Origin: Acaryochloris sp. CCMEE 5410
GTDB taxonomy: Bacteria > Cyanobacteriota > Cyanobacteriia > Thermosynechococcales > Thermosynechococcaceae
Direction of reading: 5' to 3'
Length of the DNA stretch: 64,000 nucleotides
Assembly (NCBI RefSeq): GCF_000238775.2
Contig: NZ_AFEJ02000002.1
Location: 992,001-1,056,000, forward strand
Position numbers and translations under genes: made by a program. Shown piece by piece: positions 1 to 64,000 of this stretch (its first letter is position 1; every line of letters begins with the position of its first letter). The notes under the pieces were generated by a model. That model saw only the letters and a list, made by a program, of their open reading frames with translations. It did no database searches and was not told where the DNA came from.

Positions 1-95
1 CCCTCGCAGCATCTGGCAACAGCAAAGTGTTCAGCCTTGTAGCCATTTTTGATGCTGTAATCGATGATTTGCGATCGCAGTAGCTCTTCATTCAC
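1..95 (-). CDS. Possible 5' part of a gene leaving the window
   Basis: Downstream of the flippase-like gene the same minus-strand frame stays open to the window edge. From a GTG at 95 it would encode about 31 residues beginning VNEELLRSQIIDY, with a composition that looks coding. The frame actually continues back without interruption to the TAG of the upstream gene at 126-128, so the true start is unclear and no ribosome binding site is evident before the GTG. I do not recognise the protein. It could also be non-coding. Confidence 0.3.
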   Translation of the reverse strand, partial: MNEELLRSQIIDYSIKNGYKAEHFAVARCCE

Positions 96-125
96 AGCAT
101 CAGCCCAAACTGTGGTCCCTGTCTC

Positions 126-1094
126 CTACCCATCCGTTGCCGCTTTTTGCTGCGTTTTGAGGGTTGCCAAATAGGTTCGCAAAAAGGGCAATCCACCAAT
201 TGCAGGCAGAAAATAGCGCATCGTACATAGAAGCCCTAAAGCCGCCCCCGTGGGTTCATCAAAGTAATTGGCATAGAGGGCAATCAGGGCTGCATCACGG
301 GTGCCCACCCCTGCGAACGTCAGTGGCAATAATCCCGCCAAAATGGCCAGCGGAGAGAGAGCAAGGCTGACAATAAAAGGAACCGTCGCCTTCAGTGCTA
401 GGGTAAAAAACCAAATCTGCACCATGTGCAGAAACCAGATAAAAATTGAAGTGCCGGAGACCTTGGCAAGCTGTACCCGATCTTTCCAGAAATGCTGCTG
501 CATCTCTTGCCAAGACTCTTGCAGGCTCTTAAACTTCCGACTAATCCCCTTGGGGGTAATTTTTCTAAAGGTGCCAAAGAAGACGTTCGCAAATGGGGCA
601 GACCCCAATAGCAGCAGCCCCAGGGTCACCCCTGCCACCACCCCAGCCGTCATCGTCCAGAAAAACGCATCCTTCTGGGGATAGAGGATCAGACCAAACG
701 CGCACCAGAATAACAGCGACAGCATATCGCAGGTCTTTTCAAACACCACTAGGGAGACCGAGAGGGTGCCGCTCAGATAGCCGCGATCGCGAATAAAATA
801 CGCCTTGGCGATATCTCCCATTTTGGAAGGGAGAACCATATTCAGGGTGCTGGCCGCCAATACGAGTTTGTTGGCTTCTCCTGCCCCCATCCCTGAACCG
901 GACGGCATGAGCTGCTGCAATCGCCAGGAAGTAAATCCCGTCAGCGGAATCACCATTCCCAGACTGATCACCATCCACATCAGGTCACAATTGCGAAAAA
1001 CCTCAATCAGTCCCTGGAAGTCAATCTTTGAGTAAATAATGCAAAGAATAAGGACGCTAACGGCAATGGAAATGGGGCGTTTGTACCGTTTCAT
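126..1094 (-). CDS. Flippase-like integral membrane protein (LPG synthase TM / UPF0104 type)
   Basis: A 322-residue protein made almost entirely of hydrophobic helices, about eight, starting at residues 8-24. Its pattern matches the lysylphosphatidylglycerol-synthase transmembrane / UPF0104 family, with the characteristic polar stretches LPSKMGDIAKAYF near residue 88 and FAGVGTRDAAL near 261. Family members lie in the inner membrane and are often found with glycosyltransferases, where lipid-linked substrate translocation or modification is suspected. It is the last complete gene of the leftward glycan group. Its ATG lies one base after the original stop of the preceding gene (TGA at 1096-1098), so the two were translationally adjacent before an IS4 element moved the upstream gene away. 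The IS now separates it from any upstream operon promoter, so its expression may be reduced or may depend on read-out from the IS. Confidence 0.8.
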   Translation of the reverse strand: MKRYKRPISIAVSVLILCIIYSKIDFQGLIEVFRNCDLMWMVISLGMVIPLTGFTSWRLQQLMPSGSGMGAGEANKLVLAASTLNMVLPSKMGDIAKAYFIRDRGYLSGTLSVSLVVFEKTCDMLSLLFWCAFGLILYPQKDAFFWTMTAGVVAGVTLGLLLLGSAPFANVFFGTFRKITPKGISRKFKSLQESWQEMQQHFWKDRVQLAKVSGTSIFIWFLHMVQIWFFTLALKATVPFIVSLALSPLAILAGLLPLTFAGVGTRDAALIALYANYFDEPTGAALGLLCTMRYFLPAIGGLPFLRTYLATLKTQQKAATDG

Positions 1095-1095
1095 A

Positions 1096-1169
1096 TCAAA
1101 GTTTACGCTCCAGTTTAAAGGATTCTCCTGCCCCTAAGGCTCGGACATGCTGAGTCAGGTCTTGCCAAG
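1096..1169 (-). pseudogene. Detached 3' end of the toroid-like gene, cut off by IS4
   Basis: Reading the minus strand across the target site (2489-2495 joined to 1169) continues the frame of the 2484-4007 gene for 23 residues after Pro (WQDLTQHVRALG and onward, ending KLERKL) to a TGA at 1096-1098. The join restores a 1593-base frame of 530 residues with no other change. This fragment is therefore the original C-terminus, now separated from its gene by 1.3 kb of insertion sequence. Confidence 0.85.
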
Positions 1170-1176
1170 GCTGTAA

Positions 1177-2488
1177 CCTGACTGCCTGACAGAAGTATCT
1201 CAAAGCCTTTATTTTCATAGTCTTTGAGAAAAGAGTGGAGCGACATGTGAAGCTAGATTTAAGCACAAATCAGCGTTACTCAAATGTCAGGCTCCACCCA
1301 AATTTATCGTCAACTGTTCTCCTTTTTACGTCAACACAGCCATTATCGAGATTTGCGTCATCTCATGACCCTGGGATGGATGGTGAGCGCCTTAATCTGC
1401 AGTGAACGATTATGCTTATCTGCTTGGGAATCCTATGTCCCCTGCCGAGCAAAAAAAGCCCAAAGTGTCGAGCGTCGCTGGCAACGCTTTCTGTGCAATC
1501 CGCTCATTGATGTCCACAAACTGTATGTCCCTTTGGTCCTTCTAGCGCTTAAGAACTGGCGAACCCATCGCCTTTACCTAGCGATGGATACCACGGTTTT
1601 ATGGAATGAATACTGCATGATTCATGTATCCGTTGTCTGCTGTGGCAGAGCAGTACCGTTGTTATGGAAAGTATTAGAGCACAAGAGTGCGGCGGTTGCT
1701 TTTGAGGAATATCAACCGCTATTGCGTCAGGCCCGTTGGTTATTACGGCAGCATCCAGATGTCATGTTGTTAGCAGATCGTGGGTTCGCGAACCATCAAC
1801 TGATGAGCTGGTTACAGCAGAGCCGTTGGCATTACTGTCTGCGTATCCCATGTGATGTCCTTCTCCATGGCCCCCGTCAATGTCCAAGAGAAGTCCGTAG
1901 GTTATGGCCATCCAAAGGAGAAGCTCTCCTCTACCGTAATGTCGGGCTTTGGGATGATGGCCTCTATCGGTGCAATTTGGTACTGGCGAATATCCGAGGC
2001 GTAAAAGAACCATGGGCAGTGATTACAGATGAATCACCCTCGTTACAAACCTTGTGGCAATACGCCTTGAGGTTTCGGGTGGAAGAATTATTCCTCGATA
2101 GTAAATCTGGTGTGTTTGAGCTTGAAGAGTCGAAAATTCGCTGTGCTGATGCTCTGGAGAGGCTGTACCTGATTGCTGCTGTGGCACTGCTATACAGCAC
2201 GGCTCAGGGGATGGCTGTTCATATTAAAGGGCTACGCCAACAGGTTGATCCCCATTGGCACAGAGGCATTAGCTATCTCAAGATTGGATTGCGGTGGCTC
2301 AAGGGGGTGGTCCATAAAGGACGGGAGTTGTTGATGCCAGTCCCCTTATTCACCAAGGATCCGCAACCGTGTTTTGCCTCTAAAAAGCTCAAAGAAACAC
2401 TACAACAAAATCTGGTTCTCTCGTATCCGCTCTCTACAGTGCAAAGCTTTATGAGCTATGGAATACAAAGATCTGTCAGGCAGTCAGG
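1177..2488 (+). mobile_element. Complete IS4-family insertion sequence
   Basis: The 1312-bp element has perfect 16-bp terminal inverted repeats (CCTGACTGCCTGACAG at 1177-1192 and its complement at 2473-2488). It is flanked by a 7-bp target duplication, GCTGTAA, at 1170-1176 and 2489-2495. It carries one transposase on the plus strand. The target is the 3' end of the minus-strand gene at 2484-4007. The perfect repeats and the perfect duplication suggest a recent insertion. Confidence 0.93.
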
Positions 2489-2495
2489 GCTGTAA
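1284..2495 (+). CDS. IS4-family transposase (DDE)
   Basis: A 403-residue DDE transposase that cuts and joins the element ends. Visible motifs are the first Asp in AMDTTVLWN (near 98), the second Asp in LLADRGFAN (near 164) and the YREK signature: Y-x2-R-x3-E-x6-K fits YALRFRVEELFLDSK near 260, which places it in IS4. The start is the ATG at 1284, about 107 bases inside the left end. The frame does not stop inside the element: the last complete IS-derived codon is TCA, codon 402 is GGG using one target base, and Leu403 and the TAA stop come from the GCTGTAA target duplication. The C-terminus of this protein therefore depends on where the element lands. Confidence 0.93.
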   Translation: MSGSTQIYRQLFSFLRQHSHYRDLRHLMTLGWMVSALICSERLCLSAWESYVPCRAKKAQSVERRWQRFLCNPLIDVHKLYVPLVLLALKNWRTHRLYLAMDTTVLWNEYCMIHVSVVCCGRAVPLLWKVLEHKSAAVAFEEYQPLLRQARWLLRQHPDVMLLADRGFANHQLMSWLQQSRWHYCLRIPCDVLLHGPRQCPREVRRLWPSKGEALLYRNVGLWDDGLYRCNLVLANIRGVKEPWAVITDESPSLQTLWQYALRFRVEELFLDSKSGVFELEESKIRCADALERLYLIAAVALLYSTAQGMAVHIKGLRQQVDPHWHRGISYLKIGLRWLKGVVHKGRELLMPVPLFTKDPQPCFASKKLKETLQQNLVLSYPLSTVQSFMSYGIQRSVRQSGL

Positions 2496-4007
2496 CTGTC
2501 CCACCTGAAAGGTCCGGCTCATCACCACATAAATGGAGGTTTGATCGCCTCCTAGGCCCATCGCCAGCACATTCTGCCAAGATGGGGACTGCAACTCATC
2601 GGTCACCACCCAGTGGTCTCCGTGCCAGCTAAAGTTACGTTTGAACTGAAAATCAGTACTGTTTTTGCCCGTAATCAACATTTTTTGCAGTAGCGAGCGG
2701 ATCAAGTTGGGAAAGAATCGGCCCACGGTCAACATCACCACCCGTAAAATCATCAGATTCAGGGGTGTCATTTGTTTCTGTTTGGCCCAGCCCAAAGCCC
2801 CTTGTACCGTGATTTGATCCTCCTGCAGGGAACTGGGGTAATCTCCGACTAAATGGCCGACGGCATTTTTAACTTTGCCCCCCGCTTTTACTTGCAGCGA
2901 CAGGTGCGTATCCGACGCCACAAGCTGCCCCTGGCGGAAGAACTTAAACACACCACCTTTATTCAGGGCCAGATACAGCTCCGTATCCCCTCGCCGATCA
3001 ATCAGCACTCGGGCTTCGGGTAACCAAAACCGTCCCTGGGGACGTGGCTTTTGGGGTGGACGGGCCGGGACATAATCCTGCCAGGCCAACAGATAGTTCC
3101 AGGTGTGATGGCCGACAATATGGTCATCGGCATAGCAGGACCCCAGGCCGTTAGCCAATCCAGCTAGTATCCGGTCATTGATATTGAGGGCTTCTGGCCA
3201 CCATTTACCCACCAGCTCAAACCCGTGGGGGAAAAAGTTGTAGGTATTGCGGCTGGTATATTCGCCGCCATAGGAGCCATCAGGATGGACAAACTCTGCT
3301 GCCAAAGCCACTGCTTTTTTCAAAGCTGTTTGCAGCTGTTCTGTGGGGTTGAGTTCGTAAATTCTGGCCAGACAGGAAATCGTTAAGGTGTGGTAGCCCG
3401 GATCGCACCCTTCATATTCTTGAAACCAGCCCTCGGGATTTTGCCATTCAAATACCCGATTCAGGCGTTCTGCCTTCGCCTGATCCCATTTAGAGGTCTT
3501 TAGGAGCCGAGATACCTGTTCTAAACACAGGACAATCAGCGCCTGGTGATTGGTCAGTCGACCGCTCTCATGGTGATGGGCCAACCAGTCTGCTCGCAGT
3601 TCAAAGAAGCGCAGAGCCTCTTCATTCTGCAATCCCAATAAGGTATAGCTTTCCACACAGGCCAACAGAGAAAAGGCAGCGGCCCCACCCGCTCGCTCAA
3701 ACGGGAAATAATCATCGCAGGAGCCATCTTTATGGGCACTACGCGCTGCAAATAGAATCCCGGCTTCAACCCAATTCCGAATCGATTCCTTTTGATAATA
3801 TTGATTGTTGGGCAGTTGATGGGCATAGACCAACGCCAGGGGCCAAACAAACTCCTGGGACATGCCGCTAGGGAAATCAATGATTTTGTATTGCCAGAAG
3901 TTGCGATCAAAACAGCCATAGTGGGGACTATGGGGATTTCGATCCTGCAAGGTCAATATCTTGGGAATTTGGTCTAAGGCAATCTGGGCGAAAAGATCTT
4001 TATTCAT
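2484..4007 (-). CDS. Putative (alpha/alpha)6-toroid glycan-active protein, C-terminus cut by IS4
   Basis: A 507-residue soluble protein with no signal peptide. The N-terminal 300 residues are rich in aromatic helical repeats (YGCFDRNFWQYK near 29, DGSYGGEYTSRN near 247, VGHHTWNYLLAW near 298), as in alpha/alpha-toroid enzymes such as heparinase- or lyase-like proteins. The C-terminal third looks beta-rich. I cannot assign a reaction. It sits 2 bases after a DPM1-like glycosyltransferase in the same operon, which suggests a job in polysaccharide or glycolipid handling. The IS4 insertion removes the last 23 residues and supplies a new stop (TGA at 2484-2486) inside the IS inverted repeat, so the product ends in Pro507 instead of residue 530. 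The loss is small and terminal, so activity may survive. Confidence 0.75.
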   Translation of the reverse strand: MNKDLFAQIALDQIPKILTLQDRNPHSPHYGCFDRNFWQYKIIDFPSGMSQEFVWPLALVYAHQLPNNQYYQKESIRNWVEAGILFAARSAHKDGSCDDYFPFERAGGAAAFSLLACVESYTLLGLQNEEALRFFELRADWLAHHHESGRLTNHQALIVLCLEQVSRLLKTSKWDQAKAERLNRVFEWQNPEGWFQEYEGCDPGYHTLTISCLARIYELNPTEQLQTALKKAVALAAEFVHPDGSYGGEYTSRNTYNFFPHGFELVGKWWPEALNINDRILAGLANGLGSCYADDHIVGHHTWNYLLAWQDYVPARPPQKPRPQGRFWLPEARVLIDRRGDTELYLALNKGGVFKFFRQGQLVASDTHLSLQVKAGGKVKNAVGHLVGDYPSSLQEDQITVQGALGWAKQKQMTPLNLMILRVVMLTVGRFFPNLIRSLLQKMLITGKNSTDFQFKRNFSWHGDHWVVTDELQSPSWQNVLAMGLGGDQTSIYVVMSRTFQVGQLQP

Positions 4008-4009
4008 CC

Positions 4010-4960
4010 TTAGTTATGGGACTCCAAGTCAGCCCGGCGTTGCCGTAGCTGGATATCTTCCAACAGTTTACGATTGACCGTTAATAAATCAGCTAGCAAG
4101 CCAAACATATAGAGCTGGAAGCCAATCAAAATCAATACCGCCGAAATAATTAGACTCGGAGCCCGAGCCCGGGTCGGATCTTGGAAATACAGGATCAGCC
4201 ATCGCAGCCACAGGAGTAAACCGAAAACCGAAGGGATACTGCCAAGAAACGTAAAGAACTTCAAGGGCCGATAGGCCATGAAAATCCGCAGGATAGTGAG
4301 AATGGATCGCTGAATATAGGATGCGATACTCTTGACCAAACGGGAGGGGCGCAGATAGTCATTCGTGCGAATGGGCACGGAGGTAATCACCATGCCATGT
4401 TGTCCCGCCTGAATGATGGTCTCCAGGGTATAGGTATATTCGTTGAACACATTCATCCGCAGGGCGGCGTTGCGGCTAAAGGCTCGAAACCCGCTGGGGG
4501 CATCAGAAATATTGGTGCCACTGGCAATTCGCACCACCCAGCTGCCCAGTTTTTGCAGGAATTTCTTGGCTGGGGAAAAATGCTTGATTTTTTGAATGGG
4601 CCGAGCCCCAACCACCACCTCTGCTTGCCCCGCCAGGATGGGGGTAATCAATTTGGGGATATCATCTGCGCAATATTGATTATCGGCATCGGTATTTACA
4701 ATGATGTCGGCACCAGCCTTTAAACAGGCTTCAATCCCGGCCATAAAAGCTTTTGCCAAGCCCTGATTATGTTCTAGATCAACAACATGGTGCACACCGT
4801 GGGCGCGGGCCACTTCTACCGTGTTATCGATACTGCCATCGTTGATAATTAGCCATTCCACACAATCGACACCGGGCAATTCTTTTGGCAGTTCATTGAG
4901 GGTAATGCCAAGGGTTTCTTCTTCGTTAAAACAAGGAATTTGGATGATGAGTTTTGTCAT
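4010..4960 (-). CDS. GT2-family glycosyltransferase, DPM1-like
   Basis: A 316-residue membrane-anchored family 2 glycosyltransferase, related to dolichol/polyprenyl-phosphate mannosyl- and glucosyltransferases. The nucleotide-sugar fold occupies residues 1-220: IPCFNEEETLG at 8-18, LIINDGSIDNT near 37-47, and the metal-binding NTDADNQY near 90. Two hydrophobic helices near 235-255 and 270-292 anchor it to the membrane, and a short basic tail follows. Family members transfer a sugar from a nucleotide donor to a polyprenyl phosphate, making the donor for GT39-type enzymes. A GT39-like gene lies just upstream in the same direction, which fits a lipid-linked sugar pathway. The gap to the next gene is only 2 bases. 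Confidence 0.88.
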   Translation of the reverse strand: MTKLIIQIPCFNEEETLGITLNELPKELPGVDCVEWLIINDGSIDNTVEVARAHGVHHVVDLEHNQGLAKAFMAGIEACLKAGADIIVNTDADNQYCADDIPKLITPILAGQAEVVVGARPIQKIKHFSPAKKFLQKLGSWVVRIASGTNISDAPSGFRAFSRNAALRMNVFNEYTYTLETIIQAGQHGMVITSVPIRTNDYLRPSRLVKSIASYIQRSILTILRIFMAYRPLKFFTFLGSIPSVFGLLLWLRWLILYFQDPTRARAPSLIISAVLILIGFQLYMFGLLADLLTVNRKLLEDIQLRQRRADLESHN

Positions 4961-5030
4961 AAATCAGCTAAATATAGGCTGTGCTTGGCAATTAAACTCT
5001 GTGCTTATTCTGGCATGCAGTTTGCTAAAA

Positions 5031-6964
5031 CTAGCTCCTGCTATATATTTTTATGTCTCCTTGCTCCCAGGTTTGTCGGTAACGCCGATCACCGAGCTGA
5101 AGTTCTGTTTGCTCTAGATAGTCAGGTTTATCCGTCAAGACCATACAGGCCTGAAAGTCCTGATGGGGAGGCTGCGAAGCTAGCTTTGAAGAAGGATTCT
5201 CCACCTGCAGGTGTTCAAACCGAAGAGAACGCTTGGATTGTTCTCGACCCAGCTTCCACAGGGGATATTCCCATGTATCTCCTGTAATAATCAAACCAAT
5301 CTCGTTACAGGACTGACTCGCTAAATGGTCGACGGTGGCAATGAAGGGTTTGGCTAGTTTGGGTCGACTACTAAAGTAACGGTCGGTTCTGGATTGGTTA
5401 AAGATGGTTTCTACTTGGCGCTCTTCCACAAATTTGGTGTTGATGACCAGAGGGCGGGTTTCATTGCAAAGGACCCAAAAGAAGGAAATAGCAAGAAAAC
5501 CAGCGGTAATGGCGTTAGCAATGGGCTGCTTAAAAAGTTCAGACAGGGCCATGCCCACCCAAGGAGACAGCAATATAAACACAGGTAGATGAAGCCGACT
5601 GCGCCAAGGGGACCAAATCACGAGAAAGCAAAAGAGCAAAAAGCCCACCAAGCAGCACAATAAATAGGTGCTCCAGAGGAGCTGGTCGCGAGTCTTCAGA
5701 CGCTTTCTAAACAGCACAAACACAACAATGCAAAGGAGAATGAGCAGTAAATGTTGGGGGTTGCCCGCCAAGTCTTCATGGTTGACCAGGCTGTGCATAT
5801 CAAACTTTTGGCCTGGGGGTGAGGTAATACTGGGATCGCTCGGGTCTAATCCGATGACTTGATGGATGGCCGTCACGATCCGAATCGTGATTAGGTTAAT
5901 AGATCGAACAGGCGTACTGAGATGGAGGGCCAAATTTCTCAGAATATTAGAAATCAGGACGGGTAGACCATAGGAACCACTGTCTTGCCCCGTCGGCCCA
6001 AACAAGGAATCAAAGACTTTGAGGTTGCGCGAATATTGGCCTAAGTTCAGCAAGAAAATAATGCCACAGGCCACCCCTAGGGGTTGCCACACTTTCCAGC
6101 GTAGATACCAGATTCCTACAAAAAACAGCCATAGGGCAAAGGGAAAGGCATACAGATAGGCAGTTGGTTTTGTCAAAATCGCTAAGCCTAAACTGGCTCC
6201 CAAAGCTGGGACATAGGTCCAACTAATTCGGTTCTGGATCGTAACCAGGGAGAAATAGACAAAGCAAACGAGCCACAGGGAGACCACATAGTCCGTTTGG
6301 GTACTGGACGATTGCAAAATCCCCATGGGGATGGTGGCACTGATGACGACGGCAATGAGTTGCGATCGCAAATTCCCCCCAACCGTTCTGTAATGAGTGA
6401 TACCCCCAATAGACTGACCACCATACTCAGCCATTGCACCAAGTTGAGGAACCAATCCCCTGTCAAAATAAACAGCTGAACAACTGCAAACGCAGGACCA
6501 GGTCCTGAGTAAAGTTGCCTGGGAATATGGGTCGGATAATGCCCCACACCTTGATTTTGTGTCCAATGAATGACTCGGCCCAGATGGTAGGTCATTGAAT
6601 CCCAATTATTCGGAGGGGACAAAAGAGCCGTAATCCCCGTTCCCAAAACGATACCTATTACCCCAATCAGAAGAATTTGCTGAAAGCGAGTGAAGGATGG
6701 ATTACTGGCTTCTGGCCCAGACTGGAGACTAGCCTTGCGGGACTGACGAACAAACCAGAAGCCTAACCCTAGGTTGACCGCAATCCAGGCAATCAATAAT
6801 CCTTCTAAGGCTAGGGCGGAGAAAAAGCTCAAAAATTCGGCAATCACCGTGGCGATCACCGCCCAAGACACCGCTGACAATAGAACAGCTGTGCGCCAAT
6901 CGTGATCTCGGCGATAGATGAGAAACAGCAGGATAAAGGCAGAGATCAAAAAAATGACAGGCAT
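5031..6964 (-). pseudogene. GT39-like polytopic glycosyltransferase, frameshifted
   Basis: Two overlapping minus-strand frames encode one protein of about 640 residues. The N-terminal part runs from ATG 6964 to about 6375, with many membrane helices and the luminal motif NNWDSMTYHLGR typical of dolichyl-phosphate-sugar (GT39/PMT-like) transferases. The C-terminal part continues in the other frame from about 6380 to a TAG at 5031-5033, with further helices and a hydrophilic C-terminal domain. The switch lies at a run of six G (C at 6375-6380 on the plus strand). Seven G would restore one frame, reading ERLGGNLRSQLIAVV. This may be a real one-base loss, a sequencing error, or a slippage-prone site. 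The neighbouring DPM1-like GT2 could supply its lipid-linked donor. Confidence 0.75.
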
Positions 6965-7002
6965 TGAATTATTTATCTACTTCCTATGGGACAAATCAAT
7001 GG

Positions 7003-8277
7003 TCAATCGTTGTTGGTTATTCCAGCAAAAATAGTTCGAGCAAAGTTCTCAGCAGAGTTTTGGTTTGCCCATCGTTGCATCTTCACTGGATCGTAGAAAT
7101 CATTCCTGGATGCACCTATTAATTTCATCATGCCTTCACAAATTTGTTCTGGCTGTGTGGAATCTATCGACAGTCCTAACTGATGCTGTTTTACCATGGC
7201 CCCCATCAAACCAAAGTCGGTACTGAGCACGGGCTTCTGTGTCGCTGCAGCCAGCAACAAAATACCACTCATCCCCACATGCTTTTGATAGGTCGCCAGA
7301 ATGACATCTGACATTCGGAAATAAGCCCATACTTCTTCTTCCGAAACGAACTGATAATTCCGAACAATTTGAACCGGTTGGGAAGCCGTAATTTGGGTGA
7401 TGCGCGTTTCTAACTCTTTCTGGATTTTGGACTCACCAACCAACACAAGACAAAGTCGTTTCCCCCAATCGGGGGATAACCGTTGAATCGCATCTAGGAC
7501 TTGATAAATTCCTTTGCGACCATCAATTGCTCCAAATAATAGAAATACGGTTCTCTCCGCTTCAATCCCTAAATCATCCCTTAAAGTACACGCTGCAGCA
7601 GGCGGTGGGACAAACTCGACCGGATCCGGCAAGTGGATCACTTTAGCCTTACTCGGTCGCTGCTGCAAAGCCGGCACAGCTAGCGGATCTAAGCAGAGTA
7701 AAGTGGCCAACTGTGAATTCTGCAAAACCTTGTTTAAGGTTAAATTCTCTCGCCCTTGATTCAATTTTTGCCGCCAGTTCAATACAGGCTGAACACCGAG
7801 TTGACGATAGTGTAGCGTCGGTCGAAAATAAATCCCTGAAAAAGCACAGGGCGGTTTCAGCCACCAAGCGATCGACAAGAAATACGTATCCAAATACATG
7901 ATTAGGCCATGGTCCACCTGAAGCTGACCCGCATAGTCACAAAACAATCGCCATTCTTGCAGGTTGCGGAGGTTACGGTCTATGGCTTTTTTTCGCGATT
8001 TAAGGGCAGATTCCTGTTGATCGGTAATGGCGATAAACTGAATATTCGGGTTGGATTGTTGTTCTGCGAATTCAACAACATCGGTATGTTCGGTCAAAAA
8101 GTGAGGCGACACCACAACCGACAGAATCTGAAAGTGCTTTTGAGTATGCCAATACCGAATGAGATGGCGAATGTAGTTAGGATGGTGCCCCCGAATGGAT
8201 AGATCGAAAACTAGCAAATGTGGAGTAGTTTTCTCGGATTTATGGGGTATGCCTAACGCCTGTTGGCTGCTCTGCAT
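7003..8277 (-). CDS. GT4-type glycosyltransferase
   Basis: A 424-residue protein with the two-Rossmann GT-B layout of group 1 glycosyltransferases. The N-terminal half contains LVFDLSIRGHHPNYIRHL. The C-terminal half has LLFGAIDGRKGIYQVLDAI near 240, the acidic helix region VSEEEVWAYFRMSDVILATY near 313 (a degenerate form of the usual motif), and GMSGILLLAAATQKPVLS near 338. It is predicted to be cytoplasmic and to extend a glycan from a nucleotide sugar. It is the first gene of the leftward group, 38 bases before the GT39-like gene. It is divergent from the GT4 gene at 8445, and the 167-base spacer between them probably holds both promoters. Confidence 0.82.
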   Translation of the reverse strand: MQSSQQALGIPHKSEKTTPHLLVFDLSIRGHHPNYIRHLIRYWHTQKHFQILSVVVSPHFLTEHTDVVEFAEQQSNPNIQFIAITDQQESALKSRKKAIDRNLRNLQEWRLFCDYAGQLQVDHGLIMYLDTYFLSIAWWLKPPCAFSGIYFRPTLHYRQLGVQPVLNWRQKLNQGRENLTLNKVLQNSQLATLLCLDPLAVPALQQRPSKAKVIHLPDPVEFVPPPAAACTLRDDLGIEAERTVFLLFGAIDGRKGIYQVLDAIQRLSPDWGKRLCLVLVGESKIQKELETRITQITASQPVQIVRNYQFVSEEEVWAYFRMSDVILATYQKHVGMSGILLLAAATQKPVLSTDFGLMGAMVKQHQLGLSIDSTQPEQICEGMMKLIGASRNDFYDPVKMQRWANQNSAENFARTIFAGITNND

Positions 8278-8444
8278 TGTTTTGTTATTGCATTTAAAGT
8301 AATCACTGAATATTAACTGTCCCCAGTCAATTTTATAAGGGGAGACAAATGCTTAAACGAATCACAAAATCCGCTTGCTGTGTGGAAGATCACATTACAA
8401 ATTGCGGATGTGTTTAATGATACAGGTATATCGCCTGGAGTAGC

Positions 8445-9569
8445 TTGCAAGTGTCCCATCCATCCACAACGATTTCATTCTTCCTAACTTATTTCGGCGG
8501 CGGCGGAGCCGAGCGAGTACTCATCAATCTAGCTAATGGATTTGTTAAAAGTGGGTATCAGGTTGACTTTGTCCTAGGGCAAGCTTGGGGGCCCCATCTC
8601 AAAAAAATCCCGTCTGAAATAACGGTGGTTGATTTGGAGGCTGCTGGCAGTTTTGCCAGTATCAGAAAGCTAGCCCAGTACCTCAAGCACAAAGAACCCC
8701 AAGCTTTAATTTCTGGCATGCACTTTGCGAATGAAGTGGCGATTCTAGCAAAACGGCTCGTCAAGACAAACACCGTTGTGATCGCGACAGAACACAACAC
8801 GCTAACCCACTCCCTCAGACACAACAAGAACCGCAAGAAAAGGATCATTCCTTTTGCCATTCGCTTGTTATATCCCTGGGCAGATCGTGTCGTCACCGTA
8901 TCCCAAGGAGCAACTGCCTCCCTAACAGAAATCAGCAGTATATCTCCAGATAAAATTACAACAATTTATAATCCAGTCATTGCCCCTGACCTTTTTTCCA
9001 AAGCCAATGCTGATATTGATCATCCCTGGTTCCAACCTGGAGAACCACCGGTCATTATTGGTGTAGGAAAACTCGAACCCCAGAAGGATTTCCCCACATT
9101 GATCCGAGCCTTTGCTAGGGTCCGCAAACAACGCTCCTGTCGATTGGTCATTTTGGGATGGGGACCCGACTTAGAAAAACTAAACGAATTTACAGCCGAA
9201 ATGGGTGTCCAAGACGATGTTGACTTAATGGGGTATGTGGATAATCCTTACCCCTATATGGCCCGTGCTCAGGTATTCACTTTGTCATCCGCATGGGAAG
9301 GACTACCCACGGTTTTAATTGAGGCTTTGGCCTTAGGGAAGTCCGTCGTTTCGACGGATTGTCCCAGTGGCCCTAGGGAAATTTTACAAGGGGGGAAATA
9401 TGGGGCATTGACCCCTGTGGGTGATGATGTAGCTTTGGCAGCAGCCATTGGTGATGTTCTTGGACAGCAGTCTCAAAGCGATGTGTCTGAATGGCTACAT
9501 CAGTTTTCCATAGAAGCTTCAACCAACCAATATCTGGATTTAATCAACACGCTCAAAACGGCTGCTTGA
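8445..9569 (+). CDS. GT4 glycosyltransferase
   Basis: A 374-residue GT-B glycosyltransferase. The N-terminal acceptor-side motif is FGGGGAERVLINLANGF (residues 17-33). The donor domain has GVGKLEPQKDFPTLIRAFA near 205 and the E-x7-E region SSAWEGLPTVLIEALALG near 285, followed by STDCPSGPREIL, which is close to enzymes of the WaaG/PglA type. It begins with TTG at 8445 or possibly GTG at 8451; no ATG precedes the conserved part. It starts a rightward set with the GT2 gene 33 bases downstream. Confidence 0.87.
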   Translation: MQVSHPSTTISFFLTYFGGGGAERVLINLANGFVKSGYQVDFVLGQAWGPHLKKIPSEITVVDLEAAGSFASIRKLAQYLKHKEPQALISGMHFANEVAILAKRLVKTNTVVIATEHNTLTHSLRHNKNRKKRIIPFAIRLLYPWADRVVTVSQGATASLTEISSISPDKITTIYNPVIAPDLFSKANADIDHPWFQPGEPPVIIGVGKLEPQKDFPTLIRAFARVRKQRSCRLVILGWGPDLEKLNEFTAEMGVQDDVDLMGYVDNPYPYMARAQVFTLSSAWEGLPTVLIEALALGKSVVSTDCPSGPREILQGGKYGALTPVGDDVALAAAIGDVLGQQSQSDVSEWLHQFSIEASTNQYLDLINTLKTAA

Positions 9570-9602
9570 TGATTTTTTATATGTTTTGTGTGGGGGTAAA
9601 CT

Positions 9603-10622
9603 GTGATCATGAAAAACTCTAAACCTCTTGTTAGCGTTATCATCCCCACTTTTAATCGAGCTAACCTACTGATACCTGCTATTCAAAGCGTATTGAATCA
9701 AACTATCGAAGATTTTGAGTTGATAGTGGTCGATGATGCGTCAACGGATGACACTCAGCAAAAAGTTGCTGGTATTGACGATTCACGACTTCGCTACATT
9801 TTGCAGGAAAAAAATCTTGGTGAGTGTGGTACCCGAAATACAGGCTTAGGTGCAGCCCAAGGCCAGTACATTGCTTTTTTGGATTCCGATGATGAATGGT
9901 TGCCTAATAAGTTAGAGAAGCAGCTTGATGTGTTTAGATCTGCCCCAGATGAAGTGGGTGTTGTTTACTCCTGGCTACAGGTGATTAACGATCAAGGAAA
10001 GGTCGTCCGGATGCGGAAACCCAACATTCATGGGGATGTTAAGGATTATCTAATCTATAAAAATCTCATTGGCACACCGTCAACGGTCATGATTAAGCAA
10101 GAATGTATTGAGCCAGATCTGCAGTTCGACACTAATCTTCGGTGTTGTGGAGATTGGGATATGTGGTTGCAGATTTCTAAAAATTATCGGTTTGAAGTGA
10201 TTCCTGAACCGTTAACCCTTTATCGTGATCACGATGAAGATGCAAGGGGATCAACTAACCATGCCATGGTAACTGAGGGGCATCTCGTCTTTTTGAATAA
10301 ACACCACCAAGGGATCAAAGAATCTTATCGGCAGCCGAGCACGTTAGATAACAAGCATAAATCCCTGTATTTATTTGAAATTGGCAGGCGGTTGATGTGT
10401 CATGGACATGAAATTGACAGAGTGGATGCCATTAATATTGGTAAAAGATATCTTTACTTAGCTGCCCTCGCGAATATTTTTAACTTATATTTGTGGATTA
10501 ATTATTTTGCAGCCTGCTGTGGCAGTGTCTTTTATACATCGTCGATTCAAGTGGAGAATCGCTTTCGATCACGATTGGGAGTAATACGCAGAAAAGTGAC
10601 TTTCTCCTATAGTCTTCAGTAA
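9603..10622 (+). CDS. GT2 family glycosyltransferase
   Basis: A 339-residue GT-A fold transferase with a classic N-terminal half: VSVIIPTFNRANLL, then LIVVDDASTDDTQQ, GECGTRNTGLGAAQG and the DxD-like FLDSDDEWLP. A tryptophan-rich acceptor region, CCGDWDMWLQIS, lies near 180. The C-terminal 80 residues are partly hydrophobic. The start is GTG 9603 or, more likely, ATG 9609. It follows the GT4 gene and probably adds sugars to the same glycan. The substrate cannot be inferred from sequence. Confidence 0.87.
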   Translation: MIMKNSKPLVSVIIPTFNRANLLIPAIQSVLNQTIEDFELIVVDDASTDDTQQKVAGIDDSRLRYILQEKNLGECGTRNTGLGAAQGQYIAFLDSDDEWLPNKLEKQLDVFRSAPDEVGVVYSWLQVINDQGKVVRMRKPNIHGDVKDYLIYKNLIGTPSTVMIKQECIEPDLQFDTNLRCCGDWDMWLQISKNYRFEVIPEPLTLYRDHDEDARGSTNHAMVTEGHLVFLNKHHQGIKESYRQPSTLDNKHKSLYLFEIGRRLMCHGHEIDRVDAINIGKRYLYLAALANIFNLYLWINYFAACCGSVFYTSSIQVENRFRSRLGVIRRKVTFSYSLQ

Positions 10623-10779
10623 TATCGGTTGAGTTTTGGCTTGGACTAGCAAAGCAAGGATAAACGCTTTCAATTAGAGTTTTGGCAGATTCTGGAGAGG
10701 GATGGGGCAAACTGGGGCGGCTGGACACCGTCAGCTAGAATACTTCAGCCTTAGTTTGAAACTGGGTTGAATCTAAATA

Positions 10780-11565
10780 ATGGTTAATTTTCAGAATCTC
10801 AAGACCTATGAGTCCCGTGGAATCATTCAGCACTATACTCAACTCCAACAGCTACAGCCCGCTGAATCAGCCATACTGAGCCAACTCAAAGATCAGTTGC
10901 CCACCATGAGCATGCTGGATATGGGCGTCGGTGGAGGGCGAACCACCCAACATTTTGCCAAGCTTGCCGCAAATTATCGGTGCATCGACTACTCAGCCGG
11001 GATGATCAGTGCTTGTCAAAAGCGCTTTGCAAATTCTATAGATCCCGACTCCTTTGCGGTATGCGATGCACGGGATATGAGTTGTTTTGCGGATAACACC
11101 TTTGACTTTATTCTGTTCAGTTTCAATGGGATTGACTATATTGAGCATTGCGATCGCATCCAGGTCTTGCAAGAAATCCAGCGGGTCGGTAAACCAGGGG
11201 GCTATTTCTGCTTTTCCACCCACAATCTTCAAGGGATGGAGCAGGTATTTAATTGGCGATCGCATCTCAGCTACAACCCCATCAACACCTATATAGAACT
11301 CGTGATTTGGGCATTACACAGAGTCTTGAACCGCTCTTACTCTCTAAAGCAACTCCAAGCCTCTACCCATGCCATGATCCGAGATGAACCGCACAACTTT
11401 CGCTTGCGCACCTATCATATTCGCCCCCAAGAGCAACTTGTCCAGCTTGAATCAGGATTCAAAAATATCAAGGTCTATTCTTGGAACCAAGGGGTTGAAC
11501 TTGATCCTAGCGACCTATCTTCAAACACAGATATGTGGCTCTACTACCTCTGTAATATTCAATAA
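10780..11565 (+). CDS. Class I SAM-dependent methyltransferase
   Basis: A 261-residue Rossmann-fold methyltransferase. The SAM-binding motif I is LDMGVGGGRTTQHF near residue 47, followed by YRCIDYSAGMI (motif II), CDARDMSCFADNTFDFIL (acidic motif and strand 4) and LQEIQRVGKPGGYFCFSTHN (post-motif III). It resembles methyltransferases that act on small molecules or sugars. It sits 157 bases after a GT2 gene, so methylation of a glycan or lipid precursor is plausible but unproven. The spacer 10623-10779 shows no other gene. Confidence 0.85.
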   Translation: MVNFQNLKTYESRGIIQHYTQLQQLQPAESAILSQLKDQLPTMSMLDMGVGGGRTTQHFAKLAANYRCIDYSAGMISACQKRFANSIDPDSFAVCDARDMSCFADNTFDFILFSFNGIDYIEHCDRIQVLQEIQRVGKPGGYFCFSTHNLQGMEQVFNWRSHLSYNPINTYIELVIWALHRVLNRSYSLKQLQASTHAMIRDEPHNFRLRTYHIRPQEQLVQLESGFKNIKVYSWNQGVELDPSDLSSNTDMWLYYLCNIQ

Positions 11566-11694
11566 CAATACGGCGAAAAGATATCCATATCAGCTGTATC
11601 AGACCCATCTGTACTGAATCAGACCCTTGAAATTTGTAACATCGCATTGCCCTGGCTGTAGAATACGCAACTAATAGTTCTGCACTGATTGAAT

Positions 11695-11908
11695 ATGTCA
11701 GAAAAGATACTTGGTGGACGGTACAAAATTCTGCAACCTCTAGGGAGCGGAGGATTTGGTGAAACCTTTTTAGCTGAAGATACTCAGTTTCCTGGAAATC
11801 CCCACTGCGTTGTCAAAAAACTAAAGCCGCAGCTAGACAATCCCAGCATTTGGCCAGACGCCTGCCGACTTTTTCAGCGAGAAGCAGAGATCCTTTCTAA
11901 GCTAGGTA
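11695..11908 (+). pseudogene. Ser/Thr protein kinase-GUN4, N-terminal fragment
   Basis: This holds the start of a Hanks-type kinase: GGRYKILQPLG, the glycine loop GSGGFGETFL and the ATP-binding Lys in CVVKKLKP. The likely start is ATG 11695; an in-frame TTG lies at 11689. The frame is broken after SKLG by an IS630 element inserted at TA 11907-11908 and ends four codons later at TAG. Joining 11908 to 13053 gives SKLGNHDQIPRLL and an uninterrupted frame of 587 residues. Without the IS this would be a membrane-anchored kinase (see the second fragment). Confidence 0.9.
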
Positions 11909-13050
11909 TACTCTAGACGGCTAAGATATTAACTTTTTTAAAAGACTGAAACTTGAGTGATAGCAGGCTTGTGAGTTTCGCCTTATGCTCACCATTGCAC
12001 TGGTCGAGGCACTGTTGAATGGCTCCCTTAAAGGCGGGGAAATCAGCATAATACTTTGAGTAGAGACATTCTTTGCGCACAAAGCGCCAGAGCCGCTCAA
12101 TTAAATTCAAATGGGGTGAATAAGAGGGCAAGTAGACTAACTCAATATCGACGATCTCAGCAAAGTCTGTCACAAGCTGGCATTTTTGATATCGAGCATT
12201 GTCTAAAATCACGCTGATGGGTATGACAGGGTCGAGTAGAGCAAGCTTGGCTAGCAACAAACACATGCTATGAGAGTTGATGTAGGTGTGGTTGGTGATG
12301 CTGATGATATCTTTAGTGACGGCGTTGAGCGCCCCGAGAACATTGAATCGTTGACGACCGGAAGGAGAGGGGATGAAGATCCGACGGATGCACCAGAGAA
12401 ACCCCAGATAAGCCTGATGAACAAAATGAGCAGCATCTACAAAAAGACAAGACGCTCTTGGCGTTGAGCTCCCTCTAATAAGGGTTCAAGGCAAGTTTTT
12501 CGGAACTGCTCTTGCTCCTCAATTTTCTCGGGTAGACTCGACTTTCCCGGCACATACCCCACTTTTCGATAGCGACAACCGATGCGTTTGAGGAAAGCTT
12601 TGATCTGGGTTGGACTACGTTTAATGCCCGTCAATTGTTCAATGACTGCTTGAGCTTCTGCACTGGTGCGGGGCGGGTGTTGCTCAAAATAGGCTCTCAC
12701 ACTATCGCTATGAGCGTTGAGTGAACTGGGTTGACCTTTATATTCCAGGGTCTTCAGTCCTTCAATTCCTCCTTGTTGATACAAACGAAGGGTTTTGGCT
12801 AAGGTCGGACGGCTAATCTGACAAAGCTGGCAGATCTGGGCATGGGCAAGACCTTGACTCTTTAAGTAGAGGACTTCCATCCGTCGCTGCACCCGTGGGT
12901 GAGGATGATGATAGCGCTCGTAGTTGAGGTGTTGGATTTCCTCTGCGGTGAAATCAATTTTAATCATGCGAGTAGGAGAGTCGGTTGGGGGATACTCCCA
13001 GTGTGCCAAATCTCTCCGCTACAATGTTAAGCCACTAGTCGTCCGCAGTA
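11909..13050 (-). mobile_element. Complete IS630-family insertion sequence inside a kinase gene
   Basis: The 1142-bp element is flanked by a TA duplication (11907-11908 and 13051-13052), the hallmark of IS630/Tc1-mariner elements. The ends are imperfect inverted repeats: TACTCTAGACGGCTAAG at the left against TACTGCGGACGACTAG read inward from the right, with about 17 of the first 25 bases matching. The transposase lies on the minus strand in two overlapping frames. Confidence 0.9.
11913..13009 (-). CDS. IS630-family transposase, two frames joined by a -1 shift
   Basis: The first frame (from 13009, probably ATG 12967 before IKIDFTAEE) encodes two helix-turn-helix DNA-binding segments and ends at TAG after RLVFL near 12440. 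The second frame carries the DDE domain: the first Asp in FVDAAHFVHQ, the second in SVILDNARYQK and Glu in LNLIERLWR, ending NILAV at 11913. The switch is a -1 step at a run of five T (codons GTC TTT TTG TAG), after which FVDAAHFV reads on with no gap. Two-frame transposases occur in this family, so this may be programmed frameshifting; a simple mutation cannot be excluded. Confidence 0.85.
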
Positions 13051-13052
13051 TA

Positions 13053-14602
13053 ACCACGATCAAATCCCCAGATTACTGGCCCATTTCGAAGAAGCAGAAC
13101 ATTTCTTCCTGGTCCAAGAACTCATTAATGGAGCAGATTTAAGTCGAGAACTAGTGCCAGGTAAACAGTTCTCGGAATATTACACGGTCACATTATTAGA
13201 TGGAATTCTAGAAGTCCTAGAATTTGTTCATCAGCAGGGGGTGATTCACCGGGATATGAAACCCTCTAATCTGATTCGTCGTCAGCCCGATGGCAAAATT
13301 ATTTTGATTGATTTTGGAGCAGTTAAGGCCGTTGGTCTACAAACTACCATTGCCCATGGCAATACAGCCCAAACGATCAGCATTTGTACCCCTGGATATA
13401 CCCCCAATGAACAATATTCAGGTCAACCCAAACTCAGTAGTGATGTCTTTGCCGTGGGCATGGTGGGGATTCAAGCCCTGACTGGTCAACTTCCCAGTCA
13501 GCTAGAAAAGGATCCTCAGACTGGAGAAGTGATTTGGCAAGATCAAGCCACTGTCAGTCCTCATCTGGCCACTATCCTCAACAAGATGGTGCTCTATGAC
13601 TTTCGGCATCGCTACCAAAATGCCACAGAAGCCAGAGCCGCTTTGCAGAATTTATTAACCACTCAACCGATTTCACAACCCATATCTTCTGGCTCCACAC
13701 CAGCGACCGAACTTTCAAGCAACCCTAATATTTCACCACTATCTGGTACCCTACCATCCTCCCCCTCAACGTCGATGAAACCCAAATTACCCATCCGTAC
13801 CTTCTTCACTGCATTATTTTTAGGCTTATGCGGTGGCGCGGCAAGTGCCGTATATGTCGTATCTCGTTACTTTCCCACGGCTTTTGCGCCAACCGTAGTT
13901 TCTGCACCGTCTGCAACCTCTGAGTCTTCTGTACCAGATAAAACTGTGGTGGAAGGTGGACCAGGGGAAGAATTTACACCTGAAATATCTGGAAAAGGTG
14001 CTGCTGACACCGATTCTTTACCAACAGATACCCCTGAAGCTGTTACAGCTGCAAGTGCGCCTGTTGTAGTAGATTACACGCCTCTAAAAGAGTCATTAAC
14101 TGCGGGACAATGGAAAAATGCGGATCAAATCACCCGTGATCTACTTTTAAGTGTTGCTGGACGAGCAGGCAGTACTCTGCGGGTGGAAGATTTAGAACAG
14201 ATTCCTTGCAAAGATCTTCGCACTATCAATCAATATTGGAATCAAGCTAGTCAAGGACGATTTGGATTTACAGCTCAAACAAAAGTTTGGCAAAACTTGG
14301 TTGGGAAATTAACGGATAACACAAATGTTCAACGTAATAACTCAGACACTGCCCTAATTGAATTTGTCAAACGCACACAGTGGTTTTATTCAAAATACAG
14401 TAGCGTTTTTCCATATAGGTATGGGAATTTGGCTTTTGCTTTGAATTCTCCTCAAGGACATTTACCTGCAAAAGTATTTTTACCCGTTGTATCTCCCAAT
14501 GACTCAACGTCTTTGAAAGGTGCAGCAATTTTAATTCCAACGCTCGCTCAAAGAGTCTCTTTCTGTGAGCGTGAGACCACACCAAATAAGTCTTCTACTT
14601 AG
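13053..14602 (+). pseudogene. Ser/Thr protein kinase-GUN4, C-terminal fragment
   Basis: This is the rest of the kinase gene. It contains the catalytic loop HRDMKPSNLIRR, the metal-binding DFGAVKA and the activation region CTPGYTPNEQYSG. A Ser/Pro linker follows, then one membrane helix (FFTALFLGLCGGAASAVYVV) and a GUN4-like domain: LTAGQWKNADQITRDLLL, EQIPCKDLRTINQYWNQA, GRFGFTAQTKVW and LNSPQGHLPAKVF. GUN4 domains bind porphyrins and stimulate magnesium chelatase, so the intact protein would link phosphorylation to a tetrapyrrole sensor. A GTG at 13154 could start a partial protein, but it would lack the ATP loop and Lys, so an active kinase is unlikely. Only the IS insertion breaks the gene. 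Confidence 0.88.
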
Positions 14603-14980
14603 TGCATCAAGACTAAATTACAGTAGTGGAGATTCTATGTCTCATTCAGATGATTTGCAATAGCTTGACAAAGGCTAAAACCATGGTGATTTTGCAAGCG
14701 AGAAAACATATGCCTACCCTGCTTTCGTTAACCCACTAGCCGAATGGATTTGAGAGGTCGCAATTGAGATCCATAGAGATAATTGTAATTCTCCCAACGG
14801 AGATGATCTTGATAATGTACTGACTTTGATTGCTTGTGCATTGTGAATCTCAAAGATAGGATTGTGGTGCAAGATCAGCCTTGCCTCAGCAATACTCATG
14901 CCCAATCTCATTTTTAAATCCGCAGATGTAGCCATTGAAGGCAGAGTTGTTTCCCACTTATTTATCAGTAACGGCCCCCT
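14603..14980. other. Intergenic stretch without a supported gene
   Basis: The 378 bases between the kinase-GUN4 gene and the small membrane protein are unassigned. A 91-codon minus-strand frame (14714-14989) crosses most of it but overlaps the next gene's start and has no recognisable composition or motif. I see no clear hairpin or RNA gene. Confidence 0.5.
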
Positions 14981-15451
14981 ATGGCTCAAAAAGAAGATAC
15001 TCAGTTAACAGGACCCGGTATCGGATTAACATTCTTGTATTACTTCAGCATGACAGTAATCATTGTGATGTTCATAGGGTCTCGTTCTGATGCCTTTACC
15101 TTTGCATCTCCTGAACTCCGTCAATACGGCACTCTGGCAGGTTTGGTGGCCGGAATAATTGGCACTATTGTCAACCGCAATGTGACCATGGCCATCACAT
15201 TTGAAAATCGCAACCGATTTCAAACACGCTTAAACCAAAAGCTGGCAGAAATAGGATTTGAGCCAGAAGAGCTGGAGGATGAAATTACCGACAACACTGC
15301 AGACCCCGAGCCAGAGGGAGAATACTTAAGCTATTTTCGTTCTGGCTTAGCTGGACAGTTTGCAGGGGGCGTTTATGTCCTTCTGTCAGCTCGCTCCGCC
15401 ACGATTTCCAGTCGAGCCATCAATATTCGGCGTATTCGCAAGCTTCTATAA
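14981..15451 (+). CDS. Conserved-looking small membrane protein upstream of chlG
   Basis: A 156-residue protein with two predicted membrane helices (about residues 17-36, FLYYFSMTVIIVMFIGS, and 51-67, TLAGLVAGIIGTIV). An acidic linker follows (EPEELEDEITDNTADPEPEGE), then a glycine-containing amphipathic region and a basic C-terminus (INIRRIRKLL). I do not recognise a named family. It lies 91 bases before the chlG start in the same direction, so co-expression is possible. The start is ATG 14981. Confidence 0.7.
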   Translation: MAQKEDTQLTGPGIGLTFLYYFSMTVIIVMFIGSRSDAFTFASPELRQYGTLAGLVAGIIGTIVNRNVTMAITFENRNRFQTRLNQKLAEIGFEPEELEDEITDNTADPEPEGEYLSYFRSGLAGQFAGGVYVLLSARSATISSRAINIRRIRKLL

Positions 15452-15542
15452 AGTGGCCACTTAGGCGAAGATCCACGATCAAGCGGTACCATGATCAGTG
15501 TTTCTTTACCTCAAATTTGTACTCCATCTTCTCTCGACTACT

Positions 15543-16586
15543 ATGGCTAATTCGGATCCATCCCAGGTACCTGCCTCTGCTGACAATACCGAGGCCACAG
15601 CAACCCCTTCAGAACCATCAGCCGTAGAAGCTACTGAACAAGGTAGTGCAGCTCGCCAATTATTGGGTATGAAAGGGGCTGATACTGGCGATACCAATAT
15701 TTGGAAAATTCGCTTGCAGCTAATGAAACCCATTACCTGGGTCCCTCTTGTCTGGGGGGTTATTTGTGGAGCCGCAGCATCAGGTCATTTCACCTGGACT
15801 CTAGAACATGTCTTGATGTCTGCCGTTTGCATGGTGATGTCGGGTCCTTTGTTGACGGGATATACCCAAACCATCAATGACTTCTACGATCGCGAAATTG
15901 ATGCCATTAACGAACCCTATCGTCCTATTCCCTCTGGAGCCATCTCCATTCCCCAAGTTGTAACCCAAATTTTTGTTTTACTTGGAGCTGGGATTGGGGT
16001 TGCTTACGGACTTGACCGCTGGGCGGGCCATGAGTTTCCCACCTTAACCGTACTTGCTATTTTCGGATCCTTTATTTCATTTATTTACTCGGCTCCCCCT
16101 ATCAAGCTCAAACAGAATGGTTGGACAGGCAATTTTGCTTTAGGCGCTAGCTACATTGCTCTGCCTTGGTGGGCAGGCCAGGCCTTATTTGGCACTCTTA
16201 CCCCAAAGGTCATGGTGTTGACGCTGGCCTATAGTCTTTCAGGATTAGGCATTGCCATTATTAACGACTTCAAAGCCGTCGAAGGCGATCGCGAATTAGG
16301 ACTCAAATCCCTCCCAGTTGTATTTGGGATTGAAAAGGCTGCCTGGATTTGTGTGCTGATGATTGATGTCTTCCAAATTGGTATGGCGCTTTTCTTAATC
16401 AGCATTCACGAAAACCTGTATGCCGTCATCCTATTCTTGCTGGTTATTCCTCAAATTACCCTGCAAGACATGTACTTTCTTCGTGATCCAGTCGAGAATG
16501 ACGTGAAATACCAAGCGAGTGCCCAACCTTTCCTCGTTTTGGGGACGCTTGTAGCGGGATTAGCGATTGGCCATGCAGGCTTGTAA
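15543..16586 (+). CDS. chlG: Chlorophyll synthase
   Basis: A 347-residue polytopic prenyltransferase of the UbiA superfamily that esterifies chlorophyllide with phytyl or geranylgeranyl diphosphate in the membrane, the last step of chlorophyll synthesis. Diagnostic motifs are YTQTINDFYDREIDAINEPY near 115 (Mg-diphosphate-binding DxxxD) and IAIINDFKAVEGDRELG near 240 (second Asp-rich motif); eight to nine helices are visible. I prefer ATG 15543 (MANSDPSQVP) to the upstream in-frame 15498 because the extra 15 residues look like untranslated sequence and the usual cyanobacterial N-terminus begins with a short polar segment. A possible partner, the GUN4-kinase gene, lies about 1 kb upstream. Confidence 0.95.
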   Translation: MANSDPSQVPASADNTEATATPSEPSAVEATEQGSAARQLLGMKGADTGDTNIWKIRLQLMKPITWVPLVWGVICGAAASGHFTWTLEHVLMSAVCMVMSGPLLTGYTQTINDFYDREIDAINEPYRPIPSGAISIPQVVTQIFVLLGAGIGVAYGLDRWAGHEFPTLTVLAIFGSFISFIYSAPPIKLKQNGWTGNFALGASYIALPWWAGQALFGTLTPKVMVLTLAYSLSGLGIAIINDFKAVEGDRELGLKSLPVVFGIEKAAWICVLMIDVFQIGMALFLISIHENLYAVILFLLVIPQITLQDMYFLRDPVENDVKYQASAQPFLVLGTLVAGLAIGHAGL

Positions 16587-16779
16587 CAAAGTGAACAGCT
16601 AGCGATTGCGAAATAAGGAAGCAACTCAAGGGAAATGGCCTGCTCATTTCGTCATGAGTAGGACGGCTCAAACCCTCAACGATTTAATTTATCGAGTTTG
16701 CAACCAGCCCCAGTTTGCCATACCAAACTTTTGAACAAGTCGCAGCGAAAGGTCCCTCCCAATATCCAATCTTGTAATT

Positions 16780-16813
16780 AATAAGCTCTGGCATTTGTCT
16801 ACCAGAGCTTATT
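16780..16813 (-). terminator. Hairpin terminator after the DUF11 protein gene
   Basis: A perfect 12-bp inverted repeat (AATAAGCTCTGG and its complement) with a 10-base loop lies 13 bases downstream of the stop at 16827. On the minus strand the stem is followed by a weak T-rich stretch (TTAATTACAAG). It may also stop transcription arriving from chlG on the other strand. Confidence 0.6.
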
Positions 16814-16826
16814 GCGTGAATGGATT

Positions 16827-19826
16827 TTACCAAAGCGCTTTAACAGGTGGGGGAGAAGTAGGATCATCCCGTGATGGTGCTGCTGAGTCCTGCTGAGGAG
16901 CAGGTCGTTCTGCAGGATCGGGGAAGGAATCTGCAGGAGTAGGCAGTTGTCCACCTGGTTCTGACACAGGTACATCAGCTCCCGGAGTAGGTGTTTCTAA
17001 ACCTGGAGGCACTGTAGAAGGGGTACCTGTTGTAGGTGTTTGGACTGAACCCGGAGCAGGGGTTCCTCCTGGTACAGATCCTGGTCCGGGTGAGGGTCCA
17101 GGTCCTGGGAACGGCACAGGAAATGGAATGGAATTTGGACTAGAACTGTCAGGAGGTATTGCACCTGGAGCTGGACTAGACGAGGGAGCAGGCTCGGGTG
17201 TTGGGGTTGGACTAGGACTGGGGTCTGGTCCATCAGGGCCAATATCCGGTGTTGAGGCTGGTCCTGGAACTGGTATTGGAATAGGTCCGGGAGAGGGACT
17301 AGGCTCTGGCGTTGGATCAGAACCAGGATCTGATATTGGAGCAGGAGCAGGATCGGGAGTTGGGTCTAGAGCAGGCTCGGGAGTTGGGTCTGGATCTGGA
17401 TCTGGTGTCGGATCTGGGTCTGGCTCGGGAGTTGGGTCTGGAACGGGAGTCGGATCAGGATCTGGATCCGGGGTTGGATCTGGATCGGGAGTTGGATCTG
17501 GGTCTGGATCTGGTGTCGGATCTGGATCTGGATCCGGGGTTGGATCTGGCGTTGGATCGGGAGTTGGGTCTGGATCTGGATCCGGGGTTGGGTCAGGGTC
17601 AGGATCAGGAGTTGGATCAGGATCTGGTGTCGGATCTGGATCTGGGTCTGGATCGGGAGTTGGGTCTGGATCGGGAGTCGGATCTGGATCTGGATCCGGG
17701 GTTGGATCTGGATCGGGAGTTGGATCTGGGTCTGGATCTGGTGTCGGATCTGGATCTGGATCCGGGGTTGGATCTGGCGTTGGATCAGGATCTGGTGTCG
17801 AATCTGGATCCGGGATTGGGTCAGGGTCAGGATCAGGAGTTGGATCAGGATCTGGTGTCGGTTCGGGTTTGGGTTCTACAACTGTATTTTCAGAAGCTTC
17901 ATTGTCATCAGGATCTGGATCATCTTCATTCCCTTTGGCACTAGCGGAATTCGTCAAAGTACCAGGAGAATCGGCTGTGACCGTTACTTCTAGGACCGCA
18001 CTCTCACCATTTGCTAAATCAATGGGGTTACATGTGATCGTTCCGCTTGTTTCAGTACAGGTTAAAAGACCACTGCTATCTTCATCTGAGACAAAAGTAA
18101 CTCCTGAAGGCAGGTTGTCTGTTAACACTACGCCAGTGGCTGGATCAGGACCGTTATTCGTAACTGAGATTTTGTAGGTAATCGTATCTCCTACGGCAAC
18201 CGGATCAGTGGCATCTTTTTTCTCAACCGTAAGATTGGCTTCGTTGCTGACTGTGGTATCGATCTTTGTGTCATTATTACTTTTATCAATCTCAACCAAG
18301 TCGCTTAAGGGGCTCTCTACAGAGGCTGAGTTGACGATTTCTCCTTCTTGGGTTGGAGAGACTACTATTTCTATGTTGACAACTTGATCTTTGACGAGAT
18401 CACCAAGATTACAGGTGATCGTTCCACTCGAGTCTGAACAGTTGCTAGGTAGTGTAACTACATTGACTCCAGCGGGAAGGTTTTCAGTAACCGTGACTCC
18501 TCCAGCCGTATCAGGGCCAAAGTTGGTGACGGTCAAGTTATAGGTTAAATTCTCCCCTACACTGACTGGATCGGCTGACTCCGCTTTGGTGATGCCTAAG
18601 TCATACTCGGTAATTTTGAGGGGAGTAGGGTCATAAAATTCCCCACTATCTGGATAATCTGAGAGTAAGGTTTTTGAACCATCTGGACCTGGTGGAATTT
18701 GATCTCCTGATAAAGAGGCTTGGTTAAACACAACTGCAAATTCCGCATCCTCAGGAATTTGTACATCAACTGTAATTTCACCTGATTGACCCGCTGGAAT
18801 GGTTAAACCTTGAATATTGAAGGTTTTATTGTCGGCAGAAAAATCGACTGTTCCTCCAAACGGATTATTCACAGAAAGGGGTTGATAAACCCGTCCATCA
18901 GTGGCAGGCATACTATCCGAAAAATCTACCGTCAACGGGAACCCGTTAGGATTCACAACATTGTATGTGTAGGTAACGATTCCACCTGGCTTCACTGCCT
19001 CAGGTGATACCGTTTTTTCTATTTTGGGAGACCCTGTACAAGACGCCCCATCATTTGCACTAACTTTAGGCGCACTACTAAGAAAGGTTGAAGCTCCAGT
19101 ACCAGACTGAACATCGAACCGATAGAATTCTCCCTGGTTGTGATAACCAAATAAATTGCCAAAGGCATCAAAATAAGTTCCACCCACTGCTTTGCTGATA
19201 GGGGTTTTCTGAGGCTGAAACGTAACGCGTCCCGTGGTTGGATCAATAACTGCAACTTGATCTTTACCGGCATTTACGCCATATAATTTGCCATCAACTG
19301 GATTAAAGGCAATATCAGCCACGCCTGGATTAGCTGAAAGTTTAATGGTTTTCAGATATTGAGCATTTGCACCAGAAACATCGATTAAATGAAGTTTGTT
19401 CCCCCGCTGGATATAGTAGGTTCCATCAGGAGCAACATCCCCTGAATAGCTACTACTGGGTAAGCCTGGGGGAATGCCCATTGACGTAGCCACACCATTG
19501 GCATCAATGCGATAGACTTCACCAGTGCCAGGGTGTATGCCATATATAAAGCCATCTTGGACATTGAAGCCAATCGCATTATATTTAATCCCGGGACTGG
19601 TACCTCCAACCGGTACTAACTGATAAGGCGTAGTACTGGTATCAACAATAAAGAGTTGTGTCGGATCTTTACCGGTTTTCCCTTGGGCAATGAAAAATTT
19701 GCCGTCGCAAACAAATGGTGGGTCTTTTTTATCTTGGGCAATTGCTAGATCCCCAAATGCAAACAATGTTAGAAGAAAAGTGCTTAGCGGAACTTTTAAA
19801 GCCAGAAATTTTAACCAACGGAACAT
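16827..19826 (-). CDS. Secreted DUF11-repeat protein with Pro-Asp-Thr repeat
   Basis: A 999-residue exported protein. Residues 1-30 form a signal peptide ending around DLAIA. Residues 35-270 resemble a propeller-like domain with repeats of the YGVNAGKDQVAVIDPTTG type. Residues 275-400 are an Ig-like domain, and two DUF11 domains follow near 405-530 and 535-645, each with the typical VTNFGPDTAGGVTVTENLP signature. Residues about 650-860 are almost pure PDPDPTP repeats, then a Pro/Ser/Gly-rich tail ends at TSPPPVKALW. No LPxTG or clear membrane anchor is seen. DUF11 proteins are usually surface or matrix proteins. The acidic Asp-rich repeat could bind calcium or act as a stiff stalk. ATG 19826 is preceded by a good GGGGGAG ribosome binding site. 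Confidence 0.85.
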   Translation of the reverse strand: MFRWLKFLALKVPLSTFLLTLFAFGDLAIAQDKKDPPFVCDGKFFIAQGKTGKDPTQLFIVDTSTTPYQLVPVGGTSPGIKYNAIGFNVQDGFIYGIHPGTGEVYRIDANGVATSMGIPPGLPSSSYSGDVAPDGTYYIQRGNKLHLIDVSGANAQYLKTIKLSANPGVADIAFNPVDGKLYGVNAGKDQVAVIDPTTGRVTFQPQKTPISKAVGGTYFDAFGNLFGYHNQGEFYRFDVQSGTGASTFLSSAPKVSANDGASCTGSPKIEKTVSPEAVKPGGIVTYTYNVVNPNGFPLTVDFSDSMPATDGRVYQPLSVNNPFGGTVDFSADNKTFNIQGLTIPAGQSGEITVDVQIPEDAEFAVVFNQASLSGDQIPPGPDGSKTLLSDYPDSGEFYDPTPLKITEYDLGITKAESADPVSVGENLTYNLTVTNFGPDTAGGVTVTENLPAGVNVVTLPSNCSDSSGTITCNLGDLVKDQVVNIEIVVSPTQEGEIVNSASVESPLSDLVEIDKSNNDTKIDTTVSNEANLTVEKKDATDPVAVGDTITYKISVTNNGPDPATGVVLTDNLPSGVTFVSDEDSSGLLTCTETSGTITCNPIDLANGESAVLEVTVTADSPGTLTNSASAKGNEDDPDPDDNEASENTVVEPKPEPTPDPDPTPDPDPDPIPDPDSTPDPDPTPDPTPDPDPDPTPDPDPDPTPDPDPTPDPDPDPTPDPDPTPDPDPDPDPTPDPDPTPDPDPDPTPDPDPDPTPDPTPDPTPDPDPDPTPDPDPDPTPDPDPTPDPDPDPTPVPDPTPEPDPDPTPDPDPDPTPEPALDPTPDPAPAPISDPGSDPTPEPSPSPGPIPIPVPGPASTPDIGPDGPDPSPSPTPTPEPAPSSSPAPGAIPPDSSSPNSIPFPVPFPGPGPSPGPGSVPGGTPAPGSVQTPTTGTPSTVPPGLETPTPGADVPVSEPGGQLPTPADSFPDPAERPAPQQDSAAPSRDDPTSPPPVKALW
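17246..17870. repeat. Tandem repeat encoding Pro-Asp-Thr units
   Basis: About 600 bases are built from degenerate GGATCTGGATCTGG-type hexamer units, with GGAGTTGG and GGTGTCGG variants, read on the plus strand. On the minus strand they encode (PDP)n and (TPDPDP)n. Larger blocks recur: a roughly 90-base segment near 17400-17530 is repeated with small changes near 17640-17760. This indicates slippage and segmental duplication. Because the units lack stop codons in several frames, long spurious reading frames appear on both strands here. Confidence 0.9.
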
Positions 19827-20304
19827 ACTTGCTCCCCCAATACATTATTTGCTAGTTTTTGCTACCACTGGATTTGAACGGCTTAGTCTTATTTGCACTA
19901 GGAATAAGATAGAGAAATTATAAAAACTTTAAAGGCAATCATAGATTTCAAGGTTGGAATGCACCATACATATTGAGCAATTGATCGTAACTGTAGAAAA
20001 CTAAAAGGTTGAAATAAAGAAAGACTAGGACGATAACTTCTTCCTTCTGACCCAGTAAAGTTCAGCTAAATATTCCTTGTCTCGATAAAGGGCTGATTGT
20101 ACCTACCTAACTTAAATTTTATTCCTGTAAATATTTTAGATAATATATCACACTAGAGTTCCGACATCTCTCGCAAAATATTGAAACATTGCGAAATATT
20201 CTAGGGCCCAATCATCATGATTCCAGGGAAGAATAACCAACTAAAAAGGCAAACCCTACATGCACCTATCGGATGAAAAGCTTTCAATCCCAAGGTAATT
20301 TAGG
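19827..20304. other. AT-rich intergenic region upstream of the DUF11 protein
   Basis: The 478 bases hold no supported gene. The right half lies downstream of the ABC transporter operon and the left half upstream of the DUF11 protein, so it should contain that gene's promoter and the operon's terminator. I could not pick a convincing -35/-10 pair or hairpin. Confidence 0.5.
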
Positions 20305-21045
20305 CTACAAAATTTGTGATAAGAAAAGTTTGGTTCGATCTTCTTGGGGATTTTGAAAAAATTGCTCTGGAGCAGCTTCTTCTACGACAGTGCCTTGGTC
20401 CATCAGCAAAATACGGTTTGCTACTTCTCTGGCGAACCCGACTTCATGGGTAACAACGACCATAGTCATGCCCGATTTAGCTAACGAACGCATGACCACT
20501 AGCACTTCTTTCACCATCTCAGGATCAAGTGCAGAGGTGGGTTCGTCGAACAACATAATCTTGGGCTGCATGGCGAGTGCCCTTGCGATCGCAACCCGTT
20601 GCTGCTGTCCGCCCGACAACTGTCCCGGATACTTCTGGGCTTGCTCCAAAATATCAACCTGTTCGAGGAGCTGCATCGCCACTTCTTCCGCCTTGGCCCG
20701 GGGCCAACGTCTTACCCAGATTGGTGCCAAGGTGATATTCTGTAGCACTGTCAGATGGGGAAATAAATTAAATTGCTGAAACACCATCCCCACTTCCCGG
20801 CGAATCGATTCAATATTGCCGAGATCCTGGGATAGGGCCATGCCATCAATGACAATCTGCCCCTGCTGATAATCTTCTAAGGCATTAAGGGTACGGATAA
20901 AAGTCGATTTGCCTGACCCTGATGGCCCCATCAGTACGACGACTTCTTGGCGTTCCACCGTTAGATTCACGCCTTGTAGAACGTGAAAAGTGTCATACCA
21001 CTTGTGAACATCTGTAGCCACAATAATTGGGTTCGTTTCAGTCAT
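20305..21045 (-). CDS. Polar amino-acid ABC transporter ATPase
   Basis: A 246-residue ABC ATPase of the GlnQ/AapP/BgtA type that powers uptake of polar amino acids. The Walker A is GPSGSGKST near 37, the Q-loop is in [15 protein letters not shown], the signature is LSGGQQQR, the Walker B is [14 protein letters not shown] and the H-loop His is in VVVTHEVGF. It follows the two permease genes at 21080-23457 with a 34-base gap. No periplasmic binding protein gene lies in the cluster. Cyanobacterial BgtA ATPases are known to be shared between transporters, so this one may serve another system too. Confidence 0.93.
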
Positions 21046-21079
21046 TGCAGTTCATCTATAGGTTGGGACACAGCAAGCT

Positions 21080-22273
21080 TCACTTCACACCGAGTTGACG
21101 TTCTAAACGCCGACTCCCCAAAGACATCAGATAACAGAATAACCAGTACAGCAAACCAATAAACAAATATACTTCTCCATGGCGACCAATAAATCGGGGT
21201 TGGGATAGCACAGATCGAGAAACCCCCGTCAGTTCCACGAGACCAATAATCGATAGTAATGAAGTATCTTTGAACAATCCGATAAACTGCCCCACTATCG
21301 CGGGAATCACCGATCGCAGGGCTTGTGGTAACACCACTAGTCCTAAAACCAACATGGGATTTAGCCCCAATGCCTTTGCCGCTTCAATTTGACCTTGGGG
21401 GATAGACTGTAATCCTCCACGCACATTTTCTGCTAGATAAGCCGCGCTAAAGAGGGTGAGGCCACAAATTGCCCGAAAGACGGCATCTAGCTGTACTTGG
21501 CTGGGCAATATTAATGGCAACATCACCCCAGCCACAAAGAGAACCCCAATCAAAGGCAACCCTCGAATAACCTCAATATAAAGAACGCTCAGGGTCCGAA
21601 TGATGGGTAAGGGGCTACGCCGTCCTAAGGCCAACAACACCCCCAGGGGGAAGGACAGGGCAATACTCACTAACGCCGCCACCACCGTCAATAGCAACCC
21701 TTGCCAAACACTGGTTCTGATAGAACTTATCCCCAACCCTCCCATCAGCAGCCACAAAACAATAAATGCGGTCAGGAACCAAACAGCGGGCAAACCTCTG
21801 CTGAGCAAGCGAGGAGACAGGTGAGTTTTTAACCACGGTCCCCCTAGCAGATTGAGTACTGCAACACTTCCTATCGCTGCAACCCACACAAGTTCTGGAC
21901 CTTGCCCGCCAACTAGAGGGACAACGCCCAAACTAATTGCTGTCAAAAGGCCCATACTGATGGGTAAAGTCCGGCTCCACTGAATGACTCCCACAGTCAA
22001 ACTCGTGACAGCAGAAACCAACATTAAAATTAGCCAGACTCGCCAAATTTGGTCGATGGGAAAACGGCCCACAAAGAACAGGCGCAAGTTCGCTTTCAAA
22101 ACCGTCCATTGGGCCTGACTAAACATCCATTGCACTAGCCCCCGTCCCCCTGAATAGATAATCCAGAGGCTAATCACCGTCAGTAAACTGTTGTACCAAG
22201 TGCTGAAGAGGTTGCGGCGCAGCCAGATTAATAGGGAGGATGCTGAAAGGGGAGTCGGAGATTTCGGTGGCAT
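21080..22273 (-). CDS. Polar amino-acid ABC transporter permease (AapM/NatH-like)
   Basis: A 397-residue permease of the His/Glu/Gln/Arg/opine family. The N-terminal 180 residues contain extra helices, as in the AapM/BztC branch. The C-terminal half carries the standard domain (GLLLTVVAALVSIALSFPLG onward) and the EAA loop QIEAAKALGLNPMLVLGLVV near 295, which contacts the ATPase. It pairs with the permease just upstream to form the membrane channel. The start is ATG 22273, 14 bases after the preceding stop. Confidence 0.9.
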   Translation of the reverse strand: MPPKSPTPLSASSLLIWLRRNLFSTWYNSLLTVISLWIIYSGGRGLVQWMFSQAQWTVLKANLRLFFVGRFPIDQIWRVWLILMLVSAVTSLTVGVIQWSRTLPISMGLLTAISLGVVPLVGGQGPELVWVAAIGSVAVLNLLGGPWLKTHLSPRLLSRGLPAVWFLTAFIVLWLLMGGLGISSIRTSVWQGLLLTVVAALVSIALSFPLGVLLALGRRSPLPIIRTLSVLYIEVIRGLPLIGVLFVAGVMLPLILPSQVQLDAVFRAICGLTLFSAAYLAENVRGGLQSIPQGQIEAAKALGLNPMLVLGLVVLPQALRSVIPAIVGQFIGLFKDTSLLSIIGLVELTGVSRSVLSQPRFIGRHGEVYLFIGLLYWLFCYLMSLGSRRLERQLGVK

Positions 22274-22287
22274 TAGACTTAACGTCC

Positions 22288-23457
22288 CTATCGCTCGACC
22301 AATTGAATACTGCGGTTGTAGAGATTCATCAGAATTGAAATGAGTAAACTCATCGTCAAATAGATCGCCATTAATAGCAGGACGATTTCAACTGAGCGTC
22401 CAGTGTCTTCTAAGGAGGCAGAGGCTACATAGTAAATATCGGGGTAACCTACCGCTACTGCAAGACTAGAATTTTTCGCCAAGTTCAAATATTGACTGGT
22501 GAGTGGCGGCACAATCACCCTTAAGGCTTGAGGGAAGACTACAAACCGCATGACGAGTGTTGGCTTTAGCCCCAAAGCGCGGGCTGCTTCCGACTGGCCG
22601 ATGGAAACAGAGCGAATTCCCGCTCGGACAATTTCGGCAATAAAGGCTGCCGTATATAAGGTGAGACCCAGGAGTAACGCGGAAAATTCGGACGTTAACT
22701 GTAGGCCACCGGTCACCACCCGTTGGTCTACGTAGGGGAGGCTTACATCAAACGGAAAACGCTGGGTGAACAGTGCGGCTCCTCCCCCTATGCCAACCAG
22801 CAATAGCAATGACCATAACCCGGCAAAGGTAATGCGGCCTTGCTCAATTTGCAGCCGAATAAGGTAACGCCACAGTAAAAAAGCACACACACTGCCGATG
22901 GCTAAAGCCAATATCCATGGCAGGGTAGCGGGATTCCCTTTTAGCCACGGGAACGCCACCCCATTTTTACTGAGAATAATCGGCCCTGGGAGCTGGATGC
23001 GATTTTCGAAGGTTGGCAACTTCAAAAAAACTGCCAGATACCAGAACAGCAGCTGTAATAGCAACGGAAAATTCCGCAAGGTCTCGACATAGAATGTTGC
23101 CAGTTTACGCACCAGCCAGTTATCCGATAGGCGAGCCATCCCAACGCCAATACCAACAACGGTCGCCAAGACAATTCCCAGGACAACCACCCGCAAGGTA
23201 TTGAGCAGGGCCACGCCAAAGGCCCGAGCGATATTATCGGTGGGGGAATACTCAATCAGGGTTTCACCGATACTGGGGCCAGACTTGGAGAATAAAAAAT
23301 CAAATCCAAAGGGGAGACGCAGGCGCTGTAAGTTTTGAACTAGATTGGCACCAAAGTAAACAACAGCCACCCCAATCAGGAGAAGAACCAATCCTTGGAT
23401 CAACCCGTTCCGAATCCGGGATTGTCGCCATTTGGGTCCCAGGCGCAGCTTGGGCAT
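22288..23457 (-). CDS. Polar amino-acid ABC transporter permease (AapQ/NatG-like)
   Basis: About 389 residues from ATG 23457 (MPKLRLGPKWRQS). An upstream in-frame start at 23499 would add 14 residues of unlikely sequence. It has an N-terminal helix, then the permease domain begins at NTLRVVVLGIVLATVVGIG. A large insertion lies between helices, and the EAA loop SIGQSEAARALGLKPTLV sits near 310. It is the first gene of the three-gene operon. The order permease-permease-ATPase matches natG-natH-bgtA; the binding protein (natF) is missing here. Confidence 0.9.
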   Translation of the reverse strand: MPKLRLGPKWRQSRIRNGLIQGLVLLLIGVAVVYFGANLVQNLQRLRLPFGFDFLFSKSGPSIGETLIEYSPTDNIARAFGVALLNTLRVVVLGIVLATVVGIGVGMARLSDNWLVRKLATFYVETLRNFPLLLQLLFWYLAVFLKLPTFENRIQLPGPIILSKNGVAFPWLKGNPATLPWILALAIGSVCAFLLWRYLIRLQIEQGRITFAGLWSLLLLVGIGGGAALFTQRFPFDVSLPYVDQRVVTGGLQLTSEFSALLLGLTLYTAAFIAEIVRAGIRSVSIGQSEAARALGLKPTLVMRFVVFPQALRVIVPPLTSQYLNLAKNSSLAVAVGYPDIYYVASASLEDTGRSVEIVLLLMAIYLTMSLLISILMNLYNRSIQLVER

Positions 23458-23527
23458 GAAGTTTTCCAGCAATTCGTATGATGACTCTACCAGACACAAG
23501 GGGGGATAGTAGGCACAATTTTTTACC

Positions 23528-26236
23528 CTAAGTTTTAGGAGGGATGGGAAAACGTGCTTTTACCCAGGCTTGTGCTTGATCTCGGTCCTTGAGTTCACCG
23601 TCTAAGGTAGCAGCCCCAAGGGCTGCCAACATCGATTTAAATTCTCGCCCCGGTCGATACCCTAACTGAATCAAGTCTTTACCTGTTAGTAAGGGTTTGC
23701 GGCTCGACCAATCCGATAGGTACTGCCACACCCACTTGCGAATCCTGACATTGCTATAGATGCCGACTAAAATCAATCCGGAAATGGTGTGGGACTTTAA
23801 CAAATCTGTGAGTTGGCTAGGAGAGGCTTGCTCCGGTTGCTTTTCAAGTTCTTGCAAGCCCCCATCCAGATTTTGAAGCCTCTGTTGAGTGGAGTCTGAT
23901 AAATGTAAGTTAGCGGCCACTGCACAGCGTTCTGATGGTGGTAAAGCAGTCAGCAATACTTCTAAAATCAACAACCAAACAGGCATCTCTAAGTGAGCGG
24001 GTTCAAAGGTGTTGTACCAACAGATGGCCAGTCGCACCCGTTGCCACCAGTGTTGATTGATTTGTAGTTGAGGATGGATACACTGCAATGCCTCTAAGTC
24101 AGCCAGTAAATTGAGCGCTCTTGCCCAGTGAGATGTTTTGAAAATGTACTTAAGTTCGTTCTTGAGGCGGGATTGTAAGGCAGGTGTTTTATCCTTCTCT
24201 GCCTGGACTTGGGTATAGATACCACTTGCGATCGCATGGCGAATATACGCCTCGGTATGTTCGCCAATCTCAAACTCCAAGCGGGTCGCAAACCGCACGG
24301 CTCGAAAAATTCGGGTGGGGTCTTCAATAAAGCTATTGGGATGTAAGACTCGGATTTGGCGATCCTGCAGGTCCACTACCCCCCCAAAGAAATCCAGTAG
24401 CTCACCACTGGGCTGAGGTTGAAACCCCTGACGCGTTAATCGAACGGCCAAAGCATTGATGGTAAAGTCTCGCCGATAGAGGTCTTGGCGAATGGAGCTG
24501 GCTTCTACCTCTGGATTAGCGGCGGGGTAAGGGTAAAACTCACTGCGCGCCGTGGCAATATCCACTGAAAATCCAGCTAACTCCGAGCCAGAGGGCCAAA
24601 TCAAAGCCGCGGTTTGGAACTGACCATACACCTGCAATTGGGTCTCAGGATAGGCTGACTGTAAGGTTTGGGCAAGAGAAACCCCTGCCGCTTTTGCCGT
24701 GGTTTCAACGCCATCCACAACGAGATCAAACTCTTTCACCCTAAAGGGCTGGTTGGGGCCCGAGAGCAACAAATCCCGTACCGCTCCCCCCACTAAATAC
24801 AGCTGCCAGCCTTGAGCTGCTGCCGCATCTGCCGCCGTCGATAACAGGGTTTGCAATGTGGGAGGGAGTTGCGATCGCAGTTGGTCCTGAATGGATGTGC
24901 GCACTACTTGTTGATGGGTCGGGAGTACTGGATGCTTCAGTTGATGGAGCTGGCGCAGGATATCCGTACGGGTTACGATCCCCACCAATTGCCCCTGTTC
25001 CACCACTGGCAACCGGCCAATATCGTAGGTCACCATCATCAATTCAATCTCAGGCAGAGAGGTCCCCAAACTAATCGTGCGAACTGGGGCCGTCATATAA
25101 CCTTTAACTGGAGCATGTCCAAAGCCATGATGGAGGGCAATATCGAGATCACGCCGAGATAAAATCCCTACCAACTGATCTTGGTCATTCACCACTGACA
25201 GCCCAGAATGGCCATAGCGCAATAAAATTCGCCGGGCTTGATCAATGGTGGTCGTGGGGCGAATGGTTCGAACGGGGGAGGACATTAAGTCTGCCGCCAT
25301 AGGCGGTAAGGGCATCTGCTCCAGCAGCGTTTCCACTAAGTCATCCATTACCCTTTGGGGCGTTTCTGTTTTTAACGTCACTGCAGCTGCCCGAGCATGT
25401 CCCCCACCTCCTAGGGGCTGCAATAGTCCATTCAGGTCAACTCCTTCAACCCGAGAACGACCTATCAAACTTAGTTTCTGGGTTTCAGCCTTGCTATAGA
25501 CATGCCCCAGCAAAAAACTGTCACTCTCATGCAGAAGCATCAGTTGTGAGGTCAGGCTGGCTAAACCCGGCACATAACCCTCTGTCTTCAACATCACCCA
25601 GGACAAAGAATTTCCATGTCTAGACTGAGTTTGTGTTAATTCCAAGGCTTGGGTCAGCAAATCCTGTAAATCTGAGGAAAAAACGGGTTCGGTGTACTCT
25701 GCGATCGCCCGTTGATTGGCCCCTTGTGCCATTAACCAAGTTAAAGCAGCCGCATCTCGCACGGTCGAACTCGGATACGTGAGAGACCCAGTATCCACAT
25801 GAATTCCCAACGCCATCACCGTTGCCGCTGTTACAGGCATCTGTAGATGTTCTCGCTGCAACTCTTCGGTGACCAGGGTAGTGGCTGCACCCACTGCCCC
25901 CAAAATCAACTGATCGGCAACAATATCCCTAGCTGTGGACTGATGATGATCATAGATTTTGACTTGGACTTGGGGCAGATCAAGCCAGTTTGCAGCAGGT
26001 CCCAAAAGCTGGCGTCGCTGTGCATCAACGATCGTAATCGAGCGAAGCCGCTCAACATTGACCGCCCGATGCTCAATCAGAGGAAATTGATCTCGATAAA
26101 GTCCCAGAAACTCTCGAACCGTTGGATGAGCTCCCCCACACAGAACAATTCGAGTTCCTGGGTACAAAAGCGTGATACCGACAGCGGCTCCTAACGTATC
26201 AAAGTCTGCCGTACGATGACATAAAACGATATCCAT
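23528..26236 (-). CDS. DHH-CBS-CCA tRNA nucleotidyltransferase fusion
   Basis: A 902-residue multidomain protein. Residues 1-300 are a DHH/DHHA1 phosphoesterase-like part (CHRTADFDTLGAAVG, YDHHQST and the glycine motif LGGGGHARAAA). Residues about 315-430 are two CBS domains (MSSPVRTIRPTTTIDQARRI and MTAPVRTISLGTSLPEIELM). Residues about 470-720 are a class II tRNA nucleotidyltransferase head and neck with LVGGAVRDLLL, EFDLVVDG, RDFTINALAV and EDPTRIFRAVRFATRLEFEI. The last part is helical and RNA-binding. The enzyme adds or repairs tRNA 3' CCA or A ends. This fusion occurs in cyanobacteria, where CCA- and A-adding activities can be divided between paralogues. The CBS pair suggests control by adenine nucleotides. 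Confidence 0.92.
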   Translation of the reverse strand: MDIVLCHRTADFDTLGAAVGITLLYPGTRIVLCGGAHPTVREFLGLYRDQFPLIEHRAVNVERLRSITIVDAQRRQLLGPAANWLDLPQVQVKIYDHHQSTARDIVADQLILGAVGAATTLVTEELQREHLQMPVTAATVMALGIHVDTGSLTYPSSTVRDAAALTWLMAQGANQRAIAEYTEPVFSSDLQDLLTQALELTQTQSRHGNSLSWVMLKTEGYVPGLASLTSQLMLLHESDSFLLGHVYSKAETQKLSLIGRSRVEGVDLNGLLQPLGGGGHARAAAVTLKTETPQRVMDDLVETLLEQMPLPPMAADLMSSPVRTIRPTTTIDQARRILLRYGHSGLSVVNDQDQLVGILSRRDLDIALHHGFGHAPVKGYMTAPVRTISLGTSLPEIELMMVTYDIGRLPVVEQGQLVGIVTRTDILRQLHQLKHPVLPTHQQVVRTSIQDQLRSQLPPTLQTLLSTAADAAAAQGWQLYLVGGAVRDLLLSGPNQPFRVKEFDLVVDGVETTAKAAGVSLAQTLQSAYPETQLQVYGQFQTAALIWPSGSELAGFSVDIATARSEFYPYPAANPEVEASSIRQDLYRRDFTINALAVRLTRQGFQPQPSGELLDFFGGVVDLQDRQIRVLHPNSFIEDPTRIFRAVRFATRLEFEIGEHTEAYIRHAIASGIYTQVQAEKDKTPALQSRLKNELKYIFKTSHWARALNLLADLEALQCIHPQLQINQHWWQRVRLAICWYNTFEPAHLEMPVWLLILEVLLTALPPSERCAVAANLHLSDSTQQRLQNLDGGLQELEKQPEQASPSQLTDLLKSHTISGLILVGIYSNVRIRKWVWQYLSDWSSRKPLLTGKDLIQLGYRPGREFKSMLAALGAATLDGELKDRDQAQAWVKARFPIPPKT

Positions 26237-26390
26237 CCAGCCTATTTACATCCCAACGCCTACGGCCCAATCGACTGCAGTCAAGTAAATCTCCTCTTTT
26301 AGGGTATGATTATCTGGCGTAGGCACTCTCAAATGCCTAGTTAATTTGCTTATATTTAAACTTCTTTCAGGACTGGATTGGGAGAGAATC

Positions 26391-26579
26391 ATGTCAGTAT
26401 TGTTTCAACTTTTAATTGCTGCTTTCGTTGCCTTATCTTTTGCCATGATAATTGGCGTGCCTGTAGTTTTCTCTACAGGTGATGCATCGGACGACGCCAA
26501 TAAACTCATTTGGGGCGGCGCTGCTGCATGGGTTGTTTTACTATTCGTAGCTGCATTAGCCTCTATTGTTGTTATCTAG
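26391..26579 (+). CDS. psbZ: Photosystem II protein PsbZ (Ycf9)
   Basis: A 62-residue protein with two membrane helices separated by a short polar loop (FSTGDASDDANKLIW), exactly the PsbZ layout. It sits at the outer edge of the PSII core and stabilises antenna contacts. I chose ATG 26391 over an upstream in-frame start because a GGAGAG site lies seven bases before it and the family begins with a short MSVLFQ-type sequence. It is followed by ribH in the same direction, a neighbourhood I recall from other cyanobacteria. Confidence 0.95.
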   Translation: MSVLFQLLIAAFVALSFAMIIGVPVVFSTGDASDDANKLIWGGAAAWVVLLFVAALASIVVI

Positions 26580-26702
26580 ATTCCTTCCCAACCCGTGAAC
26601 CTTGAGTATTCTATGTTTCGTGCATCAAGCTCAAGCGTTTTAGGAATCGCTCGTATATTCTTATCTGTGTCTCTAAATTGATAAAGGTAAAGGCAAACTG
26701 GA

Positions 26703-27296
26703 ATGGCTGTCTTTGAAGGCAAATTTACGCATTCGGCATCCTTCCGGTTTGCTATTGTTATTGGGCGTTTCAATGATCTAGTGACCAGCAAGCTGCTAGC
26801 CGGTTGCCAAGACTGTCTACAGCGTCATGGCGTTGATACCCATGAGACCGGAAGTCAGGTTGACTATATCTGGGTACCAGGAGGCTTTGAAATCCCCCTA
26901 GTGGCTCGGCAGCTAGCTCTATCTCATGGTTACGATGCCATCATTTGCCTGGGTGCAGTTATCCGCGGCCAAACCCCCCATTTTGACTATGTTGCCGGTG
27001 AAGTTTCGAAAGGAATAGCGGCCACTAGCTTACAAACAGGTGTTCCGCTCATTTTTGGCATCCTGACGGTAGACAGCATGCAGCAAGCCCTGGAGCGGGC
27101 AGGCATAAAAAGCAACAAAGGTTGGGATTTTGCCATGAACGCCTTGGAAATGGCTAGCCTAATGCATCAACTCCGGCCACAGCTTGCTGTAGCGGATGCG
27201 AGCAATCAAAATCTAGGTGAAGCTGCCGTATTGCCTCCAAGTGTAAGTAGCGTCCAACCCTCTAACACTTTAAAGTCGGAATCCAATAATTCCTAA
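26703..27296 (+). CDS. ribH: 6,7-dimethyl-8-ribityllumazine synthase
   Basis: A 197-residue lumazine synthase that condenses 5-amino-6-ribitylaminouracil with dihydroxybutanone phosphate in riboflavin synthesis. Motifs are [12 protein letters not shown] (substrate ring contact), [36 protein letters not shown] with the catalytic His, and [17 protein letters not shown]. The last 40 residues form a polar tail longer than in most homologues (about 155 residues). The start is ATG 26703. The tRNA-Gly follows 54 bases after the stop. Confidence 0.95.
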
Positions 27297-27350
27297 TTTA
27301 TTGACAGACTCGGCTACATTTGAGAAGCTAGATAAGCGGAAGATTTATTT

Positions 27351-27422
27351 GCGGGTATAGCTCAGTGGTAGAGCGTCACCTTGCCAAGGTGAATGTCGCG
27401 CGTTCGAATCGCGTTACCCGCT
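27351..27422 (+). tRNA. tRNA-Gly(GCC)
   Basis: The 72-nt sequence folds into a full cloverleaf. The acceptor stem pairs GCGGGTA with TACCCGC, with discriminator T. The D-arm is AGCTCAGTGGTAGAGC, the anticodon arm TCACC-TTGCCAA-GGTGA gives anticodon GCC, and the T-arm is CGCGCGTTCGAATCGCG-like with the TTCGAAT loop. The CCA end is not encoded. Confidence 0.96.
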
Positions 27423-27619
27423 TTCTTTAAGTTCACTCCCCTCCCATAGACTTCAGGTAAAATGGGGAAATCTTCGTCAACTATTTTCCCATTTTCGGCT
27501 TTCATGGCCAAAGTGTGGAAACATGGATTTCGCTACTCTCCCCAAAGCTGGAGCAATGATCCTGGATCATCGGTGTCTCCATACTTTGGGCTAGATCATC
27601 TGAAGGGATTTGTTAATTC

Positions 27620-28024
27620 GTGCCTTCCACGAAAGTCAACAAAATAGACGTAAGTAGTCCTTATCCATGTCCCTGTCGACGGCATGGACACCTTAGCCCC
27701 ATTATTCTTACAGAGGCCCTTGGGTGTGAGCAATGTCATCGGGTTTTTGTTGTGAAACCTGATGGGTATACGATTGAACAGTGCTCAGACTACCCCCATC
27801 AAAGTTGGTATTGGACAGGGCGTCGATGGCAACCCTCTCGATCCAGAAAACCCCTATTTTATTTTCGGTTATTTCTATTCTGGCTCCTGGTCATGGGCAT
27901 AATTGTATTAGTCTTATTCCCATCGCTCCTGCCTTGGGCTCTAAGGCGGGAGTTTCGCCTCGGCCTTGCTGTATTCATGGCAGTCCCCACTCTCCAACTC
28001 GGTTCATATCTTTATCGACGTTAA
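27620..28024 (+). CDS. Small membrane protein with N-terminal Cys cluster
   Basis: A 134-residue protein. The N-terminal half has a Cys/His pattern (CPCRRHGH near 17, CEQCHRVF near 36) that could bind zinc, followed by a WYWTGRRWQPSR segment. The C-terminal half has two membrane helices (about 83-105 and 113-130). I do not recognise a named family. The start is GTG 27620, with no ATG before the conserved-looking part. It ends 16 bases before the proA start, so the two are probably co-transcribed. Confidence 0.65.
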   Translation: MPSTKVNKIDVSSPYPCPCRRHGHLSPIILTEALGCEQCHRVFVVKPDGYTIEQCSDYPHQSWYWTGRRWQPSRSRKPLFYFRLFLFWLLVMGIIVLVLFPSLLPWALRREFRLGLAVFMAVPTLQLGSYLYRR

Positions 28025-28040
28025 TGGATGTATTTTGCCT

Positions 28041-29291
28041 ATGGATGCTGCTCAAAGATTTGACCTGAACACAACAGTGCATCAGGCTCACATTGCCTCG
28101 CAGAAACTAGCACTCCTGCCCCATCCAAAACGTAATGAATTGCTGCGTTGTTTGGCTCAAATCTTGCAAGATCGCCAAGATGATTTGTTAGAAGCAAACA
28201 CCATAGATTTAGAAGTCAGCCGTGATCTAGCGATTCCTTCCTTAGTTCTGAACTGGCTAAAGCTCGCTCCAGAACGTCTGCAAACCTTGGGGCTAATGTT
28301 GAACCATTTGGCGACAACAACTGACCCGTTGGCGATGACAGCCTTTCCACAGTCCACTTTTATGGTGGCTCTAGGCTATGCCAAGTTACAACCCCGGGGA
28401 GTTATTGCCTTTATTTATGAGGCGTTTCCAGACTTAGCGTTGTTACTCGCTGGCATGTGCTGGAAAACGGGTAATGCGTTACTGCTGAAGGGAGGGGCTG
28501 AGACTAAGCATTCTAATCAGGTTGTTATCGAGTTGCTGCATGCTGCCCTGGCCGCCGCTGATTTGCCCTTAACTTGTGTGCAATGCATCCCTTGCGATCG
28601 CAACATTTCAATCTCCGATCTGGTTGCCCGAGACCTACCCATCGATCTTGTCGTTCCCTATGGTCGCCCCAGCTTGGTTCAACAGGTTGTGCAGCAATCC
28701 ACCGTCCCCACGCTTCAGTCTGCTATGGGCAATTGCTATCTTTTTTGGTCTGACTCGGGCAGTACAGACTTAACCCGATCCATGATTATTAATAGTCATC
28801 AAGGCAGTCCAGATGCGGTCAATGCCATTGAAAAAGTCTTGCTAACCCCCAACATTAAGCAGTCTCGACTCACCCTCCTATGGAGTACCCTCAAGGAAAA
28901 AGGATTCGAATTACGAGGAGATGCCACCCTAGCAGCTGAGTTTCCAGAGTTAATTCTGGCAACCAAGGAAGAGTGGCAGCAGCCTTATCTACAAAAGATT
29001 GTGGCCTTTCGCGTTGTGGATGATTTAGCCGATGCCCTCAACTGGATTAACCGCCACAGTAGTCATCATGCCGATTGTTTAGTCACGGATTCTTATCAAG
29101 ACAGTCAACAATTTATCCAAGGTGTTCGCAGTTCTCAAGTGTTTATCAACACCAGCCCCCAATTTTTGCGACAGTCCAGCGGGCCTGGAGGGTCTCTGGC
29201 GATAGGCATGAGTTCAGCCAAAAGCCTTTCTCCTGGGGTAATTAGTCTTGAAACCTTAATGACTTCCAAACAAATTATTCAAACCCCATAA
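28041..29291 (+). CDS. proA: Gamma-glutamyl phosphate reductase
   Basis: A 416-residue aldehyde-dehydrogenase-fold enzyme that reduces gamma-glutamyl phosphate to the semialdehyde for proline synthesis. Visible motifs include PRGVIAFIYEAFPDLALLL, LLKGGAETKHSNQ, the catalytic Cys in AMGNCYLFW and QSSGPGGSLAIGMSSAKS near the end. The catalytic segment differs from the usual GxCHxYVD, so this is a divergent member. The start is ATG 28041 (MDAAQRFDL). A longer frame from 27966 overlaps the preceding gene and is unlikely. Confidence 0.88.
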   Translation: MDAAQRFDLNTTVHQAHIASQKLALLPHPKRNELLRCLAQILQDRQDDLLEANTIDLEVSRDLAIPSLVLNWLKLAPERLQTLGLMLNHLATTTDPLAMTAFPQSTFMVALGYAKLQPRGVIAFIYEAFPDLALLLAGMCWKTGNALLLKGGAETKHSNQVVIELLHAALAAADLPLTCVQCIPCDRNISISDLVARDLPIDLVVPYGRPSLVQQVVQQSTVPTLQSAMGNCYLFWSDSGSTDLTRSMIINSHQGSPDAVNAIEKVLLTPNIKQSRLTLLWSTLKEKGFELRGDATLAAEFPELILATKEEWQQPYLQKIVAFRVVDDLADALNWINRHSSHHADCLVTDSYQDSQQFIQGVRSSQVFINTSPQFLRQSSGPGGSLAIGMSSAKSLSPGVISLETLMTSKQIIQTP

Positions 29292-29315
29292 CGGATCCTT
29301 GCTCAAGGATCCGTT
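29290..29315. terminator. Bidirectional hairpin between proA and the MIF-like gene
   Basis: A perfect 11-bp inverted repeat (AACGGATCCTT and its complement) with a GCTC loop overlaps the end of proA and reaches the stop codon of the convergent MIF-like gene. The strong stem suggests transcription termination in both directions, though no clear T-run follows. Confidence 0.5.
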
Positions 29316-29459
29316 AACCAAAGGTTGAACCATTCCATCCCCACATCATGCCCTTTGCATCCGCAAACTCAATATAGATTCGCTGCTTAGGGACCCCTAA
29401 AGCAGTTTCGAGCTCTTGGCAAAACGCCTGGCTCATGGCTTTTGTCTGGGGACTACTCA
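29314..29459 (-). pseudogene. MIF-like tautomerase, C-terminal fragment
   Basis: This encodes the end of a macrophage migration inhibitory factor-like protein: SPQTKAMSQAFCQELETALG, RIYIEFADAKG and the family-typical terminus MMWGWNGSTFG. The reading frame enters from the IS1634-type element at 29460. Joining 31350 to 29453 restores a 117-residue protein, the usual family length. Confidence 0.9.
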
Positions 29460-31349
29460 CGGCCCGTTCGCTTATTCTGGGGAACCCAAATAAATTAACG
29501 ATTTGGGAGGCTAGGCATAGAGCAATCGAAACAGGCAAACAGGAGAGATGGGCTAGTGCAGTAGGCTACAGAGCAATGAATGGAGCCTTCAGTATATGAG
29601 TGACGCTGTGCAAATCAGTTCAGAGCGGGTTGATGATATTCCCCTGATCGTCGAATGGCTCAAGCAGATGCAGATTGTCGAATGGATGGATCAAGAACTC
29701 AAACAACCTCACGGAAACCGTAAAGGATTGAGCTATGGTCAATTGAGCGTATTGCTGTTGACCTACATCATGACTCAAGCAGATCATCGCTTGTGTGGCG
29801 CAGAATCGTGGGTGACATCACACCGTCAGATATTGGAGTTGGCCACTGGTTGGGGCATAGGGGAAAAGGATGCAACCGATGATCGTCTGGCCCGGATGGT
29901 GGAAGAAGTTGGCCAAGCGGAAGAAGCTTGTCGCCAGATTGAGGTGAACCTTGGTCAGCATGTGATTCGAGCCTATGAATTACCGACAGAGGTTGCTAGG
30001 GCAGATACAACCAGCTTTAGTGTGCATCATCGCTCAGATGAATCTGCTGAAGAGAGTCTGCTCCGTTTTGGGTACTCCAAAGATAAACGCCCTGACTTGC
30101 TTCAGTACCGTCAACTGCTAGGCACCCTTGACCCTGCAGGGATTCCGTTAGTCAGTGCAACGCTTCCTGGTAATGGAGCAGATGACCCATTGTATTGGCC
30201 CACCTGGCAGCAAATGGCTCAAGTTATTGGCCACAAGCACTTTGTCTTTTTGGCAGATTGCAAAGCTGCCGCGATTGCGACCCGTGCTCAAATTGCTTCA
30301 GAGGGAGGAATCTATTGTTTTCCTGTACCCATGACGGGACAACATCCGTCCTGGCTAAAACAATGGGTGTTCAACCCACCCAGTCCGAGTACAGAGATTC
30401 GTCTGCCGACCCAAGATGCGAATGAAGCTGCAGTTGGGAAAGGATTTGAGGTTGAACTCGGTCAGTTTTGGTATCATCCAGACACTCAAGAATGGGTGCA
30501 GTGGCATGAACGTTATCTGGTCGTTTACTCCCAGAGTTTTGCGGCAGCGCAGATTCAGGGTCTGCAGCAGCGGCTTGAACGAGCCCAGAACGCACTTGAT
30601 AAGCTAGCGGCAAAACCAGGCAAAGAGCCAGAGGAACTCAATCTAAAGGTAGAAGCTATTCTCAAACGTCACCGTGTGAAGGAATTCTTCTGCGTATCCC
30701 TGAATGTAGAGACGGATACTCAAAACCGTTATATGGGACCGGGTAGACCCATCCGTAACTCAGTGAAAAAGGAGGTTACACAGATCCGACTTCACCTCCA
30801 CATTGAGCGGGACACTGATGCGATTGAACAAGCCAAGCAATTGGCGGGATGGCGCTTGTATGTCACTAATGCCCCCATCTCTCAACTTCCTCTACCTCAA
30901 GCTGTCCTCTACTATCGAGAGGAGTGGCTAGTTGAACGGGGGTTTCATCGCTTCAAGCGGGGGCGGCTACCCGCGTTGCCGATCTATTTTCAAAACCAAA
31001 ATCGAATTGTCGGTTTGATGTTCTTGCTGACGCTAGCATTAAAAGCATTTACCCTGGTTGAATTTGTTGTGCGGCGCGCATTACAAGCTGCTGAGGAATC
31101 CCTAGCAGGGCTCTACGATGGAAATCCTAAGCGAGCGACCCAACGACCTTCTACTGAAAAACTCTTTAAGGCGTTTGACCAAATCACACTCTATTTATTG
31201 CCAGACCTGACACGCTTCATAACGCCTCTATCTGATCTTCAAAAGCAGATTCTTCGGCTGATGAAAATGCCAGAATCTCTATACCTGCCACATCCCATAC
31301 AGCATAAGACTTAATTTATTTCTCTCTACAAGAAGGGGCGAACCGACCG
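29460..31349 (+). mobile_element. Complete IS1634-type insertion sequence
   Basis: The 1890-bp element starts CGGCCCGTTCGC and ends GCGAACCGACCG, which are imperfect inverted repeats (10 of 12). It is flanked by a 6-bp duplication, TACTCA, at 29454-29459 and 31350-31355. It carries one 572-residue transposase on the plus strand and interrupts a MIF-like gene. Confidence 0.88.
29596..31314 (+). CDS. IS1634-family transposase
   Basis: A 572-residue transposase. The N-terminal DUF4277-like domain covers residues 10-110 (DDIPLIVEWLKQMQIVEWMD and onward). The DDE core has a first Asp in VARADTTSFSVHH near 140, a second in KHFVFLADCKAAA near 212 and Glu in YYREEWLVERGFHRFK near 440. The long spacing between the second Asp and the Glu reflects an insertion containing a coiled-coil-like segment near 310-345. 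The start is ATG 29596 and the stop lies 35 bases inside the right end. Confidence 0.92.
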   Translation: MSDAVQISSERVDDIPLIVEWLKQMQIVEWMDQELKQPHGNRKGLSYGQLSVLLLTYIMTQADHRLCGAESWVTSHRQILELATGWGIGEKDATDDRLARMVEEVGQAEEACRQIEVNLGQHVIRAYELPTEVARADTTSFSVHHRSDESAEESLLRFGYSKDKRPDLLQYRQLLGTLDPAGIPLVSATLPGNGADDPLYWPTWQQMAQVIGHKHFVFLADCKAAAIATRAQIASEGGIYCFPVPMTGQHPSWLKQWVFNPPSPSTEIRLPTQDANEAAVGKGFEVELGQFWYHPDTQEWVQWHERYLVVYSQSFAAAQIQGLQQRLERAQNALDKLAAKPGKEPEELNLKVEAILKRHRVKEFFCVSLNVETDTQNRYMGPGRPIRNSVKKEVTQIRLHLHIERDTDAIEQAKQLAGWRLYVTNAPISQLPLPQAVLYYREEWLVERGFHRFKRGRLPALPIYFQNQNRIVGLMFLLTLALKAFTLVEFVVRRALQAAEESLAGLYDGNPKRATQRPSTEKLFKAFDQITLYLLPDLTRFITPLSDLQKQILRLMKMPESLYLPHPIQHKT

Positions 31350-31563
31350 TACTCATGGTACCCACACTTTTAATTTCCACGTAGCACACGGGTTCAGTCG
31401 TTCCAGCAAATGTCATCGGCGTTTCTGCCTCAAAAGCTGTCATCACATAGGACTCTGGCTTACCTAAATGTTGGGCGAGCTGAGCAGAGAGTTGCTTTAA
31501 TAAGGCTTCCACAACAGATTGTTCAGGAGTACTGATCGAAGATTGCACTTTAATGAGAGGCAT
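31350..31563 (-). pseudogene. MIF-like tautomerase, N-terminal fragment
   Basis: This encodes the start of the interrupted gene: MPLIKVQSSIS (with Pro2, the catalytic proline of the tautomerase superfamily), LGKPESYVMTAFE, the substrate-side segment TFAGTTEPVCYVEIKSVG, then T-M at the insertion point. The frame runs 24 codons into the IS before stopping at 31279. The loss of half the fold should abolish activity. The gene is divergent from tadA; their starts are about 40 bases apart. Confidence 0.9.
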
Positions 31564-31605
31564 AATAGTCGGCTAGCATGTAACGATAGTTTTATTAAAT
31601 CAAGA

Positions 31606-32103
31606 GTGGACGTTCCCAGCTACCCTGAACATCAACAGTGGATGGAAAAAGCGATTGCTTTAGCGACTCAAGCAGGTGCTGCAGGAGAGGTGCCGGTAGG
31701 TGCAGTGATTATCGGCCCTGATGGAGACTGCATTGCTGAAGGAGAAAACAAACGAGAACGCGATCACGACCCGACTGCTCATGCAGAAATTGTAGCTCTC
31801 AGAGCTGCTAGCCAAGTTATACAGTCTTGGCGACTCCATGAATGTCGCCTCTACGTCACCCTCGAACCCTGTCCAATGTGTGCAGGGGCAATTATCCAAG
31901 CTCGCCTTGGCCTGTTGGTCTATGGAGCCCATGATCCGAAAACTGGAGCGATTCGATCCGTCCTCAATCTACCGGATAGTCCTTGCTCCTACCATAAACT
32001 TCCCGTCATTGCAGGCGTCCACGAGCCCACCTGCCGTCAACAACTACAAGAGTGGTTTGCCCGCAGACGGCAACAGAAAAAAAACGCAGCCCCTTCCCCT
32101 TAA
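31606..32103 (+). CDS. tadA: tRNA-specific adenosine deaminase
   Basis: A roughly 165-residue zinc deaminase that converts A34 to inosine in tRNA-Arg(ACG). The catalytic motifs are DPTAHAEIVAL (His ligand and proton-shuttling Glu) and LEPCPMCAGAI (two Cys ligands). The start is uncertain: GTG 31606 gives VDVPSYPEHQQWMEKAI, and ATG 31642 is the first ATG near the conserved part. A longer frame from 31519 would overlap the divergent MIF-like gene and has unlikely sequence. The C-terminal basic tail (FARRRQQKK) may help tRNA binding. Confidence 0.9.
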   Translation: MDVPSYPEHQQWMEKAIALATQAGAAGEVPVGAVIIGPDGDCIAEGENKRERDHDPTAHAEIVALRAASQVIQSWRLHECRLYVTLEPCPMCAGAIIQARLGLLVYGAHDPKTGAIRSVLNLPDSPCSYHKLPVIAGVHEPTCRQQLQEWFARRRQQKKNAAPSP

Positions 32104-32130
32104 AATCAAAACCGACCTTGGGTTGATCTG

Positions 32131-32502
32131 CTATAAGCGCTCTTGAATGGTATTAATCAAGCAGTTGACGTCTTTAATTTGGTTTAATTCAGCGGTATCT
32201 ATAAAAATATCGATGTGGCCTTGGTCTTCCTTCAAAATAATGGGATAAGAATACGTCTTTTTCGACTCGCCCAAACTTGGCTCGTTCAACTTTTGCTCAT
32301 ACTCATCCTTATGCAGAAACTCCATGGAGATTGGAAAGGATTCTCTAAAGGCTTTCCACGCTGTTCGTTCTGCAAAGGTATCGTGGGTCAACATACATAA
32401 ATTGCAGCTGTAGGTATCCGGTGACAACACCTTATGGGCAATGTCCAGCGCAGTATTAATCAAGCCAGCATCGGCATTATAGATAAAGATTAATTTAGCC
32501 AT
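32131..32502 (-). CDS. Unrecognised small protein translationally coupled to cysE
   Basis: A 123-residue soluble alpha/beta protein beginning MAKLIFIYNADAGL, with a CNLC pair near residue 34 and an acidic C-terminal half. I do not recognise a characterised family; similar proteins may be annotated only as conserved hypothetical. Its ATG overlaps the end of cysE by 8 bases, so the two are translated together. A link to cysteine metabolism or redox is only suggested by this and the CxxC. Confidence 0.7.
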   Translation of the reverse strand: MAKLIFIYNADAGLINTALDIAHKVLSPDTYSCNLCMLTHDTFAERTAWKAFRESFPISMEFLHKDEYEQKLNEPSLGESKKTYSYPIILKEDQGHIDIFIDTAELNQIKDVNCLINTIQERL

Positions 32503-33235
32503 TCTTTGAGACAGTCGTACCGTCTAAAAACTGCTCTATTGCTTTATCCCGAAGATGGCAGCAGTCTGTGGTATCAGACTCATGGGTAGGAACATTCGGA
32601 GAAGACTGTCTTAACTGTTCTACTTCCTGTTCTAGACTTTCAATTCGATCGACTAAATAGCGAATAGCCTGAGCTTCAGAGTCAGGGAGTCGAGCATGAT
32701 CCAATGGATCTACTTTTGCTCCTCCCCGATAAACAATGCGCCCCGGAACACCAACAATCGTGCAGTCTGAGGGGACATCTCGTAAAACGACAGACCCAGC
32801 GCCGACCCGCACATTACTGCCTAAGAGGATATTGCCTAGAACTTTAGCTCCAGCACCAATCACAACGTTGTCCCCCACAGTTGGGTGCCGTTTTCCTGTT
32901 TCTTTCCCTGTTCCCCCTAACGTCACTCCCTGATAGATCAGGCTAAAATCACCGACAATTGCAGTTTCTCCAATCACAATCCCCATGCCATGATCAATAA
33001 ACACACCTTGTCCCAAGGTGGCACCAGGATGAATTTCAATCCCTGTGAGAAAGCGGGAGACATGGGAGATGAGCCGAGGGAAGAAGGGTAAGCCTAAGAC
33101 AAATAGCCAATGGGCAAAGCGGTGTAACAATATAGCCTGCAAGCCCGGGTAACAGACCAACACTTCCAACCAGTTCCGAGCTGCAGGGTCTCGATCGAAA
33201 ATGATCTGAAAATCAGTTTTAAGTGTCTTCAGCAC
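32495..33235 (-). CDS. cysE: Serine O-acetyltransferase
   Basis: A 246-residue hexapeptide acyltransferase that makes O-acetylserine from serine and acetyl-CoA, the first step of cysteine synthesis. The N-terminal helical domain (residues 1-60) contains FDRDPAARNWLEVL. The left-handed beta-helix follows with FIDHGMGIVIGETAIVGD (catalytic His), GVTLGGTGKETGKRHPTVGD and IGAGAKVLGNILLGSNVRVG. A helical tail after residue 195 is longer than in short SATs. The start is ATG 33235. Confidence 0.94.
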   Translation of the reverse strand: MLKTLKTDFQIIFDRDPAARNWLEVLVCYPGLQAILLHRFAHWLFVLGLPFFPRLISHVSRFLTGIEIHPGATLGQGVFIDHGMGIVIGETAIVGDFSLIYQGVTLGGTGKETGKRHPTVGDNVVIGAGAKVLGNILLGSNVRVGAGSVVLRDVPSDCTIVGVPGRIVYRGGAKVDPLDHARLPDSEAQAIRYLVDRIESLEQEVEQLRQSSPNVPTHESDTTDCCHLRDKAIEQFLDGTTVSKNG

Positions 33236-33552
33236 AGAGTCGGCCTTTGAAGGTAAGACAGGACCTTTTTATCCTAGCGTCTTTATGAAGGACAAAGATC
33301 GGCAATCCGAACATTGACGGTGGAGGAATAGCAGGGGCTGGTTACGCTCAACATTGCTGACTCCCCTTAAATCTTTGAAGGCTTATCGGTAGCCTTCAGG
33401 GACCCATCTGCTGCTTTCCCATCTGCTGCTTTCATAGATGTCCTACGTCATACTGATGGGAAAAAAGCCCGGTTTTATTCCAATTGCTTTCTCAGTATTC
33501 TAAAAATTACGAGCATCAGCCCAGCCCCTAAAGTTCCAATCCTCTCCCCAAA
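33236..33552. other. Intergenic region with a small tandem repeat
   Basis: The 317-base spacer lies between divergent cysE and the lipoprotein gene, so it should contain both promoters. A perfect two-copy 15-bp tandem repeat, CCCATCTGCTGCTTT, lies at 33403-33432. No RNA gene or open frame is convincing. Confidence 0.5.
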
Positions 33553-34956
33553 ATGTCTTTGAACCCCCTCCATCAGAAAAGATATCGTTCTGCCTTCGCG
33601 ATGATCCTGTTTGTCTGTACTGGCATACTGTCCGGTTGCTCTCACAGTTATGCGAAGCCCCATGCACCCATTAGGGTTGACTGGAATCAATCCACTGGCT
33701 CTGCTCGCAATGTTTATAGCTTAAATCTTTGGTCTGCCACTGATCCCACCGTAGGAGCGAATCTCAAATTTGGTGAACAATTAGGTCAAATCCGGCCCTC
33801 CATCTGCCGGCTTCACGCAGCTGAAATGCTCAAAGTGGGTCATGGGAAAGCGTGGATTGATAAAAAGGGGGCCTGGGACATTGGCAAAATTGATGCCATT
33901 TTGAAGAATATTGCTCCTCACTGTGAGGACATTATGATCTCCATTCCCAGTTGGTCCCCCACGCTATATCAAGGCTCTCAACTTCCTCCCGAAAAGCACC
34001 GTGCGTTTGCACAATGGTGTGCTCAGCTTGTCCGCTTAGTCTCCTCAAGGCACCTAGTTCGATATTTTGAAATACTCAACGAAAAAGATCCCGCATACAA
34101 TGGCAATTCTCAAGAACTGGCTAAGTTAGCAAAACAAACCGCCCATGCAATGAGGCGAGCTAATCCAGCTATTCGTATTGTTGTTGGTGCTTGGACCCAC
34201 CCCTATGACAAAAGGGATATTCAAGCATTTTTAGAGGCTTCCAAAACAAGTGATATTCAGGCTTTCTCCTATCATCAATATGGTACACACCAACCTTCCG
34301 GCGATCCCTTCAAGCTATACAAAACTGCCAAAATAATTGGTCAACGACCGAAAGCGATTCGCCAGTGGATGAACCAAAAAGGCTTACACAATGCTGAACT
34401 GTTCCTAGGGGAGACCCATATGTTCACAACCTGGGATAGGGACAAACAAAAATTGATGCGTACCCATCATGGGGCTGTATTTCTAGCCCTAGTTTTTCAG
34501 CAGGCTGCACAGCACAACGATATTGATGGTATTTTCCCTTGGAATGATGCCGACAATACCTATGGACTTTTCAATCACAAAGATGGAGTCTATTCCTTAC
34601 GCTCAGCAGGATATGTGCTCAAGCTACTGAGACAATATTTTAGTCATGGTCAACGGATTCGTGTCTCGACGCCTAGAGGAATTGATGCCTTTGCTGTCAG
34701 AACTCCAAGCTCCCATAGCCTGATGATCATCAATAGTCACACCTATCCAAGCAAAATCACTCGTCTAGATATGAGGGGGTGGCAGCCGCCACAACAAAGA
34801 TATCAACTTTACACGATTGACTCAGATGGAATACGGGTGAGCCAACAGACTTGGGACCAGCAGCAATCCCAGACCCTACATTTACCGAATGACTCCGTCT
34901 CTTTTTTAAATTTTTCGGGTGAGAGCAGTCCGAACATCGATGAGAGATCGACATGA
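33553..34956 (+). CDS. Glycoside-hydrolase-like lipoprotein (clan A barrel)
   Basis: A 467-residue exported protein. The N-terminus has a basic start, a hydrophobic stretch and a lipobox LSGC near residue 29, indicating a lipoprotein. The rest looks like a (beta/alpha)8 hydrolase of clan GH-A: RYFEILNEKDPAY near 175 holds the expected acid/base Glu after Asn, IRIVVGAW is a following strand, and NAELFLGETHMFTTW near 285 places the likely nucleophile Glu. A small beta domain follows after about 370. The GH39/GH5/GH30 type fits, but the substrate is unknown. It could trim extracellular polysaccharide made by enzymes such as those at the left of the window. Confidence 0.72.
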   Translation: MSLNPLHQKRYRSAFAMILFVCTGILSGCSHSYAKPHAPIRVDWNQSTGSARNVYSLNLWSATDPTVGANLKFGEQLGQIRPSICRLHAAEMLKVGHGKAWIDKKGAWDIGKIDAILKNIAPHCEDIMISIPSWSPTLYQGSQLPPEKHRAFAQWCAQLVRLVSSRHLVRYFEILNEKDPAYNGNSQELAKLAKQTAHAMRRANPAIRIVVGAWTHPYDKRDIQAFLEASKTSDIQAFSYHQYGTHQPSGDPFKLYKTAKIIGQRPKAIRQWMNQKGLHNAELFLGETHMFTTWDRDKQKLMRTHHGAVFLALVFQQAAQHNDIDGIFPWNDADNTYGLFNHKDGVYSLRSAGYVLKLLRQYFSHGQRIRVSTPRGIDAFAVRTPSSHSLMIINSHTYPSKITRLDMRGWQPPQQRYQLYTIDSDGIRVSQQTWDQQQSQTLHLPNDSVSFLNFSGESSPNIDERST

Positions 34957-34972
34957 GGCCAGGCAAATAAGT

Positions 34973-35548
34973 TTAATCCAACCATGAGTCCCGTAAGGGA
35001 GGGAATTGTCCTCGATGCTTGCGAGCCTGCATGGCTTTTTCTAGCAGAACCAGCAGCCCGGGCGCCTCTTGTTCGATCGTCAGAAGGAGACGTTCACCTA
35101 GAGCGACATCCCCTGGATCAACCCCCGTCTCCATCACTTCGCGCAAACGGGGCATTGCCCAGCTATCTACCATTTCGACTAAACCACTGAAACAGCGATC
35201 AAACTGTCGCTCGGTCATAATGGCGTCTTCCAAGGGAAATTCGATAATGGCTCGAATTTCACCATCGGAGGCATCATATTCCCACTGCAACATCTTAGTT
35301 TCCCAAGAGATCACTAACATGGTTTGCAAAATGGCGGCCTTATGGGGGTGATTTTGGACACCCGTGAGAACTTCTGGCACGAAGAGTTTAAAGAACTCTC
35401 CCTCTTCATCAAGCTGAATCACGATCAAAAAGTCTTCAACATGTTCAGCTTCGACTTGAGTGATAATCCGTGCCTTCTCGGGCTGAATCTCGTAGATCAG
35501 ACCTTGTTTATCTAAGTACCCAGAAATTTGCTCTAACGTAGCGCCCAT
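34973..35548 (-). CDS. YbjN-domain protein
   Basis: A 191-residue soluble protein with the YbjN / type III secretion chaperone-like fold, as seen from the alternating strands in IITQVEAEHVEDFLIVIQL and MLVISWETKMLQWEYDASDG. A helical part follows (MTERQFDRCFSGLVEMVDSW). Members are small alpha/beta proteins of unclear role in cyanobacteria. It is convergent with the lipoprotein gene, and the 16-base gap contains no obvious terminator. It lies 77 bases after the stop of glgB in the same direction. Confidence 0.75.
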   Translation of the reverse strand: MGATLEQISGYLDKQGLIYEIQPEKARIITQVEAEHVEDFLIVIQLDEEGEFFKLFVPEVLTGVQNHPHKAAILQTMLVISWETKMLQWEYDASDGEIRAIIEFPLEDAIMTERQFDRCFSGLVEMVDSWAMPRLREVMETGVDPGDVALGERLLLTIEQEAPGLLVLLEKAMQARKHRGQFPPLRDSWLD

Positions 35549-35625
35549 ACGGGCATCCTCTTCTTAAGTTATGGTAGGCGTTTGTCCCAAGTCCAGTGTG
35601 ACAGGTTTCTTGAAATTGGCAACAC

Positions 35626-37935
35626 CTATTGATTTTGCGAGTCAGGAAGTTGTTGGTAGGCTTGTGCCGTTTTTTCCCGATCGAGGGTGAAGACCAGAGT
35701 AGCCAAAGGCGGCAAACAGAGATCCAATGAGTAGGGACGGTTATGGAAAGCCCATTCATCTGTCCATTTCCCCCCTAAATTCCCCATATTACTGCCGCCA
35801 TACTGACGGCCATCGCTATTAAAACGCTCGACGTAATAGCCCGCTTCGGGTACCCCCACTCGGTAATGGCTATGGGGTTGGGGGGTCAAGTTGCAGACTG
35901 TGAGTACAAACTCATCTGAGTCCTTGGCTCGACGAACAAAGGAGATGACGCTATGACGATTGTCGTTACAGTCGACCCACTCAAAACCGTCATAGCTGAA
36001 GTCGTTGGTGAATAAAGCTGGCAATTCTTTGTAAAGGTGGTTCAAGTCGGTAACAAATTTCTTGAGATTTTGATGGGGGTCATACTGCAAGAGCTGCCAT
36101 TCCAAATCTCCCCAGACATTCCACTCACTCCATTGGCCAAACTCCATGCTCATAAACAAGGTTTTTTTGCCGGGATGGGTAAACATAAAGGTGTATAGAC
36201 ACCGCAAGTTAGCAAATTTCTGCCACTCATCTCCAGGCATTTTGCCCAGCATATTGCTTTTGCCATGAACAATTTCATCGTGAGACAGGGCCAACATAAA
36301 GTTCTCACTAAAGGCATACATGATGCTAAACGTGACATTGTTTTGATGAAATTGGCGGAACCAGGGATCCATGTTGAAATAATCCAACATGTCATGCATC
36401 CATCCCATATTCCATTTGAGGTTAAAGCCTAATCCCCCCACATAGGTGGGCCAAGATACCATGGGCCAGGAGGTTGATTCTTCGGCAATCGAAAGGATAC
36501 CGGGGTAGTAACTAAAGAGCACATCATTGAGGTGGCGGAGGAAATCTGCCGCTTCGATATTTTCGGCCCCTCCATATTCATTGGCCACCCACTCACCATC
36601 CTTGCGACAGTAATTGAGATAGAGCATAGAGGCGACAGCATCCACACGAATACCGTCGATATGGTACTTATCGAACCAAAAGAGGGCATTCGCAATCAAG
36701 AAATTCTTGACTTCCTTGCGGCTGTAATTGAAAACCAAGGTGCCCCATTCTTTATGCTCACCTTTACGGGGATCAGCATGTTCGTACAAATGGGTGCCAT
36801 CAAAAAAGGCTAGACCATGGCCGTCTTTGGGAAAATGTCCAGGGACCCAATCGACAATCACGCCGATGCCCTGCTGGTGGCATTGGTCGACGAAATACAT
36901 AAAGTCTTCGGGGGTTCCATACCGAGAGGTACAGGCGTAGTAGCCCGTCACTTGATACCCCCATGATCCGTCAAAGGGGTGCTCGGCTACAGGCAAGAGT
37001 TCTATATGGGTGAAGCCTAGGTCTTTAACGTAGGGAATTAATCGCTCTGCCAACTCTCGATAGGTGAGGAACCGAGCGCCAGGCTTCAGCTCAGAGACAA
37101 TAACGGGAGGGAGGGGATGGCCTTCTTCTGATGTCGGAGGTTCGTCAGAGGAGGCATGCATCCAGGACCCTAGATGCACTTCGTAAATCGAAATCGGTTG
37201 TGCTAAAGCATCTGCATTGCGTCGCTGCTCCATCCAGGACTCATCGGACCAGCTATAGGAGTTGAGATCGGTGACGATAGAAGCGGTTTTCGGTCGAACT
37301 TCTTGTTGAAAACCATAGGGGTCAGATTTTTCGTAAATATGCCCCTCATAATTTTTGACTTCGTATTTATAGTGCTCGCCGATGCTCAATTCTGGAATGA
37401 ATAATTCCCAAATGCCGGACGGTCCTTTACGCATCTGATGTTGGCGTCCATCCCAGGCGTTGAAATCACCTAAGAGAGAAACATTGCGAGCATTGGGGGC
37501 CCAGAGGGCAAAGTAAACCCCTTCGACGCCATCGAGAGTGGTGAGATGGGCGCCTAACTTCTCATAGATGCGATGGTGATTGCCTTCAGCAAATAGGTGT
37601 TGGTCGTAATCGGTTACTCGGGGAGACTTGAAGGCATAAGGATCGTAGATAACGCGCTCATGGTCTCCTTCTTTTACCCGCAATTGATAGTTAAGCGCTC
37701 CATCAACGGGAACTTCACATTCAAAGAAGTGGGGATCATGAACACTCTGCATGGGATATTCTTGCCGATGCCCTGGACAAACCACTGACATTGCATCTGC
37801 TTTTGGCCAATATGCCCGCACAACCCACCCTGGCTTACCGTCTTGACTGGGGTGGGGACCGAGAACCTCGAAAGGATCGTGATGGTGATTCCAAACAATT
37901 AGATTGACCTGATCGGCAGTAAGAGGGGTGGACAT
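35626..37935 (-). CDS. glgB: 1,4-alpha-glucan branching enzyme
   Basis: A 769-residue GH13 enzyme that forms alpha-1,6 branches in glycogen. An N-terminal domain and a CBM48 domain precede the barrel ([20 protein letters not shown] near 143). Catalytic regions are [26 protein letters not shown] (Asp nucleophile), [11 protein letters not shown] (Glu acid) and [13 protein letters not shown] (Asp). The C-terminal beta domain ends [12 protein letters not shown]. The length is normal for cyanobacterial GlgB. The start is ATG 37935. Confidence 0.96.
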
Positions 37936-37994
37936 GAAATTACCTAACTGGGGATAAGAGGGCTAAGAGTTAAGGCATCGGGCAAGTGCCGATT

Positions 37995-38741
37995 TTACCT
38001 TTTTTGCAGCAGAATCCGATCAACGAATTTGAGAATGAGTCGATTTGACTCTGGTGTGGGGTGGAGGTTATCTAGGATGGTTTGTAAGGATCCATCCTGC
38101 TCCAGATAGCGATCTTGATAGCGGGTAATGCGGGCAGCTAAATCATGGTGATCCACCTCAGGATGAAACTGGAAGCCGTAAAACGGTTTATCCATTACTT
38201 TAAAGGCATGGTAGGGACAACGTTCTGTAAATGCCAGTAATTGAGTATGAGGCGGCAGTTTAAAGGCCCGCTCCTTATGGCCAGAAACGGCTAAAAATCG
38301 TTTAGGAGTACCAGCGAACAATTGATCGTCCCGAGCAGATGAAGTGAGCTGCATCGGGTAAATCCCCATTTCCATATTTTGGGCATCATGGATGACTTTC
38401 CCACCTAAGGCTTCCACCCCTAACTGAAAACCAAAGCAGGAAGCAAACACCGGAATAGTGTGATCGACACAATGTTTGAGTAATTGCTTGGCAGGCTCCA
38501 CAAACGGATATTGATCCGGCTTCAGGACTGAAGCATCGCTGGATCCACCCACAAATACGGCGTCAAACTGAGTTGCATAGTCCGGGGAAAAGTCGGGTTG
38601 ATCAAAGACGTTGAGAGGGGTGAACTGGCTTTCATTCAGTTGGCTATGACGCGCAAATTCCTGTAGCTCTTCAATTCGTGTTACTTGATCGTCACGAATT
38701 TGCATGTAGAGGATATGGAGTTTTGAGCGGTCTTTAATCAT
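37995..38741 (-). CDS. Class I glutamine amidotransferase-like protein
   Basis: A 248-residue stand-alone GATase1 domain similar to the amidotransferase part of GMP synthase. The nucleophile elbow is FASCFGFQLGVEAL (Cys near 103) and the His-Glu pair is in YGFQFHPEVDHHDL near 200. Such free-standing enzymes hydrolyse glutamine or gamma-glutamyl compounds; the partner is unknown. It is followed 59 bases later by glgB and is divergent from kaiA. Confidence 0.85.
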   Translation of the reverse strand: MIKDRSKLHILYMQIRDDQVTRIEELQEFARHSQLNESQFTPLNVFDQPDFSPDYATQFDAVFVGGSSDASVLKPDQYPFVEPAKQLLKHCVDHTIPVFASCFGFQLGVEALGGKVIHDAQNMEMGIYPMQLTSSARDDQLFAGTPKRFLAVSGHKERAFKLPPHTQLLAFTERCPYHAFKVMDKPFYGFQFHPEVDHHDLAARITRYQDRYLEQDGSLQTILDNLHPTPESNRLILKFVDRILLQKR

Positions 38742-38948
38742 AAGAAGTCGTTATGGGTCATTGAAGGAAAAATTATTTCGTTATCCTATAAATTTCTGAA
38801 GTCAAGTCACCACTGGTCTCTAGCTCACGTCCAAGAGAGAGTCGTTCCCCAGGCAATGAATTCCACTTCTTTAATACATAACTTAATATTCCTTCATAAT
38901 CTCATTTGATGCTAAAGTATTTCTTAATAATTAGATAAAATTGGCGTT
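38742..38948. promoter_or_regulatory. Divergent promoter region of kaiA and the amidotransferase gene
   Basis: This 207-base spacer is strongly AT-rich in its right half. A possible -35-like TTGATG lies at 38906-38911 with AT-rich -10-like sequence (TTAGAT at 38931-38936), but the spacing of 19 is long and the assignment is weak. It must contain the kaiA promoter, and perhaps the promoter for the whole clock operon. Confidence 0.35.
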
Positions 38949-39848
38949 ATGACCCTTTCTCAAACTGCGGTCTCTCGTCCCCAGATCTTTATCTGTACAC
39001 TACTGAGTTCAGAATCTTTAGTTGACCTTTATACCCGGATTTTGGAGGGCGATCGTTATAGTTTGGTTCATGCAACCTATGACAATTTCTTAGAGATAGT
39101 CGAACAAGGCAAACATCGTATTGATTGTCTCATCTTCGAAAAGAATGCCGCACTCCCTAAAGTTGTAAGTCATTTGCATCGGGAAGCGATTTTACTGCCT
39201 GCTGTGCTGCTACAGGTTGAGGAATCGGTAGAAAAGACATCCCAACCCAATTCTGCGGATCGTGACCCACAACAGGACAGCTACTACCACATTGCTGAAG
39301 TGATTGTGGATCATGATCAAGAGGATATTTTGTCCAGTATCGATTGTGCGATCGCACAGTTTCTACAGCTATCTAAAGCTTGTCGACTCCCCACTAGATT
39401 GCAAAAAAAATATGCTGACGAAGCCATCCAAGATAATCTTGCTACCCAGCAGCAACGGCTGTCTCAAAAACTAAAGGAGCGTCTCGGTTACTTAGGGGTT
39501 TACTACAAACGCAATCCTCAACAGTTCTTTCACAAACTCACCGAAGAAGAACAGGCCGATTACTTGGTGACCCTCAAGCGAGATTATCGGGATATCATTC
39601 TCAACTACTTTCGGCAAGATAGTAGTGTGAACCAAGAAATTGATGACTTTGTGACTCAAATATTTTTTGCGGATATCTCAATCTTAAAAATATTAGAAAT
39701 TCATATGGAGTTAATGGATGCCTTTGCTAAAAAACTAAAATTAGAAGGCCGCAATGAAGATATTCTGTTGGACTATCGCTTGACCTTAATCGATATCATG
39801 GCCCATTTGTGTGAGATGTATCGTCGATCTATTCCTAAAACCCGTTAA
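38949..39848 (+). CDS. kaiA: Circadian clock protein KaiA
   Basis: A 299-residue full-length KaiA. The N-terminal pseudo-receiver domain occupies residues about 10-150 (QIFICTLLSSESLVDLY, IDCLIFEKN). A linker follows, then the four-helix dimer domain that binds the KaiC C-terminal tail from about 175 (LKERLGYLGVYYKRNP, LVTLKRDYRDIILNYF, LDYRLTLIDIMAHLCEMYRR). KaiA promotes KaiC autophosphorylation. The start is ATG 38949. The gap to kaiB is only 33 bases. Confidence 0.96.
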   Translation: MTLSQTAVSRPQIFICTLLSSESLVDLYTRILEGDRYSLVHATYDNFLEIVEQGKHRIDCLIFEKNAALPKVVSHLHREAILLPAVLLQVEESVEKTSQPNSADRDPQQDSYYHIAEVIVDHDQEDILSSIDCAIAQFLQLSKACRLPTRLQKKYADEAIQDNLATQQQRLSQKLKERLGYLGVYYKRNPQQFFHKLTEEEQADYLVTLKRDYRDIILNYFRQDSSVNQEIDDFVTQIFFADISILKILEIHMELMDAFAKKLKLEGRNEDILLDYRLTLIDIMAHLCEMYRRSIPKTR

Positions 39849-39881
39849 TTATTCAAGACCGATCAACCCTAATTCCCTGCC

Positions 39882-40196
39882 ATGAGCTCTATCAGAAAAA
39901 CCTATGTTCTTAAACTCTATGTTGCTGGCAACACCCCTAATTCTGTCAGGGCTTTAAGAACTCTAAATCATATTCTTGAAACTGAATTTCAAGGCGTTTA
40001 TGCCCTAAAAGTGATTGATGTATTGAAAAATCCGCAACTGGCTGAAGAAGACAAGATTTTAGCGACGCCAACCCTAGCAAAAGGTTTGCCCCCTCCCGTT
40101 CGCAAAATTATTGGTGATCTATCCGATCGTGAGCGAGTGCTGATTGGTTTAGATCTGCTCTATGAAGAACTTTCTGATGGCATTATGGAGTACTAG
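39882..40196 (+). CDS. kaiB: Circadian clock protein KaiB
   Basis: A 104-residue fold-switching thioredoxin-like protein that binds the KaiC CI ring and sequesters KaiA at night. The typical sequence is [38 protein letters not shown] and [20 protein letters not shown], with an acidic end DGIMEY. The length matches the standard clock KaiB of about 102 residues. The start is ATG 39882, 71 bases before kaiC. Confidence 0.97.
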
Positions 40197-40267
40197 CCTA
40201 CTTAATAAGGCGACTTCAGCCCATATTCGACTTTAAAAGTTTTTATTCATTTTGATTTAGATGAACA

Positions 40268-41836
40268 ATGAAGAAAAGTAATTTATCTCAGTATAAAAAG
40301 AACGATAAGAATAAAGTCGAAGTAACCAAGATTTTGACTCGTATCGAAGGCTTTGACGATATTAGTCATGGGGGCTTACCACTGGGGCGAACCACTTTAG
40401 TCAGTGGCACCTCTGGAACAGGTAAAACCATGTTTGCAATTCAGTTCCTCTATCACGGCATTGTTCATTTTGATGACCCGGCTGTGTTTGTCACCTTTGA
40501 AGAATCTCCAAAAGACATTATCCAAAACGCCTTGAGCTTTGGATGGGATCTTCAACAACTCATGGACGATGGCAAGCTATTTATACTGGATGCGTCTCCT
40601 GACCCAGAAGGGCAGGATATTGCCGGAGAATTTGATCTATCTGCCCTGATTGAGCGTATTCAGTATGCCATCAGCAAGTATCAGGCCAAGCGAGTCGGCA
40701 TTGACTCGGTAACCGCTATTTTTCAGCAGTATGATGCGGCGACAGTAGTTCGGCGAGAGATTTTCAGGCTAACCGCTCGTCTCAAGCAAATTGGCGTGAC
40801 GACGGTAATGACCACGGAGCGGGTGGATGAATATGGTCCCGTGGCGCGATATGGTGTCGAAGAATTTGTCTCCGATAATGTCGTGATTGTTCGCAATGTC
40901 CTAGAAGGGGAGCGACGCCGACGAACCTTAGAAATTTTGAAATTACGGGGCACCAGCCATATGAAGGGGGAGTATCCCTTCACGATTACGGACGACGGCA
41001 TTAATATTTTCCCCCTCGGGGCCATGCGCCTTACCCAGCGATCTTCCAATGCTCGGGTCTCATCTGGGGTTCAAACCTTGGATGAGATGTGTGGGGGTGG
41101 CTTCTTCAAAGACTCAATTATTTTAGTTACGGGGGCGACAGGAACCGGGAAAACCTTACTGGTCAGTAAGTTCCTAGAAAATGCCTGTAGCAACGGCGAC
41201 CGCGCTATTCTGTTCGCCTATGAGGAATCTCGGGCTCAGTTGTCCAGGAATGCTTACTCCTGGGGGATTGACTTTGAGGAGATGGAACAAAAAGGCCTCC
41301 TTAAAATCCTCTGTACCTATCCAGAATCGGCAGGCTTAGAAGATCACCTGCAGCAAATTAAATCCGAAATCGCTGAATTTAAACCGTCGCGAATTTCGAT
41401 TGACTCCCTTTCGGCCTTAGCGCGGGGGGTTAGCAACAATGCCTTTCGTCAGTTTGTGATTGGCGTAACGGGCTTTGCTAAGCAGGAAGAAATCACCGGT
41501 TTCTTTACCAATACAACGGATCATTTTTTAGGCTCCCACTCGATCACGGAATCCCATATTTCTACGATTACAGACACGATTTTGATGTTGCAATATGTGG
41601 AAATTCTGGGGGAAATGTCCCGAGCCATCAATGTCTTCAAAATGAGAGGATCCTGGCATGATAAGGGAATTCGCGAATACTCCATTAGTCAGCATGGTCC
41701 TGAAATTAAAAATGCGTTCCATAACTTTGAAGGCATCATCAGCGGTACCCCAACCCGGGTCTCACTAGATGAGAAACGAGACCTATCTCGGATCGTGCAA
41801 GATGTTAAAGGCTTAAGCGATGATGATTTGCTGTAG
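40268..41836 (+). CDS. kaiC: Circadian clock protein KaiC
   Basis: A 522-residue double-RecA ATPase, the core oscillator. The CI ring has Walker A GTSGTGKT at 47-54 and the catalytic Glu pair in FEESPKD near 78-79. The CII ring has Walker A GATGTGKT near 290 and the phosphorylated Ser-Thr pair in ESHISTITDT, about residues 432/433 by offset from the Synechococcus numbering. The C-terminal tail (RIVQDVKGLSDDDLL) should be the KaiA-binding peptide. All key residues are present, so a working clock is expected. It is convergent with the GT2-TPR gene, 22 bases away. Confidence 0.98.
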   Translation: MKKSNLSQYKKNDKNKVEVTKILTRIEGFDDISHGGLPLGRTTLVSGTSGTGKTMFAIQFLYHGIVHFDDPAVFVTFEESPKDIIQNALSFGWDLQQLMDDGKLFILDASPDPEGQDIAGEFDLSALIERIQYAISKYQAKRVGIDSVTAIFQQYDAATVVRREIFRLTARLKQIGVTTVMTTERVDEYGPVARYGVEEFVSDNVVIVRNVLEGERRRRTLEILKLRGTSHMKGEYPFTITDDGINIFPLGAMRLTQRSSNARVSSGVQTLDEMCGGGFFKDSIILVTGATGTGKTLLVSKFLENACSNGDRAILFAYEESRAQLSRNAYSWGIDFEEMEQKGLLKILCTYPESAGLEDHLQQIKSEIAEFKPSRISIDSLSALARGVSNNAFRQFVIGVTGFAKQEEITGFFTNTTDHFLGSHSITESHISTITDTILMLQYVEILGEMSRAINVFKMRGSWHDKGIREYSISQHGPEIKNAFHNFEGIISGTPTRVSLDEKRDLSRIVQDVKGLSDDDLL

Positions 41837-41858
41837 CTAAGGCTTATTTAGCCCAGAA

Positions 41859-43064
41859 TTATATAGAAGGGAAGTCGGGTAACCCCAACTCGGCAACCCC
41901 CTGCTGTAATTGTTCTGCGGCAGCGATATTGTTGTGTTGGCGATGGAGGGCAATGGCCCGACTGAAAGCTTGCTGACTGGCCTGAAGCTGGCCTTGCTTG
42001 AACAGAGCCACCCCTAGATTTTGATAGGCCTCTGCATAGTCAGGTTGTTTTTGGATGGCTTGGCGGTAGGCGGCAATCGCTCCTGACAAATCCCCCATTG
42101 CTCTACGGGTTAGCCCTAAGTTGTAATAGCCCACCGACCAATCGGGTTGCAAGGCAATGATCTGTTGGTATTGCTGACTTGCCTGTTCATATTGGCCGCA
42201 GTCTTGAAGTAAATTAGCCCAGTTGTTGTAAGCTCCAAGTTTTAGAAGTTCAGGCAGCTTCTGCTGAACCGCTTGCTGATAATGGTGAAGGGCTAGGGCT
42301 GCCTGTTGACATCGAGCATAGGTATGGCCTAAATGATAATGGAGTTCGTAGCAAATGGAGGCTTCAGGTGGATTTAGGTTCAAGCCTTGTTTGAGCAAAT
42401 GGATACCGGGTTCAACTTGGCCCATATCTACATATAAAGCCCCTAGCTTGCTGCAAAGATAGGCGTCGTTTGGGTTGTTTGCCAGGGCAGCAGCCATAAT
42501 TTCGCAGGCTCGCTGGTGTTTGTTACGGGTTGCGATCGCATCCACCTGATAGCCAAAATGCTCAATGGCAACCTCTGGTAAATGCCCCACTTGCCAGCCA
42601 GATTCCTGTTTCTGCAGAGCCAGCACGCGATCATCAATCAGTTCATGATAGGGACGCTGAAAACGGATTTGCGGGTGATTGCGAAAGAGGCGTGACAGCA
42701 ATGAATACGGGGACTGCTGAGCCCCCACTTCATGCCGTAGTAATGTCACCGCCAGCAAATTGTCTTGCTCTAGAATGCCTTGTAGTTGAGGCTTAACTTC
42801 CGAGTTCAACACTTCATCGGCATCTAAAACCAGTACCCACTCTGACTGCACATATTGCAGTCCAAAATTACGGGCAGCGGCAAAGTCATTGCCCCAGTCA
42901 TAGTTGTAAACTTTGGCCCCGAAGGATTGGGCAATCGAGGGAGTGTCATCGGTGGACCCCGTGTCCACAATGATCATCTCATCCACCCACCCCTCTACAC
43001 TTTTGAGGCAGCGAGATAAGCTCGCTGCCTCATTTTTGACAATCATGCACAAGCTCAGGGTCAT
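41859..43064 (-). CDS. GT2 glycosyltransferase fused to TPR repeats
   Basis: About 401 residues from ATG 43064 (MTLSLCMIVKNEAASL); a longer frame from 43091 adds nine residues. The N-terminal half is a SunS-like GT2 domain: CLKSVEGWVDEMIIVDTGSTDD, AAARNFGLQYVQSEWVLVLDADEV with the metal-binding DADE. The C-terminal half has six or so TPR units (for example QPDWSVGYYNLGLTRRAMG and QPDYAEAYQNLGVALFKQG). This architecture is common in cyanobacteria. The substrate could be a protein or lipid. Confidence 0.88.
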   Translation of the reverse strand: MTLSLCMIVKNEAASLSRCLKSVEGWVDEMIIVDTGSTDDTPSIAQSFGAKVYNYDWGNDFAAARNFGLQYVQSEWVLVLDADEVLNSEVKPQLQGILEQDNLLAVTLLRHEVGAQQSPYSLLSRLFRNHPQIRFQRPYHELIDDRVLALQKQESGWQVGHLPEVAIEHFGYQVDAIATRNKHQRACEIMAAALANNPNDAYLCSKLGALYVDMGQVEPGIHLLKQGLNLNPPEASICYELHYHLGHTYARCQQAALALHHYQQAVQQKLPELLKLGAYNNWANLLQDCGQYEQASQQYQQIIALQPDWSVGYYNLGLTRRAMGDLSGAIAAYRQAIQKQPDYAEAYQNLGVALFKQGQLQASQQAFSRAIALHRQHNNIAAAEQLQQGVAELGLPDFPSI

Positions 43065-43098
43065 GATTTTGGGAATCAGTCCCTTCAACAACTCGACA

Positions 43099-43491
43099 TT
43101 AGAAAATGCTGGTGATTTCTAAGGCTGCAGATCCACCTTCTTCGATGGCTTTCATAACCTGAATCATTTGCGTCCACAGTAGAACAGCACTAAAGGTCAC
43201 CACAAAAAAGGCAGTGGTGAACCCTTGGGCCCAGGACACAGCAAAGATGGTTAAGGCAGATCCCAAAAAGACCCAACTACAGAGACAAACGCCAGCCAAG
43301 GGAAAAAGCAACCGAATTTCAGCAACATCACTCAGGGGCTTGTTTGTTTTTCGTTTTGACCATTCTTCGGCCTTTTGCTTCAAGGACACTTCAAAGGCTT
43401 TACCACAAGCTACGCCAAGCACAGCTGCAATCAGGACGAGAAAGTAAGGGGGGGAAGGAATGTTATAGATTGCTGGCAGGGTATACTCCAT
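43099..43491 (-). CDS. Small membrane protein
   Basis: A 130-residue protein with three hydrophobic segments: about 15-33 (YFLVLIAAVLGVACGKAFE), 62-82 (LLFPLAGVCLCSWVFLGSAL) and 84-112. A short basic loop (KQKAEEWSKRKTNK) separates the first two. I recognise no family. The next gene's preferred start lies 34 bases downstream, so they may be co-transcribed. Confidence 0.6.
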   Translation of the reverse strand: MEYTLPAIYNIPSPPYFLVLIAAVLGVACGKAFEVSLKQKAEEWSKRKTNKPLSDVAEIRLLFPLAGVCLCSWVFLGSALTIFAVSWAQGFTTAFFVVTFSAVLLWTQMIQVMKAIEEGGSAALEITSIF

Positions 43492-43727
43492 CAGTTCCTC
43501 AATATTTTGTAATCTAGCTACATAAATTGTAAGGCTTTAATGGAGCCCCATGCATATCCATTTTGAGTTGTTGCAGAAGGGGTGCTTTCGGTTCTTTTTT
43601 ATGGGCAGATTCTAAATTGAAACCATTAGCTCAATCCTTCAAATACAGGCACTGAACCCGAATCCTAGCCCCATTCAGGTTGCTGACATAGGGGGTGAAA
43701 ATCCCCTAAGACTGGAGCAGCCAAGAA

Positions 43728-44351
43728 TTATGCCGAGTCATTAACAATCAGATCAACGAGTGCTTGAATCATCCGTTCACGTGCAAACGGTACAACTTCT
43801 TTGGCGTAGAGTAGCTCCTGAAAAATCACGTAATGCACTAAGCTACCGATAAAGATGCGGGCCGTCGCTTCTGGATCCTTGAGGTTGAGCCCCGATTGAG
43901 CTCCTAAATAGTCTTTCAAAATCGATAGAAAACAGCGGGGGGTATGGTGGCTGAAGGCTCGCGCTAGTTCTGGGAAACGACCCGACTCCCCAATAATCAG
44001 CCGCATAAAGGCTTGGAAGGGCTTATCTTCGATGATGTTCTCTAACATATTGCTGGCGAGATGATGCAACACCTGCCGCGGAGGCCCCTCTAGGCGTTTC
44101 CCTTCCGGTGAGCCATAGACCACCTGAAATTTTTTCTCCTGTAATTGCTGCACCAGCGCAATAAACAACCCTTCCTTATCTTTGAAGTGGCTATAGACCG
44201 TGGCTTTAGAGACCTTTGCGGCTGCGGCCACCCGATCCATCGTGGTGGCCGCATAGCCTTGGGCTAAAAACTCTTGCATTGCCCCTGACAAAATGGCGCT
44301 GCGTTTGGTTGCAGACAGCTGACGTTCGGAGGGGGGAGATTTGGTATCCAT
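43728..44351 (-). CDS. TetR-family repressor of the first dev operon
   Basis: About 207 residues from ATG 44351; an upstream in-frame start at 44375 is also possible. The helix-turn-helix is AATTMDRVAAAAKVSKATVYSHFKDKEGLF near the N-terminus, shown here only in part as VSKATVYSHFKDKEGLF. The C-terminal ligand domain is of the AcrR type. It is divergent from the devB-like gene at 44503, and two matching palindromes lie between them, so it very likely represses that exporter and itself. Confidence 0.88.
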   Translation of the reverse strand: MDTKSPPSERQLSATKRSAILSGAMQEFLAQGYAATTMDRVAAAAKVSKATVYSHFKDKEGLFIALVQQLQEKKFQVVYGSPEGKRLEGPPRQVLHHLASNMLENIIEDKPFQAFMRLIIGESGRFPELARAFSHHTPRCFLSILKDYLGAQSGLNLKDPEATARIFIGSLVHYVIFQELLYAKEVVPFARERMIQALVDLIVNDSA

Positions 44352-44427
44352 GGTGGGCGGGCGCCAATTCAGCAATTAAACCGCTAGTTTTCCCATCCTA
44401 GGGCAAAGTGGGTCCGCCCTTGACAGA

Positions 44428-44480
44428 ACTAAACTAATCAGTTTAGTCTAATAATATCAAATCTAAACTAAACAGTTTAG
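44428..44480. promoter_or_regulatory. Two tandem palindromic operators for the TetR regulator
   Basis: Two near-identical inverted repeats share the form CTAAACT-N4-AGTTTAG: 44428-44447 (8-bp arms ACTAAACT/AGTTTAGT, spacer AATC) and 44463-44480 (7-bp arms, spacer AAAC). A -35-like TTGACA lies at 44420-44425. Their position between a divergent TetR gene and an export operon is typical of TetR binding sites. The first site overlaps where a promoter spacer would be. Confidence 0.85.
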
Positions 44481-44502
44481 TTATTCTCTTTGGAGGCGGG
44501 TG

Positions 44503-45687
44503 ATGGTCTCAAATAGTGTGTCCCAACAATCTCGATTGAACTGGCCCCGCGTAACCTGGGTTGCGATCGCAGCTGCCCTGGCCTTGGGTGGGGTCTCTGT
44601 ATGGACCCTGCGGCAGTATTCCAATCCCCCAAAACAGTCCAACACTCCGCCTACCCCCTTAGAGATCAAGACCGTTTCGGCCTTGGGACGCCTGGAACCC
44701 CAAGGAGAGCTGGTCCAGCTTTCGGCCCCTAGCAGTGCGGAAGGGAATCGAATTTCCCAACTATTGGTAAAGGAAGGGGAAGCCGTTTCTTCGGGACAAA
44801 TCATTGCCATTCTCGATAGTCGTGATCGCCTCCAAGCAGATTTGCAGACGGCTCAAGAGCAGGTCCGGGTAGCAGAAGCAGAACTCGCTCGAATTAAAGC
44901 GGGGGCCAAGCAGGGGGAACTGGCGGCCCAGCGCGCGGAGATTGCCCGATTAGATGCCCAACGACAGGGGGAAATGACGGCTCAATCCGCAACCATTGCC
45001 CGCCGCCATGCCGAAGTAGACAATGCCCTAGCCGAATTCAACCGCTATCAATCCCTCTATCAGCAAGGAGCAATCTCGGCTTCAGAACGGGATCAAAAAC
45101 AGTTGGTGCTGCAAACGGCCCAACGCAATCTACAGGAAGCTCAAGCCGTAGCCAACCGTTTACAGGCCGTTCAATCTCCTGAACTAGTTGCGGCTCGGGC
45201 TCGCCTCAATCAAATTGCTGAAGTGCGTCCAGTGGATGTGAATGTCGCCCAAGCCAATATCAACCAAGCTCGCGCTAGCGTTAAGCAGGCCCAGGCCAGA
45301 CTGGATCAAGCCTATATTAAAGCGCCTCAATCGGGAGTGGTATTGGATATCCATACCCATCCGGGTGAAGTCGTGGGGACAGACGGCATACTAGAGCTGG
45401 GCCAAACGCAGCAAATGTATGCGGTGGCAGAGGTCTATCAAAGCGATGTCCGTAAGATCAAAACTGGGCAGGCCGTCAAAGTGAACAGCGAGGCCTTGCC
45501 CCAATCCTTATCGGGCACCGTCGATCGAGTTAGCACCAAGGTCCGGCGGCAAACCATTATTAACACCGACCCCAGCGAAAATATCGATGGCCGAGTGGTG
45601 GAGGTTTACATCAAGTTGGACAACACCTCTAGCCAACAGGCTGCCCAATTTACCAATTTGCAAGTGAATGTGACGGTGCAGTTATGA
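44503..45687 (+). CDS. DevB-like membrane fusion protein (copy 1)
   Basis: A 394-residue HlyD-family periplasmic adaptor. One N-terminal membrane helix (VAIAAALALGGVSVWTL) is followed by the biotinyl-lipoyl half motif (ALGRLEPQGELVQLSAP, ILDSRDRL). A long coiled coil lies at about 105-260 (LQTAQEQVRVAEAELARIKAG), and the beta-barrel part contains YIKAPQSGVVLDIHTHPGEVV. Adaptors of this type link DevCA to a TolC-like outer-membrane channel for glycolipid or other export. The start is ATG 44503 after GTG 44500, with a GGAGG site. Its stop overlaps the next start by four bases (ATGA). Confidence 0.92.
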   Translation: MVSNSVSQQSRLNWPRVTWVAIAAALALGGVSVWTLRQYSNPPKQSNTPPTPLEIKTVSALGRLEPQGELVQLSAPSSAEGNRISQLLVKEGEAVSSGQIIAILDSRDRLQADLQTAQEQVRVAEAELARIKAGAKQGELAAQRAEIARLDAQRQGEMTAQSATIARRHAEVDNALAEFNRYQSLYQQGAISASERDQKQLVLQTAQRNLQEAQAVANRLQAVQSPELVAARARLNQIAEVRPVDVNVAQANINQARASVKQAQARLDQAYIKAPQSGVVLDIHTHPGEVVGTDGILELGQTQQMYAVAEVYQSDVRKIKTGQAVKVNSEALPQSLSGTVDRVSTKVRRQTIINTDPSENIDGRVVEVYIKLDNTSSQQAAQFTNLQVNVTVQL

Positions 45688-46850
45688 AGGCTCCGCTCTC
45701 CAAACGTACCCCGTTGGGGTGGCTCCAGCTCAGCCATGAAAAAGGCAGATTGTTGGTCGCTTTAGCCGGTATTGCCTTTGCGGATGTGCTGATGTTTATG
45801 CAGATGGGTTTTCAGGCCTCTTTGTTTGTCAGTAATACCCAACTGCACCGCACCTTAAATGCGGATATTGTTCTTCTGAGTCCCCAAGCCCGAAATCTGC
45901 AAGCCCTGTCCACCTTTTCTCGACGACGGTTGTATCAGGCACAGGATGTTCCGGGGGTGAAATTCGCGGAACCCTTCTATATCAATACGTTGAACTGGAA
46001 AAATCCCCAGACCAAGCGAGAAACCTTAGTCCAGGTGATTGGGTTTAATCCTGATCGATCTGCCATGAATCTACCAGGACTGACGGAGAAACTTCCCTTG
46101 GTGAAACAGCCGGATACGTTTATCTTCGACCGAGGCTCTAGAGGAGATTATGCCGAGTCTTTTGCCCTCATTGATCAAGGCAAACCTGTGCAGACCGAAG
46201 CGCAACGCCGCACTATTACCATTGCCGGATTATTTGAGATGGGGGCTTCCTTCGGCGCAGATGGGACTTTAATTACCAGTGACCAGAATTTTCTGTTGCA
46301 ATTTCCTCGACGACAGGCGGGCAGCATCAATTTGGGGCTAATCCGACTGGAGCCGAATGCGAACCCAGAACAAGTGGTGGCAACCCTAAAGGATCATCTC
46401 CCGGAAGATGTCCAGGTCTTAACCCTGGAGGAGTTTATTGCCTTTGAAACTGCCTACTGGCAGGTGCGTAGCCCCGTGGGTTTTATTTTCGGCTTAGGCA
46501 CCGCGATGGCCTTTGTCGTCGGGGTGGTGATTGTTTACCAGGTGTTGTCCACGGATGTGAATGCCCATATTCGCGAGTATGCGACCTTCAAAGCCATGGG
46601 CTATCAGAATCGCTATTTCTTAGGGGTGGTGTTCGAAGAAGCCATTATCCTAGCGGTCCTTGGATTTATCCCCGGTGCCATTCTGCCTATGGGACTGTAT
46701 GGTTTGGCCCGATCTGCAACAGCCTTACCCCTATTTATGACCACAGGCCGAGCGATCACGGTATTCGTACTGACGGTGGTGATGTGTACCCTTTCCGGTG
46801 CAATAGCCACTCGGAAACTCCAGTCCGCTGACCCTGCCGATATGTTCTAA
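45684..46850 (+). CDS. DevC-like ABC exporter permease (copy 1)
   Basis: A 388-residue MacB/FtsX-type permease. One N-terminal helix (LLVALAGIAFADVLMFMQMG), a periplasmic domain of about 220 residues, and three C-terminal helices starting at GFIFGLGTAMAFVVGVVIVY are visible. DevC-specific features include HEKGRLLVALAGIAFADVL and the coupling region VNAHIREYATFKAMGYQNRYF. It works with the DevB adaptor and the DevA ATPase as a three-part exporter. Confidence 0.93.
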   Translation: MKAPLSKRTPLGWLQLSHEKGRLLVALAGIAFADVLMFMQMGFQASLFVSNTQLHRTLNADIVLLSPQARNLQALSTFSRRRLYQAQDVPGVKFAEPFYINTLNWKNPQTKRETLVQVIGFNPDRSAMNLPGLTEKLPLVKQPDTFIFDRGSRGDYAESFALIDQGKPVQTEAQRRTITIAGLFEMGASFGADGTLITSDQNFLLQFPRRQAGSINLGLIRLEPNANPEQVVATLKDHLPEDVQVLTLEEFIAFETAYWQVRSPVGFIFGLGTAMAFVVGVVIVYQVLSTDVNAHIREYATFKAMGYQNRYFLGVVFEEAIILAVLGFIPGAILPMGLYGLARSATALPLFMTTGRAITVFVLTVVMCTLSGAIATRKLQSADPADMF

Positions 46851-46869
46851 CCTCAAGCCCCCCTCAACC

Positions 46870-47583
46870 ATGAAAGACCCCGTTATCTCTATCCGCCATC
46901 TCGACCACTACTTCGGTCATGGTCGCCTGCGCAAACAGGTGTTATTCGATATTCACCTAGATATTACAGCGGGAGAAATTGTCTTGATGACCGGCCCCTC
47001 TGGATCGGGAAAAACAACCTTACTAACCCTAGTCGGGGGATTACGGGCCGCCCAAAATGGCAGCCTCAAAATTTTGGGTCAAGAATTAACAGGTGCAAAA
47101 GAGAAGGAACTGGTGCAAGCTCGTCGCCATAATGGCTATATTTTCCAGGCCCATAATTTACACCGCAGTTTAACGACCCTGCAAAACGTAAAGATGGGGC
47201 TAGAAGTGACGGGCACCCGGTCCCCCCAAGAGATGGTGGAGCAAGCAACGACCATTCTCAATCAGGTGGGGCTAGGCGATCATATCCATTACTATCCGGA
47301 TGATCTGTCTGGGGGACAAAAGCAACGGGTTGCGATCGCAAGAGCGTTAGTCAGTCACCCCGCCATTGTCCTTGCCGATGAACCCACGGCTGCACTGGAT
47401 AGTAAGTCCGGTCGAGATGTGGTGAATCTGATGCAAACCCTGGCCAAAGAACAGGGCTGTACTATTTTGCTGGTCACCCACGATAACCGTATTCTTGATG
47501 TGGCTGACCGGATTGTCCATATGGAAGATGGTCGATTAGAAACCAACACCCTAACGGCTGAAGCTCCTCCGAAAGCGGCTTAA
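46870..47583 (+). CDS. DevA-like ABC exporter ATPase (copy 1)
   Basis: A 237-residue ATPase of the LolD/MacB/DevA group. The Walker A is GPSGSGKTT near 40, the Q-loop is in GYIFQAHNLHRSLT, the signature is LSGGQKQR, the Walker B is AIVLADEPTAALDSKSGRD and the H-loop is LLVTHDNRILDVADR. The start is ATG 46870, 19 bases after devC. It completes the first operon; 143 bases without a gene follow before the convergent dioxygenase gene. Confidence 0.94.
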   Translation: MKDPVISIRHLDHYFGHGRLRKQVLFDIHLDITAGEIVLMTGPSGSGKTTLLTLVGGLRAAQNGSLKILGQELTGAKEKELVQARRHNGYIFQAHNLHRSLTTLQNVKMGLEVTGTRSPQEMVEQATTILNQVGLGDHIHYYPDDLSGGQKQRVAIARALVSHPAIVLADEPTAALDSKSGRDVVNLMQTLAKEQGCTILLVTHDNRILDVADRIVHMEDGRLETNTLTAEAPPKAA

Positions 47584-47726
47584 CTCTCCAATGAATAGGC
47601 ATTGGTATCTTGCGGGGCTCTGTTTTTCCTCTGTCGTTATTTGGCATGGTAGTCTCTTGCTAACTTCAAAGCCCATAGAACGCATGGATTGCGACCTTGT
47701 AAATCTTGTCAAAAGACCAATGCCGT

Positions 47727-48437
47727 CTAAATAGCCTCATGCCAAGCTAAACCATTTGGAAGGTGTTGAGGACCACAGAGAAAATGTAACACCCGTCGGC
47801 GTTGGGGAAGCGTCATCTTACTGGACGCATGCAGAAGCAATGGTCGCATGGCTAACACACCGCCTTTGGGCACTAAGCAGGATATCTCACCGGAGTGGTC
47901 CCGCAGTTTTGTAATCATCGGGTCAGAGAGTCGCCCCTGTTGATGAGAGCCTGGCACCACTTTTAGGGGACCATTGTTGATTGTGCAGTCATCTAAATGG
48001 ATACGAAGGGCAACTAACTGTTCCAAAATCTCGATGGGTGGCTGTACAAAAGACAGACCTTCTTTTTGAGATATTCCCAACTGAGTGGCAGCAGCATTAG
48101 GTTGAACGGCAATGCTGACATCTTGATGCAGTGCCACTAACCAATTTTGATCAGGGGATTTCTCAAAATAGGTGCATTGGTTGGCAATGGGAGAAGGACC
48201 CAGTAAAGGTGAGATAAATGGATGGAATTTGAGGCTTTTGGCCAGTTCTTGGCACCAGTCAAAGGCGAGTAAGCGTCTACTCCCAGGCCCTGTTTGGACT
48301 ACTTCATCAAGATGCTCGCAGACCTGTTCGCAGATGAGAGAAGAACAGATTTGGGGCAGGATAACATACCCCTGTTGATGAAATTTTTCTTGGGTATTGC
48401 GGATAAATAAGGGTAGAGATGGCTCCACAAGAGTCAT
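47727..48437 (-). CDS. Phytanoyl-CoA dioxygenase family protein
   Basis: A 236-residue Fe(II)/2-oxoglutarate oxygenase-like protein. The metal triad is suggested by ALHQDVSIAV (His-x-Asp) near 118 and LLLHASSKM (distal His) near 203, with the 2-oxoglutarate Arg in PQRRRVLHF. The segment NNGPLKVVPGSHQQGRL is typical of the PhyH family. The substrate is unknown; small lipids or secondary metabolites are possible. The start is ATG 48437. Confidence 0.85.
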   Translation of the reverse strand: MTLVEPSLPLFIRNTQEKFHQQGYVILPQICSSLICEQVCEHLDEVVQTGPGSRRLLAFDWCQELAKSLKFHPFISPLLGPSPIANQCTYFEKSPDQNWLVALHQDVSIAVQPNAAATQLGISQKEGLSFVQPPIEILEQLVALRIHLDDCTINNGPLKVVPGSHQQGRLSDPMITKLRDHSGEISCLVPKGGVLAMRPLLLHASSKMTLPQRRRVLHFLCGPQHLPNGLAWHEAI

Positions 48438-48755
48438 AAAAAGATGAGTAAGAGCAAGGCTTACACGGAGTATTTACAGCTCAGCCTATCGGAGGGAATA
48501 GCGGCAAGTATCAATCGTATGTTTTAACTCACGCAAGCTTGGCGCTCCATCTCGATTTTAGGGCCATCGCTTGAAGTTTAACGCTCCAGCGTTATGAACT
48601 TTGGCGGTGAGGTGGAACCCAGATATAGCTATACATCAGCTCTTCAGAAAATTAATCTGGCTTTTCTGAAGAGCTGATTGTGAAATGCGTTTAGACGAAA
48701 TGGTGGCGTCAAAAGCAGGTTAGACAACCCTAAGACTTTTGGAAAACGACGTTTA
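48438..48755. other. Intergenic region with a long perfect hairpin
   Basis: The 318-base stretch holds no gene. It contains a perfect 17-bp inverted repeat at 48635-48651 and 48662-48678 (ATCAGCTCTTCAGAAAA arms, 10-base loop), about 78 bases beyond the SH3b gene's stop, without a clear T-run on either strand. A second, imperfect palindrome centres on AACGCTCCAGCGTT near 48580-48593. They may be a terminator, an RNA processing site or the remains of a small mobile repeat. Confidence 0.55.
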
Positions 48756-49136
48756 TCAAAGTATTTTGATCAGGTCTTCTCTCACCCACCCGTTCTCTGA
48801 TTGGTGCAAAATTTGGTTGACGTAGCGGATTTTGTACCATTTATAGCCCTTTGCTTGATAAGAAGAGAGAACATCGACTTCAAGTCCTCTAAAGCTGCTG
48901 TATCCAACTTTATAGCTGGTTCCAGGGCCTCGACGAATATTGATTTTTACATTGGCATCATCGCAGTATAGAACCCCATCATAGTTGAGGTTTTTTTGCT
49001 CTGCTTTGGCAAGCCAATCAGCATTTTGAACTTCTAGATAATCCTGTGCATGGGATGAAGATGCAAAATTCAAACTTGAGAGGCTGACTAATCCTGCCAC
49101 AGTTACAATGCTGAAAACTCTAATGCCGTGATTCAT
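48756..49136 (-). CDS. Secreted SH3b-domain protein
   Basis: A 126-residue protein with a signal peptide (residues 1-30, ending SSSHAQD) and one bacterial SH3 domain: NVKINIRRGPGTSYKVGYSSF, VDVLSSYQAKGYKWYKIRY and ENGWVREDLIKIL. SH3b domains often bind the cell wall. Two Cys could not be assigned a partner. The start is ATG 49136, preceded by an AGGAAAA site. Confidence 0.82.
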   Translation of the reverse strand: MNHGIRVFSIVTVAGLVSLSSLNFASSSHAQDYLEVQNADWLAKAEQKNLNYDGVLYCDDANVKINIRRGPGTSYKVGYSSFRGLEVDVLSSYQAKGYKWYKIRYVNQILHQSENGWVREDLIKIL

Positions 49137-49338
49137 ATTTTCCTGCTCTGCTTTCTACAAATCTGAATATAAGAAAACTTTCTGGCTTTCCATGTGATCC
49201 GCTGCAGGGTAAATGTGTGATTCTAAACCACCCTATTCGCCTGGCACTCTGTTAAAGCGTCCCTACCGATGGACCCAAAAGTGAGACGGCTCATGGCTAA
49301 ATATTTCAAAAAGCGCTCAATCAAGCAATCACTCTGAG

Positions 49339-50259
49339 TCAGCACTTCAGCGGTTGTGGTGGCTCACTCACAACTTTGACTCGCTCCTGAGAGGTTGGGT
49401 GGATAAATTGTAAAGAGAAGGCATGAAGCCAATAGCCACAATCCCCAGGTACGGGTTGTGATCGTTCTTCAGAACTTATTGACTGAGGTTGTCCTCCCGC
49501 AACATATAACGGATCGCCAAGTAAGGGATAGCCAATGGTTGCTAAATGAATCCGAATTTGGTGGGGACGTCCAGTGGTAATCGTCACAGCCAGTAAAGTA
49601 GCCTCTGGACGTCGTTGAAGAATGGTACAAGCGCTATGGGCGGGGCGTCCTTTTTGAGTAGCAGCATAGATATATCCCAACTCTGGATAAGGAACTTTAC
49701 CAATGGCCTGAGTAATTTCAAACTGCTTTTCTAGGGGGTGGGTGGTTTGTTCAGGCCCAATTAACGCTCGATATACTTTCTGAATTTGCCGAGTCCTCAT
49801 TTGTTGGCTTAAAGCAGCGCGAGCCTGTTGAGATCGCGCCATCAATACCACCCCTGATGTCCCTCGCCCCAAGCGATGGATGGGAAAAGGTGTCCCTTGG
49901 GGAAAACATTGCTGTACCTGGTGGAGCAAGGTATGTTCTAAAAAGGCCCCCCCGGGAAGCACCGGTAACCCTGAGGGTTTATGGATTGCCAACACATCTG
50001 CATCTTCGTATAAAACATCAAAGGTCAAGGGCACCGTTGGTTCCTGCCAGGGGGGACGATGGTAGGCCAAATTCTGTCCCTGTTTTAATACCGTATCTGG
50101 AGTAGCTTGCCGACCGTCTATGGTTACTTGTCCAGTTTCAATTCGGGCTTGCCATTCTGTCCCACTCGAATGCCGGTAGCGTTGAGCATAAAACTCTAAC
50201 AGGGTCAGCCCCGCGCCTGCCTGATTAACTTGATTGTGATAAGTCCAGCCTTGATTCAT
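49339..50259 (-). CDS. RluA-family pseudouridine synthase with variant catalytic motif
   Basis: A 306-residue protein. An S4-like N-terminal RNA-binding segment (residues 15-75, LLEFYAQRYRHS, DGRQATPDTVLKQGQ) is followed by the RluA/RsuA catalytic domain: VLAIHKPSGLPVLPGG, IHRLGRGTSGVVLMAR, GRPHQIRIHLATIGYPLLGDPLY. In most family members the second motif reads HRLDxxTSG with Asp as the catalytic residue; here it is Gly. The rest of the domain is well preserved. I recall the same HRLGRGTSG form in some plant homologues, so it may be a distinct subfamily rather than decay. The start is ATG 50259. Confidence 0.88.
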   Translation of the reverse strand: MNQGWTYHNQVNQAGAGLTLLEFYAQRYRHSSGTEWQARIETGQVTIDGRQATPDTVLKQGQNLAYHRPPWQEPTVPLTFDVLYEDADVLAIHKPSGLPVLPGGAFLEHTLLHQVQQCFPQGTPFPIHRLGRGTSGVVLMARSQQARAALSQQMRTRQIQKVYRALIGPEQTTHPLEKQFEITQAIGKVPYPELGYIYAATQKGRPAHSACTILQRRPEATLLAVTITTGRPHQIRIHLATIGYPLLGDPLYVAGGQPQSISSEERSQPVPGDCGYWLHAFSLQFIHPTSQERVKVVSEPPQPLKC

Positions 50260-50341
50260 TCTTGCTCATGCAGCGTTCTAATCATTCTGTTGGGACCAGA
50301 GCTTCGGTAGAATTGGAACGCAATTCTTTTCGAGCGACAGC

Positions 50342-50743
50342 ATGTACCAATTCAAGGTATTACCGTGGCAACAACTGATCAATGCCTCTGTGATTACCCT
50401 TGTCTTAGCTTCTGTAATTGACTATGGATTGACCCTTATCTTACCGGCATCTTCCCAAGTGCAGATTGAAGCAGTATTGGGTCCCCCTTGGGGATTACTC
50501 TCTTCGGCTGCAATCGATATGGCGATCGGTATCCTGGGCGTCATTATTTTGGAACGGGTAATGGAACCTAGGCGACGAATTCAGGTATCTACCCTATGGG
50601 GATTGGTCCTTTGTTTATTGATCGCTCTAGCTCTAAGAGCATCCCTTCCGATTCCGGGACTATTTTTAGGTCCTTTCCACCAAATTACGATTGTTGGCCT
50701 CTTGTTAGGGGTTTTTAGTAAAGGCCAGCAATATCGTCGTTAG
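50342..50743 (+). CDS. Small polytopic membrane protein
   Basis: A 133-residue protein with four predicted helices: about 14-34 (NASVITLVLASVIDYGLTLI), 52-71, 83-98 and 105-125. A short loop with RVMEPRRR lies between the second and third. I recognise no family. It is divergent from the pseudouridine synthase gene, with an 82-base shared upstream region. The start is ATG 50342. Confidence 0.6.
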   Translation: MYQFKVLPWQQLINASVITLVLASVIDYGLTLILPASSQVQIEAVLGPPWGLLSSAAIDMAIGILGVIILERVMEPRRRIQVSTLWGLVLCLLIALALRASLPIPGLFLGPFHQITIVGLLLGVFSKGQQYRR

Positions 50744-50846
50744 AGGGGCGACTGTTCTGTCTATGCTTCGCTAAAAAAGAGTCATCGGTTTTGGGGTGTC
50801 CTACTCCAGGCAACCCTAAAATTACAGCTTCAAGAGCCTCCTTACA

Positions 50847-50872
50847 TTTTATAACGAACATATGTTATAAAA
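50847..50872. promoter_or_regulatory. Palindromic operator upstream of the second TetR gene
   Basis: A perfect inverted repeat with 9-bp arms (TTTTATAAC and GTTATAAAA) and an 8-base centre containing the smaller palindrome AACATATGTT lies 34 bases before the TetR start. It differs from the operators of the first dev operon, so the two exporters probably answer to different regulators. Confidence 0.8.
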
Positions 50873-50905
50873 TAAATAATACATCCAATACTGGTGCTCT
50901 CGCCC

Positions 50906-51493
50906 ATGCCTAAGGTTGTTGATCGAGAACAGTACCGAAAAGAGTTGCTAAATGGCTGCATTGAACTTTTTGCTCAAAAGGGATACGGTTCAATCACTAT
51001 GCGGCAGATTGCTGAAGGGCTCAAGGTTTCAACCGGAACGCTCTACCACTACTTTGACAGCAAGGAAGCGATCTTTATGCAGCTGGTTCAAGAGCTGTGT
51101 GAACAAGATATCTCCCGGTTCTTTGCCCAAGCCCCTGAGGTAGAAACTTTGGAGGCGCGTCTACAGGTAGTAATGGCTTTCGTATTGAAAAGCCTTCAGT
51201 TCTATCAGCAACAGATGCTGCTGTGGGTCGACTTCTTTCAGCAAACTCGAACGGGGGGTGATGAGGAACTGCAGTTCCTCCGCCAGATCTGGGATGGGAC
51301 TCGTGATGCAACAGTGGATTACTTACAGCTCCCGAATACGGAGTTAGCCGACTTCTTGATGATTTTTATTGACGGTCTGATTATTCAATGTGTCTATAAC
51401 CGAGGCATTGAAGATATGGACTGGTTTCATCACCAAAGCCAACTTATGATTCAAATGGTCTGTAGCCATGAACAGTTGTCCCCTCAAAGTTAA
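50906..51493 (+). CDS. TetR-family repressor of the second dev operon
   Basis: A 195-residue regulator from ATG 50906; an in-frame GTG lies at 50894. The DNA-binding helix-turn-helix is SITMRQIAEGLKVSTGTLYH plus the following YFDSKEAIF. The C-terminal domain begins with LCEQDISRFF and includes the YQQQMLLWVDFFQQ segment. It overlaps the downstream devB-like gene by 26 bases, so regulator and exporter are co-transcribed. A perfect palindrome just upstream suggests autoregulation. Confidence 0.88.
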   Translation: MPKVVDREQYRKELLNGCIELFAQKGYGSITMRQIAEGLKVSTGTLYHYFDSKEAIFMQLVQELCEQDISRFFAQAPEVETLEARLQVVMAFVLKSLQFYQQQMLLWVDFFQQTRTGGDEELQFLRQIWDGTRDATVDYLQLPNTELADFLMIFIDGLIIQCVYNRGIEDMDWFHHQSQLMIQMVCSHEQLSPQS

Positions 51494-52766
51494 ACCCAAA
51501 CCCTGGTTAATCGGTACGTTAATTGCTGCCATCGCAGCCAGTGGCGGCATTGTCCTAGTTGGTCTGGCTCAAAGTGGCTGGCAGACCCCCCACTCTGCAG
51601 AATCCAGTGATGTACAACCCACAACCCTACCAAATATTGCCGCTTTAGGCCGACTCGAACCCACGGGTGAAATTGTCAAAGTTGCAGCTCCGCTGACCCT
51701 AGATGGCGATCGCCTTGCCGAACTCAAGGTCCAACTGGGAGATACAGTGCAGGCGGGTGAACCCATTGCCGTTTTGGATTCCCGCGATCGCCTGCTAGAT
51801 GAGGTGGCCCAAGCTCAGGCCCAGCTCCGCGTTGCTCAGGTCAAGCTGGCTCAGGTAAGGGCAGGGGCTAAACCAGGCGCTATTAATGCCCAACGAGCAA
51901 CCGTCTCCCAAGAGGCTGCTGAGTTAACCGGGCAATTGCGAATTCAGCGGCAAACCATTGCCCGATTGGAAGCCCAATACGAGGGCGATCGCAGTGCCCA
52001 AACTGCGGCTGTTCAACGGCTACAGGCTGAGCTGCGCACAGCCCAAAAAGAACTGGCCCGCTATCAATCCCTCTATCAAGCAGGAGCCGTTTCTGCATCC
52101 TTGTTTGATAGCAAGCAGCTGAGTGTAGATACCACTCGCCAAGCCTTGAAGCAGGCCACTGCAGAACGCTCCCGCACCGACGGCATTGCCCAGCGCCGCC
52201 TCCGGGAAGCCCAGGCAGAGTTGGGTCGGCTGGAAACTACCGGGCAAGCTCAGGTGGCAACGGCCCAATCTCGACTGGCAGAAGTGGCAGAAGTCCGGTC
52301 CGTGGATATTCAAATGGCTCAAGCAGAGGTGGAAGCGGCTCGGGTCGCCCTCACTAAGGCCCAGAAAAATCTGGATCGAGCCACCATTAAAGCCCCGAGT
52401 GATGGACAGATTCTCAAGATCTACACCCGTCCTGGTGAGCAGATGAGCGACGGCATTGTCGCCTTAGGACAAACAGAACAGATGCTGGTGGTCGCTGAAG
52501 TTTACCAAAGTGATATTCACCGGGTTCAGGTGGGACAAGCCGCCACGATTCGAGGCCAAGGCTTTCCTGGCGAACTGCGCGGCAAAGTGATTGAGCTAGG
52601 CCGTCAGATTAGTCGCCAGCAGGTCTTTAGTGGCGACCCTGGCGAAAATCTGGATCGTCGCGTGGTCGAGGTCAAGATTGCCCTTGATCCAAAAGACAGT
52701 CAACAAGTTGCTAACCTGAGCAATTTGCAGGTGCAAACGGTGATCCAAATTTCCGATGACTCTTGA
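51468..52766 (+). CDS. DevB-like membrane fusion protein (copy 2)
   Basis: A 432-residue HlyD-family adaptor. One N-terminal helix (LIGTLIAAIAASGGIVLVG) precedes ALGRLEPTGEIVKVAAP and VLDSRDRLLDEVAQAQAQLR. The coiled coil (about 105-300) is longer than in copy 1 by roughly 35 residues, which would lengthen the periplasmic tunnel. The barrel segment is TIKAPSDGQILKIYTRPGEQ. The start ATG 51468 lies inside the TetR gene and shares the 14-base string GCCATGAACAGTTG with the start of the downstream devC copy. Confidence 0.92.
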   Translation: MNSCPLKVKPKPWLIGTLIAAIAASGGIVLVGLAQSGWQTPHSAESSDVQPTTLPNIAALGRLEPTGEIVKVAAPLTLDGDRLAELKVQLGDTVQAGEPIAVLDSRDRLLDEVAQAQAQLRVAQVKLAQVRAGAKPGAINAQRATVSQEAAELTGQLRIQRQTIARLEAQYEGDRSAQTAAVQRLQAELRTAQKELARYQSLYQAGAVSASLFDSKQLSVDTTRQALKQATAERSRTDGIAQRRLREAQAELGRLETTGQAQVATAQSRLAEVAEVRSVDIQMAQAEVEAARVALTKAQKNLDRATIKAPSDGQILKIYTRPGEQMSDGIVALGQTEQMLVVAEVYQSDIHRVQVGQAATIRGQGFPGELRGKVIELGRQISRQQVFSGDPGENLDRRVVEVKIALDPKDSQQVANLSNLQVQTVIQISDDS

Positions 52767-52775
52767 TTTGGCATT

Positions 52776-52788
52776 TTTTATAACGAAC
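52776..52788 (+). promoter_or_regulatory. Second copy of the operator half-site between devB and devC
   Basis: The 13 bases TTTTATAACGAAC exactly match the left half of the operator at 50847-50859. They sit in the gap between the second devB and devC genes and are followed by GTTTGATTTTGG, a degenerate right half. This could be an internal operator or promoter for devC-DUF4336-devA. Confidence 0.55.
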
Positions 52789-52809
52789 GTTTGATTTTGG
52801 AAAGTGGCC

Positions 52810-53997
52810 ATGAACAGTTGGATAAGGCGAAAACGGCCTAAATTTCTAAAGAGAACCCCTTTAGCCTGGCACCAGGTGACGCGGGAGCGCACACGGTTAC
52901 TGGTTGCGATCGCAGGCATTGCTTTCGCCGATATGCTGATTTTTATCCAGATGGGGTTTGAGGGGGCCTTATTCGATGCGGCCGTCCAGCCCCACCGCAA
53001 TCTGCAGGCAGATTTGGTTTTAACCAACCCCCAAATGCAGACCTTGTTTTCCGTCAAAGCTTTTCCCCGCGCCCGGCTGTATCAGACCCTGGCCCATCCC
53101 CAGGTCAAGTCCGTGAATGGGGTTTATATTGCCACCGGACAGTGGAAGAATCCTGAGACCAAGCGAGAGCGAGCCATTTTGGTCTGGGGCATTGACCCGG
53201 CTGAGCCGTCCTTTAAGTTCCCGGAAGTCACGAACAATCAGGATAAAATTCAGCCCCTGCATCGCGTCTTATTTGATCAGGCTGGACGACCAGAATATGG
53301 ATTTACCACCACTGCGTTTGAGCAAAAGGGGCATTTCGCCGCCGAACTGAATAACAAGCTGATTCAGGTGGACGGGGTGTTCACCAACGGAGCGTCCTTC
53401 GCTGCCGATGGCAATGTAATTGCCAGTGACTCCACCTTTCTGCAGCTGTTTCCGAACCGGAGTCCAGAGCAGATTGAAGTGGGGCTGATTCAGCTGCAGC
53501 CGGGGGCCAACCTGGCACAGGTCAAGGCCGATCTAGAGGCTCTGCTACCCGACGATGTTTTAGTCGGCACCACCGAAGACTTTGCCCAGATTGAGCGGGA
53601 CTACTGGGCCAACGGCACCGGGATTGGCTTTATCTTTGGCCTCGGGGTGGGCGTGGGCTTTATTGTCGGCATCGTGATTGTCTATCAGATTCTATATTCT
53701 GATGTATCTGAGCATTTGCCTGAATATGCCACCTTAAAAGCTATGGGCTACACGGACAACTATCTGTTGGGGATGCTTATTCAAGAAGCCCTCCTTCTGG
53801 CTGTTCTCGGGTATTTACCCAGTGTGGGATTAGCTTTAGGACTGTATCAGCTGGCCTTTGCAGCCACCATGCTTCCCATCTCCATGACTACCCAACGAGC
53901 CGTCACTGTCTTGATTATGACTATTCTGATGTGTTCGATGTCGGGGGCCATTGCCATGCGCAAGCTAAGGGCCGCAGATCCAGCCGATATCTTCTAG
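52810..53997 (+). CDS. DevC-like ABC exporter permease (copy 2)
   Basis: A 395-residue MacB/FtsX-type permease, clearly homologous to copy 1 over its whole length: RERTRLLVAIAGIAFADMLI, a periplasmic domain with NGASFAADGNVIASD, and three C-terminal helices from IGFIFGLGVGVGFIVGIV. The coupling region is SEHLPEYATLKAMGYTDNYL. I chose ATG 52810 over GTG 52804. The DUF4336 gene follows after 18 bases. Confidence 0.93.
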   Translation: MNSWIRRKRPKFLKRTPLAWHQVTRERTRLLVAIAGIAFADMLIFIQMGFEGALFDAAVQPHRNLQADLVLTNPQMQTLFSVKAFPRARLYQTLAHPQVKSVNGVYIATGQWKNPETKRERAILVWGIDPAEPSFKFPEVTNNQDKIQPLHRVLFDQAGRPEYGFTTTAFEQKGHFAAELNNKLIQVDGVFTNGASFAADGNVIASDSTFLQLFPNRSPEQIEVGLIQLQPGANLAQVKADLEALLPDDVLVGTTEDFAQIERDYWANGTGIGFIFGLGVGVGFIVGIVIVYQILYSDVSEHLPEYATLKAMGYTDNYLLGMLIQEALLLAVLGYLPSVGLALGLYQLAFAATMLPISMTTQRAVTVLIMTILMCSMSGAIAMRKLRAADPADIF

Positions 53998-54015
53998 TCC
54001 TTTTAATTCAAGCTA

Positions 54016-54723
54016 ATGATGAACCTGATTCCTGTTGCCGAAAATCTATGGACTGTATCTCAACCCTTTCGCTATCTGGGGTTAGAAGTGGGAACGCGGA
54101 TGACCATTGTTCGACTGGATAGTGACCTGATTTTGATATCCCCGATTCAGCTTCAGACCAGGGATTGCCCAACCCTGAATGCTCTGGGAACCGTTCGTCA
54201 TCTAATGGCTCCAAATCGCTCCCACTATCTGTTCTTGAACCAAGCTCAGGATCTATTTCCAGATGCCGTTGTTTGGGGGGTCGAAGGGCTCGCAGAAAAA
54301 CGGCCAGAACTCAAACTGGATGCCCTACTCAATCAGCCCGGTCGCATGGGGGACAATCTCGATTATTTGCCCATTGATGGCTTTGGAGCGCTCTTACCCC
54401 GAGGGATTGCCCTTGCCTATGAAACGGTCTTTTGTCATCGGCCCAGTCGGAGTCTAATCCTAACGGATATTGCCTTTAACTTCGACGCTTCCTACCCTTG
54501 GGTGACTCAATTGGCTGCGCGGGTGATGGGAACAACTGGCCTCAAACCCTCCAAGTTTGAGAAATGGGGGACTCGTGAGAAGGACAAGGTTAAAGCCTCA
54601 ATTCAGCGGGTGTTGGCCTGGGATTTTGATCGCGTGATTCCCGCCCACGGCAGCATCGTCGAAACCGATGGCAAGGCCCAATTGAAAACCGGTTTTGAAT
54701 GGTTTTTTGATGAGGCCCTCTAA
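54016..54723 (+). CDS. DUF4336 protein inside the second dev operon
   Basis: A 235-residue soluble protein of the DUF4336 family, distantly like metallo-beta-lactamases. Family features seen are ENLWTVSQPFRYLGLEVGTR at the start, a LMAPNRSHYLFL histidine segment near 65, and VIPAHGSIVETDGK near 218 with the late His. It lacks the full HxHxDH zinc motif, so hydrolase activity is uncertain. Its position between devC and devA, with short gaps (18 and 29 bases), indicates it belongs to the exporter system, perhaps acting on the exported or inducing compound. The start is ATG 54016 or 54019. Confidence 0.8.
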   Translation: MMNLIPVAENLWTVSQPFRYLGLEVGTRMTIVRLDSDLILISPIQLQTRDCPTLNALGTVRHLMAPNRSHYLFLNQAQDLFPDAVVWGVEGLAEKRPELKLDALLNQPGRMGDNLDYLPIDGFGALLPRGIALAYETVFCHRPSRSLILTDIAFNFDASYPWVTQLAARVMGTTGLKPSKFEKWGTREKDKVKASIQRVLAWDFDRVIPAHGSIVETDGKAQLKTGFEWFFDEAL

Positions 54724-54752
54724 CGGTTTGATTTTGTTCTGGAGTGATTCCC

Positions 54753-55478
54753 ATGTCTAACGTCATTATTGCCCACCAACTCGACCATTCCTTTGGCGAA
54801 GGCCAGCTCCAGAAGCAGGTCTTATTCGATATCAATTTGGAGATTGAGGCGGGTGAAATTGTGATTCTCACGGGTCCTTCAGGCTCTGGGAAGACAACAC
54901 TACTCACATTGCTCGGAGGCTTAAGGGCAGCCCAAAGCGGCAGTCTCCAGATCCTTGACCAGGAAATGTTGGGAGCCTCGAAGCAGCAGCTCAGTCAACT
55001 TCGTTGCCATATCGGCTATATTTTTCAGGCCCACAATCTGATGAGCTTTCTAACAGCCCAGCAAAATGTGCGCATGTCCCTGGAACTACATGACACTTTT
55101 TTGGAGCAAGACTTGGATGCGATCTCATCCAACATACTCACAGCAGTCGGTCTAGAAGAGCGCATCAACTACTACCCCGATGAACTCTCCGGGGGACAAC
55201 GTCAGCGCGTCGCCATTGCCCGAGCGTTGGCGAGTCATCCCAAAATTATCTTGGCGGATGAACCCACTGCCGCTCTGGATAAAAAGTCTGGACGAGGCGT
55301 GGTCGAGATTATGCAACGCCTCGCCCGAGAACAGGGCTGCACCATTCTCCTCGTCACCCATGACAACCGAATTTTGGACATTGCCGATCGGATTATCTAT
55401 ATGGAGGATGGACGTTTAGCGCCCCTACCACAGACAGAAGAGGGCATTGCTAACTCATCTCCTAGCATCGCCGCTTAG
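54753..55478 (+). CDS. DevA-like ABC exporter ATPase (copy 2)
   Basis: A 241-residue ATPase from ATG 54753, with an in-frame GTG at 54744. The Walker A is GPSGSGKTT, the signature LSGGQRQR, the Walker B IILADEPTAALDKKSGRG and the H-loop LLVTHDNRILDIADR. It is very similar to copy 1 and closes the five-gene TetR-devB-devC-DUF4336-devA operon. An IS630 element begins 72 bases after its stop. Confidence 0.94.
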   Translation: MSNVIIAHQLDHSFGEGQLQKQVLFDINLEIEAGEIVILTGPSGSGKTTLLTLLGGLRAAQSGSLQILDQEMLGASKQQLSQLRCHIGYIFQAHNLMSFLTAQQNVRMSLELHDTFLEQDLDAISSNILTAVGLEERINYYPDELSGGQRQRVAIARALASHPKIILADEPTAALDKKSGRGVVEIMQRLAREQGCTILLVTHDNRILDIADRIIYMEDGRLAPLPQTEEGIANSSPSIAA

Positions 55479-55550
55479 AGTGTGGCAGTCTCTTTTTGGA
55501 GTGATCAATATGAAGTTGAATCAGTGCTCGCTGAAAAGGCCGAGCTAATA

Positions 55551-56692
55551 CCAAATCCGACTCATTAACCCCCGAAATATCTCATCTGTCAAGCTGGCCA
55601 CCAATGGTACTGCGTTAGAGCTTTAATGTCCGATTGCATGGTCATTAAAGTTCGACAGCGCTGCTCGAGAACATCTTCGAGGTCATCCAGGGTCTCAAAA
55701 CACCGATTGGCCAGTGGTTCGTCCGCTAGCCGCCACAACCGTTCAGCGGGCTGTAGCTCTGGAGAATAGGGGGGTAAAACCTTCAGATGAATGCCAGGTG
55801 GCACCACCCGATTCTTACAGGTATGCCATCCGGCTCCATCCAGAACGAGAAGAATCTGTTTGTGCTTTCCCGCTCCAACTTGCTGAGCAAAGCTTTGTAG
55901 GGCTTGATTAAACCATTCTCCATTGACCCGAGGCAGAATGAACCATTCGGTATTGCCAGTTGCGGGATGAACGAATCCATACAGATAGGTCCATTCATAG
56001 CGATGGTCCACCTCAGCAATTGGACGCTGACCCACAGGCGCCCAAATCTTTCGAATAATGGGTTTAAGGCCTAAACGATGTTCATCCAAGGACCAAACTT
56101 CGACCTGAGCATTAGGGTAGCGTCGCTCCAATTCTGCTTTGTACTCAGGCAGTTTTCTTAAAAGCGGCTTGGGCCTCTGGTTCACCTTTACGGTGGTGAG
56201 GACGTGGGCATTGCAGGGACTGCTCCAATCGCTTGAGATAGTCCCAACCGCGTTGGGGCCAAACCTTATCGACTCCTGTCATCTGAGCGATGACCTGGGC
56301 TACTTTGGGGCCGTTCCATAGACCACCGTCGGCGGGTGGGGTTTGTAGACGAGTCAACAATTGTGCACATTGGTCTTGAGTCAGAAGACTGCGAGATTGA
56401 TGAGGTCGCTTATCTTTGCGTCGGTTGCGTAACCCATGGGCGCCATTGTGGTTATACTCCCTGACGATTTCTCGAGCGTAATCGTAGTTGAGACCGACCA
56501 CTTGGGCTGCTTGAGTTAGCGTTGTTTGCTCACTGACGAGCCATAGTAGATGCCAGCGGCGCGATTCTACTGGGTCTTGGCTGGCTCGGTAATGAGACTT
56601 CAGCTCGTCAGGCGAAAAATGGGGTTTGAGATATAGTTTTCTTGGCATTCTCTAATTATGCATTATATCGGAGTTATATAAATCGGATTTGG
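55551..56692 (-). mobile_element. Second complete IS630-family insertion sequence
   Basis: The 1142-bp element has inverted ends CCAAATCCGA (left) and TCGGATTTGG (right) and is flanked by TA at 55549-55550 and 56693-56694. The similarity of the ends extends one base beyond the TA. It differs in sequence from the IS630 at 11909-13050. It sits in the intergenic region after the second dev operon and breaks no visible gene. Confidence 0.88.
55589..56648 (-). CDS. IS630-family transposase in two overlapping frames
   Basis: The first frame (56648 to 56145) begins MPRKLYLKPHFSPDELK and holds the helix-turn-helix DNA-binding part, ending FKKTA. The second frame (to 55589) carries the DDE catalytic domain: Asp in EVWSLDEHRLGL, Asp in LLVLDGAGWHT and Glu in LQPAERLWR, ending QYHWWPA. 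The frames overlap at about 56148-56185 around an AAGAAAACTG stretch, and a +1 (or -2) step joins them as FKKLPEYKAEL. All three catalytic residues are present. Confidence 0.85.
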
Positions 56693-56802
56693 TATAAGAC
56701 AATACCGCAGTTAAAACCCTTATTCATCCCGTATAGAAAACCAGATTCTGGTATGCAGGCTCTTCCATAAATCTTTTCGGTTAGGGCAAGGGGGTTGGGT
56801 GC

Positions 56803-58206
56803 TTAGGCGATTCTCACAACAACTAACCAAATCACAGGAATACTAACGATTAGCGTCGTTAATACCAGGCGTAATTGGCTATTTTGACGCTGAACTTGCT
56901 GCCATATTTTGGAATAAGGAACGTCAGCATCTCCAAGTTGGAAAAGAGCATATTTTTGAAACCATCTGGGGAGTAATTTATGCAGAAACATCAGGATCAC
57001 TACTTTGCTGATAAACAGGAGACTGCTGGCTCGTTTATTCCCCCCAAAGCCAATTTCTGATAGCTGGGCCACTGCATCCGTATCAGGCTTTCGGGCTTCG
57101 GTATAAGCGGGTAACGCGCGGGATAAATCTCCTTTGGTTTGGGCCAGTATCTCAGCAAAAATGCGGCAGCTTTCCAGGGCGACATTACACCCTTGCCCCA
57201 AGGAAGGCCACACCGAGTGGGCCGCATCTCCCAACAGAACCACGCAGTCACTACCTTCAAATCGATTGCACTGGGTGGTGATTCCTCCGTGGGCCGCCTT
57301 TTGTGACAATAAATCTTGGGCAAACTGTGACGGTAAACCCGTTTGATCTAGATTTGGGAAAAAATCAGGAAACTTCTCTTGAAATAAGGCCAATATATCT
57401 GCTTCTGATTGCAGGGTCTCATAAGTGATGTCTCCCACTTGAGGCAAGATCAATACCCCTTTGAGAGAGCCATCGGTACTAGGGGGAGCGAGTAACGTCA
57501 GGGGTTGGGCATTCGGCCAGGCATGAAAACTCTCTGCCCACTTTTCCTCTGCGCCGGGTAGATCTTTCGCGAACCCTAAATCACAGATTTTATACATCAT
57601 ATTGTCTTGATTTTGCTGGACTTCGAATCCCTGAATCTGTGATTCCATAGAAGCCCTGACGGTACTGTAAACACCATCTGCACCAATTAATAAGTCAAAG
57701 GTTTGCTGATGTTGGTCTTGTTTGCCTTGAAACAACGCTGTTTTATCCTGAAAATTGACCTGCAGCAAGGTTTGATCAAAGTGGTATTGAATGTTTTCTG
57801 GAAAACGATGCTGCCCCTCCTCAATAAGACACTGAGCCAGGGTAGTGCGATCGACTGACACGGCATCCTGAAACCCTTTACCGAGATTTGCCCCTTTGGC
57901 CGTATGTCGAACATTTCCTTGGAGAAAGACCTGTTTTTCCGGCAGTAGCTCTACGCCAATGTCCTTCAGAGCTTTTTGTCCCCGACGGCTCAGAATAATA
58001 TTAAAGGACCGTCGATTGCTAGATACTCTAAAATCAGCACTGCGCCGCTCGTAAACAAAAACTTGCCAACCCATCTGGGCTAAATACAAAGCAGCCAGTG
58101 TGCCGGTTGGCCCACCCCCCACAATCACAACTTTTCTGCCTTCAGGAGATGGTGAAGCGTTCGCGGACTGAGTCTCTACCATGCTTGAGTTCCAGCGCTG
58201 ATCCAC
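56803..58206 (-). CDS. FAD-dependent monooxygenase, kynurenine 3-monooxygenase-like, membrane-tailed
   Basis: A 467-residue flavoprotein hydroxylase. The N-terminal FAD motif is VVIVGGGPTGTLAALYLAQM near 26, the DG motif is LLIGADGVYSTVRASME and the GD motif is VVLLGDAAHSVWPSLGQGCN. The arrangement matches the KMO branch of aromatic hydroxylases. The C-terminus has a hydrophobic segment near 400 (FISKVVILMFLHKLLP) and a terminal helix at 448-465 (LVLTTLIVSIPVIWLVVV) that should anchor it in the membrane, as in eukaryotic KMO. No kynurenine-pathway neighbour is present, so the substrate is open. The start may be ATG 58182 (MVETQSANA) instead. Confidence 0.85.
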   Translation of the reverse strand: MDQRWNSSMVETQSANASPSPEGRKVVIVGGGPTGTLAALYLAQMGWQVFVYERRSADFRVSSNRRSFNIILSRRGQKALKDIGVELLPEKQVFLQGNVRHTAKGANLGKGFQDAVSVDRTTLAQCLIEEGQHRFPENIQYHFDQTLLQVNFQDKTALFQGKQDQHQQTFDLLIGADGVYSTVRASMESQIQGFEVQQNQDNMMYKICDLGFAKDLPGAEEKWAESFHAWPNAQPLTLLAPPSTDGSLKGVLILPQVGDITYETLQSEADILALFQEKFPDFFPNLDQTGLPSQFAQDLLSQKAAHGGITTQCNRFEGSDCVVLLGDAAHSVWPSLGQGCNVALESCRIFAEILAQTKGDLSRALPAYTEARKPDTDAVAQLSEIGFGGNKRASSLLFISKVVILMFLHKLLPRWFQKYALFQLGDADVPYSKIWQQVQRQNSQLRLVLTTLIVSIPVIWLVVVRIA

Positions 58207-58396
58207 TTCATCTTACAGCGCCATCGGTGGCACTCCCGTACTTGATTCGTGTGATTAAAACGAGGCGAGATTTGACCTTCAGGTGCTGCTAACAGGCTGT
58301 CCTTTGTGCTTTTTGGGCGCTGTTCAAATTCATTAATTTTGTTCTACGAATGCAGGATTAAAAGTCTCTTGTGTTTTAGCCTGTGGCCATAAAAAT

Positions 58397-58972
58397 CTAA
58401 TCCGTTGCAGTTGACTCTTCTGGCTGGCGCTCTGCAAATTCAATCCACAATAGGGCATCAAAAGGAATTTTGCCCTGGCCCGGTTCATATTGGTCAAGCA
58501 CCTGACTGGCATCGTCAATCCTCACCTTCTCAACAGAAACACGATGTACGGTGTAAGGCGTATCAGCAAAAGGTGCGTCCAAGCGATGCCTGAATGCTTC
58601 ATCGATGAGTAAAGATTCAATCAGACGGTAGGGATGACCGTCATGACTAGTGCCCCTCTTCAGATCCCACTCTTGACTCTGAAGAGCTGCCTTTGCCAGA
58701 TACGTTGAAATCCATGGATAATCTTCCACACTGCCCAGGTACATTCCCTCAAGCGGTGCGGCATCCATAGGACGCTGACTCAGCCATTTCTGAATAGATG
58801 TTCGATAGTTCTGTTCATCAAACGTGCAGCCAAATTCTCGTCCTTGTAGTCTAAATCCCGTGGCGGAGGGGCTGCTATCAATAATGGGAGAACATTGATT
58901 GCTGTTCCAATGGTTTAAGCTACTTCCCGAAATAAAGTACCAGACTCCAAGGGTAACGAGAAATACTGGCAT
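58397..58972 (-). CDS. Unrecognised exported protein
   Basis: A 191-residue protein with an N-terminal hydrophobic segment (MPVFLVTLGVWYFISGSS) that acts as a signal peptide or anchor, followed by a polar region with GREFGCTFDEQNY. No domain is recognised. Its start lies about 90 bases from the ISAs1 element and its stop 190 bases from the monooxygenase start, in the same direction, so the two may form a unit. Confidence 0.65.
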   Translation of the reverse strand: MPVFLVTLGVWYFISGSSLNHWNSNQCSPIIDSSPSATGFRLQGREFGCTFDEQNYRTSIQKWLSQRPMDAAPLEGMYLGSVEDYPWISTYLAKAALQSQEWDLKRGTSHDGHPYRLIESLLIDEAFRHRLDAPFADTPYTVHRVSVEKVRIDDASQVLDQYEPGQGKIPFDALLWIEFAERQPEESTATD

Positions 58973-59065
58973 CCACTAATCGTCCTTTATGAGCAAGATA
59001 TTTCAAGTCTAGCTAAAGTGAATTTGCTAATTGGTCAAAAAGTAATGTCTGAGTACTTCCCTGAG

Positions 59066-60230
59066 CAGGGTTGTTTTACGTTACTCCTAGAAAAAATAGG
59101 ATGGTTCTACTGACCAACAGTAGAGAGACCGATGAGCCATCTAATCGATACTTTGAAGCAAGTCCCGGATTTCCGCAGTGCCCATGGCCGTATTCATCCG
59201 TTATGGCTGCTGTTGCTATTGATGGTGATGGGCATGCTTGCTGGATATCAAGGGTACCGTCCGTTAGAAACCTTTGTGAGCGATTATCGCCAGCCTTTAA
59301 GTGAGCTATTGGGGCTTGAGAGCCTCGAAGTTCCGTCTCACTGTACCTTTCGTCGAGTGATGAAGGGGCTTGACTTCCAAGCGTTGAGCCACCAATTTGA
59401 AGCATGGATGCTCTCGAAAGCCCAGACTCACTCTCCCGATAATTATGCAGCCTCCATTGATGGCAAACGGATTCGTCAGGGGCTGACAGATGCCAAGGGG
59501 AAGCAGCGTTTTGTGGGCTTGGTGAGTTTATTTGCGGTGGAAGCAGGCATCACCCTCAAGCTCGAAGCCCTCACTCAGGAGGATAATAGCGAAATCAAAG
59601 TCGTGCAGGCACTGTTGGAAACCCTTCAACTCGATGGCTTGCTGATTACCATGGATGCCTTACACGCCCAAAAAACACTTGAGAAGATTGTGGCCTCGGG
59701 TAACGACTATCTTGTGGCGGTCAAATCCAATCAGGGAAGACTTTACGACCACCTCCAGACTTACTTTGAGTGTCTTAAACCCATGGCTGAGCACATCCAC
59801 TCCGCCCAAAGTAGAGGACGAGATGAACATCGGTGTATACAGGTTTATGAGCCTGTCGGCATAGCCCTACAAGAATGGACAGCAATTCGCTCTGTACTTT
59901 GTGTCCAACGATGGGGTACTCGCAAAGGAAAGGAGTATCACAATACCGCCTATTACATCAGTTCAGCTGCCACCTCACCCCATCATTGGCAATCTCTGGT
60001 CCGAGAACATTGGGGCATTGAAAATCGGTTGCATTGGCCGAAGGATGTTGTTTTTGGCGAAGATGATTATCGACTCGAAGATGAACAAGCACTGCTCAAT
60101 TGGTCAGTGCTTAGAACTATTGGGATTAATATCCTGCGGCTAAACGACTATCAATCCCTCAAAACCGCGATGACTAAGCTTGCTAATCGGGTCGATATTA
60201 TTTTTTCGCTGCTAACTTAAAACAGCCCTG
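59066..60230 (+). mobile_element. Complete ISAs1-family insertion sequence
   Basis: The 1165-bp element begins CAGGGTTGTTTTACGTTA and ends with the imperfect complement (CAGGGCTGTTTTAAGTTA read inward). It is flanked by a perfect 10-bp duplication, CTTCCCTGAG, at 59056-59065 and 60231-60240. It lies between two genes and interrupts neither. Confidence 0.93.
59132..60220 (+). CDS. ISAs1-family transposase
   Basis: A 362-residue DDE transposase of the ISAs1 / H-repeat type. An N-terminal domain begins MSHLIDTLKQVPDFRSAHGR with a hydrophobic stretch at 25-40. The catalytic residues lie in AASIDGKRIRQG (Asp), LLITMDALHAQKTL (Asp) and REHWGIENRLHW (Glu). The length is normal for an intact member. 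The stop at 60218-60220 lies ten bases from the right end. Confidence 0.94.
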   Translation: MSHLIDTLKQVPDFRSAHGRIHPLWLLLLLMVMGMLAGYQGYRPLETFVSDYRQPLSELLGLESLEVPSHCTFRRVMKGLDFQALSHQFEAWMLSKAQTHSPDNYAASIDGKRIRQGLTDAKGKQRFVGLVSLFAVEAGITLKLEALTQEDNSEIKVVQALLETLQLDGLLITMDALHAQKTLEKIVASGNDYLVAVKSNQGRLYDHLQTYFECLKPMAEHIHSAQSRGRDEHRCIQVYEPVGIALQEWTAIRSVLCVQRWGTRKGKEYHNTAYYISSAATSPHHWQSLVREHWGIENRLHWPKDVVFGEDDYRLEDEQALLNWSVLRTIGINILRLNDYQSLKTAMTKLANRVDIIFSLLT

Positions 60231-60295
60231 CTTCCCTGAGTGATCTGTATTTCTAAAAAATGACTCGAGCTAGTCCATTTTTCTTTTAGCTAGCC

Positions 60296-61381
60296 TTAAG
60301 CAACCTGCAACCAAGCTAAGCAGTACTGAATTGCAACAATGGCTCCATAAACTCCTACGCTGATCCAAACTAAAGGCATCCCCCTCCATGGGCGAATTTG
60401 AATGATTCCTGGCGGTAAAAACAACAGTTGAAACTTAGCAAAAGACTCACCTTCAAGCTGCTGATCTGCTTCGTCTACTGAGGAGGCAATGGTCGGTAAT
60501 GGTGTTAAATCAACATTATTTGCTGACGTTGCGTTCATTGGCTCAAAGAAAATTTTGGATCTAGTAGGGTTAATGCCTACTAGGTAGGAAAGTTTACCGA
60601 CTGATGAGCTCAATTCTGTTGCCCACAGTTGAGTTAAACGGGCGTATAGCTTGTTGCCCAAGGAGCGACTTTTTCTATATCCAGTAATATCTGGTGCACA
60701 AGCTAAAGCCGTTTGCAGAATATTTTGCTCTGACTTTTTGTGTAAACAGCAAAAGGCAATCGCCTGAATTGCAGGATAGAGATAAATAATATTCGTCAGA
60801 ATAGGAAAGGGGAGAGAAATATATTGTTGGGCTAAAACGCTCAATACCAATGGAATGATAGCCACTAAGGTTGTTATGAGTGGGATTATCATCCACCACT
60901 TTGCAGAGGCAACATAGGCTTGCAAGATATACCACTGTAAGAACCCAGCAATAACAGTCGCCCCAAGCAGCGCCATATACATGGCGGTCAGTTCTGTAGC
61001 AGCATTGCTTCTAGAGCTAGATAAGTTCTCTACAGTCCCAAACAAAAGCTCATCGAATCTCTTGTCAAAAGCAAATTGGAGCGTGTTAAACAATGTACTC
61101 CCTACAGCAACCGCTAGAATCCACTTCCAGTCCGGAAAGTACTGACGAAGAATCAACCATTGGGCCGCTCCCATAAATGTTCCACCGATCAGTCCAGCAA
61201 TGATAATGAATTGCATCGGATTTTGTTGCCACAGGTGAACAAAGGGAGCTTGCCCTGTTACGATGTTGGCTGCATAAATGCTGACAACAGTGGCAAATAG
61301 ATACAGGCTGATGAACCCCAGCCTATCGAAAGGTTTGATAACCAATCGCTGAGCATTTGCGAAGTTATAGGATATCGGCAT
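60296..61381 (-). CDS. Unrecognised polytopic membrane protein
   Basis: A 361-residue protein with about six helices in the first 220 residues (for example PMQFIIIAGLIGGTFMGAAQ near 55 and MALLGATVIAGFLQWYILQA). A polar stretch of about 110 residues follows, and a final helix lies at about 335-355 (VWISVGVYGAIVAIQYCLAW). The repeated QWxILRQ/QWYILQA helices suggest an internal duplication. I do not recognise the family. The start is ATG 61381. Confidence 0.7.
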   Translation of the reverse strand: MPISYNFANAQRLVIKPFDRLGFISLYLFATVVSIYAANIVTGQAPFVHLWQQNPMQFIIIAGLIGGTFMGAAQWLILRQYFPDWKWILAVAVGSTLFNTLQFAFDKRFDELLFGTVENLSSSRSNAATELTAMYMALLGATVIAGFLQWYILQAYVASAKWWMIIPLITTLVAIIPLVLSVLAQQYISLPFPILTNIIYLYPAIQAIAFCCLHKKSEQNILQTALACAPDITGYRKSRSLGNKLYARLTQLWATELSSSVGKLSYLVGINPTRSKIFFEPMNATSANNVDLTPLPTIASSVDEADQQLEGESFAKFQLLFLPPGIIQIRPWRGMPLVWISVGVYGAIVAIQYCLAWLQVA

Positions 61382-61508
61382 GAGACAATAGCACGGCTCC
61401 AGCTATATCAAGTATTCATAGAGTACGTGCAATTGCCAAAATTTCTAAAATTTAGCCCTTAAGAGGCTGCTTCTCTTTTCTGAACAACGTGAGGCTCACC
61501 AAAAGCTA

Positions 61509-63209
61509 TTAGCGGGATTTAAGTAACGCTTGAGCCTTAGGATGCTCCAGTAGTGCAGTGGTCTCCTTCAGTAACCGTTTGCCTAACACTTGGCTTAGAA
61601 ATCCTTGATTTGTCCAGGTTCGTTCAAGTTGTTTAGCTGTTTTCAATTTCTGTAAAGCCTCATTTTCTCGACCTTGAGTTAATAAAGTCGCACCAATCAA
61701 CAAATGAGCACCAGCAGACTCTTCGGGACTAGCTTTAATGGCAGCTTGCCAGTCTTGGATTGCTCCAGGAACTTCGGAGTTCTCATAGCGGGCAATTCCT
61801 CGATAAATATAGGTTTTACCCTCTTTCGGTTTTAGCTGGATAGCCTGATCGTAATCAGCTATTGCCTTCGCTACTTCTCCCTGTCGAAACTGTAGCCGAC
61901 CGCGGGTTTGATAGGCTGGCGCGTAGGTTGGATCGATGGTGAGGGCTTGCTTGAGATCCAACAAAGCGCCGCGAATATCTTGTTCTAGCCAGCGAGTGAA
62001 CCCTCGATTTTTATAGGCTTTGGCTAATCCCGGATCTAGACGCAAAGCCTGATTGTAATCGTCAATTGCTTGGGTTCTGGCACCCAGATAGAAGTTGGCT
62101 AATCCACGATTATTGTAAGCAGTGCTGTCTTCAGGATTGAGCTTAAGAGCTTCACTAAAATCTCTCTCGGCCCGCGAGGCCCCAGACTGTAAATTTCGAT
62201 TAGGCTTGAGTGCCTGGGCTAAATGGACTGACCCGCGACTGTTGAAGAACAAAGCGTTGTAGGGATCGATGGCGATCGCATGGTTCAAATCCACCAACGC
62301 TTCCTTATAGTTACCTCGCTGGTAATGGGCCAATCCTCGGCCATGTAGCGCTACGGCTTTGCGATCGCTCCCCAATACCTGATTAAACTTAGAGACAGCT
62401 TTACTACTCTCGCCCCGACCAAGCGCCTGTCCTGCTTCCACCAACGCTTGATCGACGGAGGCCGGAAGGGCGGGTTTAGCAGGTGGCACAACAAAACCCA
62501 ATTCTAGATTGGCATCTTCAGCTTTTTGCAAAAACGTATTGATGGGAATGCCTAAGTTAAACCCTGTTTTGACGTAGATATCTGGATTTAGATTCGGATT
62601 TTGGGCTTGAGGCGTTGTATCTGCTCGACCATGAATCCCGATCAGTTGACCTTGGCTATCTAAGACTGCGCCACCACTCATCCCTGGCAAAGTGGCATTG
62701 GAATAGACCAATCCATACCCATCCCGTAAAGGTCGTACAGCATTCGCTGTAATTTGTCCGGCTGTAAAGTTGTAAACCACCTCATTGATGGCGGCGGTCT
62801 TACCTGGGAATCCGGCAACATAGCAGGGCATTCCCGCAGAAATCTGCTGGGCATTACCCACTTCTGCCACTTTATAAGCCTGGCTACTAGAAAATTGAAT
62901 CAACGCCAGATCGACATTGGGCAGCCGCTGGATGGTTGTATTTGCAATCGGATGTCGAGCCCGATCGGGGGTGACAACCTCATAGGTATCTTCGCTGCCC
63001 ACCACATGGGCTGCCGTTAGCACTGTGTAGGTGTTCCCATCCTGCTTGATAATCACACCAGATCCAGGAGCTTGACTATCAACTCGGACCGTGACGTTGC
63101 GGGCAATTTTGGCAACCTCAGCCGCACTCAACGCATGACTGATCTGGGGCTGTGCAATCACCGCAGTAACCCCTATCAAAACAGCTGGAAGACCAGGAGC
63201 AAATTTCAT
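61509..63209 (-). CDS. Secreted trypsin-like serine protease with TPR repeats
   Basis: A 566-residue exported protein. A signal peptide covers residues 1-27. A chymotrypsin-fold protease domain lies at about 30-235 with the triad in VLTAAHVVG (His), PNVDLALIQF (Asp) and LPGMSGGAVLD (Ser). From about 250, seven or so TPR units follow (for example NPEDSTAYNNRGLANFYLGA and DPTYAPAYQTRGRLQFRQGE). Such proteins are periplasmic in cyanobacteria. No PDZ domain is present, which sets it apart from Deg/Htr proteases. The start is ATG 63209. Confidence 0.9.
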   Translation of the reverse strand: MKFAPGLPAVLIGVTAVIAQPQISHALSAAEVAKIARNVTVRVDSQAPGSGVIIKQDGNTYTVLTAAHVVGSEDTYEVVTPDRARHPIANTTIQRLPNVDLALIQFSSSQAYKVAEVGNAQQISAGMPCYVAGFPGKTAAINEVVYNFTAGQITANAVRPLRDGYGLVYSNATLPGMSGGAVLDSQGQLIGIHGRADTTPQAQNPNLNPDIYVKTGFNLGIPINTFLQKAEDANLELGFVVPPAKPALPASVDQALVEAGQALGRGESSKAVSKFNQVLGSDRKAVALHGRGLAHYQRGNYKEALVDLNHAIAIDPYNALFFNSRGSVHLAQALKPNRNLQSGASRAERDFSEALKLNPEDSTAYNNRGLANFYLGARTQAIDDYNQALRLDPGLAKAYKNRGFTRWLEQDIRGALLDLKQALTIDPTYAPAYQTRGRLQFRQGEVAKAIADYDQAIQLKPKEGKTYIYRGIARYENSEVPGAIQDWQAAIKASPEESAGAHLLIGATLLTQGRENEALQKLKTAKQLERTWTNQGFLSQVLGKRLLKETTALLEHPKAQALLKSR

Positions 63210-63448
63210 TTTATCGATCGCAGTTATGGTTGTTAGTCACTATTAGCATGCCCGAACGATCCCGTCGTAAAGCTTACCTGTCATAAACCGTAAGGATTTT
63301 TCCATGGTTAAAATTACTACTTTCAGCTGTCGTATCACCCACTCATCAGGATCTGCAATTTTGACCATCAACCTAGATCCGACTTTCCGACTTTTAAGTC
63401 CCGACTCTGGCCGACTGACTTCTGGATAGTCCTTGCTTAGGCTATTGG

Positions 63449-63799
63449 ATGCAAGCTACCCCGGAAAGTGCCATGACTCCCACGTTATTGTTCAATCCCT
63501 CGTTCCTTGACCCATCTTCATCCACCCAAGTGTTTGAATCGGCTCCCATTCCCCACCGACTCAATCAACTGATTCAGACTTATTTGGCCACTGATATCCT
63601 CAACGATAGGCTGCAGGATTTATCCCAACAATTCCAAGATCCCCAACCCCGACCTTGGCAACCGCTTAACTGGAATCAGATTGAACCAGATCAGATAAGG
63701 GGAATTGATCCCCTTATTTTTTTAGCTATTCTTGCGGGCAGTATTGGATGCTGTTGGCGAATGTACTACGAGAGATTTTTTTGTATTATCAAAACCTGA
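63449..63799 (+). CDS. Truncated protein, probably cut by an IS1182-type element
   Basis: A 116-residue frame. The first roughly 97 residues look like a genuine protein start (PHRLNQLIQTYLATDILNDR, PDQIRGIDPLIFLAILAGSI). The last 18 (GCCWRMYYERFFCIIKT) look like random translation of the adjoining mobile element. The boundary is therefore near 63740. The conserved-looking part seems familiar from longer cyanobacterial proteins, but I cannot name a function. The rest of the gene should lie beyond the element, outside the window. The start is ATG 63449 or 63473. Confidence 0.55.
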   Translation: MQATPESAMTPTLLFNPSFLDPSSSTQVFESAPIPHRLNQLIQTYLATDILNDRLQDLSQQFQDPQPRPWQPLNWNQIEPDQIRGIDPLIFLAILAGSIGCCWRMYYERFFCIIKT

Positions 63800-63812
63800 A
63801 AATTTGTCAATT

Positions 63813-64000
63813 CTAGGGAGTGGCTAACGCTGCAAATCGCGATGTCCGGGTTTGAGCATGCGGTGTTCCCTGCAACCATGAAACAATGCGTTTTACATTG
63901 ATCGCAGTACTTGTGAGCACATGCTGCAAGCGCGTTTTAGCTAATCCTAAATAGCGAGATCGCCTCATTCCAAAGGCATTGACTCCTTGCGAAATAGTCC
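63813..64000 (-). CDS. IS1182-type transposase, C-terminal part (runs off the window)
   Basis: The minus strand from the right edge encodes the C-terminus of a transposase ending in TAG at 63813-63815. It reads ISQGVNAFGMRRSRYLGLAK, then TRLQHVLTSTAINVKRIVSW, and finally HAQTRTSRFAALATP. The QGVxAFGxRRSRYxGLAKTxLQH and QTRTSRFAALA patterns are typical of IS1182-family DDE transposases. The catalytic part and the element's other end lie outside the window, so intactness cannot be judged. Confidence 0.8.
   Translation of the reverse strand, partial: TISQGVNAFGMRRSRYLGLAKTRLQHVLTSTAINVKRIVSWLQGTPHAQTRTSRFAALATP

Follow-up and report, generated by a model that had tools for sequence, protein, structure and literature searches.

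A cyanobacterial clade of RluA-family proteins with glycine in place of the catalytic aspartate

The Gly-type gene and its surroundings

The window, by which we mean the whole stretch of 64,000 nucleotides analysed here, contains an ORF with an ATG start for an RluA-family protein whose motif II reads HRLGRGTSG (Table 1). Active enzymes have HRLDxxTSG at this place, and the position of their Asp is taken by Gly131, encoded by GGG (window 49867–49869). According to the available excerpt of PMC3919597, every synthase sequence known retains the motif II Asp, and its mutation abolishes activity in TruA, TruB, RluA and RsuA. The preliminary description of this locus had reported a Gly for the catalytic Asp in an RluA-like ORF with an otherwise well-kept fold. 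Both parts of that observation hold; it is right and stronger than stated.

Table 1. Features of the Gly-type gene and its product, with positions in the window
Feature	Position	Strand	Basis
RluA-family protein, Gly for catalytic Asp	49339..50259	-	306 aa ORF; TIGR00005 E 1.4e-65; PF00849 E 3e-28
Clade-specific N-terminal signature NxGWxY, residues 2-7	50239..50256	-	N2, G4, Y7 each in 191/191 lettered rows
N-terminal S4-like domain, residues about 17-68, degenerate	50056..50211	-	TIGR00005 match from residue 17; 2ist alignment
Clade-specific linker RPPWxEPxxPL, residues 68-78, with R68, W71, E73	50026..50058	-	Each in 192/192 rows
Pseudouridine synthase catalytic domain PF00849, residues 88-240	49540..49998	-	Pfam; AlphaFold2 model (2i82, Z 21.5)
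Motif II HRLGRGTSG, residues 128-136	49852..49878	-	Sequence, conservation, codons
Tyr163, conserved active-site tyrosine	49771..49773	-	192/192 Gly-clade rows; 51/51 Asp-type rows
Motif III TGRPHQIRIHLA, residues 229-240, with Arg231, Arg236; Pro232 for Thr/Ser	49540..49575	-	Alignment
Asp273, candidate compensating acid	49441..49443	-	D 177, E 12, N 1, Q 1 of 191 lettered rows

Exporter genes flank the Gly-type gene on both sides (window 45684–47583 and 51468–53997); they encode FtsX-type permeases, an ABC ATPase and an HlyD-type fusion protein, and we take them to be DevBCA-like. The neighbouring genes further include those for a TetR-type regulator and for a PhyH-type protein. No neighbour is conserved across 80 loci, the largest shared neighbour family occurring at 11 of them, and we take the genes around the window ORF as unrelated to it. 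A role in defence was considered as well, and PADLOC returned no match.

Family membership and predicted structure

The window protein scores 221.5 bits against TIGR00005 (cut-off 192.7), which places it in the RluA family, and 99.4 bits against PF00849 (cut-off 26.8). It stays far under the equivalog cut-offs for RluD (NF008385, 98.5 of 351 bits), RluC (NF008249, 88 of 378), TruC (NF008321, 78 of 328) and RluA (NF007543, 69.6 of 286). By sequence, the closest solved structure is 11wx.

An AlphaFold2 model built with 17 sequences (pLDDT 85.4, pTM 0.71) has RluA (2i82) as its best match in the PDB, with Z 21.5 and an rmsd of 2.8 over 201 aligned residues. The Z scores for RluA, RluD (2ist, 20.8) and RluC (1v9k, 20.6) are tied, and the catalytic-domain fold of the three enzymes is evident from Z scores of 20.5–21.5 to 2i82, 1v9k and 1prz. 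Residues 2–306 of the model also align with full-length RluD 2ist, including its S4 region, over 272 residues; since the rmsd is 10.4, the two domains are placed differently in the model. The linker block between residues 71 and 80 has low confidence (mean pLDDT 61). Pfam detected no S4 domain in the window protein and, among five family members given, matched S4 in two (E 0.006 and 0.07), both below the cut-off.

The Gly-type protein resembles E. coli RluA, RluC and RluD in fold and in the framework of motifs II and III, and it shares an S4-like N-terminus with RluC and RluD. Unlike these enzymes, with which it has about 24–31% identity in structural alignments, it lacks the catalytic Asp, has Pro for Thr in motif III and carries N-terminal and linker signatures of its own.

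Glycine is fixed throughout a single clade

Gly occupies the Asp position in all 81 loci comprising the window and the best 80 of 563 relatives. A wider set of 292 loci gave 239 ORFs above 175 bits and 194 unique rows, and all 193 rows with a letter at this position have Gly. A sequencing error or a one-off change is therefore ruled out. Each Gly codon is in use among the 192 rows checked (GGG 79, GGA 47, GGT 43 and GGC 23), a count that leaves out the two halves of a stop-interrupted copy, L283. A change from GAY to GGY requires a single transition, yet Asp was seen in no member of the clade. Intermediates with another residue were not found either: every ORF above 175 bits with a letter at the site has Gly, and Asp is present in all the lower-scoring relatives compared, being kept in 51 of 51 other RluA-family sequences. 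The score ranges of family and non-family proteins come together only where copies are broken: L283 and L121 give the lowest-scoring pieces of the family (179 and 184 bits), and the best Asp-type protein reaches 171 bits.

In a tree of 44 Gly and 51 Asp rows, one branch separates the two types with support of 100/100, on a Gly-clade stem of about 2 changes per column and with a bootstrap that is not fully settled. The proposal in the preliminary description that proteins of this kind may form a subfamily is thus upheld, as is its mention of plant homologues with the same change, which correspond to the XXHRLG type described in the available excerpt of PMC8910892.

Family f19 (30 unique rows; L117–L121 and other loci) has HRLGRFTSG as its motif, where Phe stands in place of the second Gly. 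This is a lineage-specific change adjoining the lost Asp.

Distribution and selection

Of 388 sampled genomes belonging to the class of the window, 195 carry the Gly-type gene as detected with a 17-sequence profile; among the 334 class genomes with completeness of 90% or more and contamination of 5% or less, 165 do. The exact-codon pattern for HRLGRGTSG occurs in 31 of the 386 phylum genomes; it undercounts the family, because 7 of 72 chosen pattern-negative genomes carry a diverged orthologue with HRLGTGTSG, HRLGRGASG or HRLGRFTSG, all of them with Gly. The closest relatives in GTDB contigs are all from Cyanobacteriota, as judged from the best 80 of 563, below which weaker Gly-type members from other phyla may rank. 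Protein searches of 10 genomes of family f7 and of 18 genomes from other classes of the phylum did not find the Gly type and gave matches at the Asp-type level only, the best in those other classes having 124 bits. Among viral contigs there were 32 pattern matches and no relative of the Gly-type protein, and of 150 plasmid records with RluA relatives none had one at 60% identity or above. From the sampled distribution, therefore, the Gly-type gene is old within its class but frequently lost.

Three genomes lack the gene although it occurs elsewhere in their genus: G097 (genus g31), G147 and G183 (genus g47). These absences are signs of recent loss, and two of the three genomes are small (2.8 and 3.0 Mb).

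Of 17 pairs compared, the 13 whose dS is below 1.3 give rough pairwise NG86 estimates of dN/dS of about 0.10–0.34, and the remaining four are near or past saturation. The Gly-type gene is under purifying selection, and functional rather than decaying. That it is a relic without function seems to us very improbable. The patchy presence in about half of the class genomes would fit decay, as would a few broken copies: the reading frame of L121 is divided between two frames, a stop interrupts L283, and L290 (in G610) is flagged with one stop. On the other side stand the selection estimates, the well-supported clade and 25 residues that are strictly invariant over the 194 unique rows.

Pocket residues and candidate acids

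In solved complexes, as described in the excerpted text of PMC3919597, the Arg two residues before the catalytic Asp fills the position of the flipped base, with a conserved Tyr lying against it. The Gly clade retains the base-flipping Arg (R129, 192 of 193 lettered rows), the active-site Tyr (Y163, 192 of 192) and the motif III arginines (R231 and R236, 191 of 191), and K161 is present in 192 of 192. Of the residues expected in an active synthase it is the motif II Asp that is missing. In all, K94, K161, Y163, R231, H233, Q234, R236 and L278 are strictly invariant in the clade and R129 nearly so; Asp-type rows have the same pocket residues, except for Arg or Lys at position 161.

Other positions set the clade apart. 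N2, G4, Y7, W36, R68, W71, E73 and Y276 are clade-specific invariants, and P126, S209 and P232 are clade-specific and nearly invariant. Across linker residues 68–78 the Asp-type rows vary. P232 is found in 190 of 191 lettered Gly-clade rows, and 50 of 51 Asp-type rows have Thr or Ser there. Several pocket positions have thus changed together.

The preliminary description had pointed to a compensating acid as something to look for, and the alignment does supply candidates. Only positions 9 (D/E in 175 of 191 rows), 73, 86, 249 and 273 are acidic in at least 90% of the Gly clade. D86 and D249 are common to the Asp type and thus not new, which, besides the variable position 9, leaves E73 and D273 as candidate relocated catalytic acids, both conserved and specific to the clade. 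E73 is present in 192 of 192 rows and position 273 is acidic in 189 of 191, whereas Asp-type rows have Glu at 73 in only 5 of 51 cases and mostly Leu at 273. The Gly-type protein might accordingly still be a pseudouridine synthase in which another carboxylate replaces the lost Asp, the likeliest being Glu73 in the linker or Asp273, which lies in the loop preceding the LHA strand. We regard this as a possible, if rather unlikely, explanation. The otherwise intact pocket agrees with it; however, D273 is replaced by Asn or Gln in two members, E73 falls in the linker block modelled with low confidence, and the statement excerpted from PMC3919597 that all known synthase sequences conserve the motif II Asp weighs against it.

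Another chemistry, also considered in the preliminary description, would be a different reaction on RNA proceeding through the invariant Tyr163 or a clade-specific residue; this is improbable. The strict fixation of Gly, with no drift among residues, and the set of new invariants would be in keeping with it. On the other hand, the Gly clade has no conserved Cys, its conserved lysines are K94, common to ordinary synthases, and K161, a position where those enzymes have Lys or Arg, and no other chemistry for the RluA fold came up in this analysis.

Plant homologues and non-catalytic precedents

The available excerpt of PMC8910892 defines an XXHRLG type of RluA in plants, represented by AtRLUA7 (AT3G52260) and ZmRLUA7, which occurs from alga to seed plants and is called probably inactive. 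A non-catalytic role or a partner enzyme is suggested there for these variants, and AtRLUA7 is predicted to be located in chloroplast, cytoplasm and nucleus. The window protein has the same Asp-to-Gly change within the same HRLG motif. The excerpt also states that the type is absent from organisms other than plants, which is contradicted by the existence of the cyanobacterial HRLG clade. Descent of the plant XXHRLG proteins from this clade by way of the plastid is putative and offered here as a lead. A literature search, with most subscription journals outside its coverage, found no publication on a cyanobacterial HRLG-type protein.

Two other proteins provide precedents for work without catalysis. 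The trypanosome factor mt-LAF3, which takes part in assembly of the mitoribosomal large subunit, resembles the Gly-type protein in its RluA-type fold (6yxx_EC, Z 16.8, rmsd 18.0 over 269 residues) and by a profile match (E 3.4e-12), but is mitochondrial and remote in sequence. Its role is reported not to need catalysis in the part available of a review (PMC11469412). The second, SVR1 of the Arabidopsis chloroplast, is a plastid pseudouridine synthase homologue with a reported non-catalytic function, its Asp mutant still complementing according to the PMC8910892 excerpt; unlike the Gly-type protein, it belongs to the RsuA family and naturally keeps the Asp. Loss of activity does not by itself turn a synthase into a chaperone, however: the inactive RluC(D144A) of E. 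coli gave no help to 50S assembly and made growth worse, as excerpted text of PMC11194073 reports. Taken together, the published precedents cut both ways.

A probable non-catalytic RNA-binding protein

With moderate confidence, we favour the view that the Gly-type protein is a conserved pseudoenzyme of the RluA family that binds RNA and has no catalytic role, perhaps a factor in rRNA folding or assembly. This agrees with the purely RNA-binding role that the preliminary description put forward as a possibility. The pseudoenzyme view draws on the strict Gly, the intact partner residues, the single clade, the low dN/dS values and the presence of a second RluA-family match in the same genomes (see below), together with the inactivity of Asp mutants (PMC3919597, in excerpt) and the precedents of mt-LAF3 and SVR1. 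The protein has lost the Asp that starts the reaction and kept an S4-like domain and the cleft of the catalytic domain, along with the base-flipping arginine and the tyrosine and arginines that hold the base. It would then bind structured RNA, most likely rRNA or a precursor, with a uridine or modified uridine flipped into the pocket, and keep that RNA folded; in this way it would serve assembly or folding as a dispensable factor, forming no pseudouridine. Against such a pseudoenzyme, the intact Y163 and R236 would also suit an active enzyme, and E73 is a strictly invariant acid. Against a ribosome-related role, gene neighbourhoods give no conserved pointer to ribosomes, since even the most widely shared neighbour family is present at only 11 of the 80 loci.

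Descriptions of pseudouridine synthases treat the motif II Asp as universal and essential. The present clade lacks it in every member seen, yet keeps the rest of the pocket under selection. In a tentative and rather unlikely wider scenario, a cyanobacterial family that plants probably received along with the chloroplast would have made the pocket into a base-flipping reader or RNA-holder, or put it to other chemistry, with Gly selected for the room it leaves a ligand. The function of the Gly type becomes testable because members are present in many cyanobacteria, in which gene removal is practicable: the type had been noted in plants, and cyanobacterial carriers allow a knockout to be combined with a pseudouridine map. 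Moreover, annotations as 'RluA family pseudouridine synthase' include proteins that may make no pseudouridine.

Coexistence with other RluA-family proteins

The genome of the window also encodes an Asp-type protein with the motif HRLDKDTTG (TIGR00005, 302.7 bits). Such coexistence with another RluA-family protein is usual: in searches of 58 genomes, 25 of the 26 Gly-positive ones had a second match to the family. This is what one might expect if the Gly-type protein were a reader, with Gly giving room for a modified or larger flipped base, or a partner that directs or regulates the Asp-type RluA of the cell. The coordinated pocket changes D131G, T232P and I126P, with the flipping and holding residues kept, point in the same direction, and the partner idea has been raised for the plant variants (PMC8910892, in excerpt). 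Nevertheless, Asp-type paralogues occur also where the Gly type is missing, and a long RluA-type paralogue does not follow it. We consider such a role doubtful. The most likely order places the non-catalytic pseudoenzyme first, a synthase with a relocated acid next and a reader or partner third.

The long paralogue, of about 500–630 residues, has a C-terminal RluA-type domain with HRLDQETSG or a similar motif and a long N-terminal part. We considered whether the Gly-type protein excludes it and found that it does not: the two occur together in 14 of 33 Gly-positive genomes, and the paralogue is present in 23 of 47 Gly-negative ones, with three further Gly-positive genomes matching its C-terminal part only. 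The long paralogue therefore neither replaces nor tracks the Gly-type protein. Overall, it was found in 37 of 80 genomes, beside the three with partial matches.
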